Below the pieces are notes generated by a model, which saw only the letters and a program-made list of their open reading frames with translations, did no database searches and was not told the origin of the DNA. The position numbers were made by a program, and so were the translations under genes. A DNA stretch of 64,000 bases from Salipiger abyssi (GTDB lineage: Bacteria; Pseudomonadota; Alphaproteobacteria; Rhodobacterales; Rhodobacteraceae). Positions 1 through 64,000 of this stretch are shown here, piece by piece (position 1 is the stretch's first letter; each line of letters opens with the position of its first letter). The stretch covers positions 62,001-126,000 of the forward strand of contig NZ_JAEKIS010000001.1 in NCBI RefSeq assembly GCF_017311415.1. The letters are read 5' to 3'.

Positions 1-249
1 GCCGACGAGGTTGCCCACTGGGACCTGCTCGATCCCGACTTTGACATGCGCCGGATCAACCATTCCGAGGCCTACAGCCGCGATGGCGCGCACACCAATC
101 TGGCCTAGAGCTTCTTCTCGCGGCTCAGGCGCATGATTGGCGGCCAACATCTCCAGGTCGAGGGACGTTATCTCGATGCCTATGCCGCCCACGCCGCCTG
201 GCTTGAGGACCACCGGTCGAAAGCAACGGAACCCTGGCGGATCGCCTGA
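1..249 (+). pseudogene. IS1595-family (ISXO2-like) transposase, C-terminal remnant
   Basis: Frame 1 from the window edge reads a C-terminal transposase segment with HSEAYSRDGAHTN, SFFSRLRR and a downstream AYAAHAAWLEDHR. These match the conserved end of ISXO2-like DDE transposases, where the usual text is TNQAESFFSRLRR. The expected Glu in that string is replaced by a TAG at 106-108, so the frame is broken before it ends at 247-249. The glutamate lost is in the most conserved block, so the protein is certainly inactive. The 5' part lies outside the window. Confidence 0.8.
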
Positions 250-273
250 TCAGAGGAGCACTGGCCGCGCCGG

Positions 274-741
274 TCAGTCGAGCCTGAAAGGGCTACTGGC
301 AACGACGCGCAGCGTGACAGCGTCGCCAGCTGCCCAGACGCACAAGCCTTGTCGCTTCTCCACCATGCGCACAAGCTTGCGGCGCTTGGCATGGCGCAGC
401 GCCTGGACAACCTTGAACACCACGGAGTTCCGCAGCGCCGTGTCCGTGATCTCGAGATCGCGCTCGATCATCACCCGTTCGGCCAGCTCCCGCGTCGTCA
501 TTTCCACGCCATCGCCGAGGTGATGCACGCAGATCTCGGCGATCTCGCCCTTCTTGAAGAACCCGTGGCTCACGATGTAGCGCGCTCGCTGGCGCTCTGG
601 GGCCGCGAACAGCTCAATGGTCGCGTTCACATGGGCGAGGTCGTGCTTGGCATGCGCTATCTGCGCCTCATACGCCTTGATTTGCCCAAGGATCTCCGCG
701 CGCTTCTACTTCAGTGTCTGGACGATCAGGGGGTCACTCAT
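274..741 (-). pseudogene. Small hypothetical protein broken by an amber codon at codon 12
   Basis: On the minus strand an ATG at 741 opens MSDPLIVQTLK, then TAG at 708-706, then the frame continues without a break for 143 codons to a stop at 274. The C-terminal part is rich in charged helices (for example MTTRELAERVMIERDLEITD) and looks like a DNA- or transposition-associated passenger protein. I do not recognise a named family. Without suppression only a shorter product from the GTG at 630 (118 residues) could be made. Its position between two transposase remnants suggests that it belongs to a dead mobile element. Confidence 0.55.
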
Positions 742-810
742 GTCCCCGATTGCACTCTACGCCGCCGTTCCGGTCCATCCGGCAACTTGGTGCATCTGCT
801 ACCTAAGACC

Positions 811-951
811 GAATTGCTGGACCTCCATATCTTCGAAACCATCGACGAGGTGCAGCAGATTGCCACCGAATGGCTCTGGTCCTACAACAATGATCGCCCG
901 AACATTGGCAACGGCGGGATGACACCTGCCCAGAAACTGAGAATGGCCGCG
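811..951 (+). pseudogene. IS3-family transposase (OrfB) C-terminal remnant
   Basis: The frame reads ELLDLHIFETIDEVQ, then TEWLWSYNNDRPN, then MTPAQKLRMAA. This is the characteristic last stretch of IS3-group integrase-core transposases, where the usual form is WLWTYNNDRPNMGIGG followed by TPAMKLKMAA. Only about 47 residues survive; the DDE catalytic part upstream is missing. The bases after it (about 955-1000, with a GTGAAAATGGGGGATTACC-like run) resemble the end of such an element. Confidence 0.75.
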
Positions 952-1104
952 CAAATTCTACGACCCAGCCCCCGTGAAAATGGGGGATTACCCATCGATT
1001 TCAGCAGCAGGTCGTTATTCGCCGCGCGCTACGACCGGTGCCCCAAGGTCTTCCTATCGGCCATCGCTCTAGCAGCTACGGTCATCTACTGGCTATGAGT
1101 CCTG

Positions 1105-1320
1105 CTAGATGGGTTTCACGTCGATAAAAAAATGTACAAATGCATTCTTGAAAAACAGGGTTGACCTCTCATCATCAGCAGTGAGACGCCCAGATGGGGT
1201 TTCAAGGATACGCATAAAGGTTCGGCTCTGACAGCAGGCCACCGTCCACTCCGCATTTTGGGAGCGGAACGGAAACCCGAATGACATCGAACGCCGCTTG
1301 ATCGGCGAACCTTTAGACAT
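1105..1320 (-). CDS. Small hypothetical protein (71 aa) with a strong ribosome binding site
   Basis: An ATG at 1320 (minus strand) is preceded by GAGGAGG with six bases between, a near-ideal Shine-Dalgarno arrangement, and opens a 71-codon frame starting MSKGSPIKRRSMSFGF. The N-terminus is basic and the C-terminus ends in hydrophobic residues (FVHFFIDVKPI). I recognise no family or motif. The gene is divergent to hsp20. The ribosome binding site is the main argument for its being real; length and composition alone would not be convincing. Confidence 0.45.
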   Translation of the reverse strand: MSKGSPIKRRSMSFGFPFRSQNAEWTVACCQSRTFMRILETPSGRLTADDERSTLFFKNAFVHFFIDVKPI

Positions 1321-1396
1321 GTCCGACCTCCTCGGGCGCCTCAAATACATGCTAAGTTTGTCGCACGTTTGAATTGGCGAAATGTGGAGGCGAGAA

Positions 1397-1738
1397 ATGT
1401 ACTACCCCACCTACACACGTCGCAGCGATCCCTTTGGGATGATGCGTTCTATGCTGCGCGACGTGAACCGGTTTATCCCGACGAACTCTGATCAATCCGT
1501 CTTTCCAGGGGTGAATGTCTGTCAAGGCGACGATGCCGTTGCTGTAACGGCGGCACTCCCAGGTATCGACCCGTCCGACATCGATATTTCGGTCAAGGAC
1601 AACGTTCTAACGATCTCGGGCGAGCGCGAGGGGCCGGAGGTGCCGGACACCGCGCGCTGGCATCGCAATGAACGCCGTTTTGGGAAATTCACCTGCGGGA
1701 TCCGGCTGCCCTGTTGCAAAGGAGATGAACCATGCTGA
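1397..1738 (+). CDS. Hsp20/alpha-crystallin small heat-shock protein, C-terminally truncated
   Basis: Translation from the ATG at 1397 (GGAGGCGA just upstream) gives 113 residues. The front of an alpha-crystallin domain is clear: VNVCQGDDAVAVTAALPGID, then DIDISVKDNVLTISGER, then ERRFGKFTCGIRLP. After RLP the frame runs into CCKGDEPC and stops. The missing part is the second half of the beta-sandwich, including the usual G-V-L motif and the I-x-I tail; members are normally 135-160 residues. Small heat-shock proteins hold unfolding clients, and this one probably cannot assemble normally. It overlaps the start of the protease gene by 7 bp, which suggests a deletion that removed its end and joined it to its neighbour. 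Confidence 0.8.
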   Translation: MYYPTYTRRSDPFGMMRSMLRDVNRFIPTNSDQSVFPGVNVCQGDDAVAVTAALPGIDPSDIDISVKDNVLTISGEREGPEVPDTARWHRNERRFGKFTCGIRLPCCKGDEPC

Positions 1739-3111
1739 GCCGTCTGACTTTTCTTTTCGTCCTTTCGATTTGTGTTGTCGCGCGGCCGGCGGTTGCGCAA
1801 ATCGCAGCGGTTGAGCCTGATGAACGCGGCATCCCGACCATCGCGCCGCTGATAGACGCCGTGGACGACGCCGTCGTCAACATCGCGGTTGTCTCTGAGC
1901 GACCCGCCCAGATGACGCCGCTTTTTCGCGATCCGTACTTCCAGCCCTTCCTGCCGCCGCTCGAGCAACTGCCACCGCAGCGGCAAATGAGCGCCGGCTC
2001 CGGCGTGATCGTCGATGCAGGTGAGGGATACATCCTGACGAACAACCACGTCGTCGAAAACGGAGATGAGATCCGCGTCACACTGCGCGATAACCGGACC
2101 ATCGAAGCCGAGTTGATCGGCCGTGATCCGGCCACAGATATCGCTGTATTAAGGATCGACGCGAATAACTTGACAGAAGTCCCACTCGGCGATTCCGAAA
2201 CCCTTCTCGTGGGGGATTTCGTTGTGGCGATCGGTAATCCTTTCGGTCTTGGCCAGACCGTGACAAGCGGCATCGTCTCTGCGCTTGGACGGTCGGGGAT
2301 CAATCCCGAAGGCTATGAAGACTTCATCCAGACCGACGCCTCGATCAACCCGGGAAACTCCGGCGGAGCGCTGATCACCCTCGATGGAAATCTCGTTGGT
2401 ATCAACACGGCCATTATCGCGCCTAATGGCGGAGGCAATGTCGGGATCGGCTTTGCAGTGCCCATCAATATGGCACTGGCCGTCATGGATCAGCTGGTCG
2501 AGTTCGGCGAAGTCCAGCGCGGTCGGCTTGGCGTGATGATCCAAGACCTAACGCCTGATCTGGCTGAAGCGCTTGGTGCCGACGCCGAGGCAGGCGCCAT
2601 CGTTAGCTCGGTCGAGCCGGGGACACCTGCGGACGACGCAGGTCTTATCCCCGGAGACGTCATTGTCGCGGTTGACGGCGAGGGTGTCGACGGATCCGCT
2701 GATTTGCGCCAGAGGATCGGCTTGCACCGACCCGGCGATGAGGTCGAAATCACCTATGTTCGAGATGGCGACCGCCTGGTGACGCAGGTGGCACTCGCAG
2801 ATGGTGGAGGCCCCCGCTTGGCAGAGCGCGATCGTGGCACGTCTGATGCGTTGGCGGGAGTTCACCTCGCGCCGCTCGATCGTCACCATCCGGCCTGGGG
2901 CGACGCAGACGGCGTTGTCGTCTCGGAGATTGCGCCGGGAAGCCGTGCCGCGCAGGCCGGTCTGGAAGCAGGGGACGTCATCACGGCGGTCAATCGTCAA
3001 ACGGTTGGGTCTATTCGCGACATCGACCGCGTACTCGCGGACGCGCCAAACGCGGTGGCGCTGACCGTCTGGCGTGATGGTCGGACCCTGTTGATTGTGC
3101 TCAGATCATGA
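1732..3111 (+). CDS. Periplasmic serine endoprotease of the Deg/HtrA family
   Basis: The protein has 459 residues. Residues 1-22 form a Sec signal peptide (hydrophobic core FLFVLSICVV, then ARPAVAQ). The trypsin-like domain carries the triad as His106 (TNNHVVENG), Asp136 (ATDIAVLRI) and Ser210 (GNSGGAL). Two PDZ domains follow, at about 258-355 and 380-459, each with a typical G-L-x-x-G-D-V-I core (AGLIPGDVIVAV, AGLEAGDVITAV). Domain order and length fit DegQ/DegP, which degrade or refold damaged periplasmic proteins. The start has AAGGAGATG upstream. It follows truncated hsp20 and precedes a J-domain gene, so the group looks like a small stress locus. Confidence 0.9.
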   Translation: MLSRLTFLFVLSICVVARPAVAQIAAVEPDERGIPTIAPLIDAVDDAVVNIAVVSERPAQMTPLFRDPYFQPFLPPLEQLPPQRQMSAGSGVIVDAGEGYILTNNHVVENGDEIRVTLRDNRTIEAELIGRDPATDIAVLRIDANNLTEVPLGDSETLLVGDFVVAIGNPFGLGQTVTSGIVSALGRSGINPEGYEDFIQTDASINPGNSGGALITLDGNLVGINTAIIAPNGGGNVGIGFAVPINMALAVMDQLVEFGEVQRGRLGVMIQDLTPDLAEALGADAEAGAIVSSVEPGTPADDAGLIPGDVIVAVDGEGVDGSADLRQRIGLHRPGDEVEITYVRDGDRLVTQVALADGGGPRLAERDRGTSDALAGVHLAPLDRHHPAWGDADGVVVSEIAPGSRAAQAGLEAGDVITAVNRQTVGSIRDIDRVLADAPNAVALTVWRDGRTLLIVLRS

Positions 3112-3241
3112 CCCGTCGATCTGGATTTCCTTGGCGCGCCCGGGTCGCTGAACTTGGCTCTCTGGCGATGCCACAGGCCTTTTGGCAATCACCCGCCTAG
3201 CTTGTGTTGCGACATGGCCAGGTGATTGAAAGCGAAACAAA

Positions 3242-3637
3242 ATGAGTATCGACCCATACATAGTCCTAGGTGTGCCAAAGAGCGCACCCCAGGCCGAGAT
3301 CAAGAAGGCTTATCGTAAACTCGCGAAGGAGTTGCATCCCGATGACGCTGTGAAGCAGGAGCGCTTCATGGCCGTCTCGGCGGCTTACGATCTGCTTGGC
3401 AATCGCGACAAGCGCCGTCGCTTCGATGTAGGAGAGATTGACGCCAGCGGCCAGGAACGCCCTGCACGTCAGTACTACCATCACTATGCCGGACAGGATG
3501 CTGGCCGCCGCTACGACCCCGGCCCCGGCTTCGGCGACCGTACCGGCGGTCCACGCCAGGGTGGGTTCAACCGAGTGGTCCATGCACGCGGTGATGCAAC
3601 TCGGCAGCGATCGTTCGCGTTGCCTCTCGAAGCTTGA
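3242..3637 (+). CDS. Short J-domain (DnaJ-like) protein
   Basis: The first 65 residues are a J-domain: DPYIVLGVPKSAPQAEIKKAY, then HPD at 32-34, then RFMAVSAAYDLLGNRDKRRRFD. The loop after HPD is shorter than usual (about nine residues missing). There is no G/F-rich, zinc-finger or substrate-binding DnaJ region. The last 60 residues are Tyr/Gly/Arg-rich and end in a stretch without recognisable family character, so a frameshift near the 3' end is possible. J-domains stimulate DnaK ATPase, so the protein would be a co-chaperone. It follows the Deg protease by 130 bp. Confidence 0.75.
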   Translation: MSIDPYIVLGVPKSAPQAEIKKAYRKLAKELHPDDAVKQERFMAVSAAYDLLGNRDKRRRFDVGEIDASGQERPARQYYHHYAGQDAGRRYDPGPGFGDRTGGPRQGGFNRVVHARGDATRQRSFALPLEA

Positions 3638-3759
3638 GAAGTAAACTTGTAAACGGGGTTTCCGGTCGATCCGCGAGCGCGCCCAATAATTCTTTAATTG
3701 ACGGCAGTTGGCCCTCTCGGAGTGACGAGGCTCTCCAAACTATGAAACTTTAGAACAAG

Positions 3760-4521
3760 ATGACTGAAAAACAGGCCAGGATGATCGACGAGACCGCACA
3801 TACGGGGATGGTCGGGCAGCAGCTGTCGGAGGAACTGTGGTTGAAGCTTGAAGCTGCCTGTAGTGAAATCAAGATTCTCGGGCCTCGCGAAGTTCTTTCA
3901 AGAGCAGGTGAGCTCATCACGCACAGCGCTTTGCTTCTCGATGGAATCATGGTGCGCTATATCGCCGGGAACAAGATCGCTACCGACAAAAGGCTCGTGG
4001 TTGCTCTCCAGGTGCCAGGCGATTTCGTCGATCTGCACGCATTTCCGCTTCAGCGCCTCGACCACGACGTACGCAGCCTGACAGCGACTCGGCTGGCACT
4101 TTTCCCCCATGACGCGCTCAAGGAAATTATCGCAGGGAGTCCCGATCACGCTCGGTCGCTGTGGCGGCTGACGATGGTCGATGCTGCCATTCACAGGCAT
4201 TGGACCTATCGCACCGGTTTGCTTCGGGCGCTGGCGGCGGTGGCGGATTTTGTCTGTGAGATGGACCTTCGGATGCAGATGTGCGGAAGGGTCGAAGATG
4301 GCAGAGTGCCGATCGGTGTGGTTCAGACGGATCTCGCGGAAGTCACTGGTCTGTCCACCATGCATGTCAGCCGTGTCATTAAGGAACTTCGTGATGCCAA
4401 ACTCTGCACGATCCGTGAAGGCTACGCAGAAATTCACGACAGGGCGGGATTGCGGCGCATCTCCGGCTACCATCGCGGCTATCTTTATATACCCCCCACG
4501 ACTTCGGACGACTTGCTATGA
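3760..4521 (+). CDS. Crp/Fnr-family transcriptional regulator
   Basis: The protein has 253 residues. Residues 25-140 fit a cyclic-nucleotide-binding-like effector barrel (VPGDFVDLHAF, then LTATRLALFPHDAL). The C-terminal winged helix has its HTH at about 189-212 (QTDLAEVTGLSTMHVSRVIKEL). The four cysteines (34, 166, 175, 216) are not spaced like the FNR iron-sulfur ligands, so oxygen sensing through a cluster is unlikely. Many alphaproteobacterial relatives (FixK-like) control stress or microaerobic genes. Its 3' end overlaps the converging methyltransferase gene by 37 bp. Confidence 0.85.
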   Translation: MTEKQARMIDETAHTGMVGQQLSEELWLKLEAACSEIKILGPREVLSRAGELITHSALLLDGIMVRYIAGNKIATDKRLVVALQVPGDFVDLHAFPLQRLDHDVRSLTATRLALFPHDALKEIIAGSPDHARSLWRLTMVDAAIHRHWTYRTGLLRALAAVADFVCEMDLRMQMCGRVEDGRVPIGVVQTDLAEVTGLSTMHVSRVIKELRDAKLCTIREGYAEIHDRAGLRRISGYHRGYLYIPPTTSDDLL

Positions 4522-5087
4522 CGCGAGGAGAAGACCGTCGCGACCCATGAGGGCCCAGACGTGCTGAAGATTTCGTGGTGTTCACGGTCACGCTTGACGG
4601 TCTCGAGGAGACGGTCGCCGGCTTCCTCCGAGGTCAGTAACGTCTCTGTCGGTCCGGTGTAACTGACAATGAGGCAGTCTCCATCCGGAGCCAATCCTCG
4701 ACCGACACACTCGATCGTCCGGTTCAGTGCGTCCGGTTCGAGATAGTAGAGGACCTCCGATAGAACGATCAGGTCCCAAGAACCGGGAGGCCAACCTTCC
4801 GGCACAGAAGCGACTTCAAACCGCGCGTTCTCAACCTCCCGTGCCTTGGCGCGGTTAATTGCCGTGGGTGCGAAATCAATCCCGAGCAGGCAATCGCACC
4901 TCCGTGCGATGCTAGTGCTCATTACGCCGATCGAGCATCCAACCTCCAAGCCGCGGCCATAGCGAGACCGGGGCAGCAATTGGAGAGACCGCTGATATTT
5001 GTCGGCCTCGTATGCGCTCGTCTCATAATCCCAGGGATCGACCAGGTCGCGATAGAGTTGCTCGAATGAGGCAGCGTCGCGAGTCAT
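4485..5087 (-). CDS. Class I SAM-dependent methyltransferase (NodS-like)
   Basis: The protein has 200 residues. Motif I is LEVGCSIG at 47-54, with acidic motif II around GIDFAP (Asp71), and motif IV-like DLIVLSEVLYYL follows. The N-terminal FEQLYRDLVDPWDYETSAYE resembles NodS-type N-methyltransferases that act on sugar or amino-sugar substrates. It is the last gene of the eight-gene operon; its ATG overlaps the TGA of the deacetylase gene (ATGA at 5084-5087). Beside a deacetylase, methylation of a freshly exposed amine is an attractive but unproven role. Confidence 0.85.
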   Translation of the reverse strand: MTRDAASFEQLYRDLVDPWDYETSAYEADKYQRSLQLLPRSRYGRGLEVGCSIGVMSTSIARRCDCLLGIDFAPTAINRAKAREVENARFEVASVPEGWPPGSWDLIVLSEVLYYLEPDALNRTIECVGRGLAPDGDCLIVSYTGPTETLLTSEEAGDRLLETVKRDREHHEIFSTSGPSWVATVFSSRHSKSSEVVGGI

Positions 5088-5809
5088 GCCGGGATAAACA
5101 GCTCATCGGACGACACGAAATAGGCGGCCAGTTCTGGTGGCATCGTAAATCCCTCGGGGTCATCGCCAATGAGCTTTGTCATCTGCGATTTGTGGGCGGC
5201 GACAGCCTGCGATTTCCTCGTGTGGTATCCTTTCACCTGCAAGCGTCGCAGTCCGTCAGAACCAGCATGCGGCACCGGCTCCTGTACGCGACCCCAGAGC
5301 GGGCAGCCGAACATGTGCACCCCCTCTTTTCCGGTCGCCAGATATCTTGCCAGGCGCCATACCCGTTGGTGATCCGGGTGCGGGTCGCCATCCCATGTCG
5401 TCCAAATCGCCGACACATTTTCCAGTTGCGGTTCTAGGCGTCGAGCAATTTCACAGAATTCGTCTTCGCTTTCCGGCGCCGCCATGTCCGGATAGCCGAG
5501 CCAGATCGGTTCCGTTCTTCCGCGCGTAAGGATGGAGACAGCGGCTCTGACCTCGTCGCGCCGTAGCGCGGACAGCACGCGAGATGGATGGCTGATCGAG
5601 TTCGGATGCGAGCGTGTCCCGTCAGTAACCACGACGACATGCACGCGCCGGCCTGCATCCGAGGCCTTGCATAACGCAGCGCCCATGGCGAGCGACTCGT
5701 CATCCGGATGTGGTGCCAGCACCAGGATTTCGCCGGAGCCCGCAAGTTCGGGCAGTGTTGCCTCAGGAGCCATCTCAGCCTCCTTCGCGATTTTGGTGAG
5801 CGTGATCAT
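5084..5809 (-). CDS. PIG-L/LmbE-family zinc deacetylase
   Basis: The protein has 241 residues. The defining zinc site LAPHPDDESLAMG has HPDDE at 34-38, and the second metal ligand region is DGDPHPDHQRVW with HPDH at 144-147. Family members remove an N-acetyl group from amino-sugar conjugates (GlcNAc-PI, mycothiol and bacillithiol precursors, chitooligosaccharides). The gene is translationally coupled at both ends (ATGA with the dehydrogenase-like gene upstream and with the methyltransferase downstream). A second ATG at codon 13 is possible, but the overlap favours the first. Substrate unknown. Confidence 0.88.
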   Translation of the reverse strand: MITLTKIAKEAEMAPEATLPELAGSGEILVLAPHPDDESLAMGAALCKASDAGRRVHVVVVTDGTRSHPNSISHPSRVLSALRRDEVRAAVSILTRGRTEPIWLGYPDMAAPESEDEFCEIARRLEPQLENVSAIWTTWDGDPHPDHQRVWRLARYLATGKEGVHMFGCPLWGRVQEPVPHAGSDGLRRLQVKGYHTRKSQAVAAHKSQMTKLIGDDPEGFTMPPELAAYFVSSDELFIPA

Positions 5810-6894
5810 CGACTATGCCAAATTTCGCCGACGGGCGAGTCCGACTGGCAGAGTGATTGACCGGCCCGCTGCAGCTTGCCGTCGAGGTCCGCCTGGCGAA
5901 GGAAAAACGAGAGGTCGCGCCTCACACGCTCCACCGTCTGGCCGGTGGAAAATGAGTGGGTGCCTAGGGCGCGGTCGGTAATGGCAATGCCCGAGAGGCA
6001 AGCCCCCTCGACAAATTCGCGTGCAGCCAGGCTGAGCGCCACTTCCAAATCGCGGGCTTCCGGTTTTTCGACCTGGATGGCCGCATCTTCGACGAATAGG
6101 CGCGCGCTGTGCGCAAGGCCCGCGATGTGCGCTACGCGGTGCATCTGCGCCTGAGTGGCGCTGTCGCCGAACCCCGCGACCGATTTGCGGACCGCTTCCG
6201 CCAATGCCTCCAACCCGCCCACATGCAGCGCCGCGTATCGCCAGACGCCACCCTCGAAATGCGGTTCGCGCTCATAATCTCCCGGTTTGCCGAGAATTTC
6301 TGCCTCGACGCCTTCAAAATCGTAGGTGCCGGAGGCCGTTGCGCGCATTCCGGTTACGTTCCAGCCGCTGTTGTCGGCGCGACCGTCGTGGAGCACCCTT
6401 GCCACGGTCATCACCGTTCCATCCGGCGTTTCTGCTGTCACGACCGCGTAGCTTACGGTGCCAAGACCTGAGGCGAAGCGTTTTGTCCCCGAGAGCTGAC
6501 ATCTGGCGCCCCTCTCGTCACTCAGGCGCACGGGCGGCGATGCGTTAGCACCCCAAACACCGTAGAACTCGCCGCTATTGGACAATGAGCAATGCCGCTG
6601 CTGCTGATCCGTGGTGCCGTAAAGAGAGATCAGACGCAGGGCGTTCATGTGCCCTTCCGCCAACCGGCCCACCGAAAGGCTCGCGCGCCCTATTCGTCGC
6701 AGAAGCGTGACGAGATCACGCGGATGCACGTCCGGATCGGACAAGCGTGACAGCAGACCCGACAAAGCGAGCAATTCGATATCGGCGGCGAGTCCGCGAG
6801 CGCCTGCATCTGCTTCAGCGCCATGATCGGCGATCCGCGCCAGCGCCTCCGATTCCGCAATCTCTGACGTCGGAGTTGCGGCAACGCCATTCAC
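5806..6894 (-). CDS. Acyl-CoA-dehydrogenase-like flavoprotein
   Basis: The protein has 362 residues. Segments fit the ACAD fold: an all-helical start, GEFYGVWGANASPPVRL and KRFASGLGTVSYAVV in the beta-domain region, and a C-terminal helical domain with GTHSFSTGQTVERVRRDLSFF. The last block resembles the FAD-contacting G-x-x-S segment of ACAD-like monooxygenases (DszC type). I could not place the usual catalytic glutamate of beta-oxidation enzymes, so it may oxidise or hydroxylate something other than an acyl-CoA. It overlaps both neighbours by 4 bp inside the glycosyltransferase/catalase operon. Confidence 0.75.
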   Translation of the reverse strand: MNGVAATPTSEIAESEALARIADHGAEADAGARGLAADIELLALSGLLSRLSDPDVHPRDLVTLLRRIGRASLSVGRLAEGHMNALRLISLYGTTDQQQRHCSLSNSGEFYGVWGANASPPVRLSDERGARCQLSGTKRFASGLGTVSYAVVTAETPDGTVMTVARVLHDGRADNSGWNVTGMRATASGTYDFEGVEAEILGKPGDYEREPHFEGGVWRYAALHVGGLEALAEAVRKSVAGFGDSATQAQMHRVAHIAGLAHSARLFVEDAAIQVEKPEARDLEVALSLAAREFVEGACLSGIAITDRALGTHSFSTGQTVERVRRDLSFFLRQADLDGKLQRAGQSLCQSDSPVGEIWHSR

Positions 6895-7931
6895 GCCGAT
6901 TTCCTTTCGGCCACCGGCTCCAGTTCAGCGAATGCGGCTGCAAGGAGCGGCAATTCCCTATGCAAGTCAGACAGTCGCAGGCGACTGCGCGCCAATTCCG
7001 CGGTGCTTTCCTCCATTTGAGCGAGGGCTTCGCCGAACTCCAGACCGTCATTGCACCGCCGACGTATGGAGCCCTGCATCCGTGCCCTGAGGATGGTCTG
7101 GACAGCCGGCTCCAGCAGTTCGTCGACGAAGGGGTCGGCCTCGGTGATACGCGCGCGCAAGGCGCCAGCCATACCGCCAGATGTCCGACCGTTGAGCCGG
7201 CAGGTCGTAATCACGTGCGCGCGGGCGGAATGTCTGATGCGCCATCCCCGTCTCTCGGCAGCCAAGACAAACGCTCTGTCCTCACCCGTCTCGAAATCCG
7301 AAATGCCGCCGATGTCGCGATAGACGTCTGTCGTGAAGGCCAGGCTCGCGCCCGCCGCATTCAAATGGGTCGGCTCTGGGTCGTGGGGCACCGGATCGAG
7401 ACGCTGCCGAACGGCCAGTGTCAACGCCATATATTCCCCTTCGAGGACTCCGCGTCTCCCGATGGTCGCTGGCAACTTGGCGAATTCTTCCGCGTCCGGC
7501 AGAACGGCCCCGCAAACAAGGTCAGCGCGCGTCAACTCGGCGAGGTTGGCATCGACCCAGTCTCCCGCGACCCGGCTGTCCGCGTCAGTGGTCATGATGA
7601 CGGCGCCCGGCACAAGCCGGTGCGCGCAGGCAGCGACAGCCTGCCGTCTAGCTCTCCCAACGCCTCTGCCTGGCGGTGGAGATTGTTCATTCAATATCAT
7701 TCCGGTCGCACCGGAGGCTTCGAACCATGCTCGAGCGCGCGCGACCGTCTCGTCTGCCGATTTGTTCACCGCCAGGACGATCCCACCACGTCCCTTGAGG
7801 CTTGTGGCCGCGGCCTCGAGGCAAGGCACGATCCGCTTTGCCTCGTTGCGCGCGGGAATGGTTACAGCAACGGCCCACGCCGAAGCAGTCCCAAACTCTT
7901 GGCGCGGCAAATCGCTGTTCTGCTGCCTCAT
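6891..7931 (-). CDS. Family 2 glycosyltransferase
   Basis: The protein has 346 residues. A GT-A start [15 protein letters not shown] leads to the metal-binding TTDADSR (Asp116, Asp118) and a later [17 protein letters not shown], the usual acceptor-side acidic block of GT2 enzymes. There are no membrane segments, so it probably works on a soluble or lipid-anchored acceptor in the cytoplasm. Its ATG overlaps the catalase stop (7928-7931) and its stop overlaps the next ATG, so it would be translated from the same message as catalase and deacetylase. Confidence 0.85.
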
Positions 7932-9988
7932 GCATCGCGCTCCCAGAACCGCAGCTTGCCGCAGGCCGAAAGAAAACTCCCTGCATCGTCGGCGCCTTCA
8001 ATCATATGCACACCCTCATCGGGTTCGGCATACACCGCCGCGTTCCAGAATTCTTCCTGCGCCGCGGCCGACAGCGCGATGAATTTCATGTGCGCATGGG
8101 CATCCGCAAGGAACGTCTTGGCGACATGCATTCCCGACAGCTTCTCAGCGCCTTCTTTGGAGGCTATGATCGCCACGGCATCGTAGAGTACCGATGGTGC
8201 GCCATCGAGTTTCTGGTCCGCCGGGATTTTCCGCCGCCGATTGGATGTAACCCCACCGACTTTTTCGGCGACCACCTCGACGATGGCGCCTGCCGCTTCG
8301 GCGGCTTCCTTCAGAGCGTCGAACAGCTTGGCATCGATCCCATCGGTCAATAGCACACCCAGCTTTCGACCCGCAAAGCTCTCAGGCGCGTTGGCGAGAA
8401 TACTGAGAGCGGGCGACGGATCGGTGTCGATAGGGCTCTTCGCCGGGGTCGCGGGTTCGGGGAGCTTCTCCATCCCAAGATCGTCCGCGACCGCTTCGGC
8501 CAAATCCGCGTCGATATTTCGAAGATGCGACACCACCCGCGCCCGAATGGCCTCCGCGTCGACCTTCGACAGCTCGAAGACAAGCGCATCGACGATGTGG
8601 CTCTGTTCGATATCGGTCTGGCTCAAATAGAATTGCCGCGCCTGGCTGTAGTGATCGGCGAAACTTTCCGACCGTACACGTTGCTTCGGACCCGCTTCCT
8701 CAGTCTCATAGGAACGGAAGCCGCGCTCGGGGTCTTCGCGCGGACCCAAACCATGACTGTTGGGTTCGTAGTTGGCACGTCCGACCGGGTTGTACATCGC
8801 CATATGGCCGTCCTGCTGCAGATGCGCGAACGGACATTTTGCTGCATTGATCGGAATGTGGTTGAAGTTCGGACTTCCCAGCCGCTTCAACTGCGTGTCG
8901 AGGTAGGAAAAGTTGCGGCCCTGAAGGAGAGGATCGTTCGAATGATCGATGCCGGGCACGATGTTGCCGGTCTGGAACGCGACCTGTTCCGTCTCGGCGA
9001 AGAAATTGTCGACCATCCTGTTCAAGGTCATCGTGCCGACAATTCTGACCGGCACGGCTTCTTCAGGAATGAGTTTCGTCGCATCCAAAACATCGAACGG
9101 AAAAGCGTCGGCAAAATCCTCGTCGAACACTTGGACGCCCAAATCCCATTGGGGATAGTTGCCCATCTGGATTGCATCCCACAGGTCGCGGCGATGGAAA
9201 TCGGGATCGGCGCCATTGATCTTGACGGCCTCGTCCCACAGCACCGACTGCATGCCCTGTTTCGGTTTCCAGTGGAACTTTACGAAGCTCGATTTGCCCT
9301 TGGCATTGACCAGCCGAAATGTGTGGACCCCGAACCCTTCCATGAAGCGGAATGACCGCGGGATCGTGCGATCCGACATGATCCACATCACCATGTGCAT
9401 CGCTTCGGGCATTAGCGAGATGAAGTCCCAAAAATTATCGTGGGCGGTTTGTGCCTGCGGGAAGCCGCGATCGGGTTCCTGTTTGGCGGCATGAATCAGG
9501 TCGGGAAACTTGATTGCGTCCTGGATGAAGAACACCGGGATGTTGTTGCCGACCAGATCCCAGTTTCCTTCCTTGGTGTAGAACTTGACGGCAAAGCCGC
9601 GGACGTCTCGTGCCAGATCCGGCGAACCCTTGTTACCCGCCACGGTCGAAAACCGGACGAAAACGTCTGTCTTCTCGCCGACCCGCTGGAAAATATCCGC
9701 GCGGCTGAGGTCGGACAGGGACTCTGTCAGTTCGAAGGTGCCGTGCGCGCCATAGCCCCGGGCATGGACGACGCGCTCGGGAATGCGTTCATGGTCAAAA
9801 TGAAAAAGCTTTTCGCGAAAGACCTGGTCTTCCAGCAGGTGCGGCCCACGCGTGGCAATCTTCAATGTATTCTGGTCGTCCGAGATCGGCATGCCGACCT
9901 GTGTCGTCATGACTTCAAGGTCGTCGCCCGCCGTCTGATGTGTTTCTCCGCCATTGCCGGTCAGGTTCTTGTTCTTGCGCTTTGTCAT
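7928..9988 (-). CDS. katE: Large-subunit (clade 2) haem catalase with C-terminal DJ-1/PfpI-like domain
   Basis: The protein has 686 residues, the HPII/KatE size class. The catalytic His is His75 ([13 protein letters not shown]), the distal Asn lies in [12 protein letters not shown] at about 147-158, and the proximal Tyr is in [12 protein letters not shown]. Residues after about 535 form the flavodoxin/PfpI-like domain typical of large catalases ([18 protein letters not shown]). The enzyme dismutates hydrogen peroxide in the cytoplasm. It is unusual here in overlapping a glycosyltransferase gene by 4 bp at each end; katE is normally monocistronic or paired with stress genes. Confidence 0.95.
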
Positions 9989-11046
9989 GAGGCAATCCTT
10001 TCAGGGTGTGTCCGCGATGGTTCGGGACGAACTGGTTGAAGGGGTCTGCCTCCGAGCAGCGCCGACCACTGGGCGGTCACCGATGAGAGGCGAAAATCAG
10101 GACGCGCCTGGGCGCTGGGAGATGCGGGTTCGGCGGTCCGCCAATTTGCAATGCGTTCTGCGATCATCTCCGGATCACTGGTGTCGATGCACTGGCCTGA
10201 ATCCGAGGCGACCTCGTCGTTCGCCCCCAAGCCGCGCTGCAGCAGGCCGGGGCAACCGACGGCGTTGGCTTCCGCGATCACAAGTCCGAAGGTTTCGGCA
10301 AACTCGTCCTGGGGCGCGAAGAGGCAGAGTGCGCGCCGCATCCAGCGGATGAGATCACTATGCTCGAGCCGTCCCAGAGGCCGGATGCCCGCCGGAACCC
10401 GGCCGGTGGGCCAGGCCAGATAGCCTGGATCCGCGACGGCGAGCTTAAGGTGCGGAAATCGCTCTCGAAGCGCCTCGAAGCGTCGGAAAACCTGTCCCAG
10501 GCCCTTGTGCGGCGAACTGGCGAAGAGCAGCAGGTCCGGATCGCGAGGGGTGTCGTCAGGCGCCAAATGGTCGGCTATCGGGTTATAGATGAAGCGGATT
10601 GATGGCGCTTCGGCGCCAAGGAATTGTCTCAACCAGTCCGCATGGGTCTTGGAAACGCAGACGATCTGAATGTCGGCGGCTTTGAGTTCCGCCGCGAAAG
10701 ACCGATTGTGGCGGCCCGGAAACACATGCAACCAGCAAAGAACGCGCGCTTCAGGATGCGACCGCGCAAGTTTAAGCGCCACCTTCCAGGAATTGATCAC
10801 GACGATTGTCGCGGGCTCATTCGCCAAAGGGCGTTTGACGTCGAACCCGGCATAGCGCACGCCAGCTACCACCTCGTCGAGACTTTGGCGGACCCGCTGA
10901 TGCACGACGATTTGGCGGGTTTGCGCAAGGCGTTCGCAGACCTTCACCAAGGCCATTTCGGTGCCGCCCAGGCCCGTTAGAGCGCCCGGTACGCCGCTAT
11001 AGGGATGAGGCGCAAGCGGATCTACGAAGGCTACACCACCGCTCAC
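9985..11046 (-). CDS. Family 4-type glycosyltransferase (GTG start)
   Basis: From the GTG at 11046 the protein has 353 residues: [21 protein letters not shown], then [15 protein letters not shown] as the GT-B donor/acceptor loop. A C-terminal Rossmann half has [12 protein letters not shown] and the E-x7-E region [20 protein letters not shown] typical of retaining GT4 enzymes. The GTG is chosen because it overlaps the stop of the preceding gene (GTGA) and has GGAGGAGG six bases upstream; an earlier in-frame start at 11088 lacks this. It is coupled to catalase downstream. Confidence 0.85.
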
Positions 11047-11957
11047 GCAACCTCCTCCACCCGCCGAAGCTGAAGGCGCTCCAACCATTCAGGATTGCAA
11101 AGATCGGGGTTGGTGCAAGAGCCTATCTGGACACCCGAGAGGTCGATCGGCACCGGCGCTATCTCGCGTGTAGCAAACCATCGCTCGACTACATCCCACA
11201 CACGTTTTCTGTCCGCCAGTCGGCGGTGACTGTCATAGTCGGTGGCGCCCTGCTGTGTGAGGCTGTCCGGGGTTTCGATCTTGGTCAGCAGAATTTCCGG
11301 GATCACCCAGATGACCTCGCCCGCCATGATGAGCCGGTTGCGGAACTCCCGGTCTTCTTCGATGCAATCGGAAAACCCGCCGAGCTGATCGAACACGGAA
11401 CGATGGAAGAGCCCCGAATTGACGTGTGTCCAGTCGCCGGGAACGCCGGCAGCCATCTGCAAATTCGGAAAGAAGTCGTCGACAATTGACAAAGTGCGGC
11501 GAATTTCGACCCGTTCGCCGTTCGGAAGGATCAGTTCGTGATGGGTGAAGACCGCGCCGACCTGTATCTGTGTTTCCGTCTCGCGCCCGGCCAATCGCCA
11601 GTTCAGGCATGGATGGGCCCCGATGCTCTCATTCCCGATGACACGCGCCTGACGCATCACCTTGTCCCTGTGCGGAACGTCATCGGAATCATGGAACGTC
11701 ACGGCATCGCCTTGCGACAGGACGATAGCGACATTCTTGGCTTGGGCCGTGCCGACGTTGGATGCGAGTCTCACACCCACGAACCGGGGATGGTCCGCGA
11801 AGCGTGCGATCACCTCCTCTGTCGCGTCGGTCGAGCCATCATCGACGACCATGACGGTCGTCGCCGGATGTGACTGCCCGAGCCCCGCTTCGATCGCCAA
11901 AGACAGATTGTGCGCGCGATTGTAAGTCGGAATGACAATGGTGACGTGGGGAAGCAT
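11043..11957 (-). CDS. Family 2 glycosyltransferase
   Basis: The protein has 304 residues and is a classic GT2: VTIVIPTYNRAHNLSLAIEA at the N-terminus, VVDDGSTD at 38-44, and the metal-binding FHDSDD ending at residue 93. The acceptor-side acidic motif is in GGFSDCIEEDREFRNRLI. It has no transmembrane helices. A Cys-containing tail (GSCTNPDLCNPEWL) is unlike ordinary members. It starts 9 bp after the cellulose-synthase-like gene and ends in a GTGA overlap with the GT4 gene. Confidence 0.87.
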   Translation of the reverse strand: MLPHVTIVIPTYNRAHNLSLAIEAGLGQSHPATTVMVVDDGSTDATEEVIARFADHPRFVGVRLASNVGTAQAKNVAIVLSQGDAVTFHDSDDVPHRDKVMRQARVIGNESIGAHPCLNWRLAGRETETQIQVGAVFTHHELILPNGERVEIRRTLSIVDDFFPNLQMAAGVPGDWTHVNSGLFHRSVFDQLGGFSDCIEEDREFRNRLIMAGEVIWVIPEILLTKIETPDSLTQQGATDYDSHRRLADRKRVWDVVERWFATREIAPVPIDLSGVQIGSCTNPDLCNPEWLERLQLRRVEEVA

Positions 11958-11966
11958 GACGGTCTC

Positions 11967-13550
11967 CTAGGATGCTCGAAGCGACGCGCGGTAGGCCGCA
12001 AGCCGTGCTTGAGTGCTGAGTGAAAGCGGGTAGGGCAGGGCCAGCAGCGCTCCGCCGACTAATCCCGAAATTGGCAGTCCGGGTACCAACAGCAGCAGGA
12101 CGCCACCGACGGCCATGGCAGGCAGAACCGCACCCACACCTTTGGAGGCTTCACAGCCGTCTTTCGGTGTGCGGCGGAAGCCACGCTGCAACCCCAGCAG
12201 AGCATCGATCGTGCCGAGCGCCGAAGGAGCCAGCAAGGACACTCTTGCCGCCAAAGCGGCAAGAATTGTCGGCCTGTTCGCACCCTCTCGTCGTGCAGTG
12301 GAGACGAACAGGGGAAGGGTGGAAGAGAGATAAACAAGCAGGATGCCCACCCCGGAAAAGGAGATCATAGGCCGCACGGAATCGCCCTGAAATCCGAGCG
12401 ATAGCGCAAGTCCACCACCGATAAGCCCTGCCGACAGGGGCAAACCGAAATTGGCCCAAGCGGTCAGCTGGGAAAGGACGTGGAGCGCGGACCGAAGACT
12501 CAAGCCGGAAAAACCTTTCATCGCGGTGCGGACGTTCCCACTCGCCCAGCGATAGCGCTGCGAGGCGAGGCCGCTCATGTCGAGCGGCATGATGCCGCGA
12601 CCAACGACCCGATCGACAAATCGCCCCCTATAGCCCCGCCGTCTGAGCCTCAGTCCCAGTTCGGCGTCCTCGGTCAGGGTCTTGTCGTTCCAGCCGCCGG
12701 CTTCCACGAGAGCGTCCCGCCGGATGACGCTGAGCGTTCCGGTGAGCAGCATGGCGCCGGCGCCGTCGGCCTGGCGGGCATGGCGTAGAAAATAGTCCGC
12801 GAGTTCCAGAGAGATCCCCCGTGCCGGCTCGGCCGTGTTCCGATATGCCTGCGGAAATTGGATGAAATCGTCATCGCTTCGCGCGATCTCCTCGGCCGCC
12901 AGGGCGAGGAAACCTGGCGAGGCCTCATAATCGGCATCCAGAACCACGACATGCGTCGCCTCTGGATCCGTTCGGGCGAGAGCGATGTTCAGCGCACCCG
13001 CTTTCGCACCCGCCACGTTGTCCTCATGGAAGAACCGAAAACGGCGTCCCAGACGCTGGCAGAGTTCCTGTACAGGACGCCATTGCGCCGGGTCCGCCGT
13101 ATTGTTGTGTAGCACGATGACTTCGAATTCTGGCGCGTCCGTCTGCTCCGACAATGCCAAGAGTGTGCGTGTGACGAGAGGTGCCGGCTCGCAATAGGTC
13201 GCAATGTGCACCGAAAAGCGCGCAGGACCTCGAGCATGCGAAGGGCGACCGTCGCTAGGCTGACCTGAGGTCGTAGCGCTTGCCAAAACAGAGAGAAGGA
13301 CCAAGCCGATCTGGCCACAGAGCGCAAGACCAACAAGTAAAAAAACAACCGCCGGCGAGACTAGGCTCAGCGTCACGATAACAAAAAACAATGCTCGGCT
13401 GTCCAGCCTGACCATCCTTAGTGCTCCTGATGGGGACATCTGTGGCAAGAGAAACATAGCTGCTTGCGGCCGCTCGCCTACTGACTGTTTCCCCAACATT
13501 TGTTGGGTCGTCGGTGCGGCCTTGCGAGACTCTGCACTATCGGTTTTCAA
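11967..13550 (-). CDS. Membrane glycosyltransferase family 2 (cellulose-synthase-like)
   Basis: The protein has 527 residues. Two N-terminal membrane helices (about 52-92) precede a GT2 catalytic domain with LDADYEASPG (Asp205, Asp207), TED at 293-295 and QRYRW at 331-335, the D-D-D-QxxRW signature of processive or lipid-linked transferases. Several more helices follow from about 355 to 515. It is the first gene of the operon, so it probably commits the glycan or glycolipid at the inner membrane. The 260 bp upstream separate it from the divergent histidine kinase. I found no clear EcfG-type promoter (GGAAC-N17-CGTT) there. Confidence 0.87.
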   Translation of the reverse strand: MKTDSAESRKAAPTTQQMLGKQSVGERPQAAMFLLPQMSPSGALRMVRLDSRALFFVIVTLSLVSPAVVFLLVGLALCGQIGLVLLSVLASATTSGQPSDGRPSHARGPARFSVHIATYCEPAPLVTRTLLALSEQTDAPEFEVIVLHNNTADPAQWRPVQELCQRLGRRFRFFHEDNVAGAKAGALNIALARTDPEATHVVVLDADYEASPGFLALAAEEIARSDDDFIQFPQAYRNTAEPARGISLELADYFLRHARQADGAGAMLLTGTLSVIRRDALVEAGGWNDKTLTEDAELGLRLRRRGYRGRFVDRVVGRGIMPLDMSGLASQRYRWASGNVRTAMKGFSGLSLRSALHVLSQLTAWANFGLPLSAGLIGGGLALSLGFQGDSVRPMISFSGVGILLVYLSSTLPLFVSTARREGANRPTILAALAARVSLLAPSALGTIDALLGLQRGFRRTPKDGCEASKGVGAVLPAMAVGGVLLLLVPGLPISGLVGGALLALPYPLSLSTQARLAAYRASLRAS

Positions 13551-13812
13551 ACGTTGACCCTTCCGAAACGCTAAGCCACTGGCCCAGCGCCTAACCGGCC
13601 TTTTCGGCGCAGGATCATTGATGCTCGGTGTCGTCCTATGGTTACTGTGAGGGCAGACGCCTCACCGACTTGCCGTTTGGGTGACGAACCGCTCTACCCC
13701 AGCGATTGGTAGAGACCACCCACCAAGCGCTGTGGTGAACAGCTTGGCTCCGTTGGCAGAACTGGAATACTGTCGCGTCACCGCGGGCAAGCAGCGAGTT
13801 TTGAGTTAAGAA

Positions 13813-14877
13813 GTGGGGCCACTTGCGACATCTTATGCAGATTCACATCGCATCATTCGGGAACGAACGGGCGTGAAACGTCTGGCCAAATACGACTTCG
13901 TGTCTGAGTTCCAGCCAGGTCCATCAAGGCTGGGCGCACAACTTCTGTTCGGAGCCGCCTTTGCAGTGGGCATGATTGGATTGCGCAGTGCTTTGGACGT
14001 GGTTGTTCCGACCGCCGGTCCGTTCGCATTGGTCTATCCGACCGTTCTCCTCGCAACGCTTTACGGCCATTGGCAAGCGGGGATCGCAGCGTTCGGGCTG
14101 AGCTTCTTATGGGCGTGGTTCTTCGTATTGCCGACGGCGCATTCGTTCTATTTTGAGGTCTCGACCGATCCGGCACGGGTCGCGATCAACGCGAGCGCGG
14201 CGCTCATTGTCCTCGTTTTCGCAGATACATTTCGACGCGCCGTCCAGTCTGCGATCGGTGAACGTGACAAGGAGATCGAGAGGCGAAATGTTCTACTTCA
14301 GGAATTAGACCACCGGACGAAAAACAACTTCGCCCTCGCAGTGAGCCTCCTCCAGCAGCAGAAACGAGGGGAGGGACATGAATCTCACCGACAATCCCTC
14401 GACCAAGCGATCGGCCGTCTACACTCCTTCGCGCAAGCCTATGCTAATCTCGCGGAAACCCAGGGCGAGGGCGCGGTCGTTGCCATGCAGCCTTACCTCA
14501 ACGACATCGTGTCGAAGAGCGGACAAGCTCTGTTTGGCGACAATATCAGCGTCGTTGTTGAAACGGAGGAATACGAATTGCCCCGTGAGGTCGCGGTCGC
14601 AATCGGGCTCTTTGCGAATGAAGCCCTCACGAATTGCGCGAAATACGCGTTTCCGGAGGGTCGTGCCGGAACGGTTACCGTTCGCTTTGAAGGAAACGGG
14701 CATGGCTGGCTTCTGGAGATAGCTGATGACGGGGTAGGTAGCGCTGAAACTATCCCCGTTGCTTCCACCGGGATCGGAACGAAACTCATGAAGGCTTTTG
14801 CTGTCCAAGCGTGTGGCAGATATGAACTGGAGGTGACCAACGAGGGACGCTTGGTCAGATTAACGAACCGATCGTGA
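13813..14877 (+). CDS. Membrane sensor histidine kinase, HisKA_2/HWE type with DUF4118-like sensor
   Basis: The protein has up to 354 residues from a GTG at 13813; a GTG at 13873 is an alternative. Three or four membrane helices lie between about 42 and 140 (LLFGAAFAVGMIGL, FALVYPTVLLATLYGHWQAG), like the DUF4118 sensor. The phosphoacceptor is His167 in LQELDHRTKNNFALAVSLLQQQ, typical of HisKA_2 kinases of alphaproteobacterial general stress and light pathways. An HATPase domain follows (ALTNCAKYAF, ADDGVGSA). There is no response regulator or EcfG/PhyR gene beside it. Divergent placement makes it a candidate regulator of the glycosyltransferase/catalase operon. Confidence 0.85.
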   Translation: MGPLATSYADSHRIIRERTGVKRLAKYDFVSEFQPGPSRLGAQLLFGAAFAVGMIGLRSALDVVVPTAGPFALVYPTVLLATLYGHWQAGIAAFGLSFLWAWFFVLPTAHSFYFEVSTDPARVAINASAALIVLVFADTFRRAVQSAIGERDKEIERRNVLLQELDHRTKNNFALAVSLLQQQKRGEGHESHRQSLDQAIGRLHSFAQAYANLAETQGEGAVVAMQPYLNDIVSKSGQALFGDNISVVVETEEYELPREVAVAIGLFANEALTNCAKYAFPEGRAGTVTVRFEGNGHGWLLEIADDGVGSAETIPVASTGIGTKLMKAFAVQACGRYELEVTNEGRLVRLTNRS

Positions 14878-15159
14878 GTTGACCCCATCGAGTGGTTCCG
14901 GGTTAAATGCTAATGCATGGTCGGCCTCCGATCTATGCGGATGAAGGTCTCCGGTGCCGGTGTCCGATATCCAAGAGCGCTATATCCAAAAGCGTTATGC
15001 GGTCGAGCGGTGTTGTAGAGTCAGGACTTTGGAAATGGGGGCGTTCCAGTCAAGAGTTTTCGCGCAGGTCGAATGCCCCGCCTAACCGCGGTTTTGTCCT
15101 TATAGGCGTTGATCGGTTTCCCTGTTCGGCGGCCTTCTTTTGCGATCGACCCGGGTGCA

Positions 15160-15464
15160 TGCTTCGGTCCGTGGTCGGCGCGGTGGCCGCCAACATGATG
15201 CTGGTTCCATGCCTGTTCACAGTCTACGAAGGGGGCGGCCACCCGCCGCTGTTTAACATTGGACCGCAGGCGGATCCGTCGCCCTGTCTGGTCGAGCAGG
15301 CGGTCAACGCGCGGCTCGACGCGACGCTGGCGGAGGCCGAGGCACGGCTGCTGGCCCAATTCGCTGCGATCACGGTGGAGGAGGTCGCCCAGGATTTCGA
15401 GCGTCGTTTCGAAGAAAGCGGCCATACGGTGCCGTTCCCCTGGCACGGCGCGACGGGGGAATGA
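15160..15464 (+). CDS. Hypothetical secreted protein (about 100 aa)
   Basis: From the ATG at 15160 a frame of 101 residues begins with a signal-like MLRSVVGAVAANMMLVPCLF. A charged helix follows (VNARLDATLAEAEARLLAQFAA, EEVAQDFERRFEE) and the end is VPFPWHGATGE. Third-position GC is high and the composition is protein-like, but there is no strong ribosome binding site and I recognise no family. The frame is open further upstream; that part is not convincing. Confidence 0.4.
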
Positions 15465-15537
15465 TCGGTGGGGGCACTATGTATGCCGAGATTGGGGCAA
15501 TGGGAGCCACCAGAGGTCATTTCCAGATGTGCTAAGG

Positions 15538-16593
15538 CTAGGCGACCCTACTTGCCGCGAGCGCATGGAGACCCTCCGGGCGGATGTGGGTGTAGCGGCG
15601 CAGCATTTTCCAGTCCTTGTGCCCGGTGACAAGGGCAACCTGTTCAATGGTGAAGCCTGCCTCGAACAGTCGACCGGTCGCTTCGTGGCGCAGATCATGA
15701 AAATGCAAATCCTCGATGCCCAGGGTGCGGCAGACCCGGCGGAATGCCGTGCCGATTGAGCGTCCGTTGTAAGGGAAGATTCTGCCGCGACTGCCCACCA
15801 GTGCACGTTGTTCTTCGATCAACGCACAGGGGTCGTAACCGGAAACCGAAAGCAGAGGGATGCGTTGGTCGTTGCCCGTCTTGCGGCGAGGGTCTTTGCG
15901 GTCCCGGATGAGCAGCATTTTGGTTCGAGGGTTGTAGTCTTCCCATCGCGCCCGAGAGATTTCATCTTGTCGCATGGCCGTCGCGATGGCGAAACGAACG
16001 ACGCGCGCTATGGGGATGAACTGTCGTGGGTTGCTTTCAAGCGCCTTCAGGATCGCGTCGATCTCCTCTTCGCTCGGCCGACGATCCCGTTCGTTGCCTT
16101 TGCCCACCAGTCCGAGCCGGGTGAGCGCAATCCGAGCGAGATCGACTCCTTCGGTTGGTGCGATGATGCCGTGAACGGCGGCAGCATGCGAAAGGATCGT
16201 CTTGATGTATCCGAGGTCGATGCCAACCGTTACCGGGCCGGCCCCTTCTTTGGCGCGCTGACGACCGAACTCGACGAGCTTTTCCCGGCCGAGCTCGGCG
16301 GGTTTCAACGCCCCGAGGCGTAGCGCAAGAAAATCCAGGCTCGCGGCTTTCGACCTACCGAGCGTTCTCCCGACTTCCGCCAGATCCGCTCTGTGAAGAT
16401 CGATGAGGTCTCCGAATGTCTTGGCCGTGGCAACGCGAGTGTGTATAGGTTCCCCCCGATCGATCTTGCCCTCAATGGTCCGCGCCCAAAGCTCCGCGTC
16501 ACCGCGGCGCAGGAAGGATTCACTGATGTAGTGCCCTTTGCGTCTGACCTGGACTCGCCAGGAGCCCGAAGGAAGCTTTGATATGGTCGCCAT
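15538..16593 (-). CDS. Tyrosine recombinase / phage-type integrase
   Basis: The protein has 351 residues. An N-terminal arm-binding-like beta segment (SGSWRVQVRRKGHYISESF) and SAM-like core-binding region precede the catalytic domain. Arg208 lies in TAMRQDEISRARW, HxxR in FHDLRHEA (His299, Arg302), His325 in TGHKDW, and nucleophile Tyr334 in LRRYTHI. All catalytic residues are present, so the enzyme may be active. No tRNA gene was seen beside it. It sits next to a patch of truncated genes (16979-18487), which suggests that this was an integration hot spot. Confidence 0.92.
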   Translation of the reverse strand: MATISKLPSGSWRVQVRRKGHYISESFLRRGDAELWARTIEGKIDRGEPIHTRVATAKTFGDLIDLHRADLAEVGRTLGRSKAASLDFLALRLGALKPAELGREKLVEFGRQRAKEGAGPVTVGIDLGYIKTILSHAAAVHGIIAPTEGVDLARIALTRLGLVGKGNERDRRPSEEEIDAILKALESNPRQFIPIARVVRFAIATAMRQDEISRARWEDYNPRTKMLLIRDRKDPRRKTGNDQRIPLLSVSGYDPCALIEEQRALVGSRGRIFPYNGRSIGTAFRRVCRTLGIEDLHFHDLRHEATGRLFEAGFTIEQVALVTGHKDWKMLRRYTHIRPEGLHALAASRVA

Positions 16594-16993
16594 TTCGTGT
16601 GCTCTATGTGTGCAGTGCGCGGTCGAAACGTGGCGAAAAGGGGCGTATTGGGTCGTAAATTAGAGTGCACACGCCGCCGCGCAATGAGTTGATACTACTA
16701 GAAAAATGACGAAATATCAAGCACATAGACTTACCATTGCGCCTATGATTGGATGGATGAATTTCTATGTGATTGGGGCCCTTGGGTTGATTGTTGCAGT
16801 TGTTCTTTCGTTTCAGTCTGGGGGACTTGAGAACGACGGCGGAGCAAGGACGAGGAAATCTGCTCTGAGCCGGTAATCGGCTACTCGCAGCGCGGTGGCA
16901 AAATCGGGATGCAGATTGCTTCATCTGATACGATCATTTTTTCGACCGGCATACCGACATCGCGTGGGGCCCCCTGATCGGAAGCGAACTAGA
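16594..16993. other. 400-bp spacer upstream of integrase with one possible micro-ORF
   Basis: This stretch lies between the integrase start and the truncated repeat copy. It is AT-richer than its surroundings in 16680-16830. Apart from a possible 43-codon membrane peptide (listed separately) I see no gene, tRNA or clear terminator. It may hold the integrase promoter and attachment core, but no direct repeat was recognised. Confidence 0.4.
16745..16876 (+). CDS. Possible small single-helix membrane protein (43 aa)
   Basis: An ATG at 16745 opens MIGWMNFYVIGALGLIVAVV with a hydrophobic stretch of about 20 residues, followed by a hydrophilic basic tail ending ARTRKSALSR. This is one membrane helix with positive residues after it. 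There is no good ribosome binding site, and a frame of this size could be chance; it is listed only because the composition is membrane-protein-like. Confidence 0.25.
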   Translation: MIGWMNFYVIGALGLIVAVVLSFQSGGLENDGGARTRKSALSR

Positions 16994-17151
16994 ATGACCA
17001 GCAAGCCACCCCCGTTGAGCAGACCAGATGGCCGCTTTGAAGTTTCTCGGGAACAGCTCTTCGAAGAGGTTTGGGAAACGCCGATCCTTCATTTGGCTGA
17101 GAAGTATGCCGTCTCAGGGTCGTACCTGGCTCGAGTGTGCACGGTGTTGCG
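16979..17151 (+). repeat. Direct repeat, left copy (173 bp; partner 45127-45299)
   Basis: This segment matches 45127-45299 with about eight mismatches by eye and no gaps. It includes ten bases before the ATG, the start codon and the first 52 codons of the gene that is complete at 45142. Similarity stops abruptly at 17151, where an unrelated methyltransferase reading frame on the other strand begins. Same-strand copies 28 kb apart could recombine to delete or duplicate the interval. Confidence 0.9.
16994..17151 (+). pseudogene. 5' fragment of the unknown HTH-like gene found whole at 45142
   Basis: The fragment reads MTSKPPPLSRPDGRFEVSRE and then QLFEEVWETPILHLAEKYAV, as in the full-length protein. 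The family continues with VPRPPVGYWQ after VCTVLR, but here the frame turns into FSCAALRRNPGF and stops at 17215. Only the N-terminal helix-turn-helix-like part is left. Confidence 0.8.
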
Positions 17152-18150
17152 GTTCTCTTGCGCAGCACTGCGACGAAACCCGGGATTTTCTGCGTGGAGC
17201 TTTGCTCATGGATGATCTCGCTGACTTCGCAGATCTCGAAACCGCAGGTTTTGGATAAGTCGGCCAGGTAGGCGCTGCCATGCGCAAAACATCCCGCCTT
17301 TGCGAGTTCCCGATAGCTCGATGCACCAAAGGCTGTTGGGTCGGAACCGTCATATGAATACGTGGTGAAAGCGAATGTTCCTTCCCGCCGAAGGGCCAGC
17401 CACACTGCTTCGAGGACGGCGTTCAGGTCTCCGAAATGGATGAGTGCCGCCGTCGAGACGATCAGGTCAAAGCGGTCTGGATGCCGGGTCAGGAAAGAAA
17501 GCAGATCATCCTCGTGCAGGACGTCATAGATGCCCTTCGCGCGGGCGCCCTCAAGCATGTCCGGTGAGACGTCGACACCCGCCATGTGCTGGGTCATCGC
17601 GCGGACCCCGGCGCCGGAGAGACCTGTGCCACATCCAACATCGAGGGCCGAGAGGAAGGGCGGGGAAGCGTGGCGGAGAACGGCATCCAGGACGTGACGA
17701 TGCGCGAAATAGCCTGGGACCAGGTCCCAATTCTTCGCCTTTCGTCGGTAGAGGTCGCGCAGAAAGGCGGGGGATGCGCTAGCTGGAACTGCCCCCTTGC
17801 CAATGAATGCAAGAAGCAGTTCAGCGCCTTGCTCGTCTCCGGGGGCGAGACGCAGGTAGCGACGCAATGACAGAGCTGCCGCGTCAAGATCGTTCAGGGC
17901 GATTAAAGCGTCTGCCAAAGCGAAATGCGCCCGCGCATCTTCAGGACTGGCAGCGGTGACTTCGGCGAGAAGGTCGGCTGCAGTAGCAAAATCGGCCAGA
18001 TCCATTGAGGTGACAGCCAAATTGTACATCGCTTCCGCATATCCGGACCGTGTTTCGATGGCCTTCCTGAAGGCCGCAATTGCGTCTTCAGGCCGCTGCC
18101 CCTTGCGCAGAGCTATGCCGAGATTGTTGTAAGCTTCCGGCGAGGGTATC
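17152..18150 (-). pseudogene. TPR-methyltransferase fusion gene, truncated at both ends
   Basis: The minus-strand frame reads TPR units (EAYNNLGIALRKGQRPEDAIA, then AEAMYNLAVTSMDLADF, then ARAHFALADALIALNDLDAA). A class I methyltransferase domain follows with LDVGCGTGLSG, VDVSPDMLEGAR and FDLIVSTAALIHFGDL. Upstream the TPR text simply begins at about 18150, inside a LysR fragment, with no start codon. Downstream, real protein text ends at VAVLRKR (about 17152) and the frame then reads antisense through the repeat copy to a stop at 16989. Family members methylate unknown small molecules or proteins. An internal ATG at 18029 could still make a product. Confidence 0.7.
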
Positions 18151-18487
18151 GCCTGAGTAGTTCCTTGAGGAAGCCGGTGCCCAACGAGGTCTGAATTCCG
18201 ATCGTCAGACTTCCAGTTTTTCCTCGACCTGCAAGCCTGGCATGTCGCTGCGCACGTTCGAGCAGTTCGATCGCCGATTTGGCTTCGCGAAGGAAAGCCT
18301 GGCCGGCCTCAGTGAGCTCGACGCCGCTATGGCGCCTGTCCAGAAGTATCGCGCCGAGCTCATCCTCGATGGCGCGGACGGTGCGGCTTAGCGTCGATTG
18401 TTGTACATCCAGAGCTTCGGCGGCGGCGCGCAGGCTCCGAAACTCGGCGATAGCGATCAATTGGTGTAGTTGACGCAGTTCAATCAT
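18150..18487 (-). pseudogene. LysR-family regulator, N-terminal fragment
   Basis: The ATG at 18487 opens MIELRQLHQLIAIAEFRSLR with a typical winged HTH (AAAEALDVQQSTLSRTVRAIEDELGAILLDR) and the linker helix. The effector domain starts (SLTIGIQTSLGTGF) but is lost after about residue 112, where the sequence changes into the TPR gene. LysR proteins are about 300 residues. Only the DNA-binding half remains, which could act as a dominant-negative binder if expressed. Confidence 0.8.
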
Positions 18488-18661
18488 GAAGCCACCTCCG
18501 AACCTGCAGCCGAAACCTGCGTTCGGAAGCGGGGGGCTGGCTGCTTGCTTGCTTCAGCGCCTTCTCATGCAACGCCCGATCATCATGAAAAACCTCTCGT
18601 ATCATGCGTAGTGAGAATGTCTCACCCGGCGTTGAATTTCCGTCCGAGAGGAGCGGCGACC

Positions 18662-19285
18662 TTACCGGCTGGCGGCGTTCTTCATCCCCAGGAGAACCGC
18701 TGCCAGGATCATGCAGCTGCCTCCGATCCGGTCCAGCCAACGACGGGCCTCACCCTTCAGCCGTTGGGAGAGCCAATGCGCGCCAGCCCCGTATCCGGTC
18801 AGGAACGCTCCGTCCATTGCGATGTAGGTGGCCGACAGAACCAGAAACTGCGGCCAGAACGGCAGCGCCGGATCAATGAACTGGGGAAACAGCGCGGCGA
18901 AGAAGACTACGGCCTTGGGGTTGGCCGTCGAAGTCACGAAGCCTTGCAGCCAAAGGGTCCGAAGAGAGGCCCGTCGAGAAGCGGAGTGCGATATGGGCTT
19001 CATGGATCGCCGAAGCGTACGCAGGCCGATCCACAGGAGATAGAGGGTGCCGGCCCATTTTACGACGGTCAGCGCCTCGGCGGAGGTAGCGATAACGGTC
19101 GCCAGCCCCAGGCCGGCGGCAAGCATCTGAAACAGGTTCGCTGTCAAATCTCCTGCAGCGGTGAACCAGGCCCGCGGCAAGCCATTGATGGCGCTGTTTG
19201 ACAGCATCAGCATCTGGCTGGGGCCAGGCGTACTCATCAGAGCGAGCACGGTTGCGATGTAGATGAGCCAGATATCGATAGGCAT
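18662..19285 (-). CDS. LysE/RhtB-family amino-acid exporter
   Basis: The protein has 207 residues and about six membrane helices. The family hallmark near the N-terminus is STPGPSQMLMLSNSAINGLPRA, and the mid-protein signature is VTSTANPKAVVFFAALFPQF. Such carriers export amino acids or derivatives across the inner membrane. An AsnC/Lrp-type regulator lies immediately upstream in the same direction (29 bp), a common pairing in which the regulator senses the exported amino acid. Confidence 0.9.
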   Translation of the reverse strand: MPIDIWLIYIATVLALMSTPGPSQMLMLSNSAINGLPRAWFTAAGDLTANLFQMLAAGLGLATVIATSAEALTVVKWAGTLYLLWIGLRTLRRSMKPISHSASRRASLRTLWLQGFVTSTANPKAVVFFAALFPQFIDPALPFWPQFLVLSATYIAMDGAFLTGYGAGAHWLSQRLKGEARRWLDRIGGSCMILAAVLLGMKNAASR

Positions 19286-19314
19286 GGTTTGCTCCGGTAT
19301 CGCGCGTGGAATTG

Positions 19315-19770
19315 TCAGCCGAGTAGCGCCTTTCCAAGTGGTTTTACGGGTTCCGAACGCAGCACCAGAGAGGTCGTGACCGCGCCGAACCGGGCGATGG
19401 TGTCGACGATGGTCTCAAGTTGGCCGGGGGTCGGGACGAGGACTTTGAGCAGGAAGCAGTCTTCGCCGGTCAAACGGTGGACCTCGATGACATGCGGCAT
19501 CTCAGCAAAGGCTTTCAAAGCGGGCTTGATGTGCTCCTGCGTGGTTTTGAGCCGAATGATGGCCATCATCCCGAGACCGAGCGCGGCGGCGTCCAGACGC
19601 GCTGTATAGCCGGCGAGTATTCCGCGATCCTCAAGGCGCTTCACTCGCTCCGATGTCGCCGGCTGCGAAAGCCCGACACGTCGGCCGACCTCCGATAGCG
19701 GGGTGCAGGCGTTTTCCTGAAGCGCTTCGAGGATTGCGATGTCAAGGCGGTCGAGCTCACTGGTCGGCAT
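19315..19770 (-). CDS. Lrp/AsnC-family transcriptional regulator
   Basis: The protein has 151 residues. The N-terminal HTH is LSEVGRRVGLSQPATSERVKRL at about 25-46; the C-terminal RAM/AsnC ligand domain follows, with HVIEVHRLTGEDCFLLKVLV as the characteristic strand. It lies upstream of a LysE exporter and divergent to a serine hydrolase gene. A 12-bp inverted repeat 21 bp beyond its start is the probable operator for autoregulation and for the exporter. Confidence 0.92.
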   Translation of the reverse strand: MPTSELDRLDIAILEALQENACTPLSEVGRRVGLSQPATSERVKRLEDRGILAGYTARLDAAALGLGMMAIIRLKTTQEHIKPALKAFAEMPHVIEVHRLTGEDCFLLKVLVPTPGQLETIVDTIARFGAVTTSLVLRSEPVKPLGKALLG

Positions 19771-19790
19771 GTTTCACCGCAGATTCCGTT

Positions 19791-19826
19791 AATTCATCGG
19801 AAGTTTGTCACATTTTCCGATGAATT
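19791..19826. promoter_or_regulatory. Inverted repeat, probable Lrp/AsnC operator
   Basis: Arms AATTCATCGGAA (19791-19802) and TTCCGATGAATT (19815-19826) are perfect complements separated by 12 bp. They lie between the divergent AsnC gene (start 19770) and the hydrolase gene (start 19888), where an operator would control both. AT-rich dyads of this kind are typical of AsnC-family sites. Confidence 0.6.
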
Positions 19827-19887
19827 GCCATTCCCGTTATGCGTTCGGCAAGGGACATTCCAGAAAGGTAAACATCAGGAGATTAGC

Positions 19888-20433
19888 ATGGGGCGTCGTT
19901 TCGTTATGGTGCCGGGCATCGGGGGATCCGGCCCTGAGCATTGGCAGAGCCATTGGGAAACTCTCTATCCGAACACCCTCCGGATAGAGCCAAATTCCTG
20001 GGATGAACCCGACCTCGTGGACTGGTTCGCCGCCCTGGACCGGGCGGTCGCCTCGGCACCTTATCCGCCGGTGCTGGTATGCCATTCGCTCGGGTGCCTG
20101 CTCTTTGCCCATTGGCGTGCGGCGTCGTCCCGGGCGATCGCCGCGGCATTTCTTGTCGCCGTGCCGGACCCGAGTGGGCCGGCTTTCCCGGCGCAGGCAA
20201 AGGCATTCGGAGCGTTACCTGCAACGGGGTTTGGTGAGCGGCCGGTGTTGGCCGTCGCAAGTGAGAACGATCCCTATGATCCGACGGCGAGTGGGATAGC
20301 CTGGGCTGCCAGGCAAGGCGCCTGGCCGCGCCGTCTTGGCCCAAGGGGCCATTTGAATGAGGCGTCGAACCTCGGCGCCTGGCCAGAAGGCCAAGAGTTT
20401 CTGGCAGATTTCCTGGACGAGATCGGAGAGTAG
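19888..20433 (+). CDS. RBBP9/YdeN-family serine hydrolase
   Basis: The protein has 181 residues from the ATG at 19888 (AGGAGATTAGC upstream). It starts FVMVPGIGGSGPEHWQSHWE, the family hallmark. The nucleophile is Ser67 in VCHSLGC, the acid is in SENDPYD, and the histidine is in GPRGHLNEAS. These small alpha/beta hydrolases have poorly known substrates. It ends 2 bp before the LysE gene, so the two are probably co-transcribed. Confidence 0.88.
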   Translation: MGRRFVMVPGIGGSGPEHWQSHWETLYPNTLRIEPNSWDEPDLVDWFAALDRAVASAPYPPVLVCHSLGCLLFAHWRAASSRAIAAAFLVAVPDPSGPAFPAQAKAFGALPATGFGERPVLAVASENDPYDPTASGIAWAARQGAWPRRLGPRGHLNEASNLGAWPEGQEFLADFLDEIGE

Positions 20434-20435
20434 CC

Positions 20436-21068
20436 ATGGACGTTGCAACTGCATTGCTGAGCTTTTCCATTGCTGCGGCTTTGCTGACGATCACACCGGG
20501 GCTCGATACAGCCCTCGTCCTGCGGACGGCGGCGGTCGAGGGGCCGCGCCGGGCGATGCTGGCGGGGGCAGGGGTGGTGACCGGGGTGCTGGCATGGGGA
20601 TTGATTGCGGCTTTGGGGCTCGGTGCTGTGCTGGCCGTGTCGGAACTGGCTTACCGTTGCCTGCAGTTTGCCGGCGCGGCCTACCTGATCTGGCTGGGTA
20701 TCGGGATGTTGCGGGGAGCGTTCCGACCGCGAGAGCCGGGGTTGCCGAGGGTCATGGCGCCTTCCGCACCGAATTGGTTCCTGCGCGGGGTGATGACCAA
20801 CCTTCTTAACCCCAAGGTCGGTGTCTTCTATATCAGCTTCCTGCCTCAGTTTCTGCCCGTGGGCGTTTCGGTAGTGCCGTTCAGCGTCCTGCTCGCGGGG
20901 ATACATGCGTCGATGGGGCTGATTTTCTTTGCAGCGCTGACTGCCGCGACAGTGCCGTTTCAGAATGCCCTGAACGGCCCCCGGCTGCCTCGCCTCCTCG
21001 ACGGGGTTACCGGCAGTGTCTTGATCGGGTTCGCCCTGCGACTGCTGACGGATCGGCGCGTGGGATGA
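20436..21068 (+). CDS. LysE/RhtB-family exporter
   Basis: The protein has 210 residues and several membrane helices. TITPGLDTALVLRTAAVEG is the N-terminal family motif and VMTNLLNPKVGVFYISFLPQF the central one. It is probably an amino-acid or metabolite exporter, co-transcribed with the serine hydrolase upstream. Its 3' end meets the converging AraC-family gene with 2 bp between. Confidence 0.9.
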   Translation: MDVATALLSFSIAAALLTITPGLDTALVLRTAAVEGPRRAMLAGAGVVTGVLAWGLIAALGLGAVLAVSELAYRCLQFAGAAYLIWLGIGMLRGAFRPREPGLPRVMAPSAPNWFLRGVMTNLLNPKVGVFYISFLPQFLPVGVSVVPFSVLLAGIHASMGLIFFAALTAATVPFQNALNGPRLPRLLDGVTGSVLIGFALRLLTDRRVG

Positions 21069-21070
21069 TC

Positions 21071-21835
21071 TCAGATCTCCATCCGACGCTGCAACTGACC
21101 GGGCGTGATCCCATGGGCGGCATGAAAAGCGGCCACGAAGCCGCTCGCGGTGGCGTAGCCGGCGGTGTGGGCCGCATGCTGCACGCTTTTGCCGGCCATC
21201 AAAGGGGCAATGGCGCGTGCCAATCGAAGGTCTCGCATCCAGGTGGCCCAGCTCTGCCCGGTGTCGCGACGGACGAGCCGTTGCAGGCTGCGCCGCGACA
21301 GCGCCAGTGCCGCGGCCCAGTGGTCGAGCGAATGGCCGACCCCATCGAGATGTGCCAGCGCGATACGACGCAGGCGCGGGTCGGCAGGCAGGGGCAGTGT
21401 GGGTGCAGGGGCGGGGCGCGCAAGCCGGTCCCACAGCACGGCCGTCAGCCGGGCGAAGGCGGGCTCTTGCCGGTCGGCGCGGCTGGATCCTGCCAGGGCG
21501 AGGAGAAGTTCGGCTTCCAGCGCCTCGAGAGGGAAAGGCGTGGGGTCCTTGGGCAGCGGTGCCGCGGCGGGCCGGGTATAGAGGTTGACCGATTTCCGCG
21601 CGCCCTCGGCCCGGATGCGGTGGCGGTGCGTCGGTGGAAGCCAGATCGCCATGCCGGGAGAGAGAAGATGCAGCCTGCATCCTGTCTCGACCGTCACCGG
21701 CCGGTCCGGGCACCAGGCGAGCTGCCCGCGCCAATGCGCATGCGCCTCCGGCATGGAGCCGGGTGTGAAGCTCGTGATCCTGCCGATCACCGGACTTCCA
21801 TCCTCGGCAAATCCTCCGATCTCATCGCGCTGCAT
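21071..21835 (-). CDS. AraC-family transcriptional regulator with cupin-type sensor
   Basis: The protein has 254 residues. The N-terminal half is a cupin-like ligand barrel (HWRGQLAWCPDRPVTVETG, then LLSPGMAIWLPPTHRHRI). The C-terminal third carries the two-helix AraC DNA-binding domain (HWAAALALSRRSLQRLVRRDTG, then SVQHAAHTAGYATASGFVAAF). It is divergent to the TSUP permease gene across 91 bp and may control it. Confidence 0.9.
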   Translation of the reverse strand: MQRDEIGGFAEDGSPVIGRITSFTPGSMPEAHAHWRGQLAWCPDRPVTVETGCRLHLLSPGMAIWLPPTHRHRIRAEGARKSVNLYTRPAAAPLPKDPTPFPLEALEAELLLALAGSSRADRQEPAFARLTAVLWDRLARPAPAPTLPLPADPRLRRIALAHLDGVGHSLDHWAAALALSRRSLQRLVRRDTGQSWATWMRDLRLARAIAPLMAGKSVQHAAHTAGYATASGFVAAFHAAHGITPGQLQRRMEI

Positions 21836-21926
21836 GTTGGCACCTCCGGGGTATCATCTGGCACCGGGGCGACACATTTTTCCAGCCCCTCCTTCAGGAT
21901 CGCGCGGAGGCGGAGCGGAGGACCGG

Positions 21927-22667
21927 ATGGATATGACGACAATGGCGCTGCCCACGGGCGCGGGGCTGCTCGGCGGGCTGTGCAATGCGATCGCGGGCGG
22001 AGGCACGTTTTTTACCTTCCCGGCGCTGCTGGCCGTAGGGCTGCCGCCGGTGACGGCGGGCGCGACCAGTGCAGTGGCGATTTGGCCCGGCCATGCAGCC
22101 AGCCTGATTGGCGAAGGCGCAGTGCTGCGGCAGGAACTGATGGCGCGGCCCGGGCGCGTCGCGGTGTTTGCGCTGGCGTCGGCGGCGGGGGCCGGGCTGT
22201 TGCTGCTGTCGGGAGATGCGCTGTTCCGACAGTTGGTCCCCTGGCTGCTGCTCTTCGCTACGCTGCTGTTTGCGGCAGGGCCCATCCTCAACCGCTGGCT
22301 TGCCCGCCGCGGGCTGTCCATCGGGCCAGCCAGCGCCGCGTGCGCCGAGGGGGTGGTGGCCCTCTATGGCGGCTACTTTGGGGCGGCGCTGGGGGTGCTG
22401 CTGCTGGCGCTGCTGACCGTGACGGGGGACGACGATCTGAAGCGGCTGAACGTGGTCAAGAATGCTCTGGCAACGCTCGCGACCAGTATCGCCGTCCTGA
22501 TCTTCGCCTTTGGCGGCGCGGTCGCCTGGGGTCAGGCTGCCCTGGTCTTCCTGGGGGCGACGGCAGGTGGTGTCATCGGTGGCCGGCTGGCGCGCCGGGT
22601 GAAGCCGCAACTCCTGCGCGTCGCGATCGTCTGCCTCGGCCTGTTGCTGGTCTGGCACTACGCGTGA
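21927..22667 (+). CDS. TauE/SafE (TSUP) family membrane permease
   Basis: The protein has 246 residues from the ATG at 21927, chosen because GGAG precedes it and an upstream in-frame extension is not protein-like. It has about seven or eight membrane helices. The family repeats are visible: GLCNAIAGGGTFFTFPALLA and, in the second half, CAEGVVALYGGYFGAALGVL. TSUP proteins export sulfite, sulfoacetate or organic acids. The end overlaps the converging aminotransferase by 10 bp. Confidence 0.88.
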   Translation: MDMTTMALPTGAGLLGGLCNAIAGGGTFFTFPALLAVGLPPVTAGATSAVAIWPGHAASLIGEGAVLRQELMARPGRVAVFALASAAGAGLLLLSGDALFRQLVPWLLLFATLLFAAGPILNRWLARRGLSIGPASAACAEGVVALYGGYFGAALGVLLLALLTVTGDDDLKRLNVVKNALATLATSIAVLIFAFGGAVAWGQAALVFLGATAGGVIGGRLARRVKPQLLRVAIVCLGLLLVWHYA

Positions 22668-23560
22668 GCCCGGGTCGAGGCGCGGAACGCCTCGCGCAGG
22701 GCCTTGGTAATCCGCCCCACGGGCCATGTGCTGTGCTTGCCGGGGCGGTCGAGCGAGACCACGGGACGAAGCTCGACCGACGTGCCCGTGACGAAGACCT
22801 CGTCCGCTGCATCCAGATCGTCGAGGCTGACGGTTCCTTCATGAACCGACAGGCCGAGGCCACGCGCAAGGTCGAAGACATGGCGCTTGGTCAGGCTGTC
22901 GAGAAAGCATGTGGGAAGGGGAGACAGAAGCCTGCCATTCCGGACGAGGACGATGTTCGTCACCGTGGTTTCGGCGACATGGCCTGCCATATCCAGCATG
23001 AGGGCATCGTCATGTCCGCTACGGGCGGCTGCGGCCCGAGACAAAGTTCCAGTCATGTAGAGCCCCGAGCATTTCGACGCCGTCGGCGCCGTATCGGGCG
23101 CGGGGCGCCGCCAATCCGACAAAACCAGGCGCAATCCGCCGGTCCCGTCCCCAAGGGCGGTTTCCACCGGCCAGTCCCAGGCCGCGATGGCAGTATGGAT
23201 CCGGCAGCCCTGCGCGGAAACGGTGACGCTTTCGCTGCCGCGCCAGGCGATCGGCCGAACATAGGCGTCCTTCAGTCCGCCAGCCCAAAGCACGGCCTCG
23301 GCGGCAGCCTGAAGATCATCGACCAGCCATGGCAGCGTGTAGCCGAGAAGTTCGGCCGAGCGCTGCAGGCGCCGGAAATGCTCCTTGCCCAGAAACAGGC
23401 GACCGTCATAGGCGCGGATGCCTTCGAAGACCGCGCCGCCGTTGTGCAGAGAATGCGTCAGAACATGCAGCGTCGCCTCACTGGACGGCAGAAGCGTCCC
23501 GTCGAACCAGACGGGGCTCGTCGTATCGACGAGCGGGACCTTCACGGCTTCGGTCAGCAT
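22658..23560 (-). CDS. Class IV (branched-chain-type) aminotransferase
   Basis: The protein has 300 residues from the ATG at 23560. Conserved blocks are GGAVFEGIRAYDGRLFL, AYVRPIAWRG, SKCSGLYMTG (the Lys is the expected PLP Schiff-base residue) and DMAGHVAETTVTNIVLV with the phosphate-binding Glu. The fold and length fit BCAT/D-amino-acid aminotransferases. It resembles IlvE, but may act on another amino acid because it stands alone beside a LysR gene rather than in an ilv operon. Confidence 0.85.
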   Translation of the reverse strand: MLTEAVKVPLVDTTSPVWFDGTLLPSSEATLHVLTHSLHNGGAVFEGIRAYDGRLFLGKEHFRRLQRSAELLGYTLPWLVDDLQAAAEAVLWAGGLKDAYVRPIAWRGSESVTVSAQGCRIHTAIAAWDWPVETALGDGTGGLRLVLSDWRRPAPDTAPTASKCSGLYMTGTLSRAAAARSGHDDALMLDMAGHVAETTVTNIVLVRNGRLLSPLPTCFLDSLTKRHVFDLARGLGLSVHEGTVSLDDLDAADEVFVTGTSVELRPVVSLDRPGKHSTWPVGRITKALREAFRASTRAHA

Positions 23561-23701
23561 TCGGGATCTCCCAGTTCGCGGATGGTGGGACAATCTTCAG
23601 GCTCAGGAGCCGCGCAGGCGAGTGAGCAGTTTTCAGGCGCTGATGAGAAAGCGTCGTTCGCGTGGTACCGGTTATCGGCGATAGTCGGTTTGTGAGGATC
23701 T

Positions 23702-24643
23702 ATGGATAAACAAGTACCCTTTCGGCTGAATGTGCCCCTGAACGCCCTGCGAGCCTTCGAGGCCGCGGCGCGCCATCTCTCAATCAAGGAGGCGGCGCTG
23801 GAACTTGGCGTCACGCCATCGGCCGTCAGCCACCAGTTGCGCGGGCTTGAAGATGCGCTCGGCCTGACATTGATGCGGCGGGTCGGTCCGGCGCTCGAAT
23901 TGACCGAAGCCGGAGCAAGACTCGCGCCCGATCTGAGCGAGGGGTTTTCCCGGATCATCGAAGCGGTCGGCGGCCTCAGACAGGAACGCAACGCGGGCCC
24001 CTTACGGCTGTCGATGCTGCCGACGTTCGCGGCCTATTGGTTCTCGCCCCGGCTCACGCGCTACCCGTTCGAGCGCAACGGCTTCGATCTGCTGATATCT
24101 ACGACACAGGAGGCTGTGGATCTGTCTGCCGGAGTGGCCGATGCGGCGGTGCGGCACGGGCAGGGCCAATGGGATGGGTTGCAGGCGGACCTGCTGTTCG
24201 AAGAAACCGTGAGCCTGTTCGGTGCGCCGCCCATGGGCAAGGATGACCCCGATGAAATGCGGGCGCAGATATCGGGCATGACACTGTTTCTCTCGCAGTA
24301 TCGGAAAGAGAACTACGCGCGATGGAACGCGACGTTGCCGGGCGGGCCGATCCGGCCTGCTGCGGTGATGATGGTCGATTCCGCCGGACTGGCACTGCGC
24401 GCGGCCATGGACGGGGCAGGGGTGGCGCTGGCAGGCGTGGAGATCGCTGCCTTCGACGTCGGAGCCGGGCGGTTGACGCAGCTCTTTCCACATTGGGCTC
24501 ATACGGGCGGAGGCTACTTCCTCGTCTATCCCGAGGCGCTGGCCAGGGACCGTCGAGTGCGCAACCTGAGCCGCTGGATGGTCGAGGCCTCGGCCGGGGA
24601 AAGGACCCTCGCGCAAAGGCAACCGGAGCCGGGAGCGGATTGA
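23702..24643 (+). CDS. LysR-family regulator (GcvA-like)
   Basis: The protein has 313 residues. The N-terminus is FRLNVPLNALRAFEAAARHL with HTH IKEAALELGVTPSAVSHQLRGL, typical of the GcvA subgroup. A full periplasmic-binding-type effector domain follows. It is divergent to the aminotransferase gene and 141 bp from it, so autoregulation and control of that gene are likely. The GNAT gene begins directly at its stop codon and is probably co-transcribed. Confidence 0.9.
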   Translation: MDKQVPFRLNVPLNALRAFEAAARHLSIKEAALELGVTPSAVSHQLRGLEDALGLTLMRRVGPALELTEAGARLAPDLSEGFSRIIEAVGGLRQERNAGPLRLSMLPTFAAYWFSPRLTRYPFERNGFDLLISTTQEAVDLSAGVADAAVRHGQGQWDGLQADLLFEETVSLFGAPPMGKDDPDEMRAQISGMTLFLSQYRKENYARWNATLPGGPIRPAAVMMVDSAGLALRAAMDGAGVALAGVEIAAFDVGAGRLTQLFPHWAHTGGGYFLVYPEALARDRRVRNLSRWMVEASAGERTLAQRQPEPGAD

Positions 24644-25111
24644 ATGAATCGTATTGAAGCGGCGGTGGTCGAAATCCGGCGACTTGAGGAAAACGACCGC
24701 GTGGCATGGGAAGACCTCTGGCAAGAGAACCTGGACCATTTCGCGGCACCTGATCGAGCCCGCGCGGACATGCCCGTCATCTGGCAGCGCCTCATGGATC
24801 AAGCTGCGCCGCTTCTCGGCTGGCTGGTTCTCGTTCAGGGGCAGGCCGCCGGGCTGGCGCATGTGATCCTTCGCCAGCACAGCTTTAGCACGGCCAAGAT
24901 CGCGATCCTGGAAGATCTCTGGATCGCACCTTTCGCGCGGCGTCACGGGCTGGCGGAACGGCTTGTCGAGCGACTGGTTCGAGAGGGGCGCGCGCAGGGC
25001 TGGCGCCGCATCGAATGGGAAACCGGCGATGAGAACCTCATTGCGCAGCGGCTCTATGACCGGATTGCCACGCTCGATCCGGTCAAGCGCTACCGGGTCG
25101 ACCTAGATTGA
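24644..25111 (+). CDS. GNAT-family N-acetyltransferase
   Basis: The protein has 155 residues. The acetyl-CoA loop region is ILEDLWIAPFARRHGLAERLVERLV, with the R-x-x-G-x-A pattern and the C-terminal NLIAQRLYDRIA. It starts 1 bp after the LysR stop. The substrate is unknown. It converges on another GNAT gene and the last codons overlap (25103-25111). Confidence 0.85.
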   Translation: MNRIEAAVVEIRRLEENDRVAWEDLWQENLDHFAAPDRARADMPVIWQRLMDQAAPLLGWLVLVQGQAAGLAHVILRQHSFSTAKIAILEDLWIAPFARRHGLAERLVERLVREGRAQGWRRIEWETGDENLIAQRLYDRIATLDPVKRYRVDLD

Positions 25112-25576
25112 GCGGCGTTGGCTCAGCTCGATCCGGAAGCTGTCCCAGGGCGCGGGGTCGGCGATCGACTGATACAACCGTTGCGCCGTCAGATTGTCCT
25201 GCGGCACCAGCCAGCGCAGATGGGTCCAGCCGCGCGCGGTACCGATCTCGGTCAACTGGCCAATCAGGGCGCGGGCAAGGCCGCTTCCCCGGGCCTCTGG
25301 CATGACAAAGAGGTCGTCGAGCTGACCGGCACGGCTTCCTGAGATGATCTCGGGCAAGTCGAAGGCCAGCGCAAAGCCGGCAAGCGCGCCGCCATGATCC
25401 GCCCCGAGAAGCAGCAGATCCGGCTCGGCGACGGAGCGCTCGATCAGAGGTGTGGCCTGTTCCGGCGTCATTGCCTTGGCCGGTCCGCCCATGGCTCTCC
25501 GATAGGCCGTCATCAGATCGGCAAGGCGCGGAGCGTCCGCGGCTGACAGTCGGCGGATCGTCGGTACGATCACCAT
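25103..25576 (-). CDS. GNAT-family N-acetyltransferase
   Basis: The protein has 157 residues from the ATG at 25576. The coenzyme-A motif is DLFVMPEARGSGLARALIGQL and the C-terminus has NLTAQRLYQSIADPAPWDSFRIEL, a common ending in this family. It is similar in layout to the converging GNAT gene, so the two may be distant relatives. It overlaps the DsbA-fold gene upstream by 7 bp. Confidence 0.85.
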   Translation of the reverse strand: MVIVPTIRRLSAADAPRLADLMTAYRRAMGGPAKAMTPEQATPLIERSVAEPDLLLLGADHGGALAGFALAFDLPEIISGSRAGQLDDLFVMPEARGSGLARALIGQLTEIGTARGWTHLRWLVPQDNLTAQRLYQSIADPAPWDSFRIELSQRRSI

Positions 25577-26169
25577 CCGCCGGTCCTGACCCACTCTGTC
25601 ATCATCTCCATTCGGTCCCAGCCCCAGAAAGGCTCTTCATCGACGATGAAGAAGGGAGATCCGAAGACACCCCGTGCCACCGCATCTTCGCCGATCCTCC
25701 GGACCTTTTCTTTCAGGGCAGGGTCGGCGATGCCGGCCAGAAGGGCTCCGGGCTTGAGACCGAACTCTGGGGCGAGCCGCGAGACAGCTTCGGGTGAGGC
25801 GGTGTCGAGACTGTCGTTGAAATACAAGGTGAAGACCCTCTTCGCGAAGGCAGCAGCAAGTTCAGGGTGCTGTGTTTCAACCCAGTAGAAGGCGCGCGTC
25901 GCCGCCAGGGCGACATGGGGATGGTTGGCGGGCAGCTGGAAGGTCAGGCCCTGGTGCCGTGCGATCCGCGCCCAGTCGCGCCGCGCATAGTCGCGTTTCA
26001 GCGGCGTCGACGACAGTCCGCGTGCCCCCGTCACCTTGTAAGCAGTGCCCAGCATGTAGGGTCGCCAGAGCACGGTTCGACCCAGGCCTACCGCGATGGC
26101 GTCAATTCGCTGCGCCGCGAAGAAGGCGTAACCGGACGAGAAGTCGAACCAGAACTCGAGGGACCTCAT
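25570..26169 (-). CDS. DsbA-fold protein, 2-hydroxychromene-2-carboxylate isomerase family
   Basis: The protein has 199 residues. It starts LEFWFDFSSGYAFFAAQRI, the family hallmark in which the catalytic Ser replaces the CxxC of DsbA, and ends with GVFGSPFFIVDEEPFWGWDRM, the cis-Pro region typical of the family. Such glutathione-dependent isomerases act in aromatic degradation, but many homologues have unknown substrates. It overlaps the cupin gene by 4 bp, so the two are co-translated. Confidence 0.87.
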   Translation of the reverse strand: MRSLEFWFDFSSGYAFFAAQRIDAIAVGLGRTVLWRPYMLGTAYKVTGARGLSSTPLKRDYARRDWARIARHQGLTFQLPANHPHVALAATRAFYWVETQHPELAAAFAKRVFTLYFNDSLDTASPEAVSRLAPEFGLKPGALLAGIADPALKEKVRRIGEDAVARGVFGSPFFIVDEEPFWGWDRMEMMTEWVRTGGW

Positions 26170-26684
26170 GGCTCTTCGCCGTCCCAGTAATCGACCGCAT
26201 CCGCGGTCCGGAAGGAACTGGCAACCCGGCGCTTTGCCTTGTCACCTCCGGGCGCAGCGCCCGCGAAGACTGTCAGCTTGCCGCTGTCGGGATAGGCCAT
26301 CACATCAGGCTCGCGCATGGTGCTGACCGCGACATATCGCAGAGGTTCAGTGCCGGTTGCGATCAGCTGATGGGCCGTTTCGGCGCCGCCCGCAGGGCAG
26401 ACCGCCACCATGCCGGCTGCGACCGGGTACCGGTCGGGGCCGAACCGCAGCTCGCCGGTGCCCGAGAGAATGACAAAGATCTCGTCATTGGCGTGATGGG
26501 CATGGAACGGCCAGGCCGCCTTGCCGGGCGGAACCTCCACCAGCCGTGCCCCCAGATGCGTCGCTCCGAGCGGGGCGGCGATGGCCGCCATGGCGGCATG
26601 AAAGCGGGTGCCATAGCTCTGTGGCGACAGGTCCAGATCGTCGAGTGTGACGACGGGGCTGCGTGGCGTGTGATCCTGGGTCAT
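26166..26684 (-). CDS. Cupin-domain protein
   Basis: The protein has 172 residues. Cupin motif 1 is in WPFHAHHANDEIFVILSGTGEL and motif 2 near MVAVCPAGGAETAHQLIATG, with His/Glu metal ligands in the first. It may be a dioxygenase, isomerase or sensor. It is the first gene of a cupin / DsbA-fold / GNAT run on the minus strand. Confidence 0.8.
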   Translation of the reverse strand: MTQDHTPRSPVVTLDDLDLSPQSYGTRFHAAMAAIAAPLGATHLGARLVEVPPGKAAWPFHAHHANDEIFVILSGTGELRFGPDRYPVAAGMVAVCPAGGAETAHQLIATGTEPLRYVAVSTMREPDVMAYPDSGKLTVFAGAAPGGDKAKRRVASSFRTADAVDYWDGEEP

Positions 26685-26828
26685 TTCGGTGCCCTCCTGC
26701 GAGAAGAGAGCGCCAATCCGACCGGTTCCGCAACTGAATTGGCTTCAGGTGAGCCGTAGCAAAGCTCATTTGGCGTGATTTCCGTTTCAAAGGAAGCTGG
26801 TTCCGTATTGTCGGACCTGAGACGAATG

Positions 26829-27803
26829 TGGACACCAATGCTCTACCGCTGGAGACCTGACGCTCCGCCATCGCGGCCGAACCCTGAAAGGCCCGCCTCG
26901 GCGATGCCCGCCGAACGCTTCGAGGTGGCGGCCGAAGACGGCTATCCGATCAAGGGCGGGATCTGGCACGCAGACACCGGTCCTGTCGTCGTGCTTCATG
27001 CCGCGACGGCGGTGCAGGCGCGCTATTACGCACGGTTCGCATCCTGGTTGTCCGGGCAGGGGGCGACGGTTCTGACCTTCGACTATCGCGGGATTGGTGA
27101 GTCCCGCTCCACGCCGGTGAAGGATGTGCAGGCGGGATGGGTCGATTGGGGCGTCCTCGATGCCGAGGCGGTGCTTGCCTATGCTGGCAGGCGCTGGCCG
27201 GATCGTGCGCTCTGCGCCGTGGGCCATTCAATCGGCGGCTTCGCTTTGGGGTTGGCGCGCAGCTCGGATCGCCTGGACCGGATCGTGACGGTTGGCGCGC
27301 AATTCGCCTACTGGCGCGATTACGATCGCCGTCAGCGGCGCGCGATGTATCTGAAATGGCATCTCTTCATGCCAGCCGTGACGCGGCTCTTCGGCTATTT
27401 TCCCGGGGCACGGCTTGGATGGCTCGAGGATGTGCCGCGCGGCGTGGTGCGCGACTGGAGCCGGATGGGGCCGCGGTTCGAGTCGAGTGTCTGCTCCGCT
27501 TTGGACCCAGCAGACCTTGCAGCGCGCCATGGCGCCACCCGGGCGCGGCTCCTGGCCATCGGGTTGACAGATGACCCGTTCTGCACCGAAGCTGCGGGGC
27601 AGCGATTGCTCGACTACTATTCCGGGGCGGATCGAACCCATCTGCGGATCTCGCCCTCGGATATCGCGGTGCCCGAGATCGGGCATTTCGCATTCTTCCA
27701 CGCCCGTTTCGAACAGACGCTCTGGCCGCTTGCCGCCGCATGGTTGCTTTTCGGTCGACTGCCCAAGGATGTTCCGGGGCGGATCGTCTTTCCGACAGGC
27801 TGA
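26829..27803 (+). CDS. Alpha/beta-fold hydrolase
   Basis: The fold is clear: ATVLTFDYRGIGESRSTP, nucleophile elbow VGHSIGGFALG, later TDDPFCTEAAG and catalytic His near EIGHFAFFHARF. The start is uncertain; ATGs at 26829, 26838 and 26904 and a GTG at 26775 are all open, and none has a strong ribosome binding site. From 26829 it has 324 residues. The substrate is unknown; an esterase or serine-aminopeptidase-like role is typical. Confidence 0.8.
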   Translation, partial: WTPMLYRWRPDAPPSRPNPERPASAMPAERFEVAAEDGYPIKGGIWHADTGPVVVLHAATAVQARYYARFASWLSGQGATVLTFDYRGIGESRSTPVKDVQAGWVDWGVLDAEAVLAYAGRRWPDRALCAVGHSIGGFALGLARSSDRLDRIVTVGAQFAYWRDYDRRQRRAMYLKWHLFMPAVTRLFGYFPGARLGWLEDVPRGVVRDWSRMGPRFESSVCSALDPADLAARHGATRARLLAIGLTDDPFCTEAAGQRLLDYYSGADRTHLRISPSDIAVPEIGHFAFFHARFEQTLWPLAAAWLLFGRLPKDVPGRIVFPTG

Positions 27804-27831
27804 ATGCAGGTTTCTTTCCACTAGGATCAAC

Positions 27832-28377
27832 ATGAACGACCGACTTTTCGTCATTACCGGCGGCCCGGGATCGGGCAAGACGACGCTTCTGTCCGCACTG
27901 GCGCGGCATGGTCTCACAACAATGCCCGAAGCCGGTCGCGCGATCATTCAGGATCAGACCCGGATCGGCGGGACAGGGTGGCACGGTCAGGACCGGCAGC
28001 TTTTTGCAGAGCTCATGCTCGGCTGGGAGATGCGCTCGTGGCACGAGGCGCAGGGGACCGACGTTCCGGTGGTCTTCGATCGCGGCATTCCCGATGTGAT
28101 CGGTTATCTTCAGCTCTATGTGGGAGAGGCGCCCGCACATGTTCACGCGGCGGCCGAGCTCTACCGGTATCGCCCGACGGTCTTTCTTGCGCCGCCCTGG
28201 CCCGAGATCTTCGGTCAGGATGCGCAGCGCGGGCAGGATTTCGACGAGGCGGTTGCGACGGCAGAGGCAATGGAGCAGGCCTATGCCATGGCGGGATATG
28301 ACCTGCTGCCGCTGCCTTTGGCCACGGTTGAGGCGCGGGTCGATTTTGTTTTGGAGGTTTTGGAGCAGTCCATCTGA
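27832..28377 (+). CDS. AAA_28-type P-loop ATPase
   Basis: The protein has 181 residues. Walker A is VITGGPGSGKTTLL and the downstream acid is in VVFDRGIPDVIGYLQLY. The small size, the GHG-type lid region (WPEIFGQDAQRGQDFDEA) and ATATAEAM-like helices fit the AAA_28 group of kinase-like NTPases. Its role is unknown. It may be co-transcribed with the hydrolase 28 bp upstream and abuts the converging PhzF gene. Confidence 0.8.
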   Translation: MNDRLFVITGGPGSGKTTLLSALARHGLTTMPEAGRAIIQDQTRIGGTGWHGQDRQLFAELMLGWEMRSWHEAQGTDVPVVFDRGIPDVIGYLQLYVGEAPAHVHAAAELYRYRPTVFLAPPWPEIFGQDAQRGQDFDEAVATAEAMEQAYAMAGYDLLPLPLATVEARVDFVLEVLEQSI

Positions 28378-29253
28378 TCAGGACGCGTCACCCAGATCCA
28401 GTTCGCCCCGCAGGACGATACAGGCGGCCCCGCCGATGGTGATCCGCAGCCCTTCGACTGTCGCTTCCCAGCCCGCGTGAACCAGTCCACGCCGACCCTT
28501 CTCGACCCCTTGCTCCGACAGGTAACCAGCCCGAGGCACCGCGTCGCGATGCGTGGCGATCCACGCAGCGATGGCACCATTGCCAGACCCACAAACAGGA
28601 TCCTCGGCCACGCCCTCACCCGGAGCGAAGGTGCGTACACGCAGGCGCGGCGCGGCCTCGGACCCGCTGTCCGCAAAGACCGTGAGCCCTGCCGCGCCGA
28701 GCCCATGGCAGATCCGCTCGATCCGGCCGAGGTCGGGTCGCAGGCCAGCCAGTGCCTGGAGGTCGTGCAGCTCAAGCAGCAGCCATGGAACCCCCGTTGA
28801 GACGATCTGATGCGGGCTGTCCGCGAGCATGTCGAGCGGAAGGCAGATCGCCTCGGCAAGTTCAGCTTTGGTGACCGGCACATCGCGGAATTGGGGCGTC
28901 GCCTGCGTCATCGTGTAAAGGTCGTCTTCGACGCGGATTGGAACCAGTCCGATGCCGCATTCCTGCGTCAGGCTTTGGGGCATCCTGCTTTGCTCGCCGC
29001 AAAACGCATGGGCGGCGGCGATGGTCGGATGACCGGCGAAGGGCAGTTCGCGCACCGGGGTAAAAATGCGGGCGCGATAGTCCGCATCACCGGTCGGGCG
29101 AAGCAGGAATACGGTCTCGGAGAGGTTCATCTCGCGCGCGATGCGTTGCATGATCTCGGTGGACAAGTCGTCGGCGTCGAAGACCACTGCCGCCGGATTG
29201 CCCAGCAAGGGGCGGTCCGAAAAGGCATCGATCTGAAGCATGCGTTTCTTCAT
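28378..29253 (-). CDS. PhzF-family isomerase/epimerase
   Basis: The protein has 291 residues. It starts QIDAFSDRPLLGNPAAVVFDA, with the catalytic Glu46 in NLSETVFLL and the second-domain hallmark EDPVCGSGNGAIAAWIA. PhzF proteins isomerise or epimerise small cyclic acids such as trans-2,3-dihydro-3-hydroxyanthranilate. No phenazine genes are nearby, so the substrate is unknown. Confidence 0.9.
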   Translation of the reverse strand: MKKRMLQIDAFSDRPLLGNPAAVVFDADDLSTEIMQRIAREMNLSETVFLLRPTGDADYRARIFTPVRELPFAGHPTIAAAHAFCGEQSRMPQSLTQECGIGLVPIRVEDDLYTMTQATPQFRDVPVTKAELAEAICLPLDMLADSPHQIVSTGVPWLLLELHDLQALAGLRPDLGRIERICHGLGAAGLTVFADSGSEAAPRLRVRTFAPGEGVAEDPVCGSGNGAIAAWIATHRDAVPRAGYLSEQGVEKGRRGLVHAGWEATVEGLRITIGGAACIVLRGELDLGDAS

Positions 29254-29272
29254 GGTCGCTAAGTCCTTGCTT

Positions 29273-29818
29273 TCAGCGCCCGTAGCGCGCCGTCAGTGTC
29301 ACACTGCCGAGGCTGTGCGCGTGGATCATGTAGCCGGCGAGGGCGGGCATGGCGCTGGCGTCTAACCCCAGGCTCGGCACGTCGATGGCATAGACGGTGA
29401 ACTCGTAGCGATGAGCGACTGCGCCCTCAGGCGGGCAGGGGCCGCCGTAGCCGGGTTGCCCGAAATCCGTCAGGGACTCGACCAGAGGGGCGGGCAGGTA
29501 GCCGGAGGCGCCCGCGAGCATCGCCCGTGTGTGCGCCGGAATATCCAGAACGATCCAGTGCCACCAACCGCTGCCGGTCGGGGCGTCCGGGTCGAAGACC
29601 GTAATCGCGAAGCTCTGCGTTCCCGCAGGCGGGTCATTCCAGACCAGGTGAGGGGATTGGTTGAGCCCCTCGCACCCCATGGTCGAATTCACCAATTCCA
29701 TGCGGATCGTTTCACCCTCCCGCAGGTCGCGGCTGTCCAGATCGAACGCGTGAGCGACAACGGGAGCGGCGGCGAGCGCCATTGAGAACAGGGCAGTACG
29801 GCTTAGGTTCATCATCAC
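29273..29818 (-). CDS. YbhB/YbcL-family (PEBP-like) periplasmic protein
   Basis: The protein has 181 residues. Residues 1-24 are a signal peptide (ALFSMALAAAPVVAHA). The PEBP core is visible in NQSPHLVWNDPPAGTQSFAI, then VFDPDAPTGSGWWHWIVLDIP, then GQPGYGGPCPPEG and HRYEFTVYAID. Bacterial members are of unclear function; eukaryotic relatives bind phosphatidylethanolamine. Confidence 0.9.
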   Translation of the reverse strand: MMMNLSRTALFSMALAAAPVVAHAFDLDSRDLREGETIRMELVNSTMGCEGLNQSPHLVWNDPPAGTQSFAITVFDPDAPTGSGWWHWIVLDIPAHTRAMLAGASGYLPAPLVESLTDFGQPGYGGPCPPEGAVAHRYEFTVYAIDVPSLGLDASAMPALAGYMIHAHSLGSVTLTARYGR

Positions 29819-29908
29819 GAATGTCTCTCCTCGACTTCCATGATTTGACGGTATTCCAATGTGTTAGATGCGGCGATTGAGAAGCTTTCAGGGGCTTGGT
29901 AGAAATGA

Positions 29909-31159
29909 TCACCGAACCTTGTCCAGACCCAGGGCGCGACCTTGATGCAGAGCCATCCACGCCAGAGCGATGGCTTGCAGACCGGCGATCAGCACGATGA
30001 ACGCCACATGGGCGGACGCAATGCTCCACCCAAGCCGAACCAAAGCCTCGATGCCTGCGCCGATGCCGCCCTGCATCAAGAAACCGGTGAGGACAGCGCC
30101 GAGATTGAGCATGGCGATAGCGCGGCCCGACACTGCGTCGGGTAGCAGCCGGACCAGAAGCGCGTAGGCAAGGATGGGACCCGCGGTGAACAGCCCGTAG
30201 CCAGCCCAGAGGATGGTCTGCAGGGACGCGCCCGCACCGGCAACCGCAAACTGGCACAGCACAAAGCCAAGCGTCAGGGCGAACGTCAGGCGGAACAGGT
30301 GCCGGTCGGTGCGGGCGATCCGATCGGCAAGCAGACCGAAGCCGAATTGCCCCACGATGACGGCAAGGGAGAGTGCCATCAGAATGCCCGCTGCCGCAGT
30401 CGACGGGAGGGCAATCGCGTCGCGCAGCCAGATCCCGGCCCAGAGCCCCTGATAGGCGACCCAGGCTCCCTGACAGAGGGCCGAAGCCGGTGCGATGGCG
30501 AGAAAGGCGGGGTGCGTGAGGACACCACGCAGTCCCTCCACAGCCGGTTCCGCGATCGCGGGTGCGGCCCGTTCCCTCGTCTGGGGCGGAACCACCGTGG
30601 CGATGATCAATGCAATGGTGGCAGTGACGCCGGCGAGACCCAGAAAAATTTCGCGCCAGCCGATTTGGCGTAGCAGCCATTCGGTCGGGCTGGTGGCCGC
30701 CAGGGAGCCAAGGCCGGCCGCTGCAATCGTGATGGCGTTTACCAGGGGCAGGCGCTCCCTCGGCCACCACAGGGTGTTCGCCTTGTAGGCGCCGGTCCAG
30801 CAAGCGGAAAGTCCGAGGCCGATCATGAAACGCGTCAGGACGAGCACGTGGGCTGTTTGTGCCCCGGCGAAGAGCGCGGATGCGACGACAGCCAGGAGGA
30901 GCGTAACCACCAGCACGCGTTTCGGCCCGAACTTGTCCAGGGCCTGGCCGACGAACAGCTGCGAGCCGGCCAGTGCGCCAAGGAAGGCGGAGGTCATCAT
31001 GCCCATGGTCGCAGGCTCAAGCTGAAACTCGGCCGTGAGACGGGGCTCCAGAACAGCGTTCACATTTCGAAAGAGTTCGGAGAGCAGGTAGGCGAAGGTG
31101 AATGGCAGAGAGACGAAGACAATGCGGCGCAACGGGGACAATTGGGCTGAGTCAGTCAT
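29909..31159 (-). CDS. Major facilitator superfamily transporter
   Basis: The protein has 416 residues and about twelve membrane helices. The MFS loop 2-3 motif appears as GQALDKFGPKRVLVVTLLLA and its counterpart as GLLADRIARTDRHLFRL in the second half. The N-terminus has FAYLLSELFRNVNAVLEP, as in nitrate/sugar-phosphate-like MFS subgroups. The substrate is unknown. The small gene upstream overlaps its start by 8 bp. Confidence 0.88.
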   Translation of the reverse strand: MTDSAQLSPLRRIVFVSLPFTFAYLLSELFRNVNAVLEPRLTAEFQLEPATMGMMTSAFLGALAGSQLFVGQALDKFGPKRVLVVTLLLAVVASALFAGAQTAHVLVLTRFMIGLGLSACWTGAYKANTLWWPRERLPLVNAITIAAAGLGSLAATSPTEWLLRQIGWREIFLGLAGVTATIALIIATVVPPQTRERAAPAIAEPAVEGLRGVLTHPAFLAIAPASALCQGAWVAYQGLWAGIWLRDAIALPSTAAAGILMALSLAVIVGQFGFGLLADRIARTDRHLFRLTFALTLGFVLCQFAVAGAGASLQTILWAGYGLFTAGPILAYALLVRLLPDAVSGRAIAMLNLGAVLTGFLMQGGIGAGIEALVRLGWSIASAHVAFIVLIAGLQAIALAWMALHQGRALGLDKVR

Positions 31160-31421
31160 GCGCGTGGCCGGACCAGATGCAGCAGTCGTCCCTCAGGGAG
31201 TACACCCGCCCAAGGTCGTTGGTTTGCTCGGCACGATCCTGAATGGAGCCCGTTTCGCCAGATCGGTGAGGATAAGAGACGAAGCACAGAAATGTCAGCA
31301 GGATGGCCGTGACCCAAAGAAGTGCAAGTCGTTGAAGACCCGACAGGCCGGGAGTCGGTGTCTCGCCAGAGGCGGCGCTCAAGGATTTTCTGAGATCATT
31401 GATGTTCATGGCTTCTGGCAT
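31152..31421 (-). CDS. Small membrane protein (89 aa)
   Basis: One membrane helix is present (LALLWVTAILLTFLCFVSY) after a hydrophilic N-terminus, with a His/Cys-containing tail. It overlaps the MFS start by 8 bp. The gene could encode an accessory peptide for the transporter, or the frame could be a leader. No family recognised; an ATG at codon 5 is an alternative start. Confidence 0.4.
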   Translation of the reverse strand: MPEAMNINDLRKSLSAASGETPTPGLSGLQRLALLWVTAILLTFLCFVSYPHRSGETGSIQDRAEQTNDLGRVYSLRDDCCIWSGHAHD

Positions 31422-31509
31422 CCGCTCTTTGTCTCAAGTGCTAGCCGGGAGCCGCCTCCACGCCGATTGAGAAGGTCTCAACCGAGCGGGAGATTTTGTC
31501 CGGGGCGGG

Positions 31510-31908
31510 CTAGAGCCAATACATCGGATGGTGTGCTACATCCGCCGGGATGGCCGCATGGTCTTCGACCGGATACCGGTCGACGGCCGTATCAGGGGCG
31601 GACACGAGCAGGATGCGCAGATCTTCGGGCCCGTTGTTCTGCACTAAATGTCCCAGGCCCGGGGAGATTTCCAGGGCCTCTCCCGCCTTGGCCAAGAGGA
31701 TACGGCCCGGAACCCTGATCGTCAGTTCCCCGGCAAGGACATAGAAGATCTGGCGGGAGACCCGATGATAATGTGGTGCTTCGGCACCGCCGGGCGGCAG
31801 GCGCTCTTCGCGCAGCGAAAGTTCGGGGCGATCGACCAGTCTCCAGCCGTCGCAGCCGTTACCCCAGGGGTAATGGTTTGCGTCGGTCGCGCGCAGGGGG
31901 CCCGTCAT
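31510..31908 (-). CDS. Small cupin-domain protein
   Basis: The protein has 132 residues. The cupin core is EAPHYHRVSRQIFYVLAGEL, then VPGRILLAKAGEALEISPGLGHLVQNNG, with His-x-His ligands in the first motif. Single-domain cupins of this type are often mannose-6-phosphate-isomerase-like or polyketide-cyclase-like proteins of unknown substrate. It overlaps the SnoaL-like gene by 4 bp. Confidence 0.82.
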   Translation of the reverse strand: MTGPLRATDANHYPWGNGCDGWRLVDRPELSLREERLPPGGAEAPHYHRVSRQIFYVLAGELTIRVPGRILLAKAGEALEISPGLGHLVQNNGPEDLRILLVSAPDTAVDRYPVEDHAAIPADVAHHPMYWL

Positions 31909-32282
31909 TCCTCGGACCCGTAATAGGCTTCGCCCAGAAACTGGACGCCCTCGCGAAACCGCATGTGTTCGCAGGCATGCCTGACCCGACCACCGGCTCG
32001 CGACACATAGAAAACCGTCACGGATTGCGCCTCTGCGTCTACGGCGGTTCCGCTCAGTTCGAAGTGAAGATCGGGCACGCGTGCCAGGGCGTCGGTCCAG
32101 TACTGCCGCAGGGCGTCCTTCCCAATGATCTGGGCGTCACCCGTCACCTGCTTGGCGAGAGGGCTGATGAAGACGGATTCTTCGGCGAACGGCGCGAGAA
32201 CCGTCTCCACGTCATGTGCGTTCCAGGCAGCGATCCAATGCCTGGCATGGGTTTCAAGGTCAGTGCGGGAAAGTCTTGTCAT
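31905..32282 (-). CDS. SnoaL/NTF2-like fold protein
   Basis: The protein has 125 residues from the ATG at 32282. HARHWIAAWNAHDVETVLAPFAEESVFISP is the typical first helix and strand of NTF2-like ketosteroid-isomerase-type proteins, and GKDALRQYWTDALARVPDLHFEL follows. Function unknown. An upstream extension of the frame is not protein-like. It is coupled to the cupin gene downstream. Confidence 0.82.
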   Translation of the reverse strand: MTRLSRTDLETHARHWIAAWNAHDVETVLAPFAEESVFISPLAKQVTGDAQIIGKDALRQYWTDALARVPDLHFELSGTAVDAEAQSVTVFYVSRAGGRVRHACEHMRFREGVQFLGEAYYGSEE

Positions 32283-32490
32283 TCTTCCGGTATCCTTCTC
32301 CGTCCGCTTTGGCGGTCGGGACTGACTGTCACGCGGCAGCATGGCGGCTCGCAATTGAGGAATTTTCCGGAGGTCCTGAGGATTTCGCGGCGACAATCCC
32401 GGAGAGGAATTCTCAATATCCGCTGAAGGATCCGAAATTCATGGCTTTGGGCACGGGGTGCATTCTCTGGGGAAGACACCGGAGGTGACC

Positions 32491-32688
32491 ATGAACCCGC
32501 GATGCACGGCAAATCCAACGCGAGAGCGCGACAAAGATGGTCTCGCATCACGCGCGGCTCGGCTGCCGCGCCGTTTTCGGGCCTTTTACCGCTTGAGCGA
32601 CGCGGAATTTATGTATCTGGGATTGGACCGCCAAAATCTGCCGATCTTCAATCCTGTTCAGGCCATTCGCCGAGAAGACCTGTTCTAG
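32491..32688 (+). CDS. Small DUF1127-like protein (65 aa)
   Basis: An ATG at 32491 is preceded by GGAGG with four bases between, a strong ribosome binding site. The C-terminal half RRFRAFYRLSDAEFMYLGLDR resembles the R-x-L-x-x-L-S-D-x-E-L-x-x-L-G-L pattern of DUF1127 proteins, small Arg-rich regulators of phosphate or RNA metabolism in alphaproteobacteria. The match is partial. Its stop overlaps the end of the converging thioesterase gene. Confidence 0.5.
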   Translation: MNPRCTANPTRERDKDGLASRAARLPRRFRAFYRLSDAEFMYLGLDRQNLPIFNPVQAIRREDLF

Positions 32689-33146
32689 CGCGAAGTGGGC
32701 AGGTCTGGCGTGTCATGCAAGCAGATCAAGGTTTGCATCCCCGCCGCGACATGTTTGCGGCGATCTCCATCAACGCCCCATACATCGAGCTGACAGATGG
32801 TCAGTGTGCGACCATTCTTGATCACGCGGCCGACAGCCTCGAGATAATCTCCTTGCGCCGGGCTGATCAGGTTCAGTTTGAACTCGACCGTCAGGACTGA
32901 ACTGCCTTCGGGGAAGAGGGTGAACCCAGCGTAACCGCCTGCGCTGTCGGCGATGGCCGATGTCCCGCCGGCATGGAAGTAGCTATGCTGTTGCGTGAGT
33001 TCTGGACGGAACGGTAGTCGCAGCGTGACAAGCCCCGCGCGCACATCCGCCATTTCGGCCCCGAGATGCGCCATAAGCCCCTGTCTTGCAAAGCTTTCGC
33101 GCGCTCTAATGATGACTTCCTCAGAAATTGGATCGCCGACCTGCAT
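32685..33146 (-). CDS. PaaI-family hotdog thioesterase
   Basis: The protein has 153 residues. The hotdog core is GLVTLRLPFRPELTQQHSYFHAGGTSAIADSAGGYA with the catalytic acid in the central helix, then VLTVEFKLNLISPAQGD and RTLTICQLDVWGVD. Members hydrolyse acyl- or phenylacetyl-CoA thioesters. It stands alone with no paa genes nearby. Confidence 0.88.
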   Translation of the reverse strand: MQVGDPISEEVIIRARESFARQGLMAHLGAEMADVRAGLVTLRLPFRPELTQQHSYFHAGGTSAIADSAGGYAGFTLFPEGSSVLTVEFKLNLISPAQGDYLEAVGRVIKNGRTLTICQLDVWGVDGDRRKHVAAGMQTLICLHDTPDLPTSR

Positions 33147-33692
33147 AGCTATTCCCCCACATCTTGGCCGGGGAAGTATGCATAAGGCATAGGTCTCGGC
33201 GCGTGAGGAATTCTCAGTCTCAACTGAATGTTAGGCGCCGGAGCAGAGCTTTGTGCTGCCCTGGGCTGCCTACGATTGGCGATTCAGGGCCGCCAAGAGT
33301 TCCATTGCCGTCACCGCTAGAGGCTCTGGCACGAAGGGCGGAGAGCGGTCGTTCGCGGTCCCTGGCGCGAACGGCTGGAATGGCCGCGTTCGGACGGTCC
33401 GGTGGTAAGCTGCCAATCAGCCTCTGGGCCACAATGCGATCTTTTCAGGTTCACCGACGGCTTCCCGAACACCGACATTGCGGGCATGCCCACTACGGCG
33501 GGATTGGGGCCTTCAGCTAGAGCCCGGTTTCGGGAGCGAGCTTGGGACGGCAGACACGCGTTTGCTTTCAAGATAGAGTTTAAGAAACTTGCCCAGAGCG
33601 CTAATTCCGGTCCGGCCGCTTGTTGGCGTGTTTGCTTGCCAAAGGATAGGTGCCGAAGTAGCAAAGCGGCGGGTGCTCACGGGAGGGGGAAC
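33147..33692. other. 546-bp non-coding region before the Gabija-type operon
   Basis: No convincing gene is present. The frame of gajA is open back to 33402, but the text lacks protein character and the ATG at 33693 has GGGAGGGGG upstream. The region probably holds the gajA promoter. The base composition changes here from the metabolic genes to the defence genes, which may mark an insertion boundary. Confidence 0.5.
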
Positions 33693-35633
33693 ATGAAACT
33701 TGTCCGCTTGCGGCTCAGCAACTTCAGATCGTTCTGTAAGGATTTCGAAGAACTGGATTTGGACGATCTGACATTTCTGCTCGGCCCGAACGGCGCCGGC
33801 AAGACGGCGGTGCTGCAAGCTCTGGCAAGACTGTTCAGTCTCGATCCTGCCCAGCGCAAGATCAGAAAGTCCGACTTTCACATCCCGCATGATGAGAAGC
33901 CTGACGAAGCGCCGGCGGAGCGCAAGCTCTGGATTGAGGCAGACTTCGAGTTTCCCGAGCTGGTAGGCAAGGGCAAAAAAAAGGCACCTGCGGTTCCCGG
34001 AAACTTCGCGCATATGCAACTGATGGGGGCCGATGGGCCAGCGCAGGTCCGGTTCCGGCTCGATGCTACGCTCGACCAGGATGAGGATATCGAAGAGAAC
34101 CTCACCTATGTCATGAAGGTCGATGCTGAAGGGAACCCGCTGGAGCAAGGCCGGGTTGCAAAGCACGATCGAAATGCCATTCAGGTGCATTACTTGCCAG
34201 CTCGGCGCGATCCTGCGGACCATATCTCTTACTCGGCAAATGCGTTGCTGGGCCGCGCACTGCGTTCGGCGGACTGGGCGGGCGAACGCGACAAGATCTC
34301 CAATTTGACCGAGGAGATCAGTGCGACCCTTGCCAGCAATGCGGCCATTGAGGGCATGACGGACGCATTGTCGGATCAGTGGGGAAATCTGCATAAAGGC
34401 AGTTATTTCGCCGACCCATCGATTTCATTCGGTCGGAGCGAACTGGAAAACCTTCTGCGGCACCTGAGCGTCGGCTTCACCCCAGGCCACGGCGAGCAAC
34501 TGGTCGATTTCACTCGCCTGAGCGACGGGCAGCAGTCGATTCTCTATCTCTCGATCGTGCTGGGTATGCACCAGATCGGCAGTGATGTGCTGAGTGGCAA
34601 GCTGCCGGATGCCTTTGATATCGACAAGCTGCGGCCGGCCGTCTTCACCCTGATCGCCTTGGAAGAGCCCGAGAACAGTCTATCGCCGCATTACCTGGGA
34701 CGAGTCGTCCGAGCCCTCGAAGAATTCGCCGGGGGACAGGATGCGCAGGCGGTGCTCGCTACGCACTCCCCGTCGCTGATGCGCCGCGTTCCTCCGGAAG
34801 CCGTCAGATACATGCGGCTCGATGAAAAGCGCACTACCGTCGTGAGGCACATCGAGCTTCCCGAGGAGGCGGAGGCGCACAAGTTCGTTCGCGAGGCGGT
34901 CCAAGCCTTTCCCGAACTCTATTTTTCGCGCTTCGTCGTTCTCGGCGAGGGTGACAGTGAGGAAGTCGTGCTGCCGAGGCTTCTGGCGGCCGAGGGGATA
35001 CTCGCTGACGACGCATCAATTTCGGTGGTGCCGCTCGGCGGCCGCCACGTCAATCACTTTTGGCGCCTCCTGCACGGCCTCGGCATCCCTCATGTCACGC
35101 TGCTCGATCTGGACCTCGCACGGCACCAGGGTGGGTGGGGGCGGGTAAAGTACGCAGCCAAGCAACTGCTGGCATATGGCGACGTCGCCAACACGGGATT
35201 CACGGTGGCCGATACGAATGCCATTCCTGCATGGGATAGCGACGACGGCCTGATGGTAGATGATCTTGGATGGATCGACCGTCTGGAGGAGCATCGTGTG
35301 TTCTACTCGTCGCCCCTCGATCTGGATTTCCTCATGCTCACCGCTTACCCGGACGCATATGACCTCGACGCGGACGAGCTTGAGACGCCTGATGAGGATG
35401 GCCTCAAGGCAGTGCTGGGCAAGAAACACGACGTTGTCGGCAATCAATATGAGGATGACGAACTCGAACACTTCGACGCTTATCACAGGCGGTTCAAGCT
35501 GGGCAGCAAGCCCGTGTGGCACATCCAGGCGATGGCCAGCCTGACGGACAAAGAACTGAAGGACGAGATGCCCGAAGTCCTCGAGCGGTTGCTCACGCGT
35601 GTCCGCGACGACCTAAAGGCGTTGCCGGAATGA
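33693..35633 (+). CDS. gajA: OLD-family ATPase/TOPRIM endonuclease, Gabija GajA-like
   Basis: The protein has 646 residues. Walker A is LLGPNGAGKTAVLQAL at 30-45; the ABC-type signature LSDGQQSILYLSIVL begins at 276; Walker B is FTLIALEEPENSLSPHYL from about 318. The TOPRIM nuclease domain starts at VLGEGDSEEVVLPRLL (Glu419) and has LLDLDLARH at about 470-478. This order is that of class 2 OLD nucleases, which in Gabija systems are sensed by nucleotide levels and cleave phage or host DNA. It is longer than the well-known GajA (about 580). The gene overlaps the helicase gene by 4 bp. Confidence 0.88.
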   Translation: MKLVRLRLSNFRSFCKDFEELDLDDLTFLLGPNGAGKTAVLQALARLFSLDPAQRKIRKSDFHIPHDEKPDEAPAERKLWIEADFEFPELVGKGKKKAPAVPGNFAHMQLMGADGPAQVRFRLDATLDQDEDIEENLTYVMKVDAEGNPLEQGRVAKHDRNAIQVHYLPARRDPADHISYSANALLGRALRSADWAGERDKISNLTEEISATLASNAAIEGMTDALSDQWGNLHKGSYFADPSISFGRSELENLLRHLSVGFTPGHGEQLVDFTRLSDGQQSILYLSIVLGMHQIGSDVLSGKLPDAFDIDKLRPAVFTLIALEEPENSLSPHYLGRVVRALEEFAGGQDAQAVLATHSPSLMRRVPPEAVRYMRLDEKRTTVVRHIELPEEAEAHKFVREAVQAFPELYFSRFVVLGEGDSEEVVLPRLLAAEGILADDASISVVPLGGRHVNHFWRLLHGLGIPHVTLLDLDLARHQGGWGRVKYAAKQLLAYGDVANTGFTVADTNAIPAWDSDDGLMVDDLGWIDRLEEHRVFYSSPLDLDFLMLTAYPDAYDLDADELETPDEDGLKAVLGKKHDVVGNQYEDDELEHFDAYHRRFKLGSKPVWHIQAMASLTDKELKDEMPEVLERLLTRVRDDLKALPE

Positions 35634-37291
35634 TGCGCGTTGATCGCTGGGTTCCGTCGGACAACCTCAAGCTCGAGCCGAATGCCCTCCTGGCGGCAAC
35701 AGAGACCGAGAGAAACCTGACGCTGACCGCAGGGCCAGGAGCGGGCAAGACCGAAATGCTGGCGCAGCGGGCGGACTTTCTTCTCCGCACCGGCACGTGC
35801 CGCTACCCCAAGCGCATCCTCGCCATTTCGTTCAAGGTCGATGCGAGCCAGAATCTGAAGGCACGCGTCCGCAAGCGCTGCGGCCCCGAGCTGGCCGCGC
35901 GGCTCGACAGCCACACTTTTCACGCGTTCGGCAAGCGCATCATTGACCGCTTTCGGCTGGCGCTCACCGGGCGCGATGCCCTTGATGCGGACTACAGTGT
36001 AGGGCCGGCACGGGTCCAGGGACAGTCCATCACCTTTCAGGACATGGTGCCATTGGCAGTTACCATCCTCGAGACCAGCGCCATCGCCAGGAACGCCATA
36101 AGACAGACCTATAGTCACGTATTTCTGGACGAGTTCCAGGACTGCACGAAGGAGCAGTACGCGCTGATCAAAGCCTGCTTCCTCGACACAGGCGCGCAGC
36201 TCGTTGCCGTCGGCGACACCAAGCAGCGGATCATGGGCTGGGCGGGGGCGCTCGAAGGAATCTTCAAGACCTATGCCGCGGATTTCAACGCGGAAGCGCT
36301 GAACCTCTATCAGAACTTCCGCTCTGCGCCGCGACTTCGCCGAATGCAGAACGCGATGGTGCGGGTCATGGACGCGCCTGCTGCGCTTGATGACGATGAA
36401 CTGCAGGGTGACGATGGTGAGATCGAGATCCATCACTTCAAGAACGCCAGTGAGGAGGCCTCACATCTAGCCAACACGATCAAGGGATGGATCGAGAATG
36501 ACGGCCTGGACCCTTCCGACATCGCGGTGCTGGTGAGCAAGCAGCAGAACTTCTATTGTCAGGAGTTGCGAGCCGCGTTGCGGGACCGGAAGGTTCCGTT
36601 TCGCGACGAAGACCAGACGCAGGACTTCGCCTCCGAACCGGTTGTTCGTCTGCTCACCGATTTTCTTCTCGTGGTCTGGGGAGGCGCGCAACCGGAAGCT
36701 TTTCGCCGGCTGCTTGAAGCCATCGTCTACAATGAAGGTCTCGATGAAGAACAGGAATATCGAGCCCGCTCTCGATGGGACCGGTTCGTCGCGGACGTAC
36801 GGGCAAGAGCGGCGGCGAGAAAGATCGAATATGCTGATCGCGATGCGCTCGCAGCGCTGGTGGCGGCGCTGATCGAACTGGTTGGCAGGGACGCTGTGGT
36901 CGCCCTCTCCGCAGACTATGCTCAGGGCAACAGGCTTGATGATTTGATCGAGGATACGGTGACCCGCATATCTCAGTTGACGCAGGATGGAACGGACGTC
37001 GGCTCGGCGCTGACGGCATTCTCGGCCGATCGCTCCGTCAGGATCATGTCGATTCACAAGAGCAAGGGGCTGGAGTTTCACACCGTCATCATGATGGGCG
37101 TCGAGGAAGAGACGTTCTGGGGGAAGATCTCCGAGGAACGACCGGCCTTCTTTGTCGGCATCTCCCGCGCCAAGCAGCGGCTGGCACTTACGATCTGCGA
37201 GCACCGGGATCGACCGGACGGGGCCAGGCGCTGGAGCACGGAGCGTTCGCCTCAACAGGAGTTTGTCGGTTATGCGGAGGTGTACGCCTAA
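35630..37291 (+). CDS. gajB: UvrD/Rep-type superfamily 1 helicase, Gabija GajB-like
   Basis: The protein has 552-553 residues; two adjacent ATGs at 35630 and 35633 overlap the gajA stop. The SF1 motifs appear in order: Walker A TAGPGAGKTEM (34-40), LDEFQDCTKEQY (motif II), VGDTKQRI (III), YQNFRSAPRL (IV), SIHKSKGLEFHTVI (V) and VGISRAKQRLAL (VI). In Gabija, GajB joins GajA in a large complex and activates on DNA ends. Complete motifs suggest an active pair. The last bases overlap a converging gene fragment. Confidence 0.88.
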   Translation: MMRVDRWVPSDNLKLEPNALLAATETERNLTLTAGPGAGKTEMLAQRADFLLRTGTCRYPKRILAISFKVDASQNLKARVRKRCGPELAARLDSHTFHAFGKRIIDRFRLALTGRDALDADYSVGPARVQGQSITFQDMVPLAVTILETSAIARNAIRQTYSHVFLDEFQDCTKEQYALIKACFLDTGAQLVAVGDTKQRIMGWAGALEGIFKTYAADFNAEALNLYQNFRSAPRLRRMQNAMVRVMDAPAALDDDELQGDDGEIEIHHFKNASEEASHLANTIKGWIENDGLDPSDIAVLVSKQQNFYCQELRAALRDRKVPFRDEDQTQDFASEPVVRLLTDFLLVVWGGAQPEAFRRLLEAIVYNEGLDEEQEYRARSRWDRFVADVRARAAARKIEYADRDALAALVAALIELVGRDAVVALSADYAQGNRLDDLIEDTVTRISQLTQDGTDVGSALTAFSADRSVRIMSIHKSKGLEFHTVIMMGVEEETFWGKISEERPAFFVGISRAKQRLALTICEHRDRPDGARRWSTERSPQQEFVGYAEVYA

Positions 37292-37401
37292 CCCATTCGA
37301 TGAGCCTTGAGTCCGTCTTCGTGATCAGGCCGCCAAACGACAACAAGATCTTCAGCTCCCGAGGAGCGGCGGTGCACCCAGTGGAACTCGTCTGAGGTCA
37401 T
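37288..37401 (-). pseudogene. C-terminal fragment of an unknown protein, convergent with gajB
   Basis: The minus strand reads MTSDEFHWVHRRSSGAEDLV and then VVWRPDHEDGLKAHRMG before a stop that overlaps the gajB stop. The frame extends upstream to about 37465 (RWLYEAISRLSRADLSGKG). The text looks like real protein but has no proper start and no recognised family. It is perhaps the end of a gene cut when the defence pair was inserted. Confidence 0.3.
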
Positions 37402-37732
37402 GTAGACAATCGCGCCCTTTCCGCTGAGATCAGCTCGAGATAGTCGAGAAATTGCCTCGTATAGCCAGCGTCAATGCTTGGCGTGGGCGAGAAATCGCTT
37501 TGCCACGCGAACGGCGGCAATGTGGGCTGTGACCACAGAATTTAAAGCCGTTCTCAAGGTCGGCTATGGGCCGGAGGCGTAGATATTCAAGCGTGCAGAA
37601 TCCTCCTTGCCCTGAATAAGTTCCCACCGGGTTTCATACGGATTTTGGCAGACCGTTCCCACCCTGAACGGGGCAGGTCAGGTCACTCTATGTGCAGGCC
37701 TGATCAGGCGATGATGTCCGCGTCACCCGGCC
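37402..37732. other. 330-bp intergenic region between the defence pair and pdxY
   Basis: Nothing recognisable as a gene, RNA or terminator is present. The GC content rises sharply at its right end, where the pdxY operon begins, so a segment boundary may lie here. Confidence 0.4.
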
Positions 37733-38581
37733 TCAGCCGGACCCAAGCGAAAGCAGCGCGCGACGAAATTCCGGCTCGCTTAGCACCACCTCGCCCGCAC
37801 CAAGCGCCTCGGCGTGGCTGAGGGCGCGGGCGGTTAGGGTCTGGGCGGTCTCGATGGCGCGGGGCAGGGCAAGGCCCCGCCCGATGCCCGCGACCACAAG
37901 CCCGGCGAAGAGATCGCCGGTGCCGGGCAGGGCGATCGGCAGGCGCTTGGTCGGGTGGCGGCTGAGACCTTCGGGGCCCAGGAGCACCGTCTCGAGTCGC
38001 CCGGGGCCGGTGTCGTCGAGTATGCAGCCGGTGGCGATCAGATGCGCTTCTGGCGCGATGTGCAGCGCCTCGCGCGCCGCCTGAAGATCGGCCAACGTGT
38101 GGATCTGCTGCCCGGTGAGCCAGGCGAGTTCTAATGGGTTCGGCGTGGCGATGTCGGCCATCGGCAGCAGCCGGTCGCGCATTACGCCGGCGATGGCTTC
38201 GGGTACATAGAGTCCGGGACCGGTGTCGCCCATCACCGGGTCGCAGATGTAGCGCAGGCGCGGGTTCGCGGCCTTCGCCTCGGCCACGAAATCCGCCACC
38301 ATCTCGGCCACGTCGAGCGAGCCGATATAACCGGTAAGGATATAATCCGCCCGCTCGGGCAGGCCGCGTTCGCGCGCGCCTTGCAGCAGGTCGGAAAAGA
38401 ACTCGGGCGGCAGGGTGCGGCCGCGCAGGGTCGGGTAGTCGGGTGTGTTCGAGAAGACCACCGTGGGGATCGCCGCCACCTCGAGGCCTGCCGCCTGCAT
38501 CGGGAAGAGCGCCGCGGAATTGCCGACATGGCCTAAGACTACCTGGCTTTGGATCGAAATGAGGAAAGGGGGGCGTTTCAT
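37733..38581 (-). CDS. pdxY: Pyridoxal kinase, first copy
   Basis: The protein has 282 residues. ISIQSQVVLGHVGNSAALFP is the N-terminal hallmark of PdxY/PdxK, CDPVMGDTGPGLYVPE the metal/ATP region, and LPGTGDLFAGL the C-terminal anion hole with the catalytic Asp. The enzyme phosphorylates pyridoxal in vitamin B6 salvage. It is the last gene of a GATase-MOSC-pdxY operon with a 4-bp overlap with the MOSC gene. A copy more than 80% identical lies at 60754-61611. Confidence 0.93.
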   Translation of the reverse strand: MKRPPFLISIQSQVVLGHVGNSAALFPMQAAGLEVAAIPTVVFSNTPDYPTLRGRTLPPEFFSDLLQGARERGLPERADYILTGYIGSLDVAEMVADFVAEAKAANPRLRYICDPVMGDTGPGLYVPEAIAGVMRDRLLPMADIATPNPLELAWLTGQQIHTLADLQAAREALHIAPEAHLIATGCILDDTGPGRLETVLLGPEGLSRHPTKRLPIALPGTGDLFAGLVVAGIGRGLALPRAIETAQTLTARALSHAEALGAGEVVLSEPEFRRALLSLGSG

Positions 38582-39258
38582 GCGGTGCCGTCCAGTCTTG
38601 CGCTCCAGTCCTCGACCCGGTGGCTTTCCAACCGCCGGACCGCATATTTGCGCCAGCCCTCAGCCAGGACATCGAGCGCGGCGATGCCTTCAAGTTCAAC
38701 CAGGTTCATCCGGTCCACATAGAGAGCGTGCCAGAGCCGTCGCAAAGTCCAGTCCGGGGCCAGACGGCCGATCAGCTCCAGCCGGTCGCCGGGCGCGACT
38801 GTGCCGGTCTGGAGCACCCGATAATACCATCCAGTGCGTCCCGTCTGCTGCACGCGTCGCGCCATGTCGGCCACGCCGAAGCGGTGGTTGAGCTTCCAGC
38901 AGGGCTGGCGCCCCTGCGAGACCTGGATCAGCGCGCCGCCCAGCCGAAATGTATCGCCGACGGCGACCTCCTCTTCGGTGAGCCCGGCGGTCGAGATATT
39001 CTCGCCGAACCCGCCGGGAGCGGTCAGCGCCTGAAGGTCACCGAGTTCCGCGCGCCAGTCGCTGTAATGATCGAGCGGATAATGATGTACGGCCTTCTCG
39101 ATGCCGCCATGCACCCGCCGGTCCGCCTGTTCGTCGCCTGCGAACCCCTCGGGGCCGAGCGTCAGCGGGCGGCTGACCGGCGTCTTGTCGATGCCGCTCA
39201 GCGTGTCGCTTCCGGGCAGGGGGGCGGCGCGGCCGGTCAGAAGGGTGACGGTACTCAT
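38578..39258 (-). CDS. MOSC-domain protein (YiiM-like)
   Basis: The protein has 226 residues. The MOSC core includes FAGDEQADRRVHGGIEKAVHHY and GGFGENISTAGLTEEEV, and the sulfur/molybdenum-binding Cys is in SQGRQPCWKLNHRFG, very close to the YiiM pattern. YiiM proteins use the molybdenum cofactor to reduce N-hydroxylated bases such as 6-hydroxylaminopurine. It overlaps both neighbours by 4 bp. Its 3' end survives as a broken remnant beside the second pdxY. Confidence 0.9.
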   Translation of the reverse strand: MSTVTLLTGRAAPLPGSDTLSGIDKTPVSRPLTLGPEGFAGDEQADRRVHGGIEKAVHHYPLDHYSDWRAELGDLQALTAPGGFGENISTAGLTEEEVAVGDTFRLGGALIQVSQGRQPCWKLNHRFGVADMARRVQQTGRTGWYYRVLQTGTVAPGDRLELIGRLAPDWTLRRLWHALYVDRMNLVELEGIAALDVLAEGWRKYAVRRLESHRVEDWSARLDGTA

Positions 39259-39950
39259 GGCTCCAGCTCCCGCAGCCAGTGTCTGAACATGGCCTGACCG
39301 GCGGCGCGCAGCGCGGGGCCATGTACCTTGGCATCTTGCCGGAGGGCCTCGGGGGCAATCCCCGCCTGCGCCAGCTCTGCGCTATGGCCGATTAGCCAGC
39401 GTTCGAAATCCGGCAGCATCCCGGCCTCGGGGTGGAATTGCAGGCCGAGAATGTTGCGGCCCCGGGCGAATCCCTGTGTTTCGCAGGCGGGGGTCCCGGC
39501 TAGGCGCTCGGTTCCGGCGGGCAGCGCGAAGCCCTCGCCATGCCAGTGCAGCACCGGAATGTCCGCGAGGTGGACAAGCGGGCCGACCCGACCGGGCGCG
39601 GTCAGGGTCAGGGGCGCGAAGCCGATCTCCTTTTGGGCGAGCAGCGCGACACGGGCTCCGAGGGCCGCGGCCATGAGCTGTGCGCCGAGGCAAATGCCGA
39701 GGGTCGGGCGATCCGCCGCCAGCCTCATGGTTAGCCAGTCCCGCTCCTCTGTCATACAGGGAAAGGCGGCGCCGTCGTTCACGCCAATCGGCCCACCCAG
39801 CACCACGACCAGGTCCGGTTCCAGCGGATCGGGCAGTGGGTCCACAGCCGCCTCAATGTCTTGGAGCTGATAGCCGGCGTCTCTCAGAACCGGGGCAAAG
39901 GTCCCGAGATCTTCAAAGGCCAGGTGGCGCAGGATCAGGGCGGATTTCAT
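39255..39950 (-). CDS. Class I glutamine amidotransferase-like protein
   Basis: The protein has 231 residues from the ATG at 39950. The nucleophile elbow is LGICLGAQLMAAALG and the His-Glu pair is in LQFHPEAGMLPDFERWL, so the catalytic triad is complete. Stand-alone members of this type (GuaA-N-like) are often glutaminases or gamma-glutamyl hydrolases. It is the first gene of the operon with MOSC and pdxY and is divergent to the MocR regulator across 93 bp. Confidence 0.88.
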   Translation of the reverse strand: MKSALILRHLAFEDLGTFAPVLRDAGYQLQDIEAAVDPLPDPLEPDLVVVLGGPIGVNDGAAFPCMTEERDWLTMRLAADRPTLGICLGAQLMAAALGARVALLAQKEIGFAPLTLTAPGRVGPLVHLADIPVLHWHGEGFALPAGTERLAGTPACETQGFARGRNILGLQFHPEAGMLPDFERWLIGHSAELAQAGIAPEALRQDAKVHGPALRAAGQAMFRHWLRELEP

Positions 39951-39990
39951 CGTGGAAGCCTCTTGCGTTTTTCGCCTCTGTGGCAAAACG

Positions 39991-40033
39991 CTGGCCTATG
40001 CAAAAGTGCCAGTATTAATGATTGAGATAGGCC
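39991..40033. promoter_or_regulatory. Nested inverted repeats in the mocR/GATase divergent promoter
   Basis: Two inverted repeats share the same 93-bp intergenic space: CTGGC (39991-39995) with GCCAG (40008-40012), and GGCCTAT (39993-39999) with ATAGGCC (40027-40033). MocR-type regulators bind repeats in the promoter they share with the divergent gene, so this is the likely binding region. Confidence 0.45.
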
Positions 40034-40043
40034 GGTTTTCGAC

Positions 40044-41456
40044 ATGCGCGAGCCTCTTTCCCTCGAGATGGAGCCGGGCCATGGCGGCCCGCTGTTCCTC
40101 GCCATTGCCGAGGCCATCACCCGTGACATCACCCGCGGGCGGCTGAAGCCCGGAGCGAGGCTGCCCGGCACGCGGGCACTGGCGCGCGAACTGGGGGTCC
40201 ATCGCAACACGGTGGATGCGGCCTACCAGGAGCTGCTGACCCAGGGTTGGCTACAGGCAGAGCCCGCGCGGGGCACATACGTCGCGCAGGATCTGCCACA
40301 GGGGATGCTGGCCCGCAGGTCAGCGCCCGCGCCGATGGACCCGGTGGCGCCACGCGCGGGGCTCGCGTTTACCGACGGCGCGCCGGACCCCAAGCTGGTG
40401 CCCGACAAGGCGCTGGCCCGGGCCTTTCGCCGGGCGCTGCTGTCGCCGGCCTTCCGCGCCGGGGCCGATTACGGCGATGCGCGCGGAACGTCCTCACTGC
40501 GCGAGGCACTGGCGGCGTATCTCGCCACGGACCGGGGCGTGGTGGCGGACCCGTCGCGGCTGCTGATCGCGCGCGGCAGCCAGATGGCGCTATTCCTGGC
40601 CGTGCGGGCGGCGCTGTCTCCGGGCGAGGTCATCGCGGTGGAGGAGCCGGGCTATCCGCTCGCCTGGGAGGCGTTCCGCGCGGCGGGGGCAGAGGTGCGG
40701 GGCGTGCCGGTGGATGGCGGGGGCCTCAGGATCGACGCGCTGGAGCAGGCGCTGGCCGGCGACCCGCGCATCCGGGCGGTCTATGTCACGCCACATCACC
40801 AGTATCCGACCACGGTGACCATGGGCGCGGCGCGGCGGTTGAAACTGCTGGAGCTGGCGCAGCGCCATGGGGTCACGCTGATCGAGGACGATTACGACCA
40901 CGAGTACCGCTTCGAGGGCCGCCCGGTGCTGCCGCTCGCCGCCCGCGCGCCCGAAGCCCTGCCGCTGATCTACGTGGGCTCGCTGTCGAAACTGCTCTCG
41001 CCGGGTATCCGGTTGGGCTATGCGCTGGCGCCCGAGCCGTTGTTGACCCGCATGGCCGAGGCGCGCGCCGCCATCGACCGGCAGGGCGACGCGCCGCTGG
41101 AGGCGGCGCTGGCGGAACTGGTCCGCGACGGCGATCTCGGCCGTCACGCCCGCAAGGCGCGGCGGGTCTACCGGGCGCGGCGGGATCTGCTGGCGGCGCT
41201 GCTGGGCGAACACCTCGCCGGGCGGGCGACATTCGATCTGCCCGCCGGAGGGTTGGCGCTGTGGCTGCACTGCGAGGGGAGGTCCGCCGAGGCCTGGGCC
41301 AAAGCCGCGGGGCAGGCGGGTCTGGCGCTGCTGCCGGGTACGCGCTTTGCGTTGGAGGGTCCGGCGCCGCAAGCCTTCCGGCTGGGCTATGCGGCGCTGG
41401 ACGAAGGGCAGATCGCCCGGGCGGTTGAGATCCTCGCCCGGAGCGTTCCGGGCTGA
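40044..41456 (+). CDS. MocR/PdxR-family regulator (GntR HTH fused to aminotransferase domain)
   Basis: The protein has 470 residues. Residues 10-80 are a GntR winged helix (FLAIAEAITRDITRGRLKPG, then LPGTRALARELGVHRNTVDAAY). The rest is a fold-type I aminotransferase with VYVTPHHQYPTTVTMG, EDDYDHEYRFEGRPVLPL and the PLP Lys316 in VGSLSKLLSPGIRLGY. MocR proteins sense PLP or amino acids and often control divergent vitamin B6 genes. Next to pdxY this strongly suggests a PdxR-like role. It ends 2 bp from the converging bioB. Confidence 0.92.
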   Translation: MREPLSLEMEPGHGGPLFLAIAEAITRDITRGRLKPGARLPGTRALARELGVHRNTVDAAYQELLTQGWLQAEPARGTYVAQDLPQGMLARRSAPAPMDPVAPRAGLAFTDGAPDPKLVPDKALARAFRRALLSPAFRAGADYGDARGTSSLREALAAYLATDRGVVADPSRLLIARGSQMALFLAVRAALSPGEVIAVEEPGYPLAWEAFRAAGAEVRGVPVDGGGLRIDALEQALAGDPRIRAVYVTPHHQYPTTVTMGAARRLKLLELAQRHGVTLIEDDYDHEYRFEGRPVLPLAARAPEALPLIYVGSLSKLLSPGIRLGYALAPEPLLTRMAEARAAIDRQGDAPLEAALAELVRDGDLGRHARKARRVYRARRDLLAALLGEHLAGRATFDLPAGGLALWLHCEGRSAEAWAKAAGQAGLALLPGTRFALEGPAPQAFRLGYAALDEGQIARAVEILARSVPG

Positions 41457-41458
41457 GC

Positions 41459-42433
41459 CTATTCCGCCGCGACCCGGGGCCGGGCCTGCGCGGGGGCGAT
41501 GTGTATGCCAAGCCGGGTCAGCAGATCCTGATCCTTCCACGCCGCCGGGTTGCCGGTGGTCAGCAACTGGTCGCCCACGAAGATCGAGTTCGCCCCGGCA
41601 AGAAAGCACAGCGCCTGCAGCTCGTCGCTCATCCCCGTGCGCCCTGCCGACAGGCGCACGACCGAGGCTGGCATCAGGATGCGGGCCAGCGCCACGATGC
41701 GCACCAGCGCGAAGGGATCGACGGCCTGGGCGCGCGCCTGCACCGGCACGCCCTCGATCTCGTTCCACAGGTTCACCGGCACGCTGTCGGGATGCGCGGG
41801 CAGCGTCGCCAGCGTCACCAGCATGGCGATGCGGTCCTCTTCGGCCTCGCCCATGCCCAAGATGCCGCCGCAGCAGACCCTGATGCCGCCCTTGCGGACC
41901 TGCTCGACCGTGTCGAGGCGGTCCTCCATCGTCCGGGTGGTGGCAATCTGGGCGTAGTATTCGGGCGAGGTGTCGATGTTGTGGTTGTAGAAATCCAGGC
42001 CCGCCGCCTTCAGCCGCGCGACCTGTTCGGGCGACAGCATCCCCAGCGTCATGCAGGTCTCGAGCTCCAGCTCGGCCACCCCCCGCACCATGTCGCAGAG
42101 CTTGTCCATGTCGCGGTCCTTGGGGCTGCGCCAGGCGGCTCCCATGCAGAACCTCTGAGCGCCGGAGGCCTTGGCGCGCTTGGCGGCGGCCAGAACCTCC
42201 TCGGTTCCCATCAGCTTGGTGGCCTTCACTCCGGTGTCGTGATGGGCGGATTGCGAGCAATAGCCGCAATCCTCAGGGCAGCCGCCGGTCTTGATGCTGA
42301 GCAGGCTCGCGGTTTCGATCGCGTTGGGGTCGAAATGCGCGCGGTGCAGGGTCTGGGCGCGGTGCATGAGATCGGCGAAGGGCAGGGCGTGGATCGCCCA
42401 GGCCTCCGCCATGGTCCAGTCGGTGCGGATCAT
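41459..42433 (-). CDS. bioB: Biotin synthase
   Basis: The protein has 324 residues. The radical-SAM cysteines are Cys52, Cys56 and Cys59 in [58 protein letters not shown] and [18 protein letters not shown] are all diagnostic BioB blocks. The enzyme inserts sulfur into dethiobiotin. Its ATG overlaps the bioY stop, so the two form an operon under BioR. The other bio genes are not in the window. Confidence 0.97.
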
Positions 42434-42987
42434 GACGCGCGGGTCCGGAGGCGGGCGATGGCCGCGATGAGGCCCGAGGCCAAAGCCAGCTTGACCAGAT
42501 CGCCGAGCAGGAAGGGCGTGAGACCCGCGGCCAGCAGACCCTGCGCCGGGACATAGTGCGCCAGCCAGGCGAGGCCGAGGGCATAGACCACGGCCAGGCC
42601 CGCCAGCATCGCCAGGAAGCGCCCGATCAACCCGCGCCGCTGCGCCAGCCAGCCGGTCAGGCCCGCGCCCAGCAGATAGCCCGCCAGATAGCCGCCGGTC
42701 GGCCCGACCATATAGGCCAGCCCGATGCCGCGTTCCGGGGTGCCGGAGAAGACCGGCAACCCCAGGGCGCCCGCCGCAAGATAGGCCGCCATTGCCGCAA
42801 AGCCGAGCCTCGGCCCGAGCGTGGCGGCGAGGAAGAACACCGCCAGGGTGTGCAGCGTCATCGGCACTGGCCAGAACGGGATCTGGATCTTGGCGCCCAG
42901 CGTGATCAGCGCCGCGCCGCCGAGCGCCAGCGCGAGCCTGCGTCCGAGCGCGGCGGGACGGGTCAGAGAGGGGGTGAGAAATGCCAT
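42430..42987 (-). CDS. bioY: Biotin transporter BioY (ECF substrate-binding component)
   Basis: The protein has 185 residues and six membrane helices. Family motifs are [21 protein letters not shown] and [15 protein letters not shown]. BioY imports biotin alone or with an ECF energy module. The gene is first in the bioYB operon, with two BioR-box-like palindromes in the 80 bp upstream of the start, so biotin status should repress it. Confidence 0.95.
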
Positions 42988-43017
42988 GGGTCTGTCCTCC
43001 GAAGATAGGTATCGAGT

Positions 43018-43027
43018 CTATCTATAA
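43018..43027. promoter_or_regulatory. BioR box (CTATCTATAA) in the bioY promoter
   Basis: CTATCTATAA differs by one base from the palindrome TTATCTATAA described for BioR of alphaproteobacteria. It lies 31 bp before the bioY start codon, a position suitable for blocking the promoter. Confidence 0.7.
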
Positions 43028-43061
43028 TTACGAAGGCTTTGCGTGGTGCTGGCAATTAGGT

Positions 43062-43071
43062 TTATAGATAA
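43062..43071. promoter_or_regulatory. BioR box (TTATAGATAA) between bioR and bioY
   Basis: TTATAGATAA is a perfect BioR-type palindrome immediately after the bioR stop codon and 75 bp upstream of bioY. Together with the box at 43018 it gives a two-site promoter, with centres 44 bp apart. Confidence 0.75.
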
Positions 43072-43740
43072 TTATCCGGGAATCTCGTAAGTCTCTCGCA
43101 AATCGGCATTTTTCACGGCAGTCTTGCGCTTGCCGATCCAGCCGACATGGCGCGCGAGCGTGGCGCAGGCGAGGTCGGTCTGCCCCTTGCGCAGAGCGTC
43201 GAGAATGGCGCGGTGGTCGTGATCTGTGCGCGCCTCCCAGTCGCGCCGCCATGCGGCAAAGAGGAACCGGGCGCTGGCGGCCTGCAGGTCGTCGATCGTC
43301 CGCAGCAGACGCGGCATCCGGCAGGGGGACAGGATGAGCCGGTGAAAATGGCGGTTTGCTGCCTCCCAGTCACGGACGGTACTGGCACTGTCGCCGTGGC
43401 GCGTAACCTCTTCTGCTTCCTGTAGAATAGCGCGTGTCATATTGGGCGAGGCGTGGCGCAGGGCGAGGCTTTCGAGGCTGGAGCGCATCTCGGCCACCTC
43501 GCGCAGTTCGGCCACGTCGAATTCGGTGACGCGAAAGCCGCGCCTCGGTTCGCTCTCTGCCAGTCCCTGTGTCTGCAACTCGCGGAAGGCCTCGCGCACT
43601 GGGACATGGCTCGCGCCGAACTCGGCAGCGACATGGTCCTGCCGGAGGCGCGCGCCGGGCGGAATCTCGCCCGAGATGATACGGTCAGCAAGGACGCGGG
43701 CGATGCGGGCGGACTGGGTCTCTTCAGGGGCGTGTTTCAT
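43072..43740 (-). CDS. bioR: GntR-family (FCD) biotin regulator BioR
   Basis: The protein has 222 residues. The HTH is RLRQDHVAAEFGASHVPVREAF in the N-terminal 70 residues; an all-helical FCD ligand domain follows (EVAEMRSSLESLALRHA). Identity as BioR is inferred from its place upstream of bioYB and from three TTATAGATAA-type boxes, one directly before its own start. BioR represses biotin synthesis and uptake genes in alphaproteobacteria that lack a BirA HTH. Confidence 0.9.
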   Translation of the reverse strand: MKHAPEETQSARIARVLADRIISGEIPPGARLRQDHVAAEFGASHVPVREAFRELQTQGLAESEPRRGFRVTEFDVAELREVAEMRSSLESLALRHASPNMTRAILQEAEEVTRHGDSASTVRDWEAANRHFHRLILSPCRMPRLLRTIDDLQAASARFLFAAWRRDWEARTDHDHRAILDALRKGQTDLACATLARHVGWIGKRKTAVKNADLRETYEIPG

Positions 43741-43743
43741 GAA

Positions 43744-43753
43744 TTATAGATAA
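43744..43753. promoter_or_regulatory. BioR box (TTATAGATAA) at the bioR start, autoregulatory
   Basis: The perfect palindrome TTATAGATAA lies 3 bp before the bioR start codon, so bound BioR would block transcription or translation initiation of its own gene. Confidence 0.75.
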
Positions 43754-43778
43754 TTCATACTGCACCGCCCGTCGACAG

Positions 43779-44294
43779 TTAAGGTGGGCTTTGCGGTTCA
43801 TCTGTCATCGTCGCCTTCTTGTAGGACCTGGAAAGCCTCTGCAGGCTCAGGCAGCCTTTGGTTGCGATGTTGGGAAGTCGCAATTCGTAAAGATCAGCGG
43901 ATCCGACACGTCTTCCTTCTTTCGGAGGTCGGCCGACACATCGGAAGGTCAGGATCGTCCGCCAGCCCCCGAGAACGTGCCAACTTGCTCTGACGTCGAT
44001 ATCTCTCCATGGGATGATCGCCTCGGGATCAATGGCGTTCATGAGGATGCCCTGCGCCGTGAATGTCAGTATCGGGCCTTTCCGTCGTCCGTACTTCCAA
44101 TGCAAGAGGACCGGCGCAAACCCAAGTGGCGCGGCCAATGCCAGAAATGCCACCTGAGATGCCCTGCCATCGACGCCGGGCTCCTGACTGAGAGACATCG
44201 CCACCGCGAGAGCTGGAACGAGGAGGAGCCCGGCCATGAGCCAGAACCCGGCAAGCCGAAAATATGACAGCCAGATCACCAGATCAGGCATCGA
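43779..44294 (-). CDS. STM3941-like membrane protein
   Basis: The protein has 171 residues from the ATG at 44294; the longer open frame upstream overlaps the exporter gene and is not protein-like. Two membrane helices lie at the N-terminus (LAGFWLMAGLLLVPALAVAM, FLALAAPLGFAPVLLHW). A small beta domain follows with LTFTAQGILMNAIDPEAIIPWRDIDVRA, the I-P-W-x-D-I block seen in the STM3941 family. Function unknown. Confidence 0.65.
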   Translation of the reverse strand, partial: SMPDLVIWLSYFRLAGFWLMAGLLLVPALAVAMSLSQEPGVDGRASQVAFLALAAPLGFAPVLLHWKYGRRKGPILTFTAQGILMNAIDPEAIIPWRDIDVRASWHVLGGWRTILTFRCVGRPPKEGRRVGSADLYELRLPNIATKGCLSLQRLSRSYKKATMTDEPQSPP

Positions 44295-44320
44295 ATGCGC
44301 TTGGCGTGCCTTGTCCACAT

Positions 44321-44914
44321 TCAAAGCCAGAACATGAGGCACGTTGCCGATGCGAGCGCCGCGAGGGTTCGATTTGCGCGCCTGAGGCTGGTCGGGCTCG
44401 ACAGGTGGCGCCGCAGGGCGGATCCCATGGCAGACCAAACGGCCATGCATGGGGTGCCGATCAATGCGAAGGCGAAGCAAATAATTAGCAATTGGGGAAG
44501 AACCGCCTTTTCGGGCTGCAGAAATGCCGACACGGCGGTGAGCGCGATCAGCCAAGATTTCGGATTGATGAACTGGAACAGCATCGCCTGAGAAAACGAG
44601 ATCGGGGTGGCATTAGGTGATTGCGCCAGCGCATCGGCTTTCCACAGCTTCAGGGCGAGCCAGAGCAGATAGAACGTCCCAGCCACCTTGAGTGCCAATT
44701 GGATACTGGGAAACTGTGCGAAAAGGCTGCTGAGACCGGCGGCCACGAGCAGGATCTGGGAGATCACACCGGTCGGAATGCCAACGATCTGCGGTATGGT
44801 GCTCCGAAAGCCAAACACCAGCCCCGCGTTGGCGAGAAGCATGTTGTTTGGCCCCGGGGTGATCGACATGACAAAGGCGTAGAGCGCCAGGGCTCCTATA
44901 GTGGTAAACTCCAT
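44321..44914 (-). CDS. LysE/RhtB-family exporter
   Basis: The protein has 197 residues from the ATG at 44914. MSITPGPNNMLLANAGLVFG and FQFINPKSWLIALTAVSAF are the two family signatures, with about five or six membrane helices. It probably exports an amino acid. This is the third LysE-type gene in the window. A longer open frame upstream lacks protein character. Confidence 0.9.
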   Translation of the reverse strand: MEFTTIGALALYAFVMSITPGPNNMLLANAGLVFGFRSTIPQIVGIPTGVISQILLVAAGLSSLFAQFPSIQLALKVAGTFYLLWLALKLWKADALAQSPNATPISFSQAMLFQFINPKSWLIALTAVSAFLQPEKAVLPQLLIICFAFALIGTPCMAVWSAMGSALRRHLSSPTSLRRANRTLAALASATCLMFWL

Positions 44915-45126
44915 TTGCGACCTTCCCAGTTCACACGAATACATGCTCCGCGTTCTGGACGGGCAGGGCGATTGAGAGCTTCTCAACTCGGCATGAGCAG
45001 AATCCACGCTTGTCACGTGCCGGAACGCGAGGGACGCGGTCTCATTGGGTGGCGCTACCGCGGTTCATTCGCTTAGAAGGAGCCGAAAGGTCCGAATTCG
45101 AGGTGCGGGCTGAGCTCGCGCCCGCC

Positions 45127-45299
45127 CGGAAGCGAACTAGAATGACCAGCAAGCCACCCCCGTTGAGCAGAGTAGAAGACCGATTTGAGGTTTCTCGGGA
45201 ACAGCTCTTCGAAGAGGTTTGGGAAACGCCGATCCTTCATTTGGCCGAGAAGTATGCCGTCTCAGGGTCGTACCTGGCTCGAGTGTGCACGGTGCTGCG
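45127..45299 (+). repeat. Direct repeat, right copy (173 bp; partner 16979-17151)
   Basis: This is the intact-gene copy of the repeat. It covers the region just before the start codon and the first 52 codons of the gene at 45142. About eight of 173 bases differ from the left copy. Confidence 0.9.
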
Positions 45300-46461
45300 C
45301 GTTCCCAGGCCCCCGGTTGGATACTGGCAAAAGAAGGCTGTTGGCAGGGCTCCCCGCCGACCGGAACTACCCGAGGCCCAGCCCGGAGATCAACAGGTCT
45401 GGAGCAAGGACAGGCCTCTCGCACGTCCCGCGAGAGAAGAGCGCGGTGAAGAGCGGCAGAAAGCTGGCCGGGGTGCGGCAAGGCCCGCAGTGAATGCCCT
45501 GCTGCGTGGGACGAAGAGCCAGTTTCTCAAGACCCGCAAGATTGATGCCAACGAATTCTTGCGCCCGTACAAACAACTCCTTCCTGACATCGTTACATCC
45601 GCCGCGTCTCTGGAACGAGCGCTCGACCTCGCCAATGGTCTCTATCTGGCGTTTGGAAAGAAGGGGTATCCCGTGCGGTTCGCCCCTCCGGATCAGAAGT
45701 TGCAGCGCGCAAAGATCGAAGAGCGGGAGACCGTCCGCCATGACCGGAAGTATGGTCAGTATGGGCATGGTACCATCTGGTCGCCGCTCCGACCCACAAT
45801 TGCGTACCTGGGCGCCATCCCGATCGGGCTGGTTCTGACGGAGATGACCGAGCGAGCGACTATGCGTTACCAAAATGGGAAGTACGTTCGTGAAAGCACT
45901 CTCGATCGACGACAGGGGCGGTCGATTTTGCCATCACACAGTTGGACGACAGAACAGGACCTGCCGTGCGGACGCTTTCGCTTGGTCGCCTATTCTCCGC
46001 ACCCCGGAGTAGAGTGGCAGCTTTCATGGCAGGAGACCAGTAAGCGCTCCCTTGATAGGGCGTTCGGCGAAGTGATCCGCAAGCTTGAAGGCTCGGTCGA
46101 AGAATTGAAGGCTCTCATGGACGCGGCCGATGACGAGGCTGCCCGGAAGAAAAGGGAACAGGAGCTTCAATGGGAGCGCTGGCGGAGGGAAGAGGATAAG
46201 CGCAGTGAGGCGAAGGCCCGCACCGAGAGCCTTCAACAGCTTTCGGATATCATGGCGGATTGGACCAAGGCGCTCTCCGTCGAGATGTTTTTCGTCGAGG
46301 CCGAAAAGCGTATGCAGATGGTGGACGGAGAGCGGCGCGTGCATCTGGAGTCCCGGCTGCGTTTGGCGCGTTCGATGCTGGGCGATCTCGATCCGCTATC
46401 ATTCATCGAGCAGTGGGTTTCGCCAGAGGAGCGCTACCAGCGAAAGTTCATGGATGAATAG
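45142..46461 (+). CDS. Unknown protein with N-terminal HTH-like region and C-terminal coiled coil
   Basis: The protein has 439 residues from the ATG at 45142. Residues 14-63 read RFEVSREQLFEEVWETPILH, then LAEKYAVSGSYLARVCTVLR, then VPRPPVGYWQKKAVG. This helix-turn-helix-like block ending in P-P-x-G-Y-W recurs in accessory-region proteins. The middle is basic; residues of about 340-410 form a charged coiled coil (DEAARKKREQELQWERWRRE). The end is SFIEQWVSPEERYQRKFMDE. I do not know its function. A truncated copy lies beside the first integrase, which suggests association with mobile DNA. Confidence 0.75.
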   Translation: MTSKPPPLSRVEDRFEVSREQLFEEVWETPILHLAEKYAVSGSYLARVCTVLRVPRPPVGYWQKKAVGRAPRRPELPEAQPGDQQVWSKDRPLARPAREERGEERQKAGRGAARPAVNALLRGTKSQFLKTRKIDANEFLRPYKQLLPDIVTSAASLERALDLANGLYLAFGKKGYPVRFAPPDQKLQRAKIEERETVRHDRKYGQYGHGTIWSPLRPTIAYLGAIPIGLVLTEMTERATMRYQNGKYVRESTLDRRQGRSILPSHSWTTEQDLPCGRFRLVAYSPHPGVEWQLSWQETSKRSLDRAFGEVIRKLEGSVEELKALMDAADDEAARKKREQELQWERWRREEDKRSEAKARTESLQQLSDIMADWTKALSVEMFFVEAEKRMQMVDGERRVHLESRLRLARSMLGDLDPLSFIEQWVSPEERYQRKFMDE

Positions 46462-46688
46462 GGCATCAATCGTGGGGGGGCATACCGACGATTTGCATCC
46501 ATCGCGCGGCTCTTCGAAATGGAAGCGCACCGCGCCTGGCGCCAAGCTCAGTCCTCTGCAGAAAGCTTGATGTTTCCGTCCCGACCGACCTCAGCAAAGG
46601 TGCGTTGCGTCCCGCAGGAAGCGGGCAAGATTAGAAAATCTCATTCTCTCGGCAAGAGACGTCAGTTGTGCGAACAAGGCCGTAGTGC

Positions 46689-47870
46689 ATGTCTGATGCT
46701 ATGCAAACAGGCCGTGTCCGTTCCGAACATCTATCCGCCGCTCTGATCCGCCTTCTGGCAGTTGGTGCCGGCGCGGCCGTCGCCAACAGCTATTATAATC
46801 AGGCTTTCCTCGGCCATCTGACAGCCGATTTCGGGCTGACGGCTGGCACCGCCGCCATCGTGCCCGTGCTGACGCAGGCGGGCAACGCGCTTGGGGTGCT
46901 CTTCCTCGCACCACTCGGGGACCGCCTCGAGCGTAAGTCGCTTATCCTCGTGACCATCGCCGCCCTCGTGGCGGCGCTGATCGGTGCGGCTGTCTCGCCC
47001 GGCTTCGTGTGGCTCGCTGTTGCTAGTTTCGCGGTCGGCCTGTTCGCCACGGTCGCCCAGCAGATCGTGCCGCTCGCCGTGCATCTGGCTCCGCCCGACA
47101 AGCAAGGTCGTGTACTCGGCACGGTAACAGGTGGCATCCTGATCGGTATTCTGCTTGCCCGCACGGTCAGCGGCATAGTCTCGGACCTTTGGGGATGGCC
47201 TTACGTGTTCTGGCTGGCCGCGGTCGTGATGAGCATTGTTGGCGCGGCGCTGGCGCGTTGGCTTCCGCGTGCGATGCCGACGACCGAATTGAGCTATCTG
47301 CATCTGCTTGGCTCTCTTTGGACGTTGGTACGCAAGTATAGCGTTCTCCGGCCCGTGGTCGCGGCGCAATTCCTGATCTTTGCGGCCTTCATCGGTTTTT
47401 GGTCGAACCTCGCGCTTCTGATGGCTGAGCCGCAGTATGAACTCGGAGGAACGGCTGTGGGTCTTCTGGCGCTAGTTGGTGTCGTCGGCGCGCTTGCCGC
47501 GCCTATCGCAGGCGGTTTCTCAGACAGGCGTGGGCCCGCCATGGTTGCGTCGATGGGCGCAGGGCTCGTGATACTGGCCTTCCTCATTTTCGGGCTCTGG
47601 CAAGGTTCCATTATTGGGTTGGTCGCCGGCATCGTGATCATGGATCTCGCTGTGCAATCCTCCCAGGTTGCCAACCAGTCGCGCGTCTATGCACTTGATC
47701 CGAACGCGCGCAGCCGGCTTAACACCATATTCATGGCAACCATGCTCGCTGGTGGCGCGGTCGGGGCCGGCATTGGTGGCGCTGCATACGCCGAGTGGGG
47801 CTGGAGCGGCACATGCGCCTTCGGCACGATCTCGGCCACCTTGGCGCTGCTGTTGTTGCGGAAGTCCTAA
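46689..47870 (+). CDS. Major facilitator superfamily transporter
   Basis: The protein has 393 residues and twelve predicted helices. The drug/sugar-exporter loop motif is LAPLGDRLERKSLILVTIAA, with GRVLGTVTGGILIGILLARTVSG in helix 5 like antiporter motif C. It is close to the YdeG/YfcJ-like or EmrD-like arabinose/drug efflux type. It is a single gene between the unknown protein and the integrase. Confidence 0.88.
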   Translation: MSDAMQTGRVRSEHLSAALIRLLAVGAGAAVANSYYNQAFLGHLTADFGLTAGTAAIVPVLTQAGNALGVLFLAPLGDRLERKSLILVTIAALVAALIGAAVSPGFVWLAVASFAVGLFATVAQQIVPLAVHLAPPDKQGRVLGTVTGGILIGILLARTVSGIVSDLWGWPYVFWLAAVVMSIVGAALARWLPRAMPTTELSYLHLLGSLWTLVRKYSVLRPVVAAQFLIFAAFIGFWSNLALLMAEPQYELGGTAVGLLALVGVVGALAAPIAGGFSDRRGPAMVASMGAGLVILAFLIFGLWQGSIIGLVAGIVIMDLAVQSSQVANQSRVYALDPNARSRLNTIFMATMLAGGAVGAGIGGAAYAEWGWSGTCAFGTISATLALLLLRKS

Positions 47871-47940
47871 CTCGAGGCGATGCATAAATGATCGCCTCGA
47901 CCAACGCGGCAGCCGGGCGTATGCCCAGAGGGCCCATGGG

Positions 47941-49278
47941 TCATGTACCCAACTCGTCGCGCGCTGTTGCCACCCCGTCGAGGAATTGGTCGAGAGAGCG
48001 TTTTCTGGCAGACCGATCAAATGCGTAGGCCGGTTGTTTGAATTGGTTGCCAGTCAGAAGCCCTGAGATGTAGCCTGCGACGGTATCGGCGGCCATGACG
48101 AGGCTGCTGTCGAGGGTATGCACATACTTGCTAGTCACCGAACCCTTCGAGTGCCCGAGGAGGGCCGCGATGGTGATTTCGCTGAAGCCAAGCTCGTGGG
48201 CTATGCTTGCGAAGCTGTGACGCAAGACATGTGCGGTGATATCCGAAAGTTCGGTGTTCTCGAACAACTGACGCCATCGTTTTGGAAAATTCCCGAAAGC
48301 GTTGTTGCCGCGCACACCTGGGAACACGAAGGGCCCTTCCTTCCTCAAGCTCTGCGTTTCCAGGAACTCGACAACCGCCAATCCTATCGGTCGTGTGGAC
48401 GCACCTTCCTTTGTCTCTGATAGCCGCAGACAGCTGTTGGGAAGATCGACATCGGACCAGCGGAGTTCGATGATCTCGCTGCGCCGGCAGCCCGTGAGGG
48501 CGATCTGGCGAACGATGCTGACCATGGTGGCGAGGTTTTCATCCCGCTCGGCCTTGTCCAGAATTTCCCCCATCAACTGATACTCGCTGTGCGTCAGACG
48601 CCGGTCGCGAACGCGATCTTTGGGCTTCTTGATGCCGTGCGCGACGTTCTTGTCGACGATGCCTGCCTCCGACGCATAGGTTAGGATACCGCCCAGTAAA
48701 CCGACCGCACGGGTTGCTGTGCCCTGGCCACCCCGCAAGATCGTCTTGCCCCTTAGCTTCTGGGTCTTTCGTGTGGCACGGGTCTTCCCGAGGATAATGT
48801 CATTCATCATCTTCGTAACATCCGCTTTGGTCAGATCGCGTACCCGCTTCTTGCCGATTAGCGGGATGATATGCCCATTGATCCGCCCAATATCGGTGGT
48901 GACCGTTGTTGGCCTCTTGGGTTGTCCTCGTTTCCCCAAGATCAGACCTGCGTGCAGGTCTTCTATGTAGCGCTCGCAGAGCTGTTGCACGGTCATGGCC
49001 TGTCGGTCGTCGTGGCGCTCTTCGGCCGGATCATCGCCCTGTGCGACGCGCCCAAGCTGGACCTTGGCCTCTCGTCTGGCTGTTTCGGCAGTCCAGATAC
49101 CGTGGAGGCCAATTGTATAGCGGCGCGACCGTCCGTCACGGCGATACTGGATCACGTAGCTGCGCTTCCCAGAAGCGAAAACACGCAGCCCGAAGCCAGA
49201 CAGATCGCTGTCCCAGACAACGTAGTCCTTCTTCTGGCTCTTAACGCTTTCAACCAACCGTTTTGTGATCTTTGGCAT
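47941..49278 (-). CDS. Tyrosine integrase with N-terminal DUF4102-like arm domain
   Basis: The protein has 445 residues from the ATG at 49278 (MPKITKRLVESVK). The N-terminal VWDSDLSGFGLRVFASGKRSYVIQYR is the DUF4102-like arm-type domain of island integrases. The catalytic domain has TGCRRSEIIELRW, HVLRHSFASIA, LGHSKGSVTSKYVH with the Arg, His-x-x-Arg, His and Tyr. It starts 183 bp from the tRNA-Arg fragment, the usual place of an integrase next to its attachment site, so it probably inserted the DNA to the left. Confidence 0.93.
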   Translation of the reverse strand: MPKITKRLVESVKSQKKDYVVWDSDLSGFGLRVFASGKRSYVIQYRRDGRSRRYTIGLHGIWTAETARREAKVQLGRVAQGDDPAEERHDDRQAMTVQQLCERYIEDLHAGLILGKRGQPKRPTTVTTDIGRINGHIIPLIGKKRVRDLTKADVTKMMNDIILGKTRATRKTQKLRGKTILRGGQGTATRAVGLLGGILTYASEAGIVDKNVAHGIKKPKDRVRDRRLTHSEYQLMGEILDKAERDENLATMVSIVRQIALTGCRRSEIIELRWSDVDLPNSCLRLSETKEGASTRPIGLAVVEFLETQSLRKEGPFVFPGVRGNNAFGNFPKRWRQLFENTELSDITAHVLRHSFASIAHELGFSEITIAALLGHSKGSVTSKYVHTLDSSLVMAADTVAGYISGLLTGNQFKQPAYAFDRSARKRSLDQFLDGVATARDELGT

Positions 49279-49460
49279 CGTCAACCTCATCATCTGAGCA
49301 ACTGAGCCGCGTAAGCACCACGTAAGCAGTCGGGGGGAAGCTACGGAGTAGTTGCGGCTATCGGTTTCGACGACGAGCGAGCTTAAACACAAGCGATTTT
49401 AAGATGTTAGCGTGCCGTGGCGTGCTGCGTCGCGCATTTCGGATAGGCCACGATTAATTG

Positions 49461-49505
49461 CTCCGAAGGCAGAGGCCATAGGTTCGAATCCTATCGGGTG
49501 CGCCA
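49461..49505 (+). tRNA. 3' fragment of tRNA-Arg(CCG), attachment site (attR)
   Basis: The 45 bases begin CTCCGAAGGCAG, i.e. anticodon loop CTCCGAA (anticodon CCG) and the 3' anticodon stem. They continue through the variable loop, the T arm GGTTCGAATCC and the acceptor end GGGTGCGCCA. No 5' half is present upstream, so it is not a functional tRNA. It is the displaced 3' end left by integration into a tRNA gene, with the intact gene expected to the left, outside the window. Confidence 0.8.
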
Positions 49506-49606
49506 TTTCTAGATACGCGCTGAAAGGTCCCTCGTTCCCTTGATCGGACGTGTCCTTTCGGGCTTCGGATGTCGTCTTGGCAACGCGCAAAATAGCCCGG
49601 GTGCGG

Positions 49607-50521
49607 TCAGGACATCCAGATCTCCTCGTACCCTTTCGCCTTGAAGTGATCGGAGAGGAATTCGATGAACAGCCGGGTCTTGGCCGGCATGTGGCGGCGG
49701 GCCGGGAAAGCCATGTTGATGGTGAGCTGCGGCAGATCCCAGTCGTCGAGCACACGCACCAGACGGCCCGCCTCCAGATCCTTTTGAACGATGTAGGAGG
49801 GCTGCGCGATGATCCCCATACCGTCGCGGGCGGCGGCCATCAGAAGCTGGCCCTCGTTGCTGGTCAGGACTGGCGTCACGTTGATCGTCGTGCGCGATTT
49901 GCCCTTGTGCATATGCAGCCGCAATGGGTCGTCCGCCAGCATGTAGACCAGCAACCGGTGGCGTTCGAGATCCTCCGGGTGGCGCGGCATGCCCATCTCG
50001 CCGATATAATCCGGCGAGGCGACGAGGCGACGGCGGGTCTTGGCCAGCTTGCGCATGGTGATCGAGCTGTCCTCCTCGACCCGCCGGGTGCGGATCGCGA
50101 GATCGACCCCGGTCTCGATAATGTCGTGATAGCGGTTGGAGGCCGTCACATCGACCTGGATACGCGGGTATTTCCGGGTGAACTTCGGGATCAGCGGCAT
50201 CAGGTGCAGCAGCGAGAACGAGGTCGACGCCGTCAGCTTCAGCGTGCCCGAGGGCGAATGCGACACGCTGCCGATCAGCGCCTCGGCGTCCTGAAGCTCG
50301 GCGAGGATCGACCTGCCGTAAGAACAGAAGAGCTCGCCCTCTTCCGTGAAAGAGATGCGCCGCGTGGTGCGGTTGACCAGCCGCACGCCCAGCCGCTCCT
50401 CCAGCGAGGCGAGATAGCGGCTGGTGGCCGAGACCGACTGGCCCAGCACCTCCGCCGCCTTGCTGATGCTGCCCTGCTCGACGATCTGTACGAGCACCTC
50501 GATCTCGGTGAACCTGTCCAT
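49607..50521 (-). CDS. LysR-family regulator of the hydroxyquinol cluster
   Basis: The protein has 304 residues from the ATG at 50521. The HTH is GSISKAAEVLGQSVSATSRYLASLEERLG, followed by the effector domain with SGTLKLTASTSFSLLHLMPLI. It is divergent to the Dabb gene; a 17-bp palindrome in the space between recurs in two other promoters of the cluster. LysR proteins usually activate divergent catabolic genes in response to a pathway intermediate. Confidence 0.9.
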   Translation of the reverse strand: MDRFTEIEVLVQIVEQGSISKAAEVLGQSVSATSRYLASLEERLGVRLVNRTTRRISFTEEGELFCSYGRSILAELQDAEALIGSVSHSPSGTLKLTASTSFSLLHLMPLIPKFTRKYPRIQVDVTASNRYHDIIETGVDLAIRTRRVEEDSSITMRKLAKTRRRLVASPDYIGEMGMPRHPEDLERHRLLVYMLADDPLRLHMHKGKSRTTINVTPVLTSNEGQLLMAAARDGMGIIAQPSYIVQKDLEAGRLVRVLDDWDLPQLTINMAFPARRHMPAKTRLFIEFLSDHFKAKGYEEIWMS

Positions 50522-50592
50522 GTCCCCCCGCCTTTCGCTATGAGCGCCGTCTTTGATCAATACGGGCGCAACCTATGGCACTTCAGTTCATT

Positions 50593-50609
50593 ATTGTGAT
50601 TTTCGCAAT
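50593..50609. promoter_or_regulatory. 17-bp palindrome, copy 1 of 3 (ATTGTG-N5-CGCAAT)
   Basis: ATTGTG, five bases, CGCAAT: same 6-5-6 geometry as the copies at 52270 and 55408. It lies between the LysR gene and the Dabb gene and contains a T-N11-A LysR-type core. One arm position is not symmetrical. Confidence 0.6.
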
Positions 50610-50730
50610 TATCTTTCCTTGCGGGGTCGATTTCTTTCGGAACCCGGAAAGGTAGGATGATCCGGCGATCTGTTGGAGGAGCAGGTGTAGAGCTTGCCGG
50701 TCATAGCGGCGGCGCACCGGAAGGAAGATC

Positions 50731-51042
50731 ATGATCAAGCATATCGTCATGTGGAACATGTCGGGGGAGACGGCGGCCGAGCGCGACGCGGCGGCGCAGA
50801 TCGTCAAGGAGAAATTCGAGGGTCTGCGCGACGCCGTGCCCGGGTTGATCGAGCTCGAGATCGGTATCGATGAGAGCCAGGTGGGCTATGCCTGTGACGT
50901 GGTGCTCTATTCCGTGTTCCGGTCGCGCGAGGCCCTGGCCGCCTATGCCAGCCACCCGCTGCACCTCAAGGTGCGCGAGGAGCTGGGGAATATGCGGATC
51001 GCCCGCTACCAGGTGGATTACGTTCCCGGCGGCGCGCTCTGA
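50731..51042 (+). CDS. Dabb (stress-responsive A/B barrel) domain protein
   Basis: The protein has 103 residues: IKHIVMWNMSGETAAERDAA, then VPGLIELEIGIDESQ and the C-terminal HPLHLKVREELGNMRIARYQVDY. Dabb proteins form small dimeric ferredoxin-like barrels; several act as decarboxylases, cyclases or isomerases on aromatic or polyketide compounds. A step in the neighbouring aromatic pathway is plausible. Confidence 0.88.
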   Translation: MIKHIVMWNMSGETAAERDAAAQIVKEKFEGLRDAVPGLIELEIGIDESQVGYACDVVLYSVFRSREALAAYASHPLHLKVREELGNMRIARYQVDYVPGGAL

Positions 51043-51082
51043 GCGCCCCCGGCAGGCGGGCGCCCGCCGGGGGCCGGTCTCG

Positions 51083-52147
51083 TCAGTGCCGGGACGGCGG
51101 GCGGCCATGGAAGGCATCCCCGAGCAGCAGCGTCAGCGCCTCGCGTTCCAGCGGACGGGGATTCCAGTAGGGATCCCTGAGGCTCAGCTCGACCACATGC
51201 TCGATCCCGTCCTCCGGCATGCCAAGCGCCTGTAGCCCCTCGGGCGCCCCGATCTCGCGCCCGATCGCGTAAAGCCGCCCGGCGGGATCGTCGGTCTTCA
51301 GCGCGGCGCGCAGCCGCTCCATCGCCTCGGGAATGGCGGGCGCCGTATAGGCCAGCGCATGGGGCAGGATGATGGCATGGGTGGCCGCATGCGGCGTGTC
51401 ATAGGCGCCGCCGATGGCGTGGCAGAGCTTGTGGTGCAGCGCCATGCCGACCGTGCCGAGGCAGGTGCCGCAGAGCCAAGCCCCGTAGAGCGCATCCGAG
51501 CGCGCCTCGCGGTCGCCGCCATCCTGCGCGATGCGCGGCAGGGCGTCGGTCAGCGCGCGCACCCCTTCGGCGGCGATCAGCGAGGTGATCGGATTGGCCT
51601 CCCTGCAATAGAGCGCCTCGACCGCGTGGGCGACGGCGTTCATCCCGCTCAGCCCCGACATCTCGGCCGGCAGGCTCATGGTCAGCTCGACATCGTAGAG
51701 CACGGTTTCCGGCAGCACCTTTTCGCTGCGCAGGGTGCGTTTCACCCCGTCGGTGGTCTCTCCCAGGATCGGCGTCATCTCGGAGCCGGCATAGGTGGTG
51801 GGGATGACGATCTGCGCCAGGTTGGTGCGCAACGCCAGCGCCTTGCCCAGCCCGATGGTCGACCCGCCGCCGAGCGATACGATGCCGTCCGCGCCCAGCG
51901 ATTTCAGCGATTTCAGCGCCTGTTCGGTGACTTCTGCCGGCGTATGCATGCGGGCGTCGCTGAAGATCCCGGCGCTGAGATCGCCGAGGCTCTTGGCGAC
52001 GGCGCCGACCTGCTCGGCCTGCTGCGGGGTCGAGAGCAGCAGCACGCGGGTCATGCCGGCGTTGCGGATCTCGTCGGCCAGTTTGTCGAGCGTGCCGAAG
52101 CCGAACAGGATGCGCCCGGGATTCGCGGTGTAGGTGAAATTGTGCAT
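51083..52147 (-). CDS. Maleylacetate reductase (iron-type alcohol dehydrogenase family)
   Basis: The protein has 354 residues from the ATG at 52147 (GGGGAGGAA upstream). Diagnostic text is FTYTANPGRILFGFGTLDKLADE at the N-terminus, VSLGGGSTIGLGKALAL (NAD site), IPTTYAGSEMTPILGETTDG and LHHKLCHAIGGAYDTPHAATHAIILPH. The enzyme reduces maleylacetate to 3-oxoadipate with NAD(P)H, the step after hydroxyquinol ring cleavage. It is divergent to the reductase/amidohydrolase genes across a 510-bp promoter region. Confidence 0.9.
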   Translation of the reverse strand: MHNFTYTANPGRILFGFGTLDKLADEIRNAGMTRVLLLSTPQQAEQVGAVAKSLGDLSAGIFSDARMHTPAEVTEQALKSLKSLGADGIVSLGGGSTIGLGKALALRTNLAQIVIPTTYAGSEMTPILGETTDGVKRTLRSEKVLPETVLYDVELTMSLPAEMSGLSGMNAVAHAVEALYCREANPITSLIAAEGVRALTDALPRIAQDGGDREARSDALYGAWLCGTCLGTVGMALHHKLCHAIGGAYDTPHAATHAIILPHALAYTAPAIPEAMERLRAALKTDDPAGRLYAIGREIGAPEGLQALGMPEDGIEHVVELSLRDPYWNPRPLEREALTLLLGDAFHGRPPSRH

Positions 52148-52657
52148 GGGTTCCTCCCCGATCTCGCGCCGGACTCCTGCGGGATATCCGGGGGCGAGCG
52201 TTGCGTTGAACAGCCGGAATCTTGGCAGTTGCGCGGGGCTCTTGGAACGCCGGGAGGGTGGGAAACATCTTTGCGGATTTGGCAAATATCCTGCGGTTCG
52301 AGGGTGTTCAGGGGGCGCGGGACTGCCGGTGTGCGGACGGGGAAGATGTGAGGATTCGCTAGAGGGTATGTTTTTAACCATATGATTTTCAACAATTATG
52401 ACTGGAATCACTCGATGACGTCACGTCTTCGCTTTGCCGCTTGCCCCGGCGTTTCCGGACTTGTGCGAAATTCGGGTGAATGGCGCGGTTGACCGGATTT
52501 GTGGCGGGCCGGGGATCTGGACAGCGCAAGGAGCGCGCTCCTAGGATCATGACCACTCGGAGGGCATCGAGCCAGCCTGGCGATGCCCGGCGGCGCCTTC
52601 TGGAAAACGCACAGCCGATGCCGGCCGGAGGGCCGCCGGGGAAGGGGAGGACGAGCT
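52148..52657. other. 510-bp divergent promoter region
   Basis: No gene is seen. The region is AT-richer than its flanks at 52340-52400 (TTTTTAACCATATGATTTTC) and contains the second 17-bp palindrome at 52270-52286. It should hold promoters for the maleylacetate reductase and for the reductase/amidohydrolase genes. Confidence 0.6.
52270..52286. promoter_or_regulatory. 17-bp palindrome, copy 2 of 3 (TTTGCG-N5-GGCAAA)
   Basis: TTTGCG, GATTT, GGCAAA: one mismatch from perfect symmetry and the same 6-5-6 spacing as copy 3. It lies between two divergent catabolic genes, about 120 bp from the maleylacetate reductase start. Confidence 0.65.
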
Positions 52658-53749
52658 ATGAACAAACCGCGGATCGCCTATGTGGGGACCGGCGCGAACG
52701 GCGCCGGGATCGCCGCCGACATGACCAATGCAGGCCATGACGTCACCATGATCGAGCAATGGCCCGATCATGTGGAGGCGATGCGCCGCAATGGCATCAT
52801 CGTCGATCTGCCGGGCGGGCGCTCGGAGACCACCGAGGTGCATGTCCGGCATCTGTGCGAAGTGGCCGAGATGCGCCAGCCCTTCGATCTCGTCTATCTC
52901 GGCATGAAGGCTTATGACACACGCTGGGCGGTCGAGCTGATCAAGCCGATGCTGGCCGAGGATGGAGTGGTGATCGGCATGCAGAACGGCATGACCCGGG
53001 GCACCATCGCCTCCATCGTCGGGCCGGAGCGCTGCCTTGGCGCGGTGATCGAGGTCACCGCGAACATGTACACTCCGGGCCGCGTCGACCGGCAGAGCCC
53101 GCGCGAGGAAAGCTGGTTCGCGCTCGAAGACAGTACTGCCGTTGGACCCGAGCGCGTGGCGCTTGCCGCCGAGGTGCTGGGCGCGGCGGGGCGGGTCGAT
53201 GTGGTGGCCGATATCCACTCGGCGAAATGGATGAAGCTCGCGGTGAACGCCGCCGAGCTGGTGACCTCGGCGCTGGTCAGGCTGCCGCTGATGCACGCGG
53301 CGAAAGACCCCGCGCTGCTGAACTTCATGCTGGCCACCGGGCGCGAGGCGGTTGCCGCAGCGGCGGCCGATGGCGCGATCCTGATGCCGATCCTCGGCAT
53401 GCCCGAGGATGTCGACACCACCGATCCCGCCGCCTTTGCCGATGCGCTTTTCGGCAAGGTGCTGTCGTCGTTCTGCCTGCCCGACACCGAAACCACCTGT
53501 TTGCAGGACTGGCGCAAGGGCCGGCGCAACGAGGTCGAGGAGCTGAACGGCTACGTCGCCGAGATCGCCCGCACCAACGGGCTGAAGGCGCCGCTCAATA
53601 TCTTCACCGTCGAGATGGCCCGCCGCATCGAGCGCGGCGAGCTGCCCTTCGACGAAACCAATCGTGACGCGATGGCGGCGGCACTGGCCGAGCATTACCC
53701 GGAGCTGGGAAATCTCGCCGGACTGCCCCCGCATCTGGCCGGCGCCTAG
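52658..53749 (+). CDS. Ketopantoate-reductase-like dehydrogenase (ApbA/PanE family)
   Basis: The protein has 363 residues from the ATG at 52658 (GGGGAGGAC upstream). The Rossmann start is IAYVGTGANGAGIAADMTNAG, then YLGMKAYDTRWAVELI and IGMQNGMTRGTIASIVG. The C-terminal half carries HSAKWMKLAVNAAELVTSAL, the PanE Lys region. It is longer than PanE (about 300) and lies in a catabolic cluster, so a 2-oxo or hydroxy-acid dehydrogenase with another substrate is likely. Confidence 0.85.
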   Translation: MNKPRIAYVGTGANGAGIAADMTNAGHDVTMIEQWPDHVEAMRRNGIIVDLPGGRSETTEVHVRHLCEVAEMRQPFDLVYLGMKAYDTRWAVELIKPMLAEDGVVIGMQNGMTRGTIASIVGPERCLGAVIEVTANMYTPGRVDRQSPREESWFALEDSTAVGPERVALAAEVLGAAGRVDVVADIHSAKWMKLAVNAAELVTSALVRLPLMHAAKDPALLNFMLATGREAVAAAAADGAILMPILGMPEDVDTTDPAAFADALFGKVLSSFCLPDTETTCLQDWRKGRRNEVEELNGYVAEIARTNGLKAPLNIFTVEMARRIERGELPFDETNRDAMAAALAEHYPELGNLAGLPPHLAGA

Positions 53750-53856
53750 GCGCCTCCGCACCGCTTCATGTGAAAGAGACCGGCCGGCCTTTGCCGCGCT
53801 GTGCGCCTCTGCGCGCACCCCCGGAGGAGGGGCCGAATGTTCAAGGGAGAGAGACC

Positions 53857-55302
53857 ATGACAAGACTTCTGATCAAGAATGCCGCCACCGTCACCATGGA
53901 TGACGCGCTCGGCGATTTCGAAAAGGCGGATATCCTGATCGAGGACGGCGCGATCAAGGAGATCCGCCCCGATATGGATGCCGATGCGAGCATCGACGCC
54001 GAGGTGATCGACGCCGAGGGCATGATCGCCATTCCCGGCCTCTGGGACGCGCATCGCCACACCTGGCAGACCGGGCTGCGCGGCATCCTCGCCGATGGCC
54101 GCATCCCCGATTATCTGCGCGGCTTTCGCATTCAGATGGCGACGCTCTATCGCCCCGAGGACATGTATGCCGCGAACTATGCCGGCGGGCTCGATTGCCT
54201 TGAGAACGGCGTGACCGGCCTGGTGGATTACTGTCACAACATCATCAACGAAGACTATGCCCGCGCCTCTGTCGAAGGGCTCAAGGCCTCCGGCGTGCGG
54301 GGGCTCTACGGGCACGGCATGGTGCCGGTGACCGAAAACACCTTCGCCGATGGGCGTGGCCTGTCCGAAGGCAATGAAAACGCCGATCTCAGCCACAATT
54401 GGCGCTATGAGACCGCGCGCGAGATCCGCAAGGAGTATTTCTCCGACGATGGCCTTCTGCGCTTCGGCATCGCGCCGCAGGAGCTGGCGATTGCCCCCGC
54501 CGCCGAGGTGGAGCAGGAATTCGAGCTGGCGCGGGAGCTGAATTCGCGCATCACCTTCCACAGCAATCAGGTCGCCGTGCCCAATGGCGGCATGCGCGAT
54601 ATGCACACCCTGTCGGAGCACGGGCTGCTGGGGCCGGATGTGAACCTTGTGCATATGACCTTCACCAACCCCGACGAATGGGACATTCTCGATGGCTCCG
54701 GCGCGTCCGTGACGCTTTGCGCGGAAACCGAGATGCAGATGGGCATGGGCTTTCCGGTGGCCGTCGAGGCGACGCGCTACACAGACGCGGGGCCGAGCCT
54801 CGGCATGGATTGCACCAGCAGCACCAGCGGCGACATGCTGGCCCATGCGCGGCTCGTTCTGCAATGCACCCGCTGGCATGGCGATGCGGTGCATTACGAG
54901 AATTTCAGCCACCCGAAAAAGATCCACTGGACGACGCGCGACGCGCTGGCCTGGGTCACGATCAACGGCGCGCGGGCTGCGGGGGTCGACGATATCACCG
55001 GCTCGCTGACGCCGGGCAAACGGGCCGACATCGTGCTTCTGGATATGCGCGGCATCGCCTTTGCCGGCTGGAACCGCAAGGATCCGTGCAGCATGGTCGT
55101 CTCACAGGCCAATAGCCGCAACGTGCACACGGTTCTGGTCGACGGCAGGATCGTCAAACGGGGCGGGCCGCTGCTGCATGTCGATCCGGAGGCGGCGGTG
55201 GCCAGGCTCGAAAGCTCGCATGATTTCCTCAACGAGGCCATGGAAGAGAACGGCGGCTTCATCCCTCAGCCGCCGGTGCCGCTGCCGCTTTACGAGGCCT
55301 GA
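53857..55302 (+). CDS. Amidohydrolase (AtzA/TrzN/SsnA-type)
   Basis: The protein has 481 residues from the ATG at 53857. It starts LLIKNAATVTMDDALGDFEKA; the metal ligands are in PGLWDAHRHTWQTGLRG, later ITFHSNQV, then GPSLGMDCTSSTSGDM with the Asp. SLTPGKRADIVLLD ends the composite beta domain. Enzymes of this branch deaminate or dechlorinate heterocycles or open amides; the place here suggests the initial attack on the imported substrate. Confidence 0.88.
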   Translation: MTRLLIKNAATVTMDDALGDFEKADILIEDGAIKEIRPDMDADASIDAEVIDAEGMIAIPGLWDAHRHTWQTGLRGILADGRIPDYLRGFRIQMATLYRPEDMYAANYAGGLDCLENGVTGLVDYCHNIINEDYARASVEGLKASGVRGLYGHGMVPVTENTFADGRGLSEGNENADLSHNWRYETAREIRKEYFSDDGLLRFGIAPQELAIAPAAEVEQEFELARELNSRITFHSNQVAVPNGGMRDMHTLSEHGLLGPDVNLVHMTFTNPDEWDILDGSGASVTLCAETEMQMGMGFPVAVEATRYTDAGPSLGMDCTSSTSGDMLAHARLVLQCTRWHGDAVHYENFSHPKKIHWTTRDALAWVTINGARAAGVDDITGSLTPGKRADIVLLDMRGIAFAGWNRKDPCSMVVSQANSRNVHTVLVDGRIVKRGGPLLHVDPEAAVARLESSHDFLNEAMEENGGFIPQPPVPLPLYEA

Positions 55303-55349
55303 TCCGGCCTCTGCGCGGCCCCGGCTCGCGATGCGGGCCGGGCCGCGTG

Positions 55350-55379
55350 CCGATGCGCGCAGAGTGTTGCGCGCATCGG
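55350..55379 (+). terminator. Strong hairpin after the amidohydrolase gene
   Basis: CCGATGCGCGCA (55350-55361) and TGCGCGCATCGG (55368-55379) form a perfect 12-bp stem with a 6-base loop 47 bp after the stop codon. No T-run follows, so it could be a Rho-assisted terminator or an RNA-stabilising hairpin rather than a classic intrinsic terminator. It separates the amidohydrolase from the next promoter. Confidence 0.5.
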
Positions 55380-55407
55380 GTGTCTGCCATTCGCTCGTCG
55401 GTTCTGA

Positions 55408-55424
55408 TTTGCGGATGGCGCAAA
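55408..55424. promoter_or_regulatory. 17-bp palindrome, copy 3 of 3 (TTTGCG-N5-CGCAAA)
   Basis: TTTGCG, GATGG, CGCAAA: a perfect palindrome, 131 bp upstream of the YciI/ABC transporter/dioxygenase genes and after the hairpin. Same geometry as the sites at 50593 and 52270. Confidence 0.7.
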
Positions 55425-55554
55425 AATATTTCCCGAAAATGCCAGATTATCCCGCGTTTGGGGAAATGCCATGATGCTTTAACCAGACGGTCCGGGGTCC
55501 GGACCGCGCCGCATCAGGCCCCGGGACGGGGCGGCGGCGGGAAGAGGAGAAACC

Positions 55555-55848
55555 ATGCTGTTCGCAATCCACTGCCTTGATCATCCCGGAAAAACCGACG
55601 ACCGGCTGGCCCATTACGACGCCCACAAGGCCTATCTGGCCACGGCGCCGATGGCCTCGGTGATCTCCGGCCCGCTGCTGGCCGGGGACAACGAAACCAT
55701 GATCGGCTCGCTCTTTGTCGTCGAGGCCGAGCGCATCGAGGATGTGCGGGCCTTCAACGCCGCCGACCCGTTCAACAAGGCCGGCATCTGGAAAGAGATC
55801 AATATTCACCCCTTCAGCATGCGCGTCGACAACCGGGCGTCGCGCTGA
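55555..55848 (+). CDS. YciI-like protein
   Basis: The protein has 97 residues: LFAIHCLDHPGKTDDRLAHY with HKAYLATAPMASVISGPLLAGD, then FVVEAERIEDVRAFNAADPF. This is the YciI fold with the conserved His and Asp pair. Characterised relatives act as muconolactone-type isomerases, dehydrochlorinases or accessory proteins of dioxygenases. It is the first gene of the transporter/dioxygenase operon. Confidence 0.88.
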   Translation: MLFAIHCLDHPGKTDDRLAHYDAHKAYLATAPMASVISGPLLAGDNETMIGSLFVVEAERIEDVRAFNAADPFNKAGIWKEINIHPFSMRVDNRASR

Positions 55849-55921
55849 AGGAGGGCGGAGCCGCGCAAGGCTCCGTTACAATCGAAGGCCCCGGGAGGGG
55901 GGCCGAAAGGGAGGGAACATT

Positions 55922-57055
55922 ATGACCTATTTCACGCATGTGAGTGGCAAGGGCGTCTCGCTCGCGGCGATGATCGCCGGCGCGACGCTGGCGCAGCCGG
56001 CGCTGGCCGACGATGTGCTCGCCGAGGCAAAAGCCATGGTCGAGCAGGGCTATGCGGGGCTCTACGAGGCGCCGCCGGAAACCGGCCCCGCCGCCGTCAC
56101 GGACAAGACCATCTGGTATATCTCCTGCGGCCAGGCCTTTGTGCTCTGCGCCCAGCAGGCCGAGGGCTTTGCCGAAGCGGCGGAGCAGCTGGGCTGGGAG
56201 ATCAGCATCCAGGATGGCAAGGCGACGCCCTCGGTTGCCAGCGACATCATTCGCCAGGCGGTCGCCGCCAAGGCCGATGGCATCGCAATCTCCGCCTTCG
56301 ACTGTCCGGGCGTGAAAAGCGCGCTGTTGCAGGCCAAGGCCGAGGGCATCCCCGTCGTCTCGGTCCAGTCGATTGATTGCAGCGCCGATGTGTTCGGCAG
56401 CGAGGAGCCGCTTTTCACCGCCTCAGTCAATATGCTGGGCTCCACCGATGCGCGCGATTTCTACTATCGCTTCGGCGAGCTGCGCGCCAATTACGTGATC
56501 GCCAGGACCGAAGGGCAGGGCAAGGTGATCTCCATCGCCGAGACCAGCCAGCAGGTTCAGCAGATGAACCACAAGGGGTTCATGGACACCATCGCCAAAT
56601 GCGAGGGCTGTGAGGTCGCGGAATCGACGTTCAACTTCGGTCAGGTGCCGAGCCCCGCGACGCAGATCTGGCAATCGGCGCTGCTGCAAAACCCCGATGC
56701 GGTCGCGGTGGAATACGGCATCGACGCGCTGATGGAGCTGGGGCTTCAGACGGCTGTGCGGCAATCGGGCCGCAGCGACCTTGTGGTCGGCGGGGGCGAG
56801 GGCTTTCCGAACAATTTCGACCTGATCCGCCGGGGCACGCAGACCTTTTCCATCGCGCTGCCCTTCAAATGGTTCGGCTGGGCCGTGGCCGATACGATGA
56901 ACCGGGTGCAGGCGGGCGAAGACCCAACTGAGATGCCGAACCAGGGCACGGGCTTCATCTTTGTCGATGCCGAGCACAACCTGCCGGAACCGGGCGAGAT
57001 GCTGGAGCCGAAACTGGATTTCCGCGCGGCCTATCTGTCGGTCTGGAACGGCTGA
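55922..57055 (+). CDS. ABC importer substrate-binding protein (ribose/CUT2 type)
   Basis: The protein has 377 residues from the ATG at 55922. The signal peptide ends near residue 29 (GATLAQPALADD). The periplasmic fold is of the sugar-binding Peripla_BP_4 group: KTIWYISCGQAFVLCAQQAEG, then DIIRQAVAAKADGIAISAFD. CUT2-type proteins bind pentoses, but relatives near aromatic genes bind other polar ligands. It should define what the pathway imports. Confidence 0.88.
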   Translation: MTYFTHVSGKGVSLAAMIAGATLAQPALADDVLAEAKAMVEQGYAGLYEAPPETGPAAVTDKTIWYISCGQAFVLCAQQAEGFAEAAEQLGWEISIQDGKATPSVASDIIRQAVAAKADGIAISAFDCPGVKSALLQAKAEGIPVVSVQSIDCSADVFGSEEPLFTASVNMLGSTDARDFYYRFGELRANYVIARTEGQGKVISIAETSQQVQQMNHKGFMDTIAKCEGCEVAESTFNFGQVPSPATQIWQSALLQNPDAVAVEYGIDALMELGLQTAVRQSGRSDLVVGGGEGFPNNFDLIRRGTQTFSIALPFKWFGWAVADTMNRVQAGEDPTEMPNQGTGFIFVDAEHNLPEPGEMLEPKLDFRAAYLSVWNG

Positions 57056-57154
57056 CCACTGGCGGCGCCCGGAGAGGATCCGGGCGCGGTCTGGCACAGG
57101 CTCACGATGCCCCGGATTGCCGTTGCGCACCCTGTGCGGAAGAGGGAGGACCCA

Positions 57155-58711
57155 ATGCAAAACATGACAGAGCGGGCAGAGGTGACCTCTGCGCTGCGGA
57201 TAAACACCCTGTCGAAATCCTTTGGCCAGACACAGGCGCTGGACGAGGTGAGTTTCGAGATCCGGGGAGGCGCCATTCACGGGCTGCTCGGCGGCAACGG
57301 GTCGGGCAAGTCGACGCTGATCAAGGCGCTGGCCGGGGTGCAGCCGGCGGATCACGGCGGCAGTTTCGAGTTTCTCGGCACCAGGGTCGCCGCCGATCAC
57401 ATGACGCCCGAGCTGTCGCGGTCGCTGGGGCTGCGCTTTGTGCACCAGAACCCGGCGGTGTTCCCGTCGATGACCGTGGCCGAGAACATCGCCATCGGCG
57501 CCAGCTTTCCCACCACCGCCGGCAAGATCCGCTGGAAGGCGCTGCGCCGCCACACCCAGGAGCTGCTCGACCGGTTCGAGATCGACGCCCGCGCCGGCGA
57601 CATGGTGGGCGATCTGCGGCAGGCCGAACAGACGATGATCGCCATCGCGCGGGCGCTTCAGGATGCCGATGAAAACGCCGTCTCGGCGCTGGTGCTGGAC
57701 GAGCCCACCGCCTCGCTGCCTGACCACGAGGTCGAGATCCTGCTCGATGCGGTGCGCCGCTTTGCTGCCGCCGGGCATACGATCATCTATGTCAGCCACC
57801 GGCTCGACGAGGTGATCCAGCTTACCGATGACGTGACCATCCTGCGCGACGGGCGCCACGTTGTGACGCGCCCGACCGAGGGCCTGTCGGAGGCCGGGCT
57901 GATCGAGCTGATCGTCGGCCACAGCCTTGAGAAATCCTATGCCTCGGCGCAGGCCGCCACGCCCGCGCCGCAGGGCGCCTCCCGGCTTGAGGTGCGCAAC
58001 CTCTCGGGCGGGCCGCTGCGCGACGTGTCCTTCGATGTCGGGCGCGGCGAGGTGCTGGGCATCGCCGGGCTGCTCGGCTCGGGCCGCACGGAACTGCTGC
58101 GGATGCTCTTCGGCGATCTGGAGCGTGAGGGCGGGACGGTGACGCTCGACGGCAGCGCGGTGCGCTTTGCCGAGGTGCGCGAGGCGATGGCGGCGGGCGT
58201 CGCGCTGGTGCCCGAGGATCGCAACCGCGAGGGCGTGTTTCAGGGCCTTTCGGTGCGGCACAACCTCTCGATTGCCGACCTTGGGTGTTTCACCCGTGCG
58301 GGCCGGATCAACGGCACCCGCGAGCGGCAGGAGGCGCGGCAGTCGATTGCCGATCACCGGATCAAGACCGCCGACGACGCGGCGCTCATTTCGTCGCTCT
58401 CGGGCGGCAATCAGCAAAAGGTGGTGATGGCGCGATGGCTGCGGCGCAAGCCAAGGCTGCTGCTGCTCGACGAGCCCACCCAGGGCGTCGATGTGGGCGC
58501 GCGCGAGGATCTTTACGCCGCGATCCGCGCCAGCCTGAGCGACGGCATGTCCGTCATCGCCGTCAGCTCGGATTTCGACGAGCTCGCGCAGATCTGCGAC
58601 CGCGTGGTCGTGCTGCGCGATGGCTGCATCACCGACGAATTGCGGGGCAAGGACATCACCCGCCAGCAAATGACACATCTGGTACTCGCCAGCGGAAAGG
58701 ATGCCGCATGA
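57155..58711 (+). CDS. ABC importer ATP-binding protein (two ABC domains, CUT2 type)
   Basis: The protein has 518 residues from the ATG at 57155 (GAGGGAGGA upstream). Domain 1 has Walker A LLGGNGSGKSTLIKAL (45-60) and Walker B SALVLDEPTASLP, with an atypical signature GDLRQAEQTM. Domain 2 has a degenerate Walker A GLLGSGRTELLRML but a complete signature LSGGNQQKVVMARW and LLLDEPTQGVDVGARED. This asymmetry is normal for the RbsA/XylG type. Its stop overlaps the permease ATG. Confidence 0.92.
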   Translation: MQNMTERAEVTSALRINTLSKSFGQTQALDEVSFEIRGGAIHGLLGGNGSGKSTLIKALAGVQPADHGGSFEFLGTRVAADHMTPELSRSLGLRFVHQNPAVFPSMTVAENIAIGASFPTTAGKIRWKALRRHTQELLDRFEIDARAGDMVGDLRQAEQTMIAIARALQDADENAVSALVLDEPTASLPDHEVEILLDAVRRFAAAGHTIIYVSHRLDEVIQLTDDVTILRDGRHVVTRPTEGLSEAGLIELIVGHSLEKSYASAQAATPAPQGASRLEVRNLSGGPLRDVSFDVGRGEVLGIAGLLGSGRTELLRMLFGDLEREGGTVTLDGSAVRFAEVREAMAAGVALVPEDRNREGVFQGLSVRHNLSIADLGCFTRAGRINGTRERQEARQSIADHRIKTADDAALISSLSGGNQQKVVMARWLRRKPRLLLLDEPTQGVDVGAREDLYAAIRASLSDGMSVIAVSSDFDELAQICDRVVVLRDGCITDELRGKDITRQQMTHLVLASGKDAA

Positions 58712-59733
58712 CCATGGTCAAGGAAACCAAACATATCGCAAACCCGCCCAGGGGCGGCGGCTCGGTCAACTGGACCGAGTTCTTCGAACGCTCGGGGCTG
58801 ATCCTGCTGCTGCTGCTGGTGATCACCGTCTTCGCCATCCTGCGGCCGAACACCTTCGCCACCTACGCGAATTTCCGCAGCATCGCGACGGTGCAGCCGG
58901 TCATGGCGGTGACCGCCATCGCGCTCATCGTGCCGCTGATCGGCGGGCGGTTCGACGTCTCGGTGGGCGCGACGCTGGGGCTTTCGGCCATCGTCACCGC
59001 CTCGGCCATGAGCCATTTCCAGCTGCCGCTGGCGGCGGCCATCGGGCTGGGGGTTCTCTCGGGCGCGCTGATCGGCGCGGTCAACGGCACCATCGTGGCC
59101 TATCTCGGGGTGAATTCGATCATCGGCACGCTGGGCATCGCCACCATCCTCGGCGGCGTGGTGACCGGCTACACCAACGGCATTCCGATCAGCAGCGGGC
59201 TCTCGCCGATCCTGACGGATATCTCGATCCAGTCGGTGCTGGGCATTCCGGTGCTGTTCATCCTCATGGCGGTGATCGCGGTGGCGGTCTGGTTCGTGCT
59301 GACCCAGACGCCCTATGGCCGCAACCTCGCCGCGGTCGGTGCCAATGCCGATTCCGCCCGGCTCGCGGGGATCCGCAGCAAGCGCGTGGTGATGCAGAGC
59401 TTTGTCATCGCCGGTGCGCTGGCGGGCATCGCGGGGGTGCTCCAGATCGGTGCGCAGGGCAATGCCGGGCCGCAGCTCGTCGGCATCACCTTCATCCTGC
59501 CGGCGCTGGCCGCCGCCTTCCTCGGCGCGACCACCTGGCAGCCGGGCCGGTTCACCGTGCAGGGCACGATCATCGGGATCTTCTTCCTCGGCACCACGAT
59601 CAGCGGTCTGTCGCTGGTGGGCATTCAGCCCTGGATCACCGATGTGTTCAACGGCGCCGCCGTGGTGCTGGCGATTGCGCTCTCCGCGCAGCTGCGCCGC
59701 CGCCGGACCGGGTCGCTCGATATCGGCAGCTAA
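58708..59733 (+). CDS. ABC importer permease (RbsC/CUT2 type)
   Basis: The protein has 341 residues from the ATG at 58708, which overlaps the ATPase stop. There are about nine or ten membrane helices, and the family blocks are GGRFDVSVGATLGLSAIV, VAYLGVNSIIGTLGIATILGG and GANADSARLAGIRSKRVVM (the EAA-like cytoplasmic loop). It completes the importer with the binding protein and ATPase. Confidence 0.92.
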   Translation: MTMVKETKHIANPPRGGGSVNWTEFFERSGLILLLLLVITVFAILRPNTFATYANFRSIATVQPVMAVTAIALIVPLIGGRFDVSVGATLGLSAIVTASAMSHFQLPLAAAIGLGVLSGALIGAVNGTIVAYLGVNSIIGTLGIATILGGVVTGYTNGIPISSGLSPILTDISIQSVLGIPVLFILMAVIAVAVWFVLTQTPYGRNLAAVGANADSARLAGIRSKRVVMQSFVIAGALAGIAGVLQIGAQGNAGPQLVGITFILPALAAAFLGATTWQPGRFTVQGTIIGIFFLGTTISGLSLVGIQPWITDVFNGAAVVLAIALSAQLRRRRTGSLDIGS

Positions 59734-59752
59734 GCCGGGAAAGGACGCACGC

Positions 59753-60595
59753 ATGACAAAGTATTTTTCCGAAGACCAGTCGGTCGACGTCGTAAATGCC
59801 CGCATGGGCGGGGAGATCAATCCCCGCCTGCGCGAGGTGATGACCAGCCTCGTCAGCCACCTGCATGCCTTCGCCAAGGAGGTCGAGCTGACCCAGGCCG
59901 AATGGGATCTGGCCATCGAGTTCCTCACCAGGACCGGGCAGATCTGCACCGAGGAACGGCAGGAGTTCATTCTGCTCTCGGACGTTCTGGGCTTTTCGAT
60001 GCTGGTGGACGCGATCAACAACCGCCGCCCCGCGGGCGCGACCGAGAACACCGTCTTCGGCCCGTTCCACGTCGCCAATGCGCCGGTGCGGGAGTACGGC
60101 GCGACGATCTCGCTCGACGGCAAGGGAGAGCCCTGCCATTTCACCGGACGGGTGCTGGATCTCGACGGCAACCCGATTGCCGGCGCCTGCGTCGATGTCT
60201 GGAGCGACAATTCGGATGGCTATTACGATGTGCAGCAGCCCGGTATCCAGCCGAAATGGAACAACCGGGGCCGCTTCATGAGCCGCGAGGACGGGCGCTA
60301 CAGCTTTGTCGGCATCAAGCCGGTGAGCTATCCGATCCCGGATGACGGGCCTGTGGGCAAGATGCTGGGCGCGCTCGGGCGTCACCCCTACCGGCCCGCG
60401 CATATGCATTTCCTTGTGACCGCCGAGGGCTATGACACCATCGTGACGCATACCTTTGTCGGCGAGGACAGCTATATCGGCGATGACACGGTGTTCGGCG
60501 TGAAAGAGACCCTCGTCGCCCCCTTCGTCCGGGACGGGGAGGGTGCATGGCGCTCGGATTATGATTTCGTGATGGTGCCGTCGACGCAGGAATAG
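59753..60595 (+). CDS. Hydroxyquinol 1,2-dioxygenase (intradiol ring-cleavage)
   Basis: The protein has 280 residues from the ATG at 59753. The iron ligands fit the catechol-dioxygenase spacing: Tyr157 (GYYDVQQ), Tyr193 (PVSYPIP), His217 and His219 (YRPAHMHFLV). The N-terminal dimer helix and GATENTVFGPFHVANAP are typical of the hydroxyquinol branch. Its product, maleylacetate, is the substrate of the reductase at 51083. It ends the operon. Confidence 0.92.
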   Translation: MTKYFSEDQSVDVVNARMGGEINPRLREVMTSLVSHLHAFAKEVELTQAEWDLAIEFLTRTGQICTEERQEFILLSDVLGFSMLVDAINNRRPAGATENTVFGPFHVANAPVREYGATISLDGKGEPCHFTGRVLDLDGNPIAGACVDVWSDNSDGYYDVQQPGIQPKWNNRGRFMSREDGRYSFVGIKPVSYPIPDDGPVGKMLGALGRHPYRPAHMHFLVTAEGYDTIVTHTFVGEDSYIGDDTVFGVKETLVAPFVRDGEGAWRSDYDFVMVPSTQE

Positions 60596-60636
60596 CGAGC
60601 GAACGGCGATTGATCCGGCGCGACGACGTTCTTTGA

Positions 60637-60650
60637 AACGGCGCGCCGTT
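60637..60650. terminator. 14-bp palindrome between converging operons
   Basis: AACGGCGCGCCGTT is perfectly self-complementary and lies 42 bp after the dioxygenase stop and about 100 bp before the converging pdxY end. A GC-rich stem in this position could end transcription from both sides, though no T-run is present and a perfect palindrome has no loop. Confidence 0.35.
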
Positions 60651-60753
60651 CGTATTTCCCAATGAGGCAAGCCCCTGATGGAGCGCCGTTTTTCGGCAGT
60701 CAACGCTTTGCGCCGAAAGGGGCGCGCGCCCTCTTCTCCACGCCCAGAGACGG

Positions 60754-61611
60754 TTAGCGCCCGTCACCGAGTGCTGGGGTCAGGAGCGCGCGCCGGAACT
60801 CGGGCTCGCTCAGCACCACCTCGCCCGCGCCGAGCGCCTTAGCGTGGCGGAGCGCGCGGGCGGTAAGCGTCTGGGCGGTCTCGACCGCCTGCGGCAGGGG
60901 ACGGCCCCGTCCCAGCCCGGCCATGATCAGCCCGGCAAAGAGATCGCCGGTGCCGGGCAGCGCGATGGGCAGGTGTTCGGTCGGGTGGCGGCTGCTGCCC
61001 TCGGGGCCGAGGATGACGCTTTCGATATGGCCCTCGGGTGTATCCTCCAGCGCACAGCCGGTTGCGATAAGATGCGCGGCAGGCGCGATGTGCAGGGCCT
61101 CGCGGGCGGCCTGAAGGTCACTCAGCGTACGGATCTCCTGCCCGGTGAGCCAGGCCAGTTCGAACGGATTGGGCGTGGCGATGTCGGCCATCGGCAGCAG
61201 CCGCTCGCGCATCACATCGGCGATGGCCTCGGGCACGTAGAGGCCCGGCCGCTCGTCGCCCATCACCGGATCGCAGAGATAGGTGAGGCCGGGGTTCACC
61301 GCCTTTGCCTCGGCGACGAAATCCGCCACCATCTCGGCCACGTCGAGCGAGCCGATATAGCCCGTCAGGATGTAATCCGCCCGCTCCGGCAGGCCGCGCT
61401 CGCGGGCGCCTTGCAGCAGGTCGGAAAAGAACTCCGGCGGCAGGGCGCGGCCGCGCAGGGTCGGGTAATCGGGCGTGTTCGAGAACACCACGGTGGGGAT
61501 CGCCGCCACCTCCAGCCCCGCCGCCTGCATCGGGAACAGCGCGGCGGAATTGCCCACATGGCCAAAGACCACCTGACTCTGGATCGAGATCACGAAAGGG
61601 GGAGGGGTCAT
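60754..61611 (-). CDS. pdxY: Pyridoxal kinase, second copy
   Basis: The protein has 285 residues from the ATG at 61611. It matches the first copy (37733-38581) closely: VISIQSQVVFGHVGNSAALF, CDPVMGDERPGLYVPEA and LPGTGDLFAGLIMAGLGRG. Differences cluster at the C-terminus and in the 190-215 region. It stands alone, with a broken remnant of the MOSC gene directly upstream, so it derives from the same MOSC-pdxY arrangement. Confidence 0.93.
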   Translation of the reverse strand: MTPPPFVISIQSQVVFGHVGNSAALFPMQAAGLEVAAIPTVVFSNTPDYPTLRGRALPPEFFSDLLQGARERGLPERADYILTGYIGSLDVAEMVADFVAEAKAVNPGLTYLCDPVMGDERPGLYVPEAIADVMRERLLPMADIATPNPFELAWLTGQEIRTLSDLQAAREALHIAPAAHLIATGCALEDTPEGHIESVILGPEGSSRHPTEHLPIALPGTGDLFAGLIMAGLGRGRPLPQAVETAQTLTARALRHAKALGAGEVVLSEPEFRRALLTPALGDGR

Positions 61612-61652
61612 GCGGTGCCGTCCAGTCTCTTGCTTCAGTCCTCGACCCGATG
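61608..61652 (-). pseudogene. Remnant of the 3' end of a MOSC gene
   Basis: In frame with its terminal TGA (overlapping the pdxY ATG as in the first locus) the minus strand reads RVED, stop, SKRLDGTA. The first locus has RVEDWSARLDGTA. The Trp codon TGG has become TGA. Upstream of this remnant the similarity is lost, so the rest of the MOSC gene is deleted. Confidence 0.75.
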
Positions 61653-61784
61653 CCCCTGAGTTCCGCAAGGTTCAGCCTGTCGCCAGGGGCCTCGGACGTT
61701 TGCCGCATGTCTGGCAGGGACGCGGCCCGTGGGGAAGATGCTATCTTCCGGAAAATGGCCCGTTCGGTTTGGCGCGGGGCGATC

Positions 61785-62135
61785 TCAGGGCGACAGGCTG
61801 GCGATATAGCTCGCGATCAGATCGCGCGAGCGCGCCATGTCTTCGAGCTTGCGGTCGAGCTTTTCCAGCTCGCCGTCGAGACGCGCGCGAAGGTTTTCGC
61901 AGGGATCGAAGCGCGGTTCGGGACTGATGATGCAGGGCAGCAGGTCGCGCATCGCCTCGATGGTCAGCCCGGCATCGGCGAGCTGGCGGATCCGGCGGGC
62001 TTCTTCGACATCCGCCTCGGAATAATCGCGGTAGCCGCTGTCGCGCCGGAGCGGCGTCAGCAGCCCCTCGGTCTCGTAGTAGCGCAGCATCCGCACGCTC
62101 ACGCCGCTGCGCTCGGAAATCTCGCCGATCTTCAT
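61785..62135 (-). CDS. MerR-family transcriptional regulator
   Basis: The protein has 116 residues from the ATG at 62135. The HTH is IGEISERSGVSVRMLRYYETEGLLTPLRR, a near-perfect MerR start, followed by the dimerisation coiled coil (LRARLDGELEKLDRKLEDMA). It is short, with no clear Cys metal site (only LPCIISPEPRFDPCENL with two Cys), so metal sensing is uncertain. It is divergent to the alpha/beta hydrolase over a perfect dyad. Confidence 0.9.
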   Translation of the reverse strand: MKIGEISERSGVSVRMLRYYETEGLLTPLRRDSGYRDYSEADVEEARRIRQLADAGLTIEAMRDLLPCIISPEPRFDPCENLRARLDGELEKLDRKLEDMARSRDLIASYIASLSP

Positions 62136-62155
62136 TGCCGCGTCCTTTTTGCTTG

Positions 62156-62177
62156 ACCCTGACAGCACTGTCAGGGT
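62156..62177. promoter_or_regulatory. MerR-type dyad operator between regulator and hydrolase
   Basis: ACCCTGACAG (62156-62165) and CTGTCAGGGT (62168-62177) are perfect complements separated by CA. TTGACC at 62153-62158 overlaps the left arm as a -35 element, the usual MerR arrangement with a long spacer. It should control the hydrolase and perhaps the regulator itself. Confidence 0.7.
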
Positions 62178-62217
62178 GCAGGAGAGGGCCGGTCGGATCA
62201 AGAAGGAGACCGGAGAA

Positions 62218-63012
62218 ATGTCGAAAATCGAGTATGTTCAGGCGGATGGCGCGCGGATCGGCTATCGCGACGACGGTGACGGGCCGGCGCTGGTGCTGGT
62301 GCATGGCACCGGCGGCGACGGCGAGGCCAACTGGGGCGAGGTGCTGCGCGGCCTGCCGGGGCGGCGTATCCTGCGGCCCGATTACGCGGGCTCGGGCCTG
62401 ACGGAGGGCGCGACCGAGCGGCTGACACTCGACCGGCTGGCGGATCAGGTGCTGGCCGCCGCCGATCATGCCGGGGTCGATGTCTTCGACCTCGTCGGGT
62501 TCTCGCTGGGCGCGGCGGTGGCGCTGCGGATCGCGGCGCGTCATCCGGGTCGCGTCCGCCGGCTGGTGAGCCTCGGCGGTTTCGTCACCGGCGGCGATCC
62601 GCGCTCGCGCCTGCAATTCGATCACTGGGTCGAGCTGGCGGGGCGCGACCGCGAGGCCCTTGCCCGGCTGATCCTGCTGACCGGGTTCAGCGCCGATTTC
62701 GTCGCCGGGATGGGCGATCTCGACGCGGTGGTGGCGCAGATGGTGGAGACGACGAACTGGGAGGGAATGGCGCGGCAGGCGATGCTCGATACCGCGGTCG
62801 ATGTCTCGGCGGATCTGGCGGCGATCCGCGCGCCGACGCTGGTGCTGGGCAACCGCCACGATCAAATGGTGCCGCCTTCGGCCTCCGTCGCGCTGGCCGA
62901 AGGCATCGCGGGCGCGCGGCTCGGCTGGATCGACGGGCCGCACCTGTCGCCGATGGAATGCCCCGACGCGGTCGCGGCGGCGATCGCTGATTTCCTGCGG
63001 GAAGAGCGCTGA
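62218..63012 (+). CDS. Alpha/beta-fold hydrolase under MerR control
   Basis: The protein has 264 residues from the ATG at 62218 (AAGGAGACCGGAGA upstream). Oxyanion loop VLVHGTGGDGEANW, nucleophile elbow LVGFSLGAAVALRIA, and late VLGNRHDQMVP with the catalytic Asp and GPHLSPMECP with His. The fold fits esterases or haloperoxidase-like hydrolases. The promoter region carries the MerR operator, so its inducer should be a substrate or stress signal. Confidence 0.87.
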   Translation: MSKIEYVQADGARIGYRDDGDGPALVLVHGTGGDGEANWGEVLRGLPGRRILRPDYAGSGLTEGATERLTLDRLADQVLAAADHAGVDVFDLVGFSLGAAVALRIAARHPGRVRRLVSLGGFVTGGDPRSRLQFDHWVELAGRDREALARLILLTGFSADFVAGMGDLDAVVAQMVETTNWEGMARQAMLDTAVDVSADLAAIRAPTLVLGNRHDQMVPPSASVALAEGIAGARLGWIDGPHLSPMECPDAVAAAIADFLREER

Positions 63013-63106
63013 CGAGCGCGACCTGGCAGGTTGACGGACGGGGGCAGGATCGAACATGGTTGGAAAATCGAAACTTGTGCATCTTTTGGATTGAGAATTC
63101 TCAACT

Positions 63107-63994
63107 GTGACAGATCTCGCACCCGTCCGAACCCTGAATCTCGATGCCCTGCGCAGCTTTGTGGCGATCCATGAGACGGGCTCATTCCGCCGTGCCGCCG
63201 CGCGGGTCAACCTCTCGCCCTCGGCGGTGAGCTTGCAGATCGGCAAGCTTGAGGACGTTCTGGGGCAGCGGCTGCTCGACCGCAATGCGCGACGGGTCGC
63301 GCTGACCGAACAGGGCGAACGGCTGTTGCTTCAGGCGCGGTCGCTGCTGTCGCTCAGCGACGAGACCATGGCGATGTTTCGGACCCCGGCGCTCGAAGGG
63401 CGCATTGCACTGGCCGCGCCGCATGACCTCGGCATGTCATTCGTGCCGCAGCTGCTGGGCCGGATGGCGGAGCGCTATCCGCGCATTCGTGTCGATGTGC
63501 GGCTCGGCGCCTCTGGAGAGATGCTGGACGGGTTCCGGGCAGGTCGGAGCAATGTCGTGCTCTTCAACGATGTCGGGCCGCCGGAGATAACCTCGCTGCG
63601 GCTGCGGTCGGAGCCGCTGGCCTGGCTCATGGCGCGCGGCGGGCGGGCGCATCTGGAGGATCCGCTGCCACTGGCCATGGCCGAAACCGGATGCTCCTGG
63701 CGCGAGGCCGCGCTCGCCGCGTTGAGTGCGTCGCAGCGGCCCTGGCGCATCGCCTATTGCAGCGACACCTCGATGGGGCAGGTCGCGGCGCTGCGGGCCG
63801 ATCTCGCGCTGGCCGCTCTGCCTCGCTCTCTGGCGCAGGGCGATCTGGTGGAGGTGCCGGAGACAGCAGCGCTGCCGGCGCTGCCCCAGACGGAAATCCG
63901 CATCGCCCATGACGACAGCGCGCTGGCCCGCGCGATGGTTTCTCTTGCCGGTGACACGGCAGAGGCCGCGCTGTCGGCGCTGCGGGCGGGCTGA
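63107..63994 (+). CDS. LysR-family regulator
   Basis: The protein has 295 residues from a GTG at 63107. The HTH is GSFRRAAARVNLSPSAVSLQIGKLEDVLGQRLLDR; the effector domain follows (IALAAPHDLGMSFVPQLLGRM) and the C-terminus is short. It reads to its stop 6 bp before the window end. The target is unknown; it may control a gene to the right or the hydrolase to the left. Confidence 0.9.
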   Translation: MTDLAPVRTLNLDALRSFVAIHETGSFRRAAARVNLSPSAVSLQIGKLEDVLGQRLLDRNARRVALTEQGERLLLQARSLLSLSDETMAMFRTPALEGRIALAAPHDLGMSFVPQLLGRMAERYPRIRVDVRLGASGEMLDGFRAGRSNVVLFNDVGPPEITSLRLRSEPLAWLMARGGRAHLEDPLPLAMAETGCSWREAALAALSASQRPWRIAYCSDTSMGQVAALRADLALAALPRSLAQGDLVEVPETAALPALPQTEIRIAHDDSALARAMVSLAGDTAEAALSALRAG

Positions 63995-64000
63995 CCGGCG

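Follow-up and report, generated by a model that had tools for sequence, protein, structure and literature searches.

Do three short palindromes lying between the genes of one catabolic cluster form the operator of the LysR-type regulator encoded beside them? The question was raised by a 64,000-nucleotide stretch of Salipiger abyssi DNA (the window), for which the original prediction described a 17-bp palindrome of 6-5-6 geometry in three intergenic regions and assigned it to the LysR protein at 49607.

Genes of the cluster and the three palindromes

The LysR-type regulator (304 aa; 49607..50521, minus strand), the presumed binder of the boxes, carried an N-terminal HTH_1 and a C-terminal LysR_substrate domain, both above the Pfam cut-off. 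Its ATG lies at 50521, and a TTG 39 bases further upstream also opens the frame. No NCBIfam model reached its cut-off with this protein; the best profile matches came from the YafC/TtdR/AaeR group, and the protein was not assigned to that group by this test because all scores were far below the curated cut-offs (best YafC, 237 of 470 bits). The neighboring genes encode a Dabb-domain protein of 103 aa (50731..51042, plus strand; Pfam Dabb), a maleylacetate reductase of the iron-containing alcohol dehydrogenase family (51083..52147, minus strand; Pfam Fe-ADH), a ketopantoate-reductase-family (ApbA/PanE) protein of 363 aa (52658..53749, plus strand; Pfam ApbA and ApbA_C) and an amidohydrolase of 481 aa (53857..55302, plus strand; Pfam Amidohydro_1, with NCBIfam NF006056 above cut-off at 408 of 391 bits). 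They are followed by the YciI operon (55555..60595, plus strand), in which Pfam identified a YciI protein (55555-55848), the binding protein (55922-57055), ATPase (57155-58711) and permease (58708-59733) of a sugar-type ABC importer, and, together with solved relatives, a hydroxyquinol-type intradiol dioxygenase (59753-60595). The best solved relatives of the reductase, 3w5s (E 3.3e-119) and 3hl0 (E 1.3e-118), are both maleylacetate reductases. The dioxygenase matched best to 8r2x, a 6-chlorohydroxyquinol 1,2-dioxygenase (E 2.8e-133), while the top-scoring chlorocatechol or catechol enzyme gave E 2.9e-37. Judged from its sequence, the cluster is a hydroxyquinol (1,2,4-trihydroxybenzene) catabolic unit with a hydroxyquinol 1,2-dioxygenase and a maleylacetate reductase.

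All three palindromes were present where they had been predicted, between genes assigned by Pfam. Site 1 (50593-50609, plus strand; ATTGTGATTTTCGCAAT) holds the box TTGT-N7-GCAA (50594-50608) and a flank TTATCTTTCC to 50618, and faces the Dabb gene, divergent from LysR. Site 2 (52270-52286, minus strand; TTTGCGGATTTGGCAAA) holds TTGC-N7-GCAA (52285-52271) with the flank AGATGTTTCC to 52261 and faces the maleylacetate reductase gene; site 3 (55408-55424, plus strand; TTTGCGGATGGCGCAAA) holds the same box (55409-55423) with the flank AAATATTTCC to 55433 and faces the YciI operon. A T-N11-A motif within an imperfect dyad was found in every site, with the T and the A at box offsets 1 and 13.

Compared with TTTGCG-N5-CGCAAA, sites 1, 2 and 3 had respectively 3, 1 and 0 mismatches. 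When up to 3 mismatches were allowed, the window yielded 27 matches against 35.9 expected by chance, showing that site 1 did not stand above chance by this pattern. Only sites 2 and 3 matched with at most one mismatch, and the remaining 25 matches, site 1 included, had 3 each; the earlier statement that the window holds no further copy is therefore true at up to 2 mismatches. Throughout the genome, the 17-bp pattern occurred at 206 places and its reversed control at 187 when up to 2 mismatches were allowed; the 6-5-6 consensus was dropped as an unspecific genome-wide motif. A second exact copy occurred at G000:C1:621121 (L048), where no cluster proteins were detected nearby by tblastn at 1e-8; a tRNA-Leu-like stretch and an SRPBCC-like open frame were read by eye close to it.

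A conserved directional unit

The cluster recurred with all three sites, in the same intergenic regions, in three other genomes, and all twelve boxes expected over the four genomes were present. When these regions were aligned, 23 of the 24 arm positions were invariant, compared with 6 of the 21 spacer positions and 36-41% of the whole regions. The comparison of relatives proposed with the original prediction thus found the sites kept. At the position of site 1, where the window has a TTGT arm, the other three genomes had TTGC-N7-GCAA. This box also appeared three times in each of two relative loci (L060 and L061, 20.9 kb each), always in the same three intergenic regions. When the amidohydrolase served as anchor, none of 394 genomes of the family was added at E 1e-110, nor was any plasmid at 1e-80.

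Within the palindrome, the T/A at the outer ends and the G/C at the inner ends varied between genomes, indicating that the 6-5-6 form is not the conserved unit; in the sequences compared, that unit is TTGC-N7-GCAA with a directional flank. It can be written as TTGC-N7-GCAA-N2-AT-N-TTTCC, followed by a -35-like TTTATC. Sites 2 and 3 matched this extended pattern exactly and site 1 at 14 of 15 positions, one arm being TTGT. With up to 2 mismatches, the 5.21-Mb genome gave 8 matches against 1 in the control; the top three were the three sites (0, 0 and 1 mismatch), each of the five others having 2, so that the grouping becomes specific once the conserved flank is added. Many unrelated copies in the genome, which had been named as an argument against the prediction, were a property of the loose 17-bp pattern and not of the extended one. 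In 906 kb from 45 relative loci (3 of 48 were removed as duplicates), 46 matches were counted against 0 in the reversed control and 0-4 in eight column shuffles, with a pattern partly derived from these same relatives. The -35-like TTTATC at offsets 37-42, which lay outside the search pattern, was conserved in 39 dereplicated instances, and TTTCC was conserved between it and the box (offsets 20-24). One genome (G544) had an exact extended match with none of the cluster's proteins within 3 kb around it.

Association with a group of LysR genes

An unbiased count was made of all 4-base half-sites with spacers of 1-13 upstream of related LysR genes, after 6 of 46 loci had been set aside for identities below 44%. 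TTGC-N7-GCAA ranked first in 51 LysR-upstream regions with 20 occurrences (runner-up 8). After removal of one short region and nine near-duplicates it still ranked first, in 18 of 41 regions (runner-up 6), where a Markov model led one to expect 0.38 (at most 4 in 500 runs); the TTGC half-site with other spacers gave 0-1. Downstream of the related LysR genes the box was found in 11 of the 41 regions. By contrast, it was absent upstream of all 27 more distant LysR genes, a control set that seemingly consists mostly of one orthologous group and therefore amounts to fewer than 27 independent tests. The enrichment beside LysR relatives in other genera, set against its absence in the distant set, supports the predicted regulon operator of the protein at 49607, and the three sites are very probably the operator of this protein. 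The HTH residues of the LysR subfamily differed from those of the distant set at positions 30, 35 and 37. Both key hydroxyquinol enzymes were encoded near 32 of the 41 related LysR regions. Speaking against a general link, 9 of the 41 regions lacked a box close to LysR as well as any extended match in the sampled locus.

Predicted promoters, proposed control and alternative readings

Promoters facing the three sites were read by eye from the four-genome alignment, with position-specific conservation also used for the Dabb (offsets 37-42) and YciI promoters. The predicted Dabb promoter (50631..50658, plus strand) consists of TTTCTT (50631-50636), 16 bases and TAGGAT (50653-50658), with the box centre at about -64. 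That of the maleylacetate reductase (52219..52248, minus strand) has the weak hexamers GTTCCA (52248-52243) and CAAGAT (52224-52219), 18 bases apart, and that of the YciI operon (55447..55475, plus strand) has TTATCC (55447-55452), 17 bases and CATGAT (55470-55475); the box centre falls at about -66 in both. The boxes would thus lie at -64 to -66 of the transcription starts predicted by eye. A consensus promoter scan found none of these three and recovered only a predicted promoter for the ketopantoate-reductase-like (KPR) and amidohydrolase genes (TGGACA-N18-TAGGAT; 52518..52547, plus strand), which agrees with the consensus at 9 of 12 positions, a quality found 2 times against 1.1 expected in shuffles. 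Its hexamers were kept in the four genomes, with TAGGAT changed to TAAGAT in one. The site 2 box is about 138 bp from the start of the maleylacetate reductase gene, and site 2 is about 370 bp from the start of the KPR-like gene, in the opposite direction, and about 250 bp from the predicted KPR promoter. Since the box points at the maleylacetate reductase and the KPR-like gene has its own predicted promoter, site 2 probably drives one reductase gene. The sites are intergenic as originally described, but site 2 probably does not control a divergent reductase pair.

We put a probability of about 0.87 on the sites being LysR primary boxes some 65 bp upstream of transcription starts, with inducer-dependent activation of three transcripts. 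The LysR protein would occupy the T-N11-A primary box (TTGC-N7-GCAA) at each site, reach past the adjacent TTTCC element toward the -35 region and, with a pathway-derived inducer, activate the Dabb, maleylacetate reductase and YciI-importer-dioxygenase transcripts. The LysR-Dabb box would probably serve autoregulation too. What was observed is the sites with their conservation and direction, the uniqueness of their extended form in the genome and their link with this LysR subfamily; we infer that the protein binds them, that it activates and does not repress, where transcription begins and what the inducer is. The operator would be a clear but ordinary case of LysR gene control. The predicted layout matches published LysR promoters, which have T-N11-A near -65 and a downstream activation site (PMC8407307 and PMC4834489). 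As with CatR/CatM/BenM and ClcR/TfdR (PMC6449761), LysR is divergent from its target, the palindrome is an odd T-N11-A one, a recognition site would adjoin an activation site (here the candidate TTTCC), and an intradiol dioxygenase gene is a predicted target. However, their consensus AkACC-N5-GGTAT was not found in our boxes, which have TTGC-N7-GCAA and a fixed TTTCC flank, and the ring-cleavage product expected from the enzymes here is maleylacetate, not muconate. ThnR promoters for tetralin degradation have a primary T-N11-A near -65 and ATTTC at -49 to -45, and a change of ATTTC abolished PB activation (PMC4834489). The (G)TTTCC seen here occupies a similar place, a likeness of promoter layout, whereas pathway and box differ.

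The boxes might instead be real operators of a regulator encoded elsewhere, with LysR merely nearby. The case for LysR binding is one of association across genomes, and the same genome holds at least 53 further LysR-like matches. However, the box followed this LysR subfamily across genera, both upstream and downstream, and not the distant LysR genes; T-N11-A symmetry is given as a LysR hallmark in PMC6449761, PMC8407307 and PMC4834489; and between 49607 and 60595 Pfam revealed no second regulator in the cluster, making this reading improbable. A chance resemblance of the three palindromes, arising in AT-rich intergenic DNA, agrees with the standing of site 1 and the genome-wide count for the 17-bp pattern, yet it is largely refuted by arms that stay invariant while spacers change and by the three best extended-pattern matches of the genome being the three sites; little likelihood is left to it. 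Slightly less still belongs to a role in RNA, as leader hairpin, attenuator or terminator. The arms are able to pair, but shuffled sequences folded as well as the three strands (z -1.16, 0.09 and -0.46) and no terminator-like site was seen at the three positions, on which grounds a hairpin role was rejected. Moreover, the conserved -35-like element downstream of the box indicates that the box should not be transcribed.

With LysR control as the preferred reading, a motif spotted by eye has become a regulon open to testing: its proposed operator is directional and 25 bp long, its targets would be three transcripts, and its regulator subfamily covers about 50 sampled loci. No title or abstract describing a hydroxyquinol LysR operator was found, which is weak evidence of absence because "hydroxyquinol" also matches hydroxyquinoline and subscription literature lay mostly outside the scope; within that scope, no paper combined the exact term TTGC-N7-GCAA with LysR. 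More tentatively, and less likely than not, TTGC-N7-GCAA-N2-AT-N-TTTCC may mark a previously undescribed LysR subfamily that is found across several orders of alphaproteobacteria and links sugar-type ABC import (in rhizobia, also xylose-isomerase-like TIM-barrel enzymes) to hydroxyquinol cleavage. If so, hydroxyquinol would be an intermediate that cells make from a polyol- or cyclitol-like compound taken up from outside, and not solely from aromatic pollutants. In relatives, where 20 of 38 frames downstream were scanned, the same operator preceded genes for sugar-type ABC binding proteins, TIM-barrel isomerase-like enzymes and a CoA transferase, and it could therefore help to trace which compounds enter the hydroxyquinol pathway of alphaproteobacteria.

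Gene cluster and the palindromes as first described

Pfam placed the cluster genes in the LysR, Dabb, iron-alcohol dehydrogenase, ketopantoate-reductase (KPR), amidohydrolase and YciI families, with a sugar-type binding protein, ABC ATPase, permease and intradiol dioxygenase making up the rest. At E 2.8e-133, 6-chlorohydroxyquinol 1,2-dioxygenase was the nearest solved structure to the dioxygenase, the top chlorocatechol enzyme reaching 2.9e-37; those nearest to the dehydrogenase were maleylacetate reductases (E 3.3e-119). From these closest solved relatives, the cluster is predicted to be the hydroxyquinol to maleylacetate to 3-oxoadipate segment plus an importer.

Three palindromes had been proposed as the probable operator of the LysR protein at 49607 (49607-50521, minus strand), driving LysR/Dabb, a divergent reductase pair and the YciI/ABC/dioxygenase operon. 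A sequence check found them exactly where reported, at 50593 between the LysR and Dabb genes (site 1), 52270 between the maleylacetate reductase and KPR genes (site 2) and 55408 before the YciI operon (site 3). They had 3, 1 and 0 mismatches, respectively, to TTTGCG-N5-CGCAAA; only sites 2 and 3 had fewer than three within the window, where 27 matches with up to three mismatches were counted vs 35.9 expected. Scanning the whole genome (5,212,682 bases, 75 contigs) with up to two mismatches gave 206 places vs 187 for the reversed control, showing that the 17-bp motif was unspecific. As written, it was insufficient for the operator claim because the window count stayed below expectation and the genome count was close to the control.

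Proposed extended operator and predicted promoters

A conserved flank adjoined the core box, TTGC-N7-GCAA, on one side only, giving the 25-bp pattern TTGC-N7-GCAA-N2-AT-N-TTTCC. With up to two mismatches this pattern had eight matches in the genome (control, one); the best were sites 2 and 3 (no mismatch) and site 1 (one mismatch), and the remaining five had two each. With up to three, the window held six matches vs 0.85 expected, two of them opposite-strand overlaps of the sites themselves, and six was reached in 0 of 100 shuffles.

The flank pointed toward Dabb at site 1, maleylacetate reductase at site 2 and YciI at site 3. When 49 instances from the window and relatives were dereplicated to 39, each position of TTTATC at offsets 37-42, outside the search pattern, was shared by 59-82% of them. 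Read by eye, this is a predicted -35 element, with -10-like hexamers 16-18 bases beyond it. Relative to these promoters predicted by eye, the box centres lay at about -64, -66 and -66 (sites 1, 2 and 3). Published accounts of LysR promoters describe a T-N11-A box near -65 with the activation site downstream (PMC8407307, PMC4834489). The predicted mechanism is of the textbook LysR type.

Of the two reductase genes that site 2 was proposed to drive, it probably serves maleylacetate reductase, whose start lies 138 bp from the box and toward which the flank pointed in four genomes. KPR (52658-53749, plus strand) is probably not a direct target, because it starts 372 bp from the opposite end of site 2 and has its own predicted promoter, TGGACA-N18-TAGGAT (52518-52547), which the other genomes retain, one of them with a single base substitution. 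The spacer of this promoter contains AGCGC...GCGCT, an imperfect inverted repeat and possibly an operator for another regulator; three of four genomes retain it, and in Celeribacter it is altered to GCAAAGATTTGC.

Conservation and the LysR subfamily

Among 41 genomes examined (20 of the genus, own included), G006 carried the syntenic cluster with a 95% identical LysR protein. The genome collection added Tropicimonas sp. IMCC34043 and Celeribacter neptunius, each with all ten proteins from LysR through dioxygenase (the latter cut at the locus end) and three box copies in 20.9 kb, one per intergenic region. The box was kept at all three sites across four genomes: 7/8, 8/8 and 8/8 arm positions were invariant (sites 1, 2 and 3), as were 0/7, 3/7 and 3/7 spacer positions and 40, 41 and 36% of the intergenic regions overall. 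The sole arm difference was TTGT instead of TTGC at the window's own site 1. A block at 50633-50652, TTTCGGAA-N2-CGGAAAGGTAG, on the downstream side of site 1 was strongly conserved in the four genomes. Overlapping the predicted promoter of Dabb, this block may contain a second binding element.

We gathered 51 LysR regions (identity at least 44%, window included) and counted all 4-base half-sites paired with their reverse complements across spacers of 1-13. TTGC-N7-GCAA ranked first both upstream (20/51; runner-up 8) and downstream (15/51; runner-up 9) of LysR. Dereplication left 41 regions from 39 loci, of which 18 carried it upstream and 11 downstream; each of the other TTGC spacers between 2 and 13 turned up in 0-1 regions upstream and 0-2 downstream. 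A Markov model gave an upstream expectation of 0.38 (maximum 4 of 500). None of 27 more distant LysR genes (33-38% identity) had the box upstream. In the dereplicated set, 28 regions had an exact box near LysR, 32 had that or an extended match (at least 13/15) anywhere in the locus, and nine had neither; 32 had both maleylacetate reductase and dioxygenase, and 27 had Dabb. The extended pattern matched 46 times in 45 loci (906,071 bases), spread over 30 of them; the reversed pattern gave no match and eight column shuffles 0-4. Within the HTH, position 35 was R and position 37 L in all 49 subfamily proteins, vs K in 25 and V in 24 of 27 distant ones, and position 30 was V in 38/49 vs K in 23/27. 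Such differences in the DNA-reading helix are compatible with a different operator and are no proof by themselves.

The LysR protein (E 1e-70) occurred in three of 394 family genomes (own, G341 and G395). In an equal-sized, apparently identical draw, two genomes, own and G341, had the exact extended pattern; G395 had a 14/15 match beside its LysR. Among 385 class genomes, the exact pattern was found in the own genome and G544. The 3 kb around the G544 match showed none of the 11 proteins searched for, those of the cluster among them, and the match therefore counts as a miss for specificity. Conservation, extended-pattern specificity and the link to the LysR subfamily argue that the original prediction of an operator was right in substance. 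Box and subfamily appeared undescribed in a literature search of narrow scope.

Genes behind the proposed operator elsewhere and the cluster border

A simple rule that passed over short genes such as Dabb selected 38 downstream frames, of which 20 were scanned. Nine were sugar-type binding proteins (Peripla_BP_4), four xylose-isomerase-like TIM barrels and three maleylacetate-reductase-type dehydrogenases; a CoA transferase, an aldehyde dehydrogenase, an EthD protein and an acyl-CoA dehydrogenase occurred once each. Sugar-type ABC importers accompany rhizobial hydroxyquinol clusters (L054, L056, L062, L065, L069, L084), as do xylose-isomerase-like TIM barrels, which suggests that hydroxyquinol there may derive from a polyol- or cyclitol-like compound. 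The position of the operator before binding-protein and TIM-barrel genes in relatives is the basis of a more speculative reading, in which hydroxyquinol would be supplied from an imported sugar- or cyclitol-like compound.

ARAGORN found no tRNA genes in the window. A tyrosine-recombinase-like open frame (47941-49392, minus strand) adjoins a tRNA 3'-end-like fragment read by eye at about 49481-49505, and together (47941-49505) they may mark the edge of an integrated element beside the catabolic cluster.
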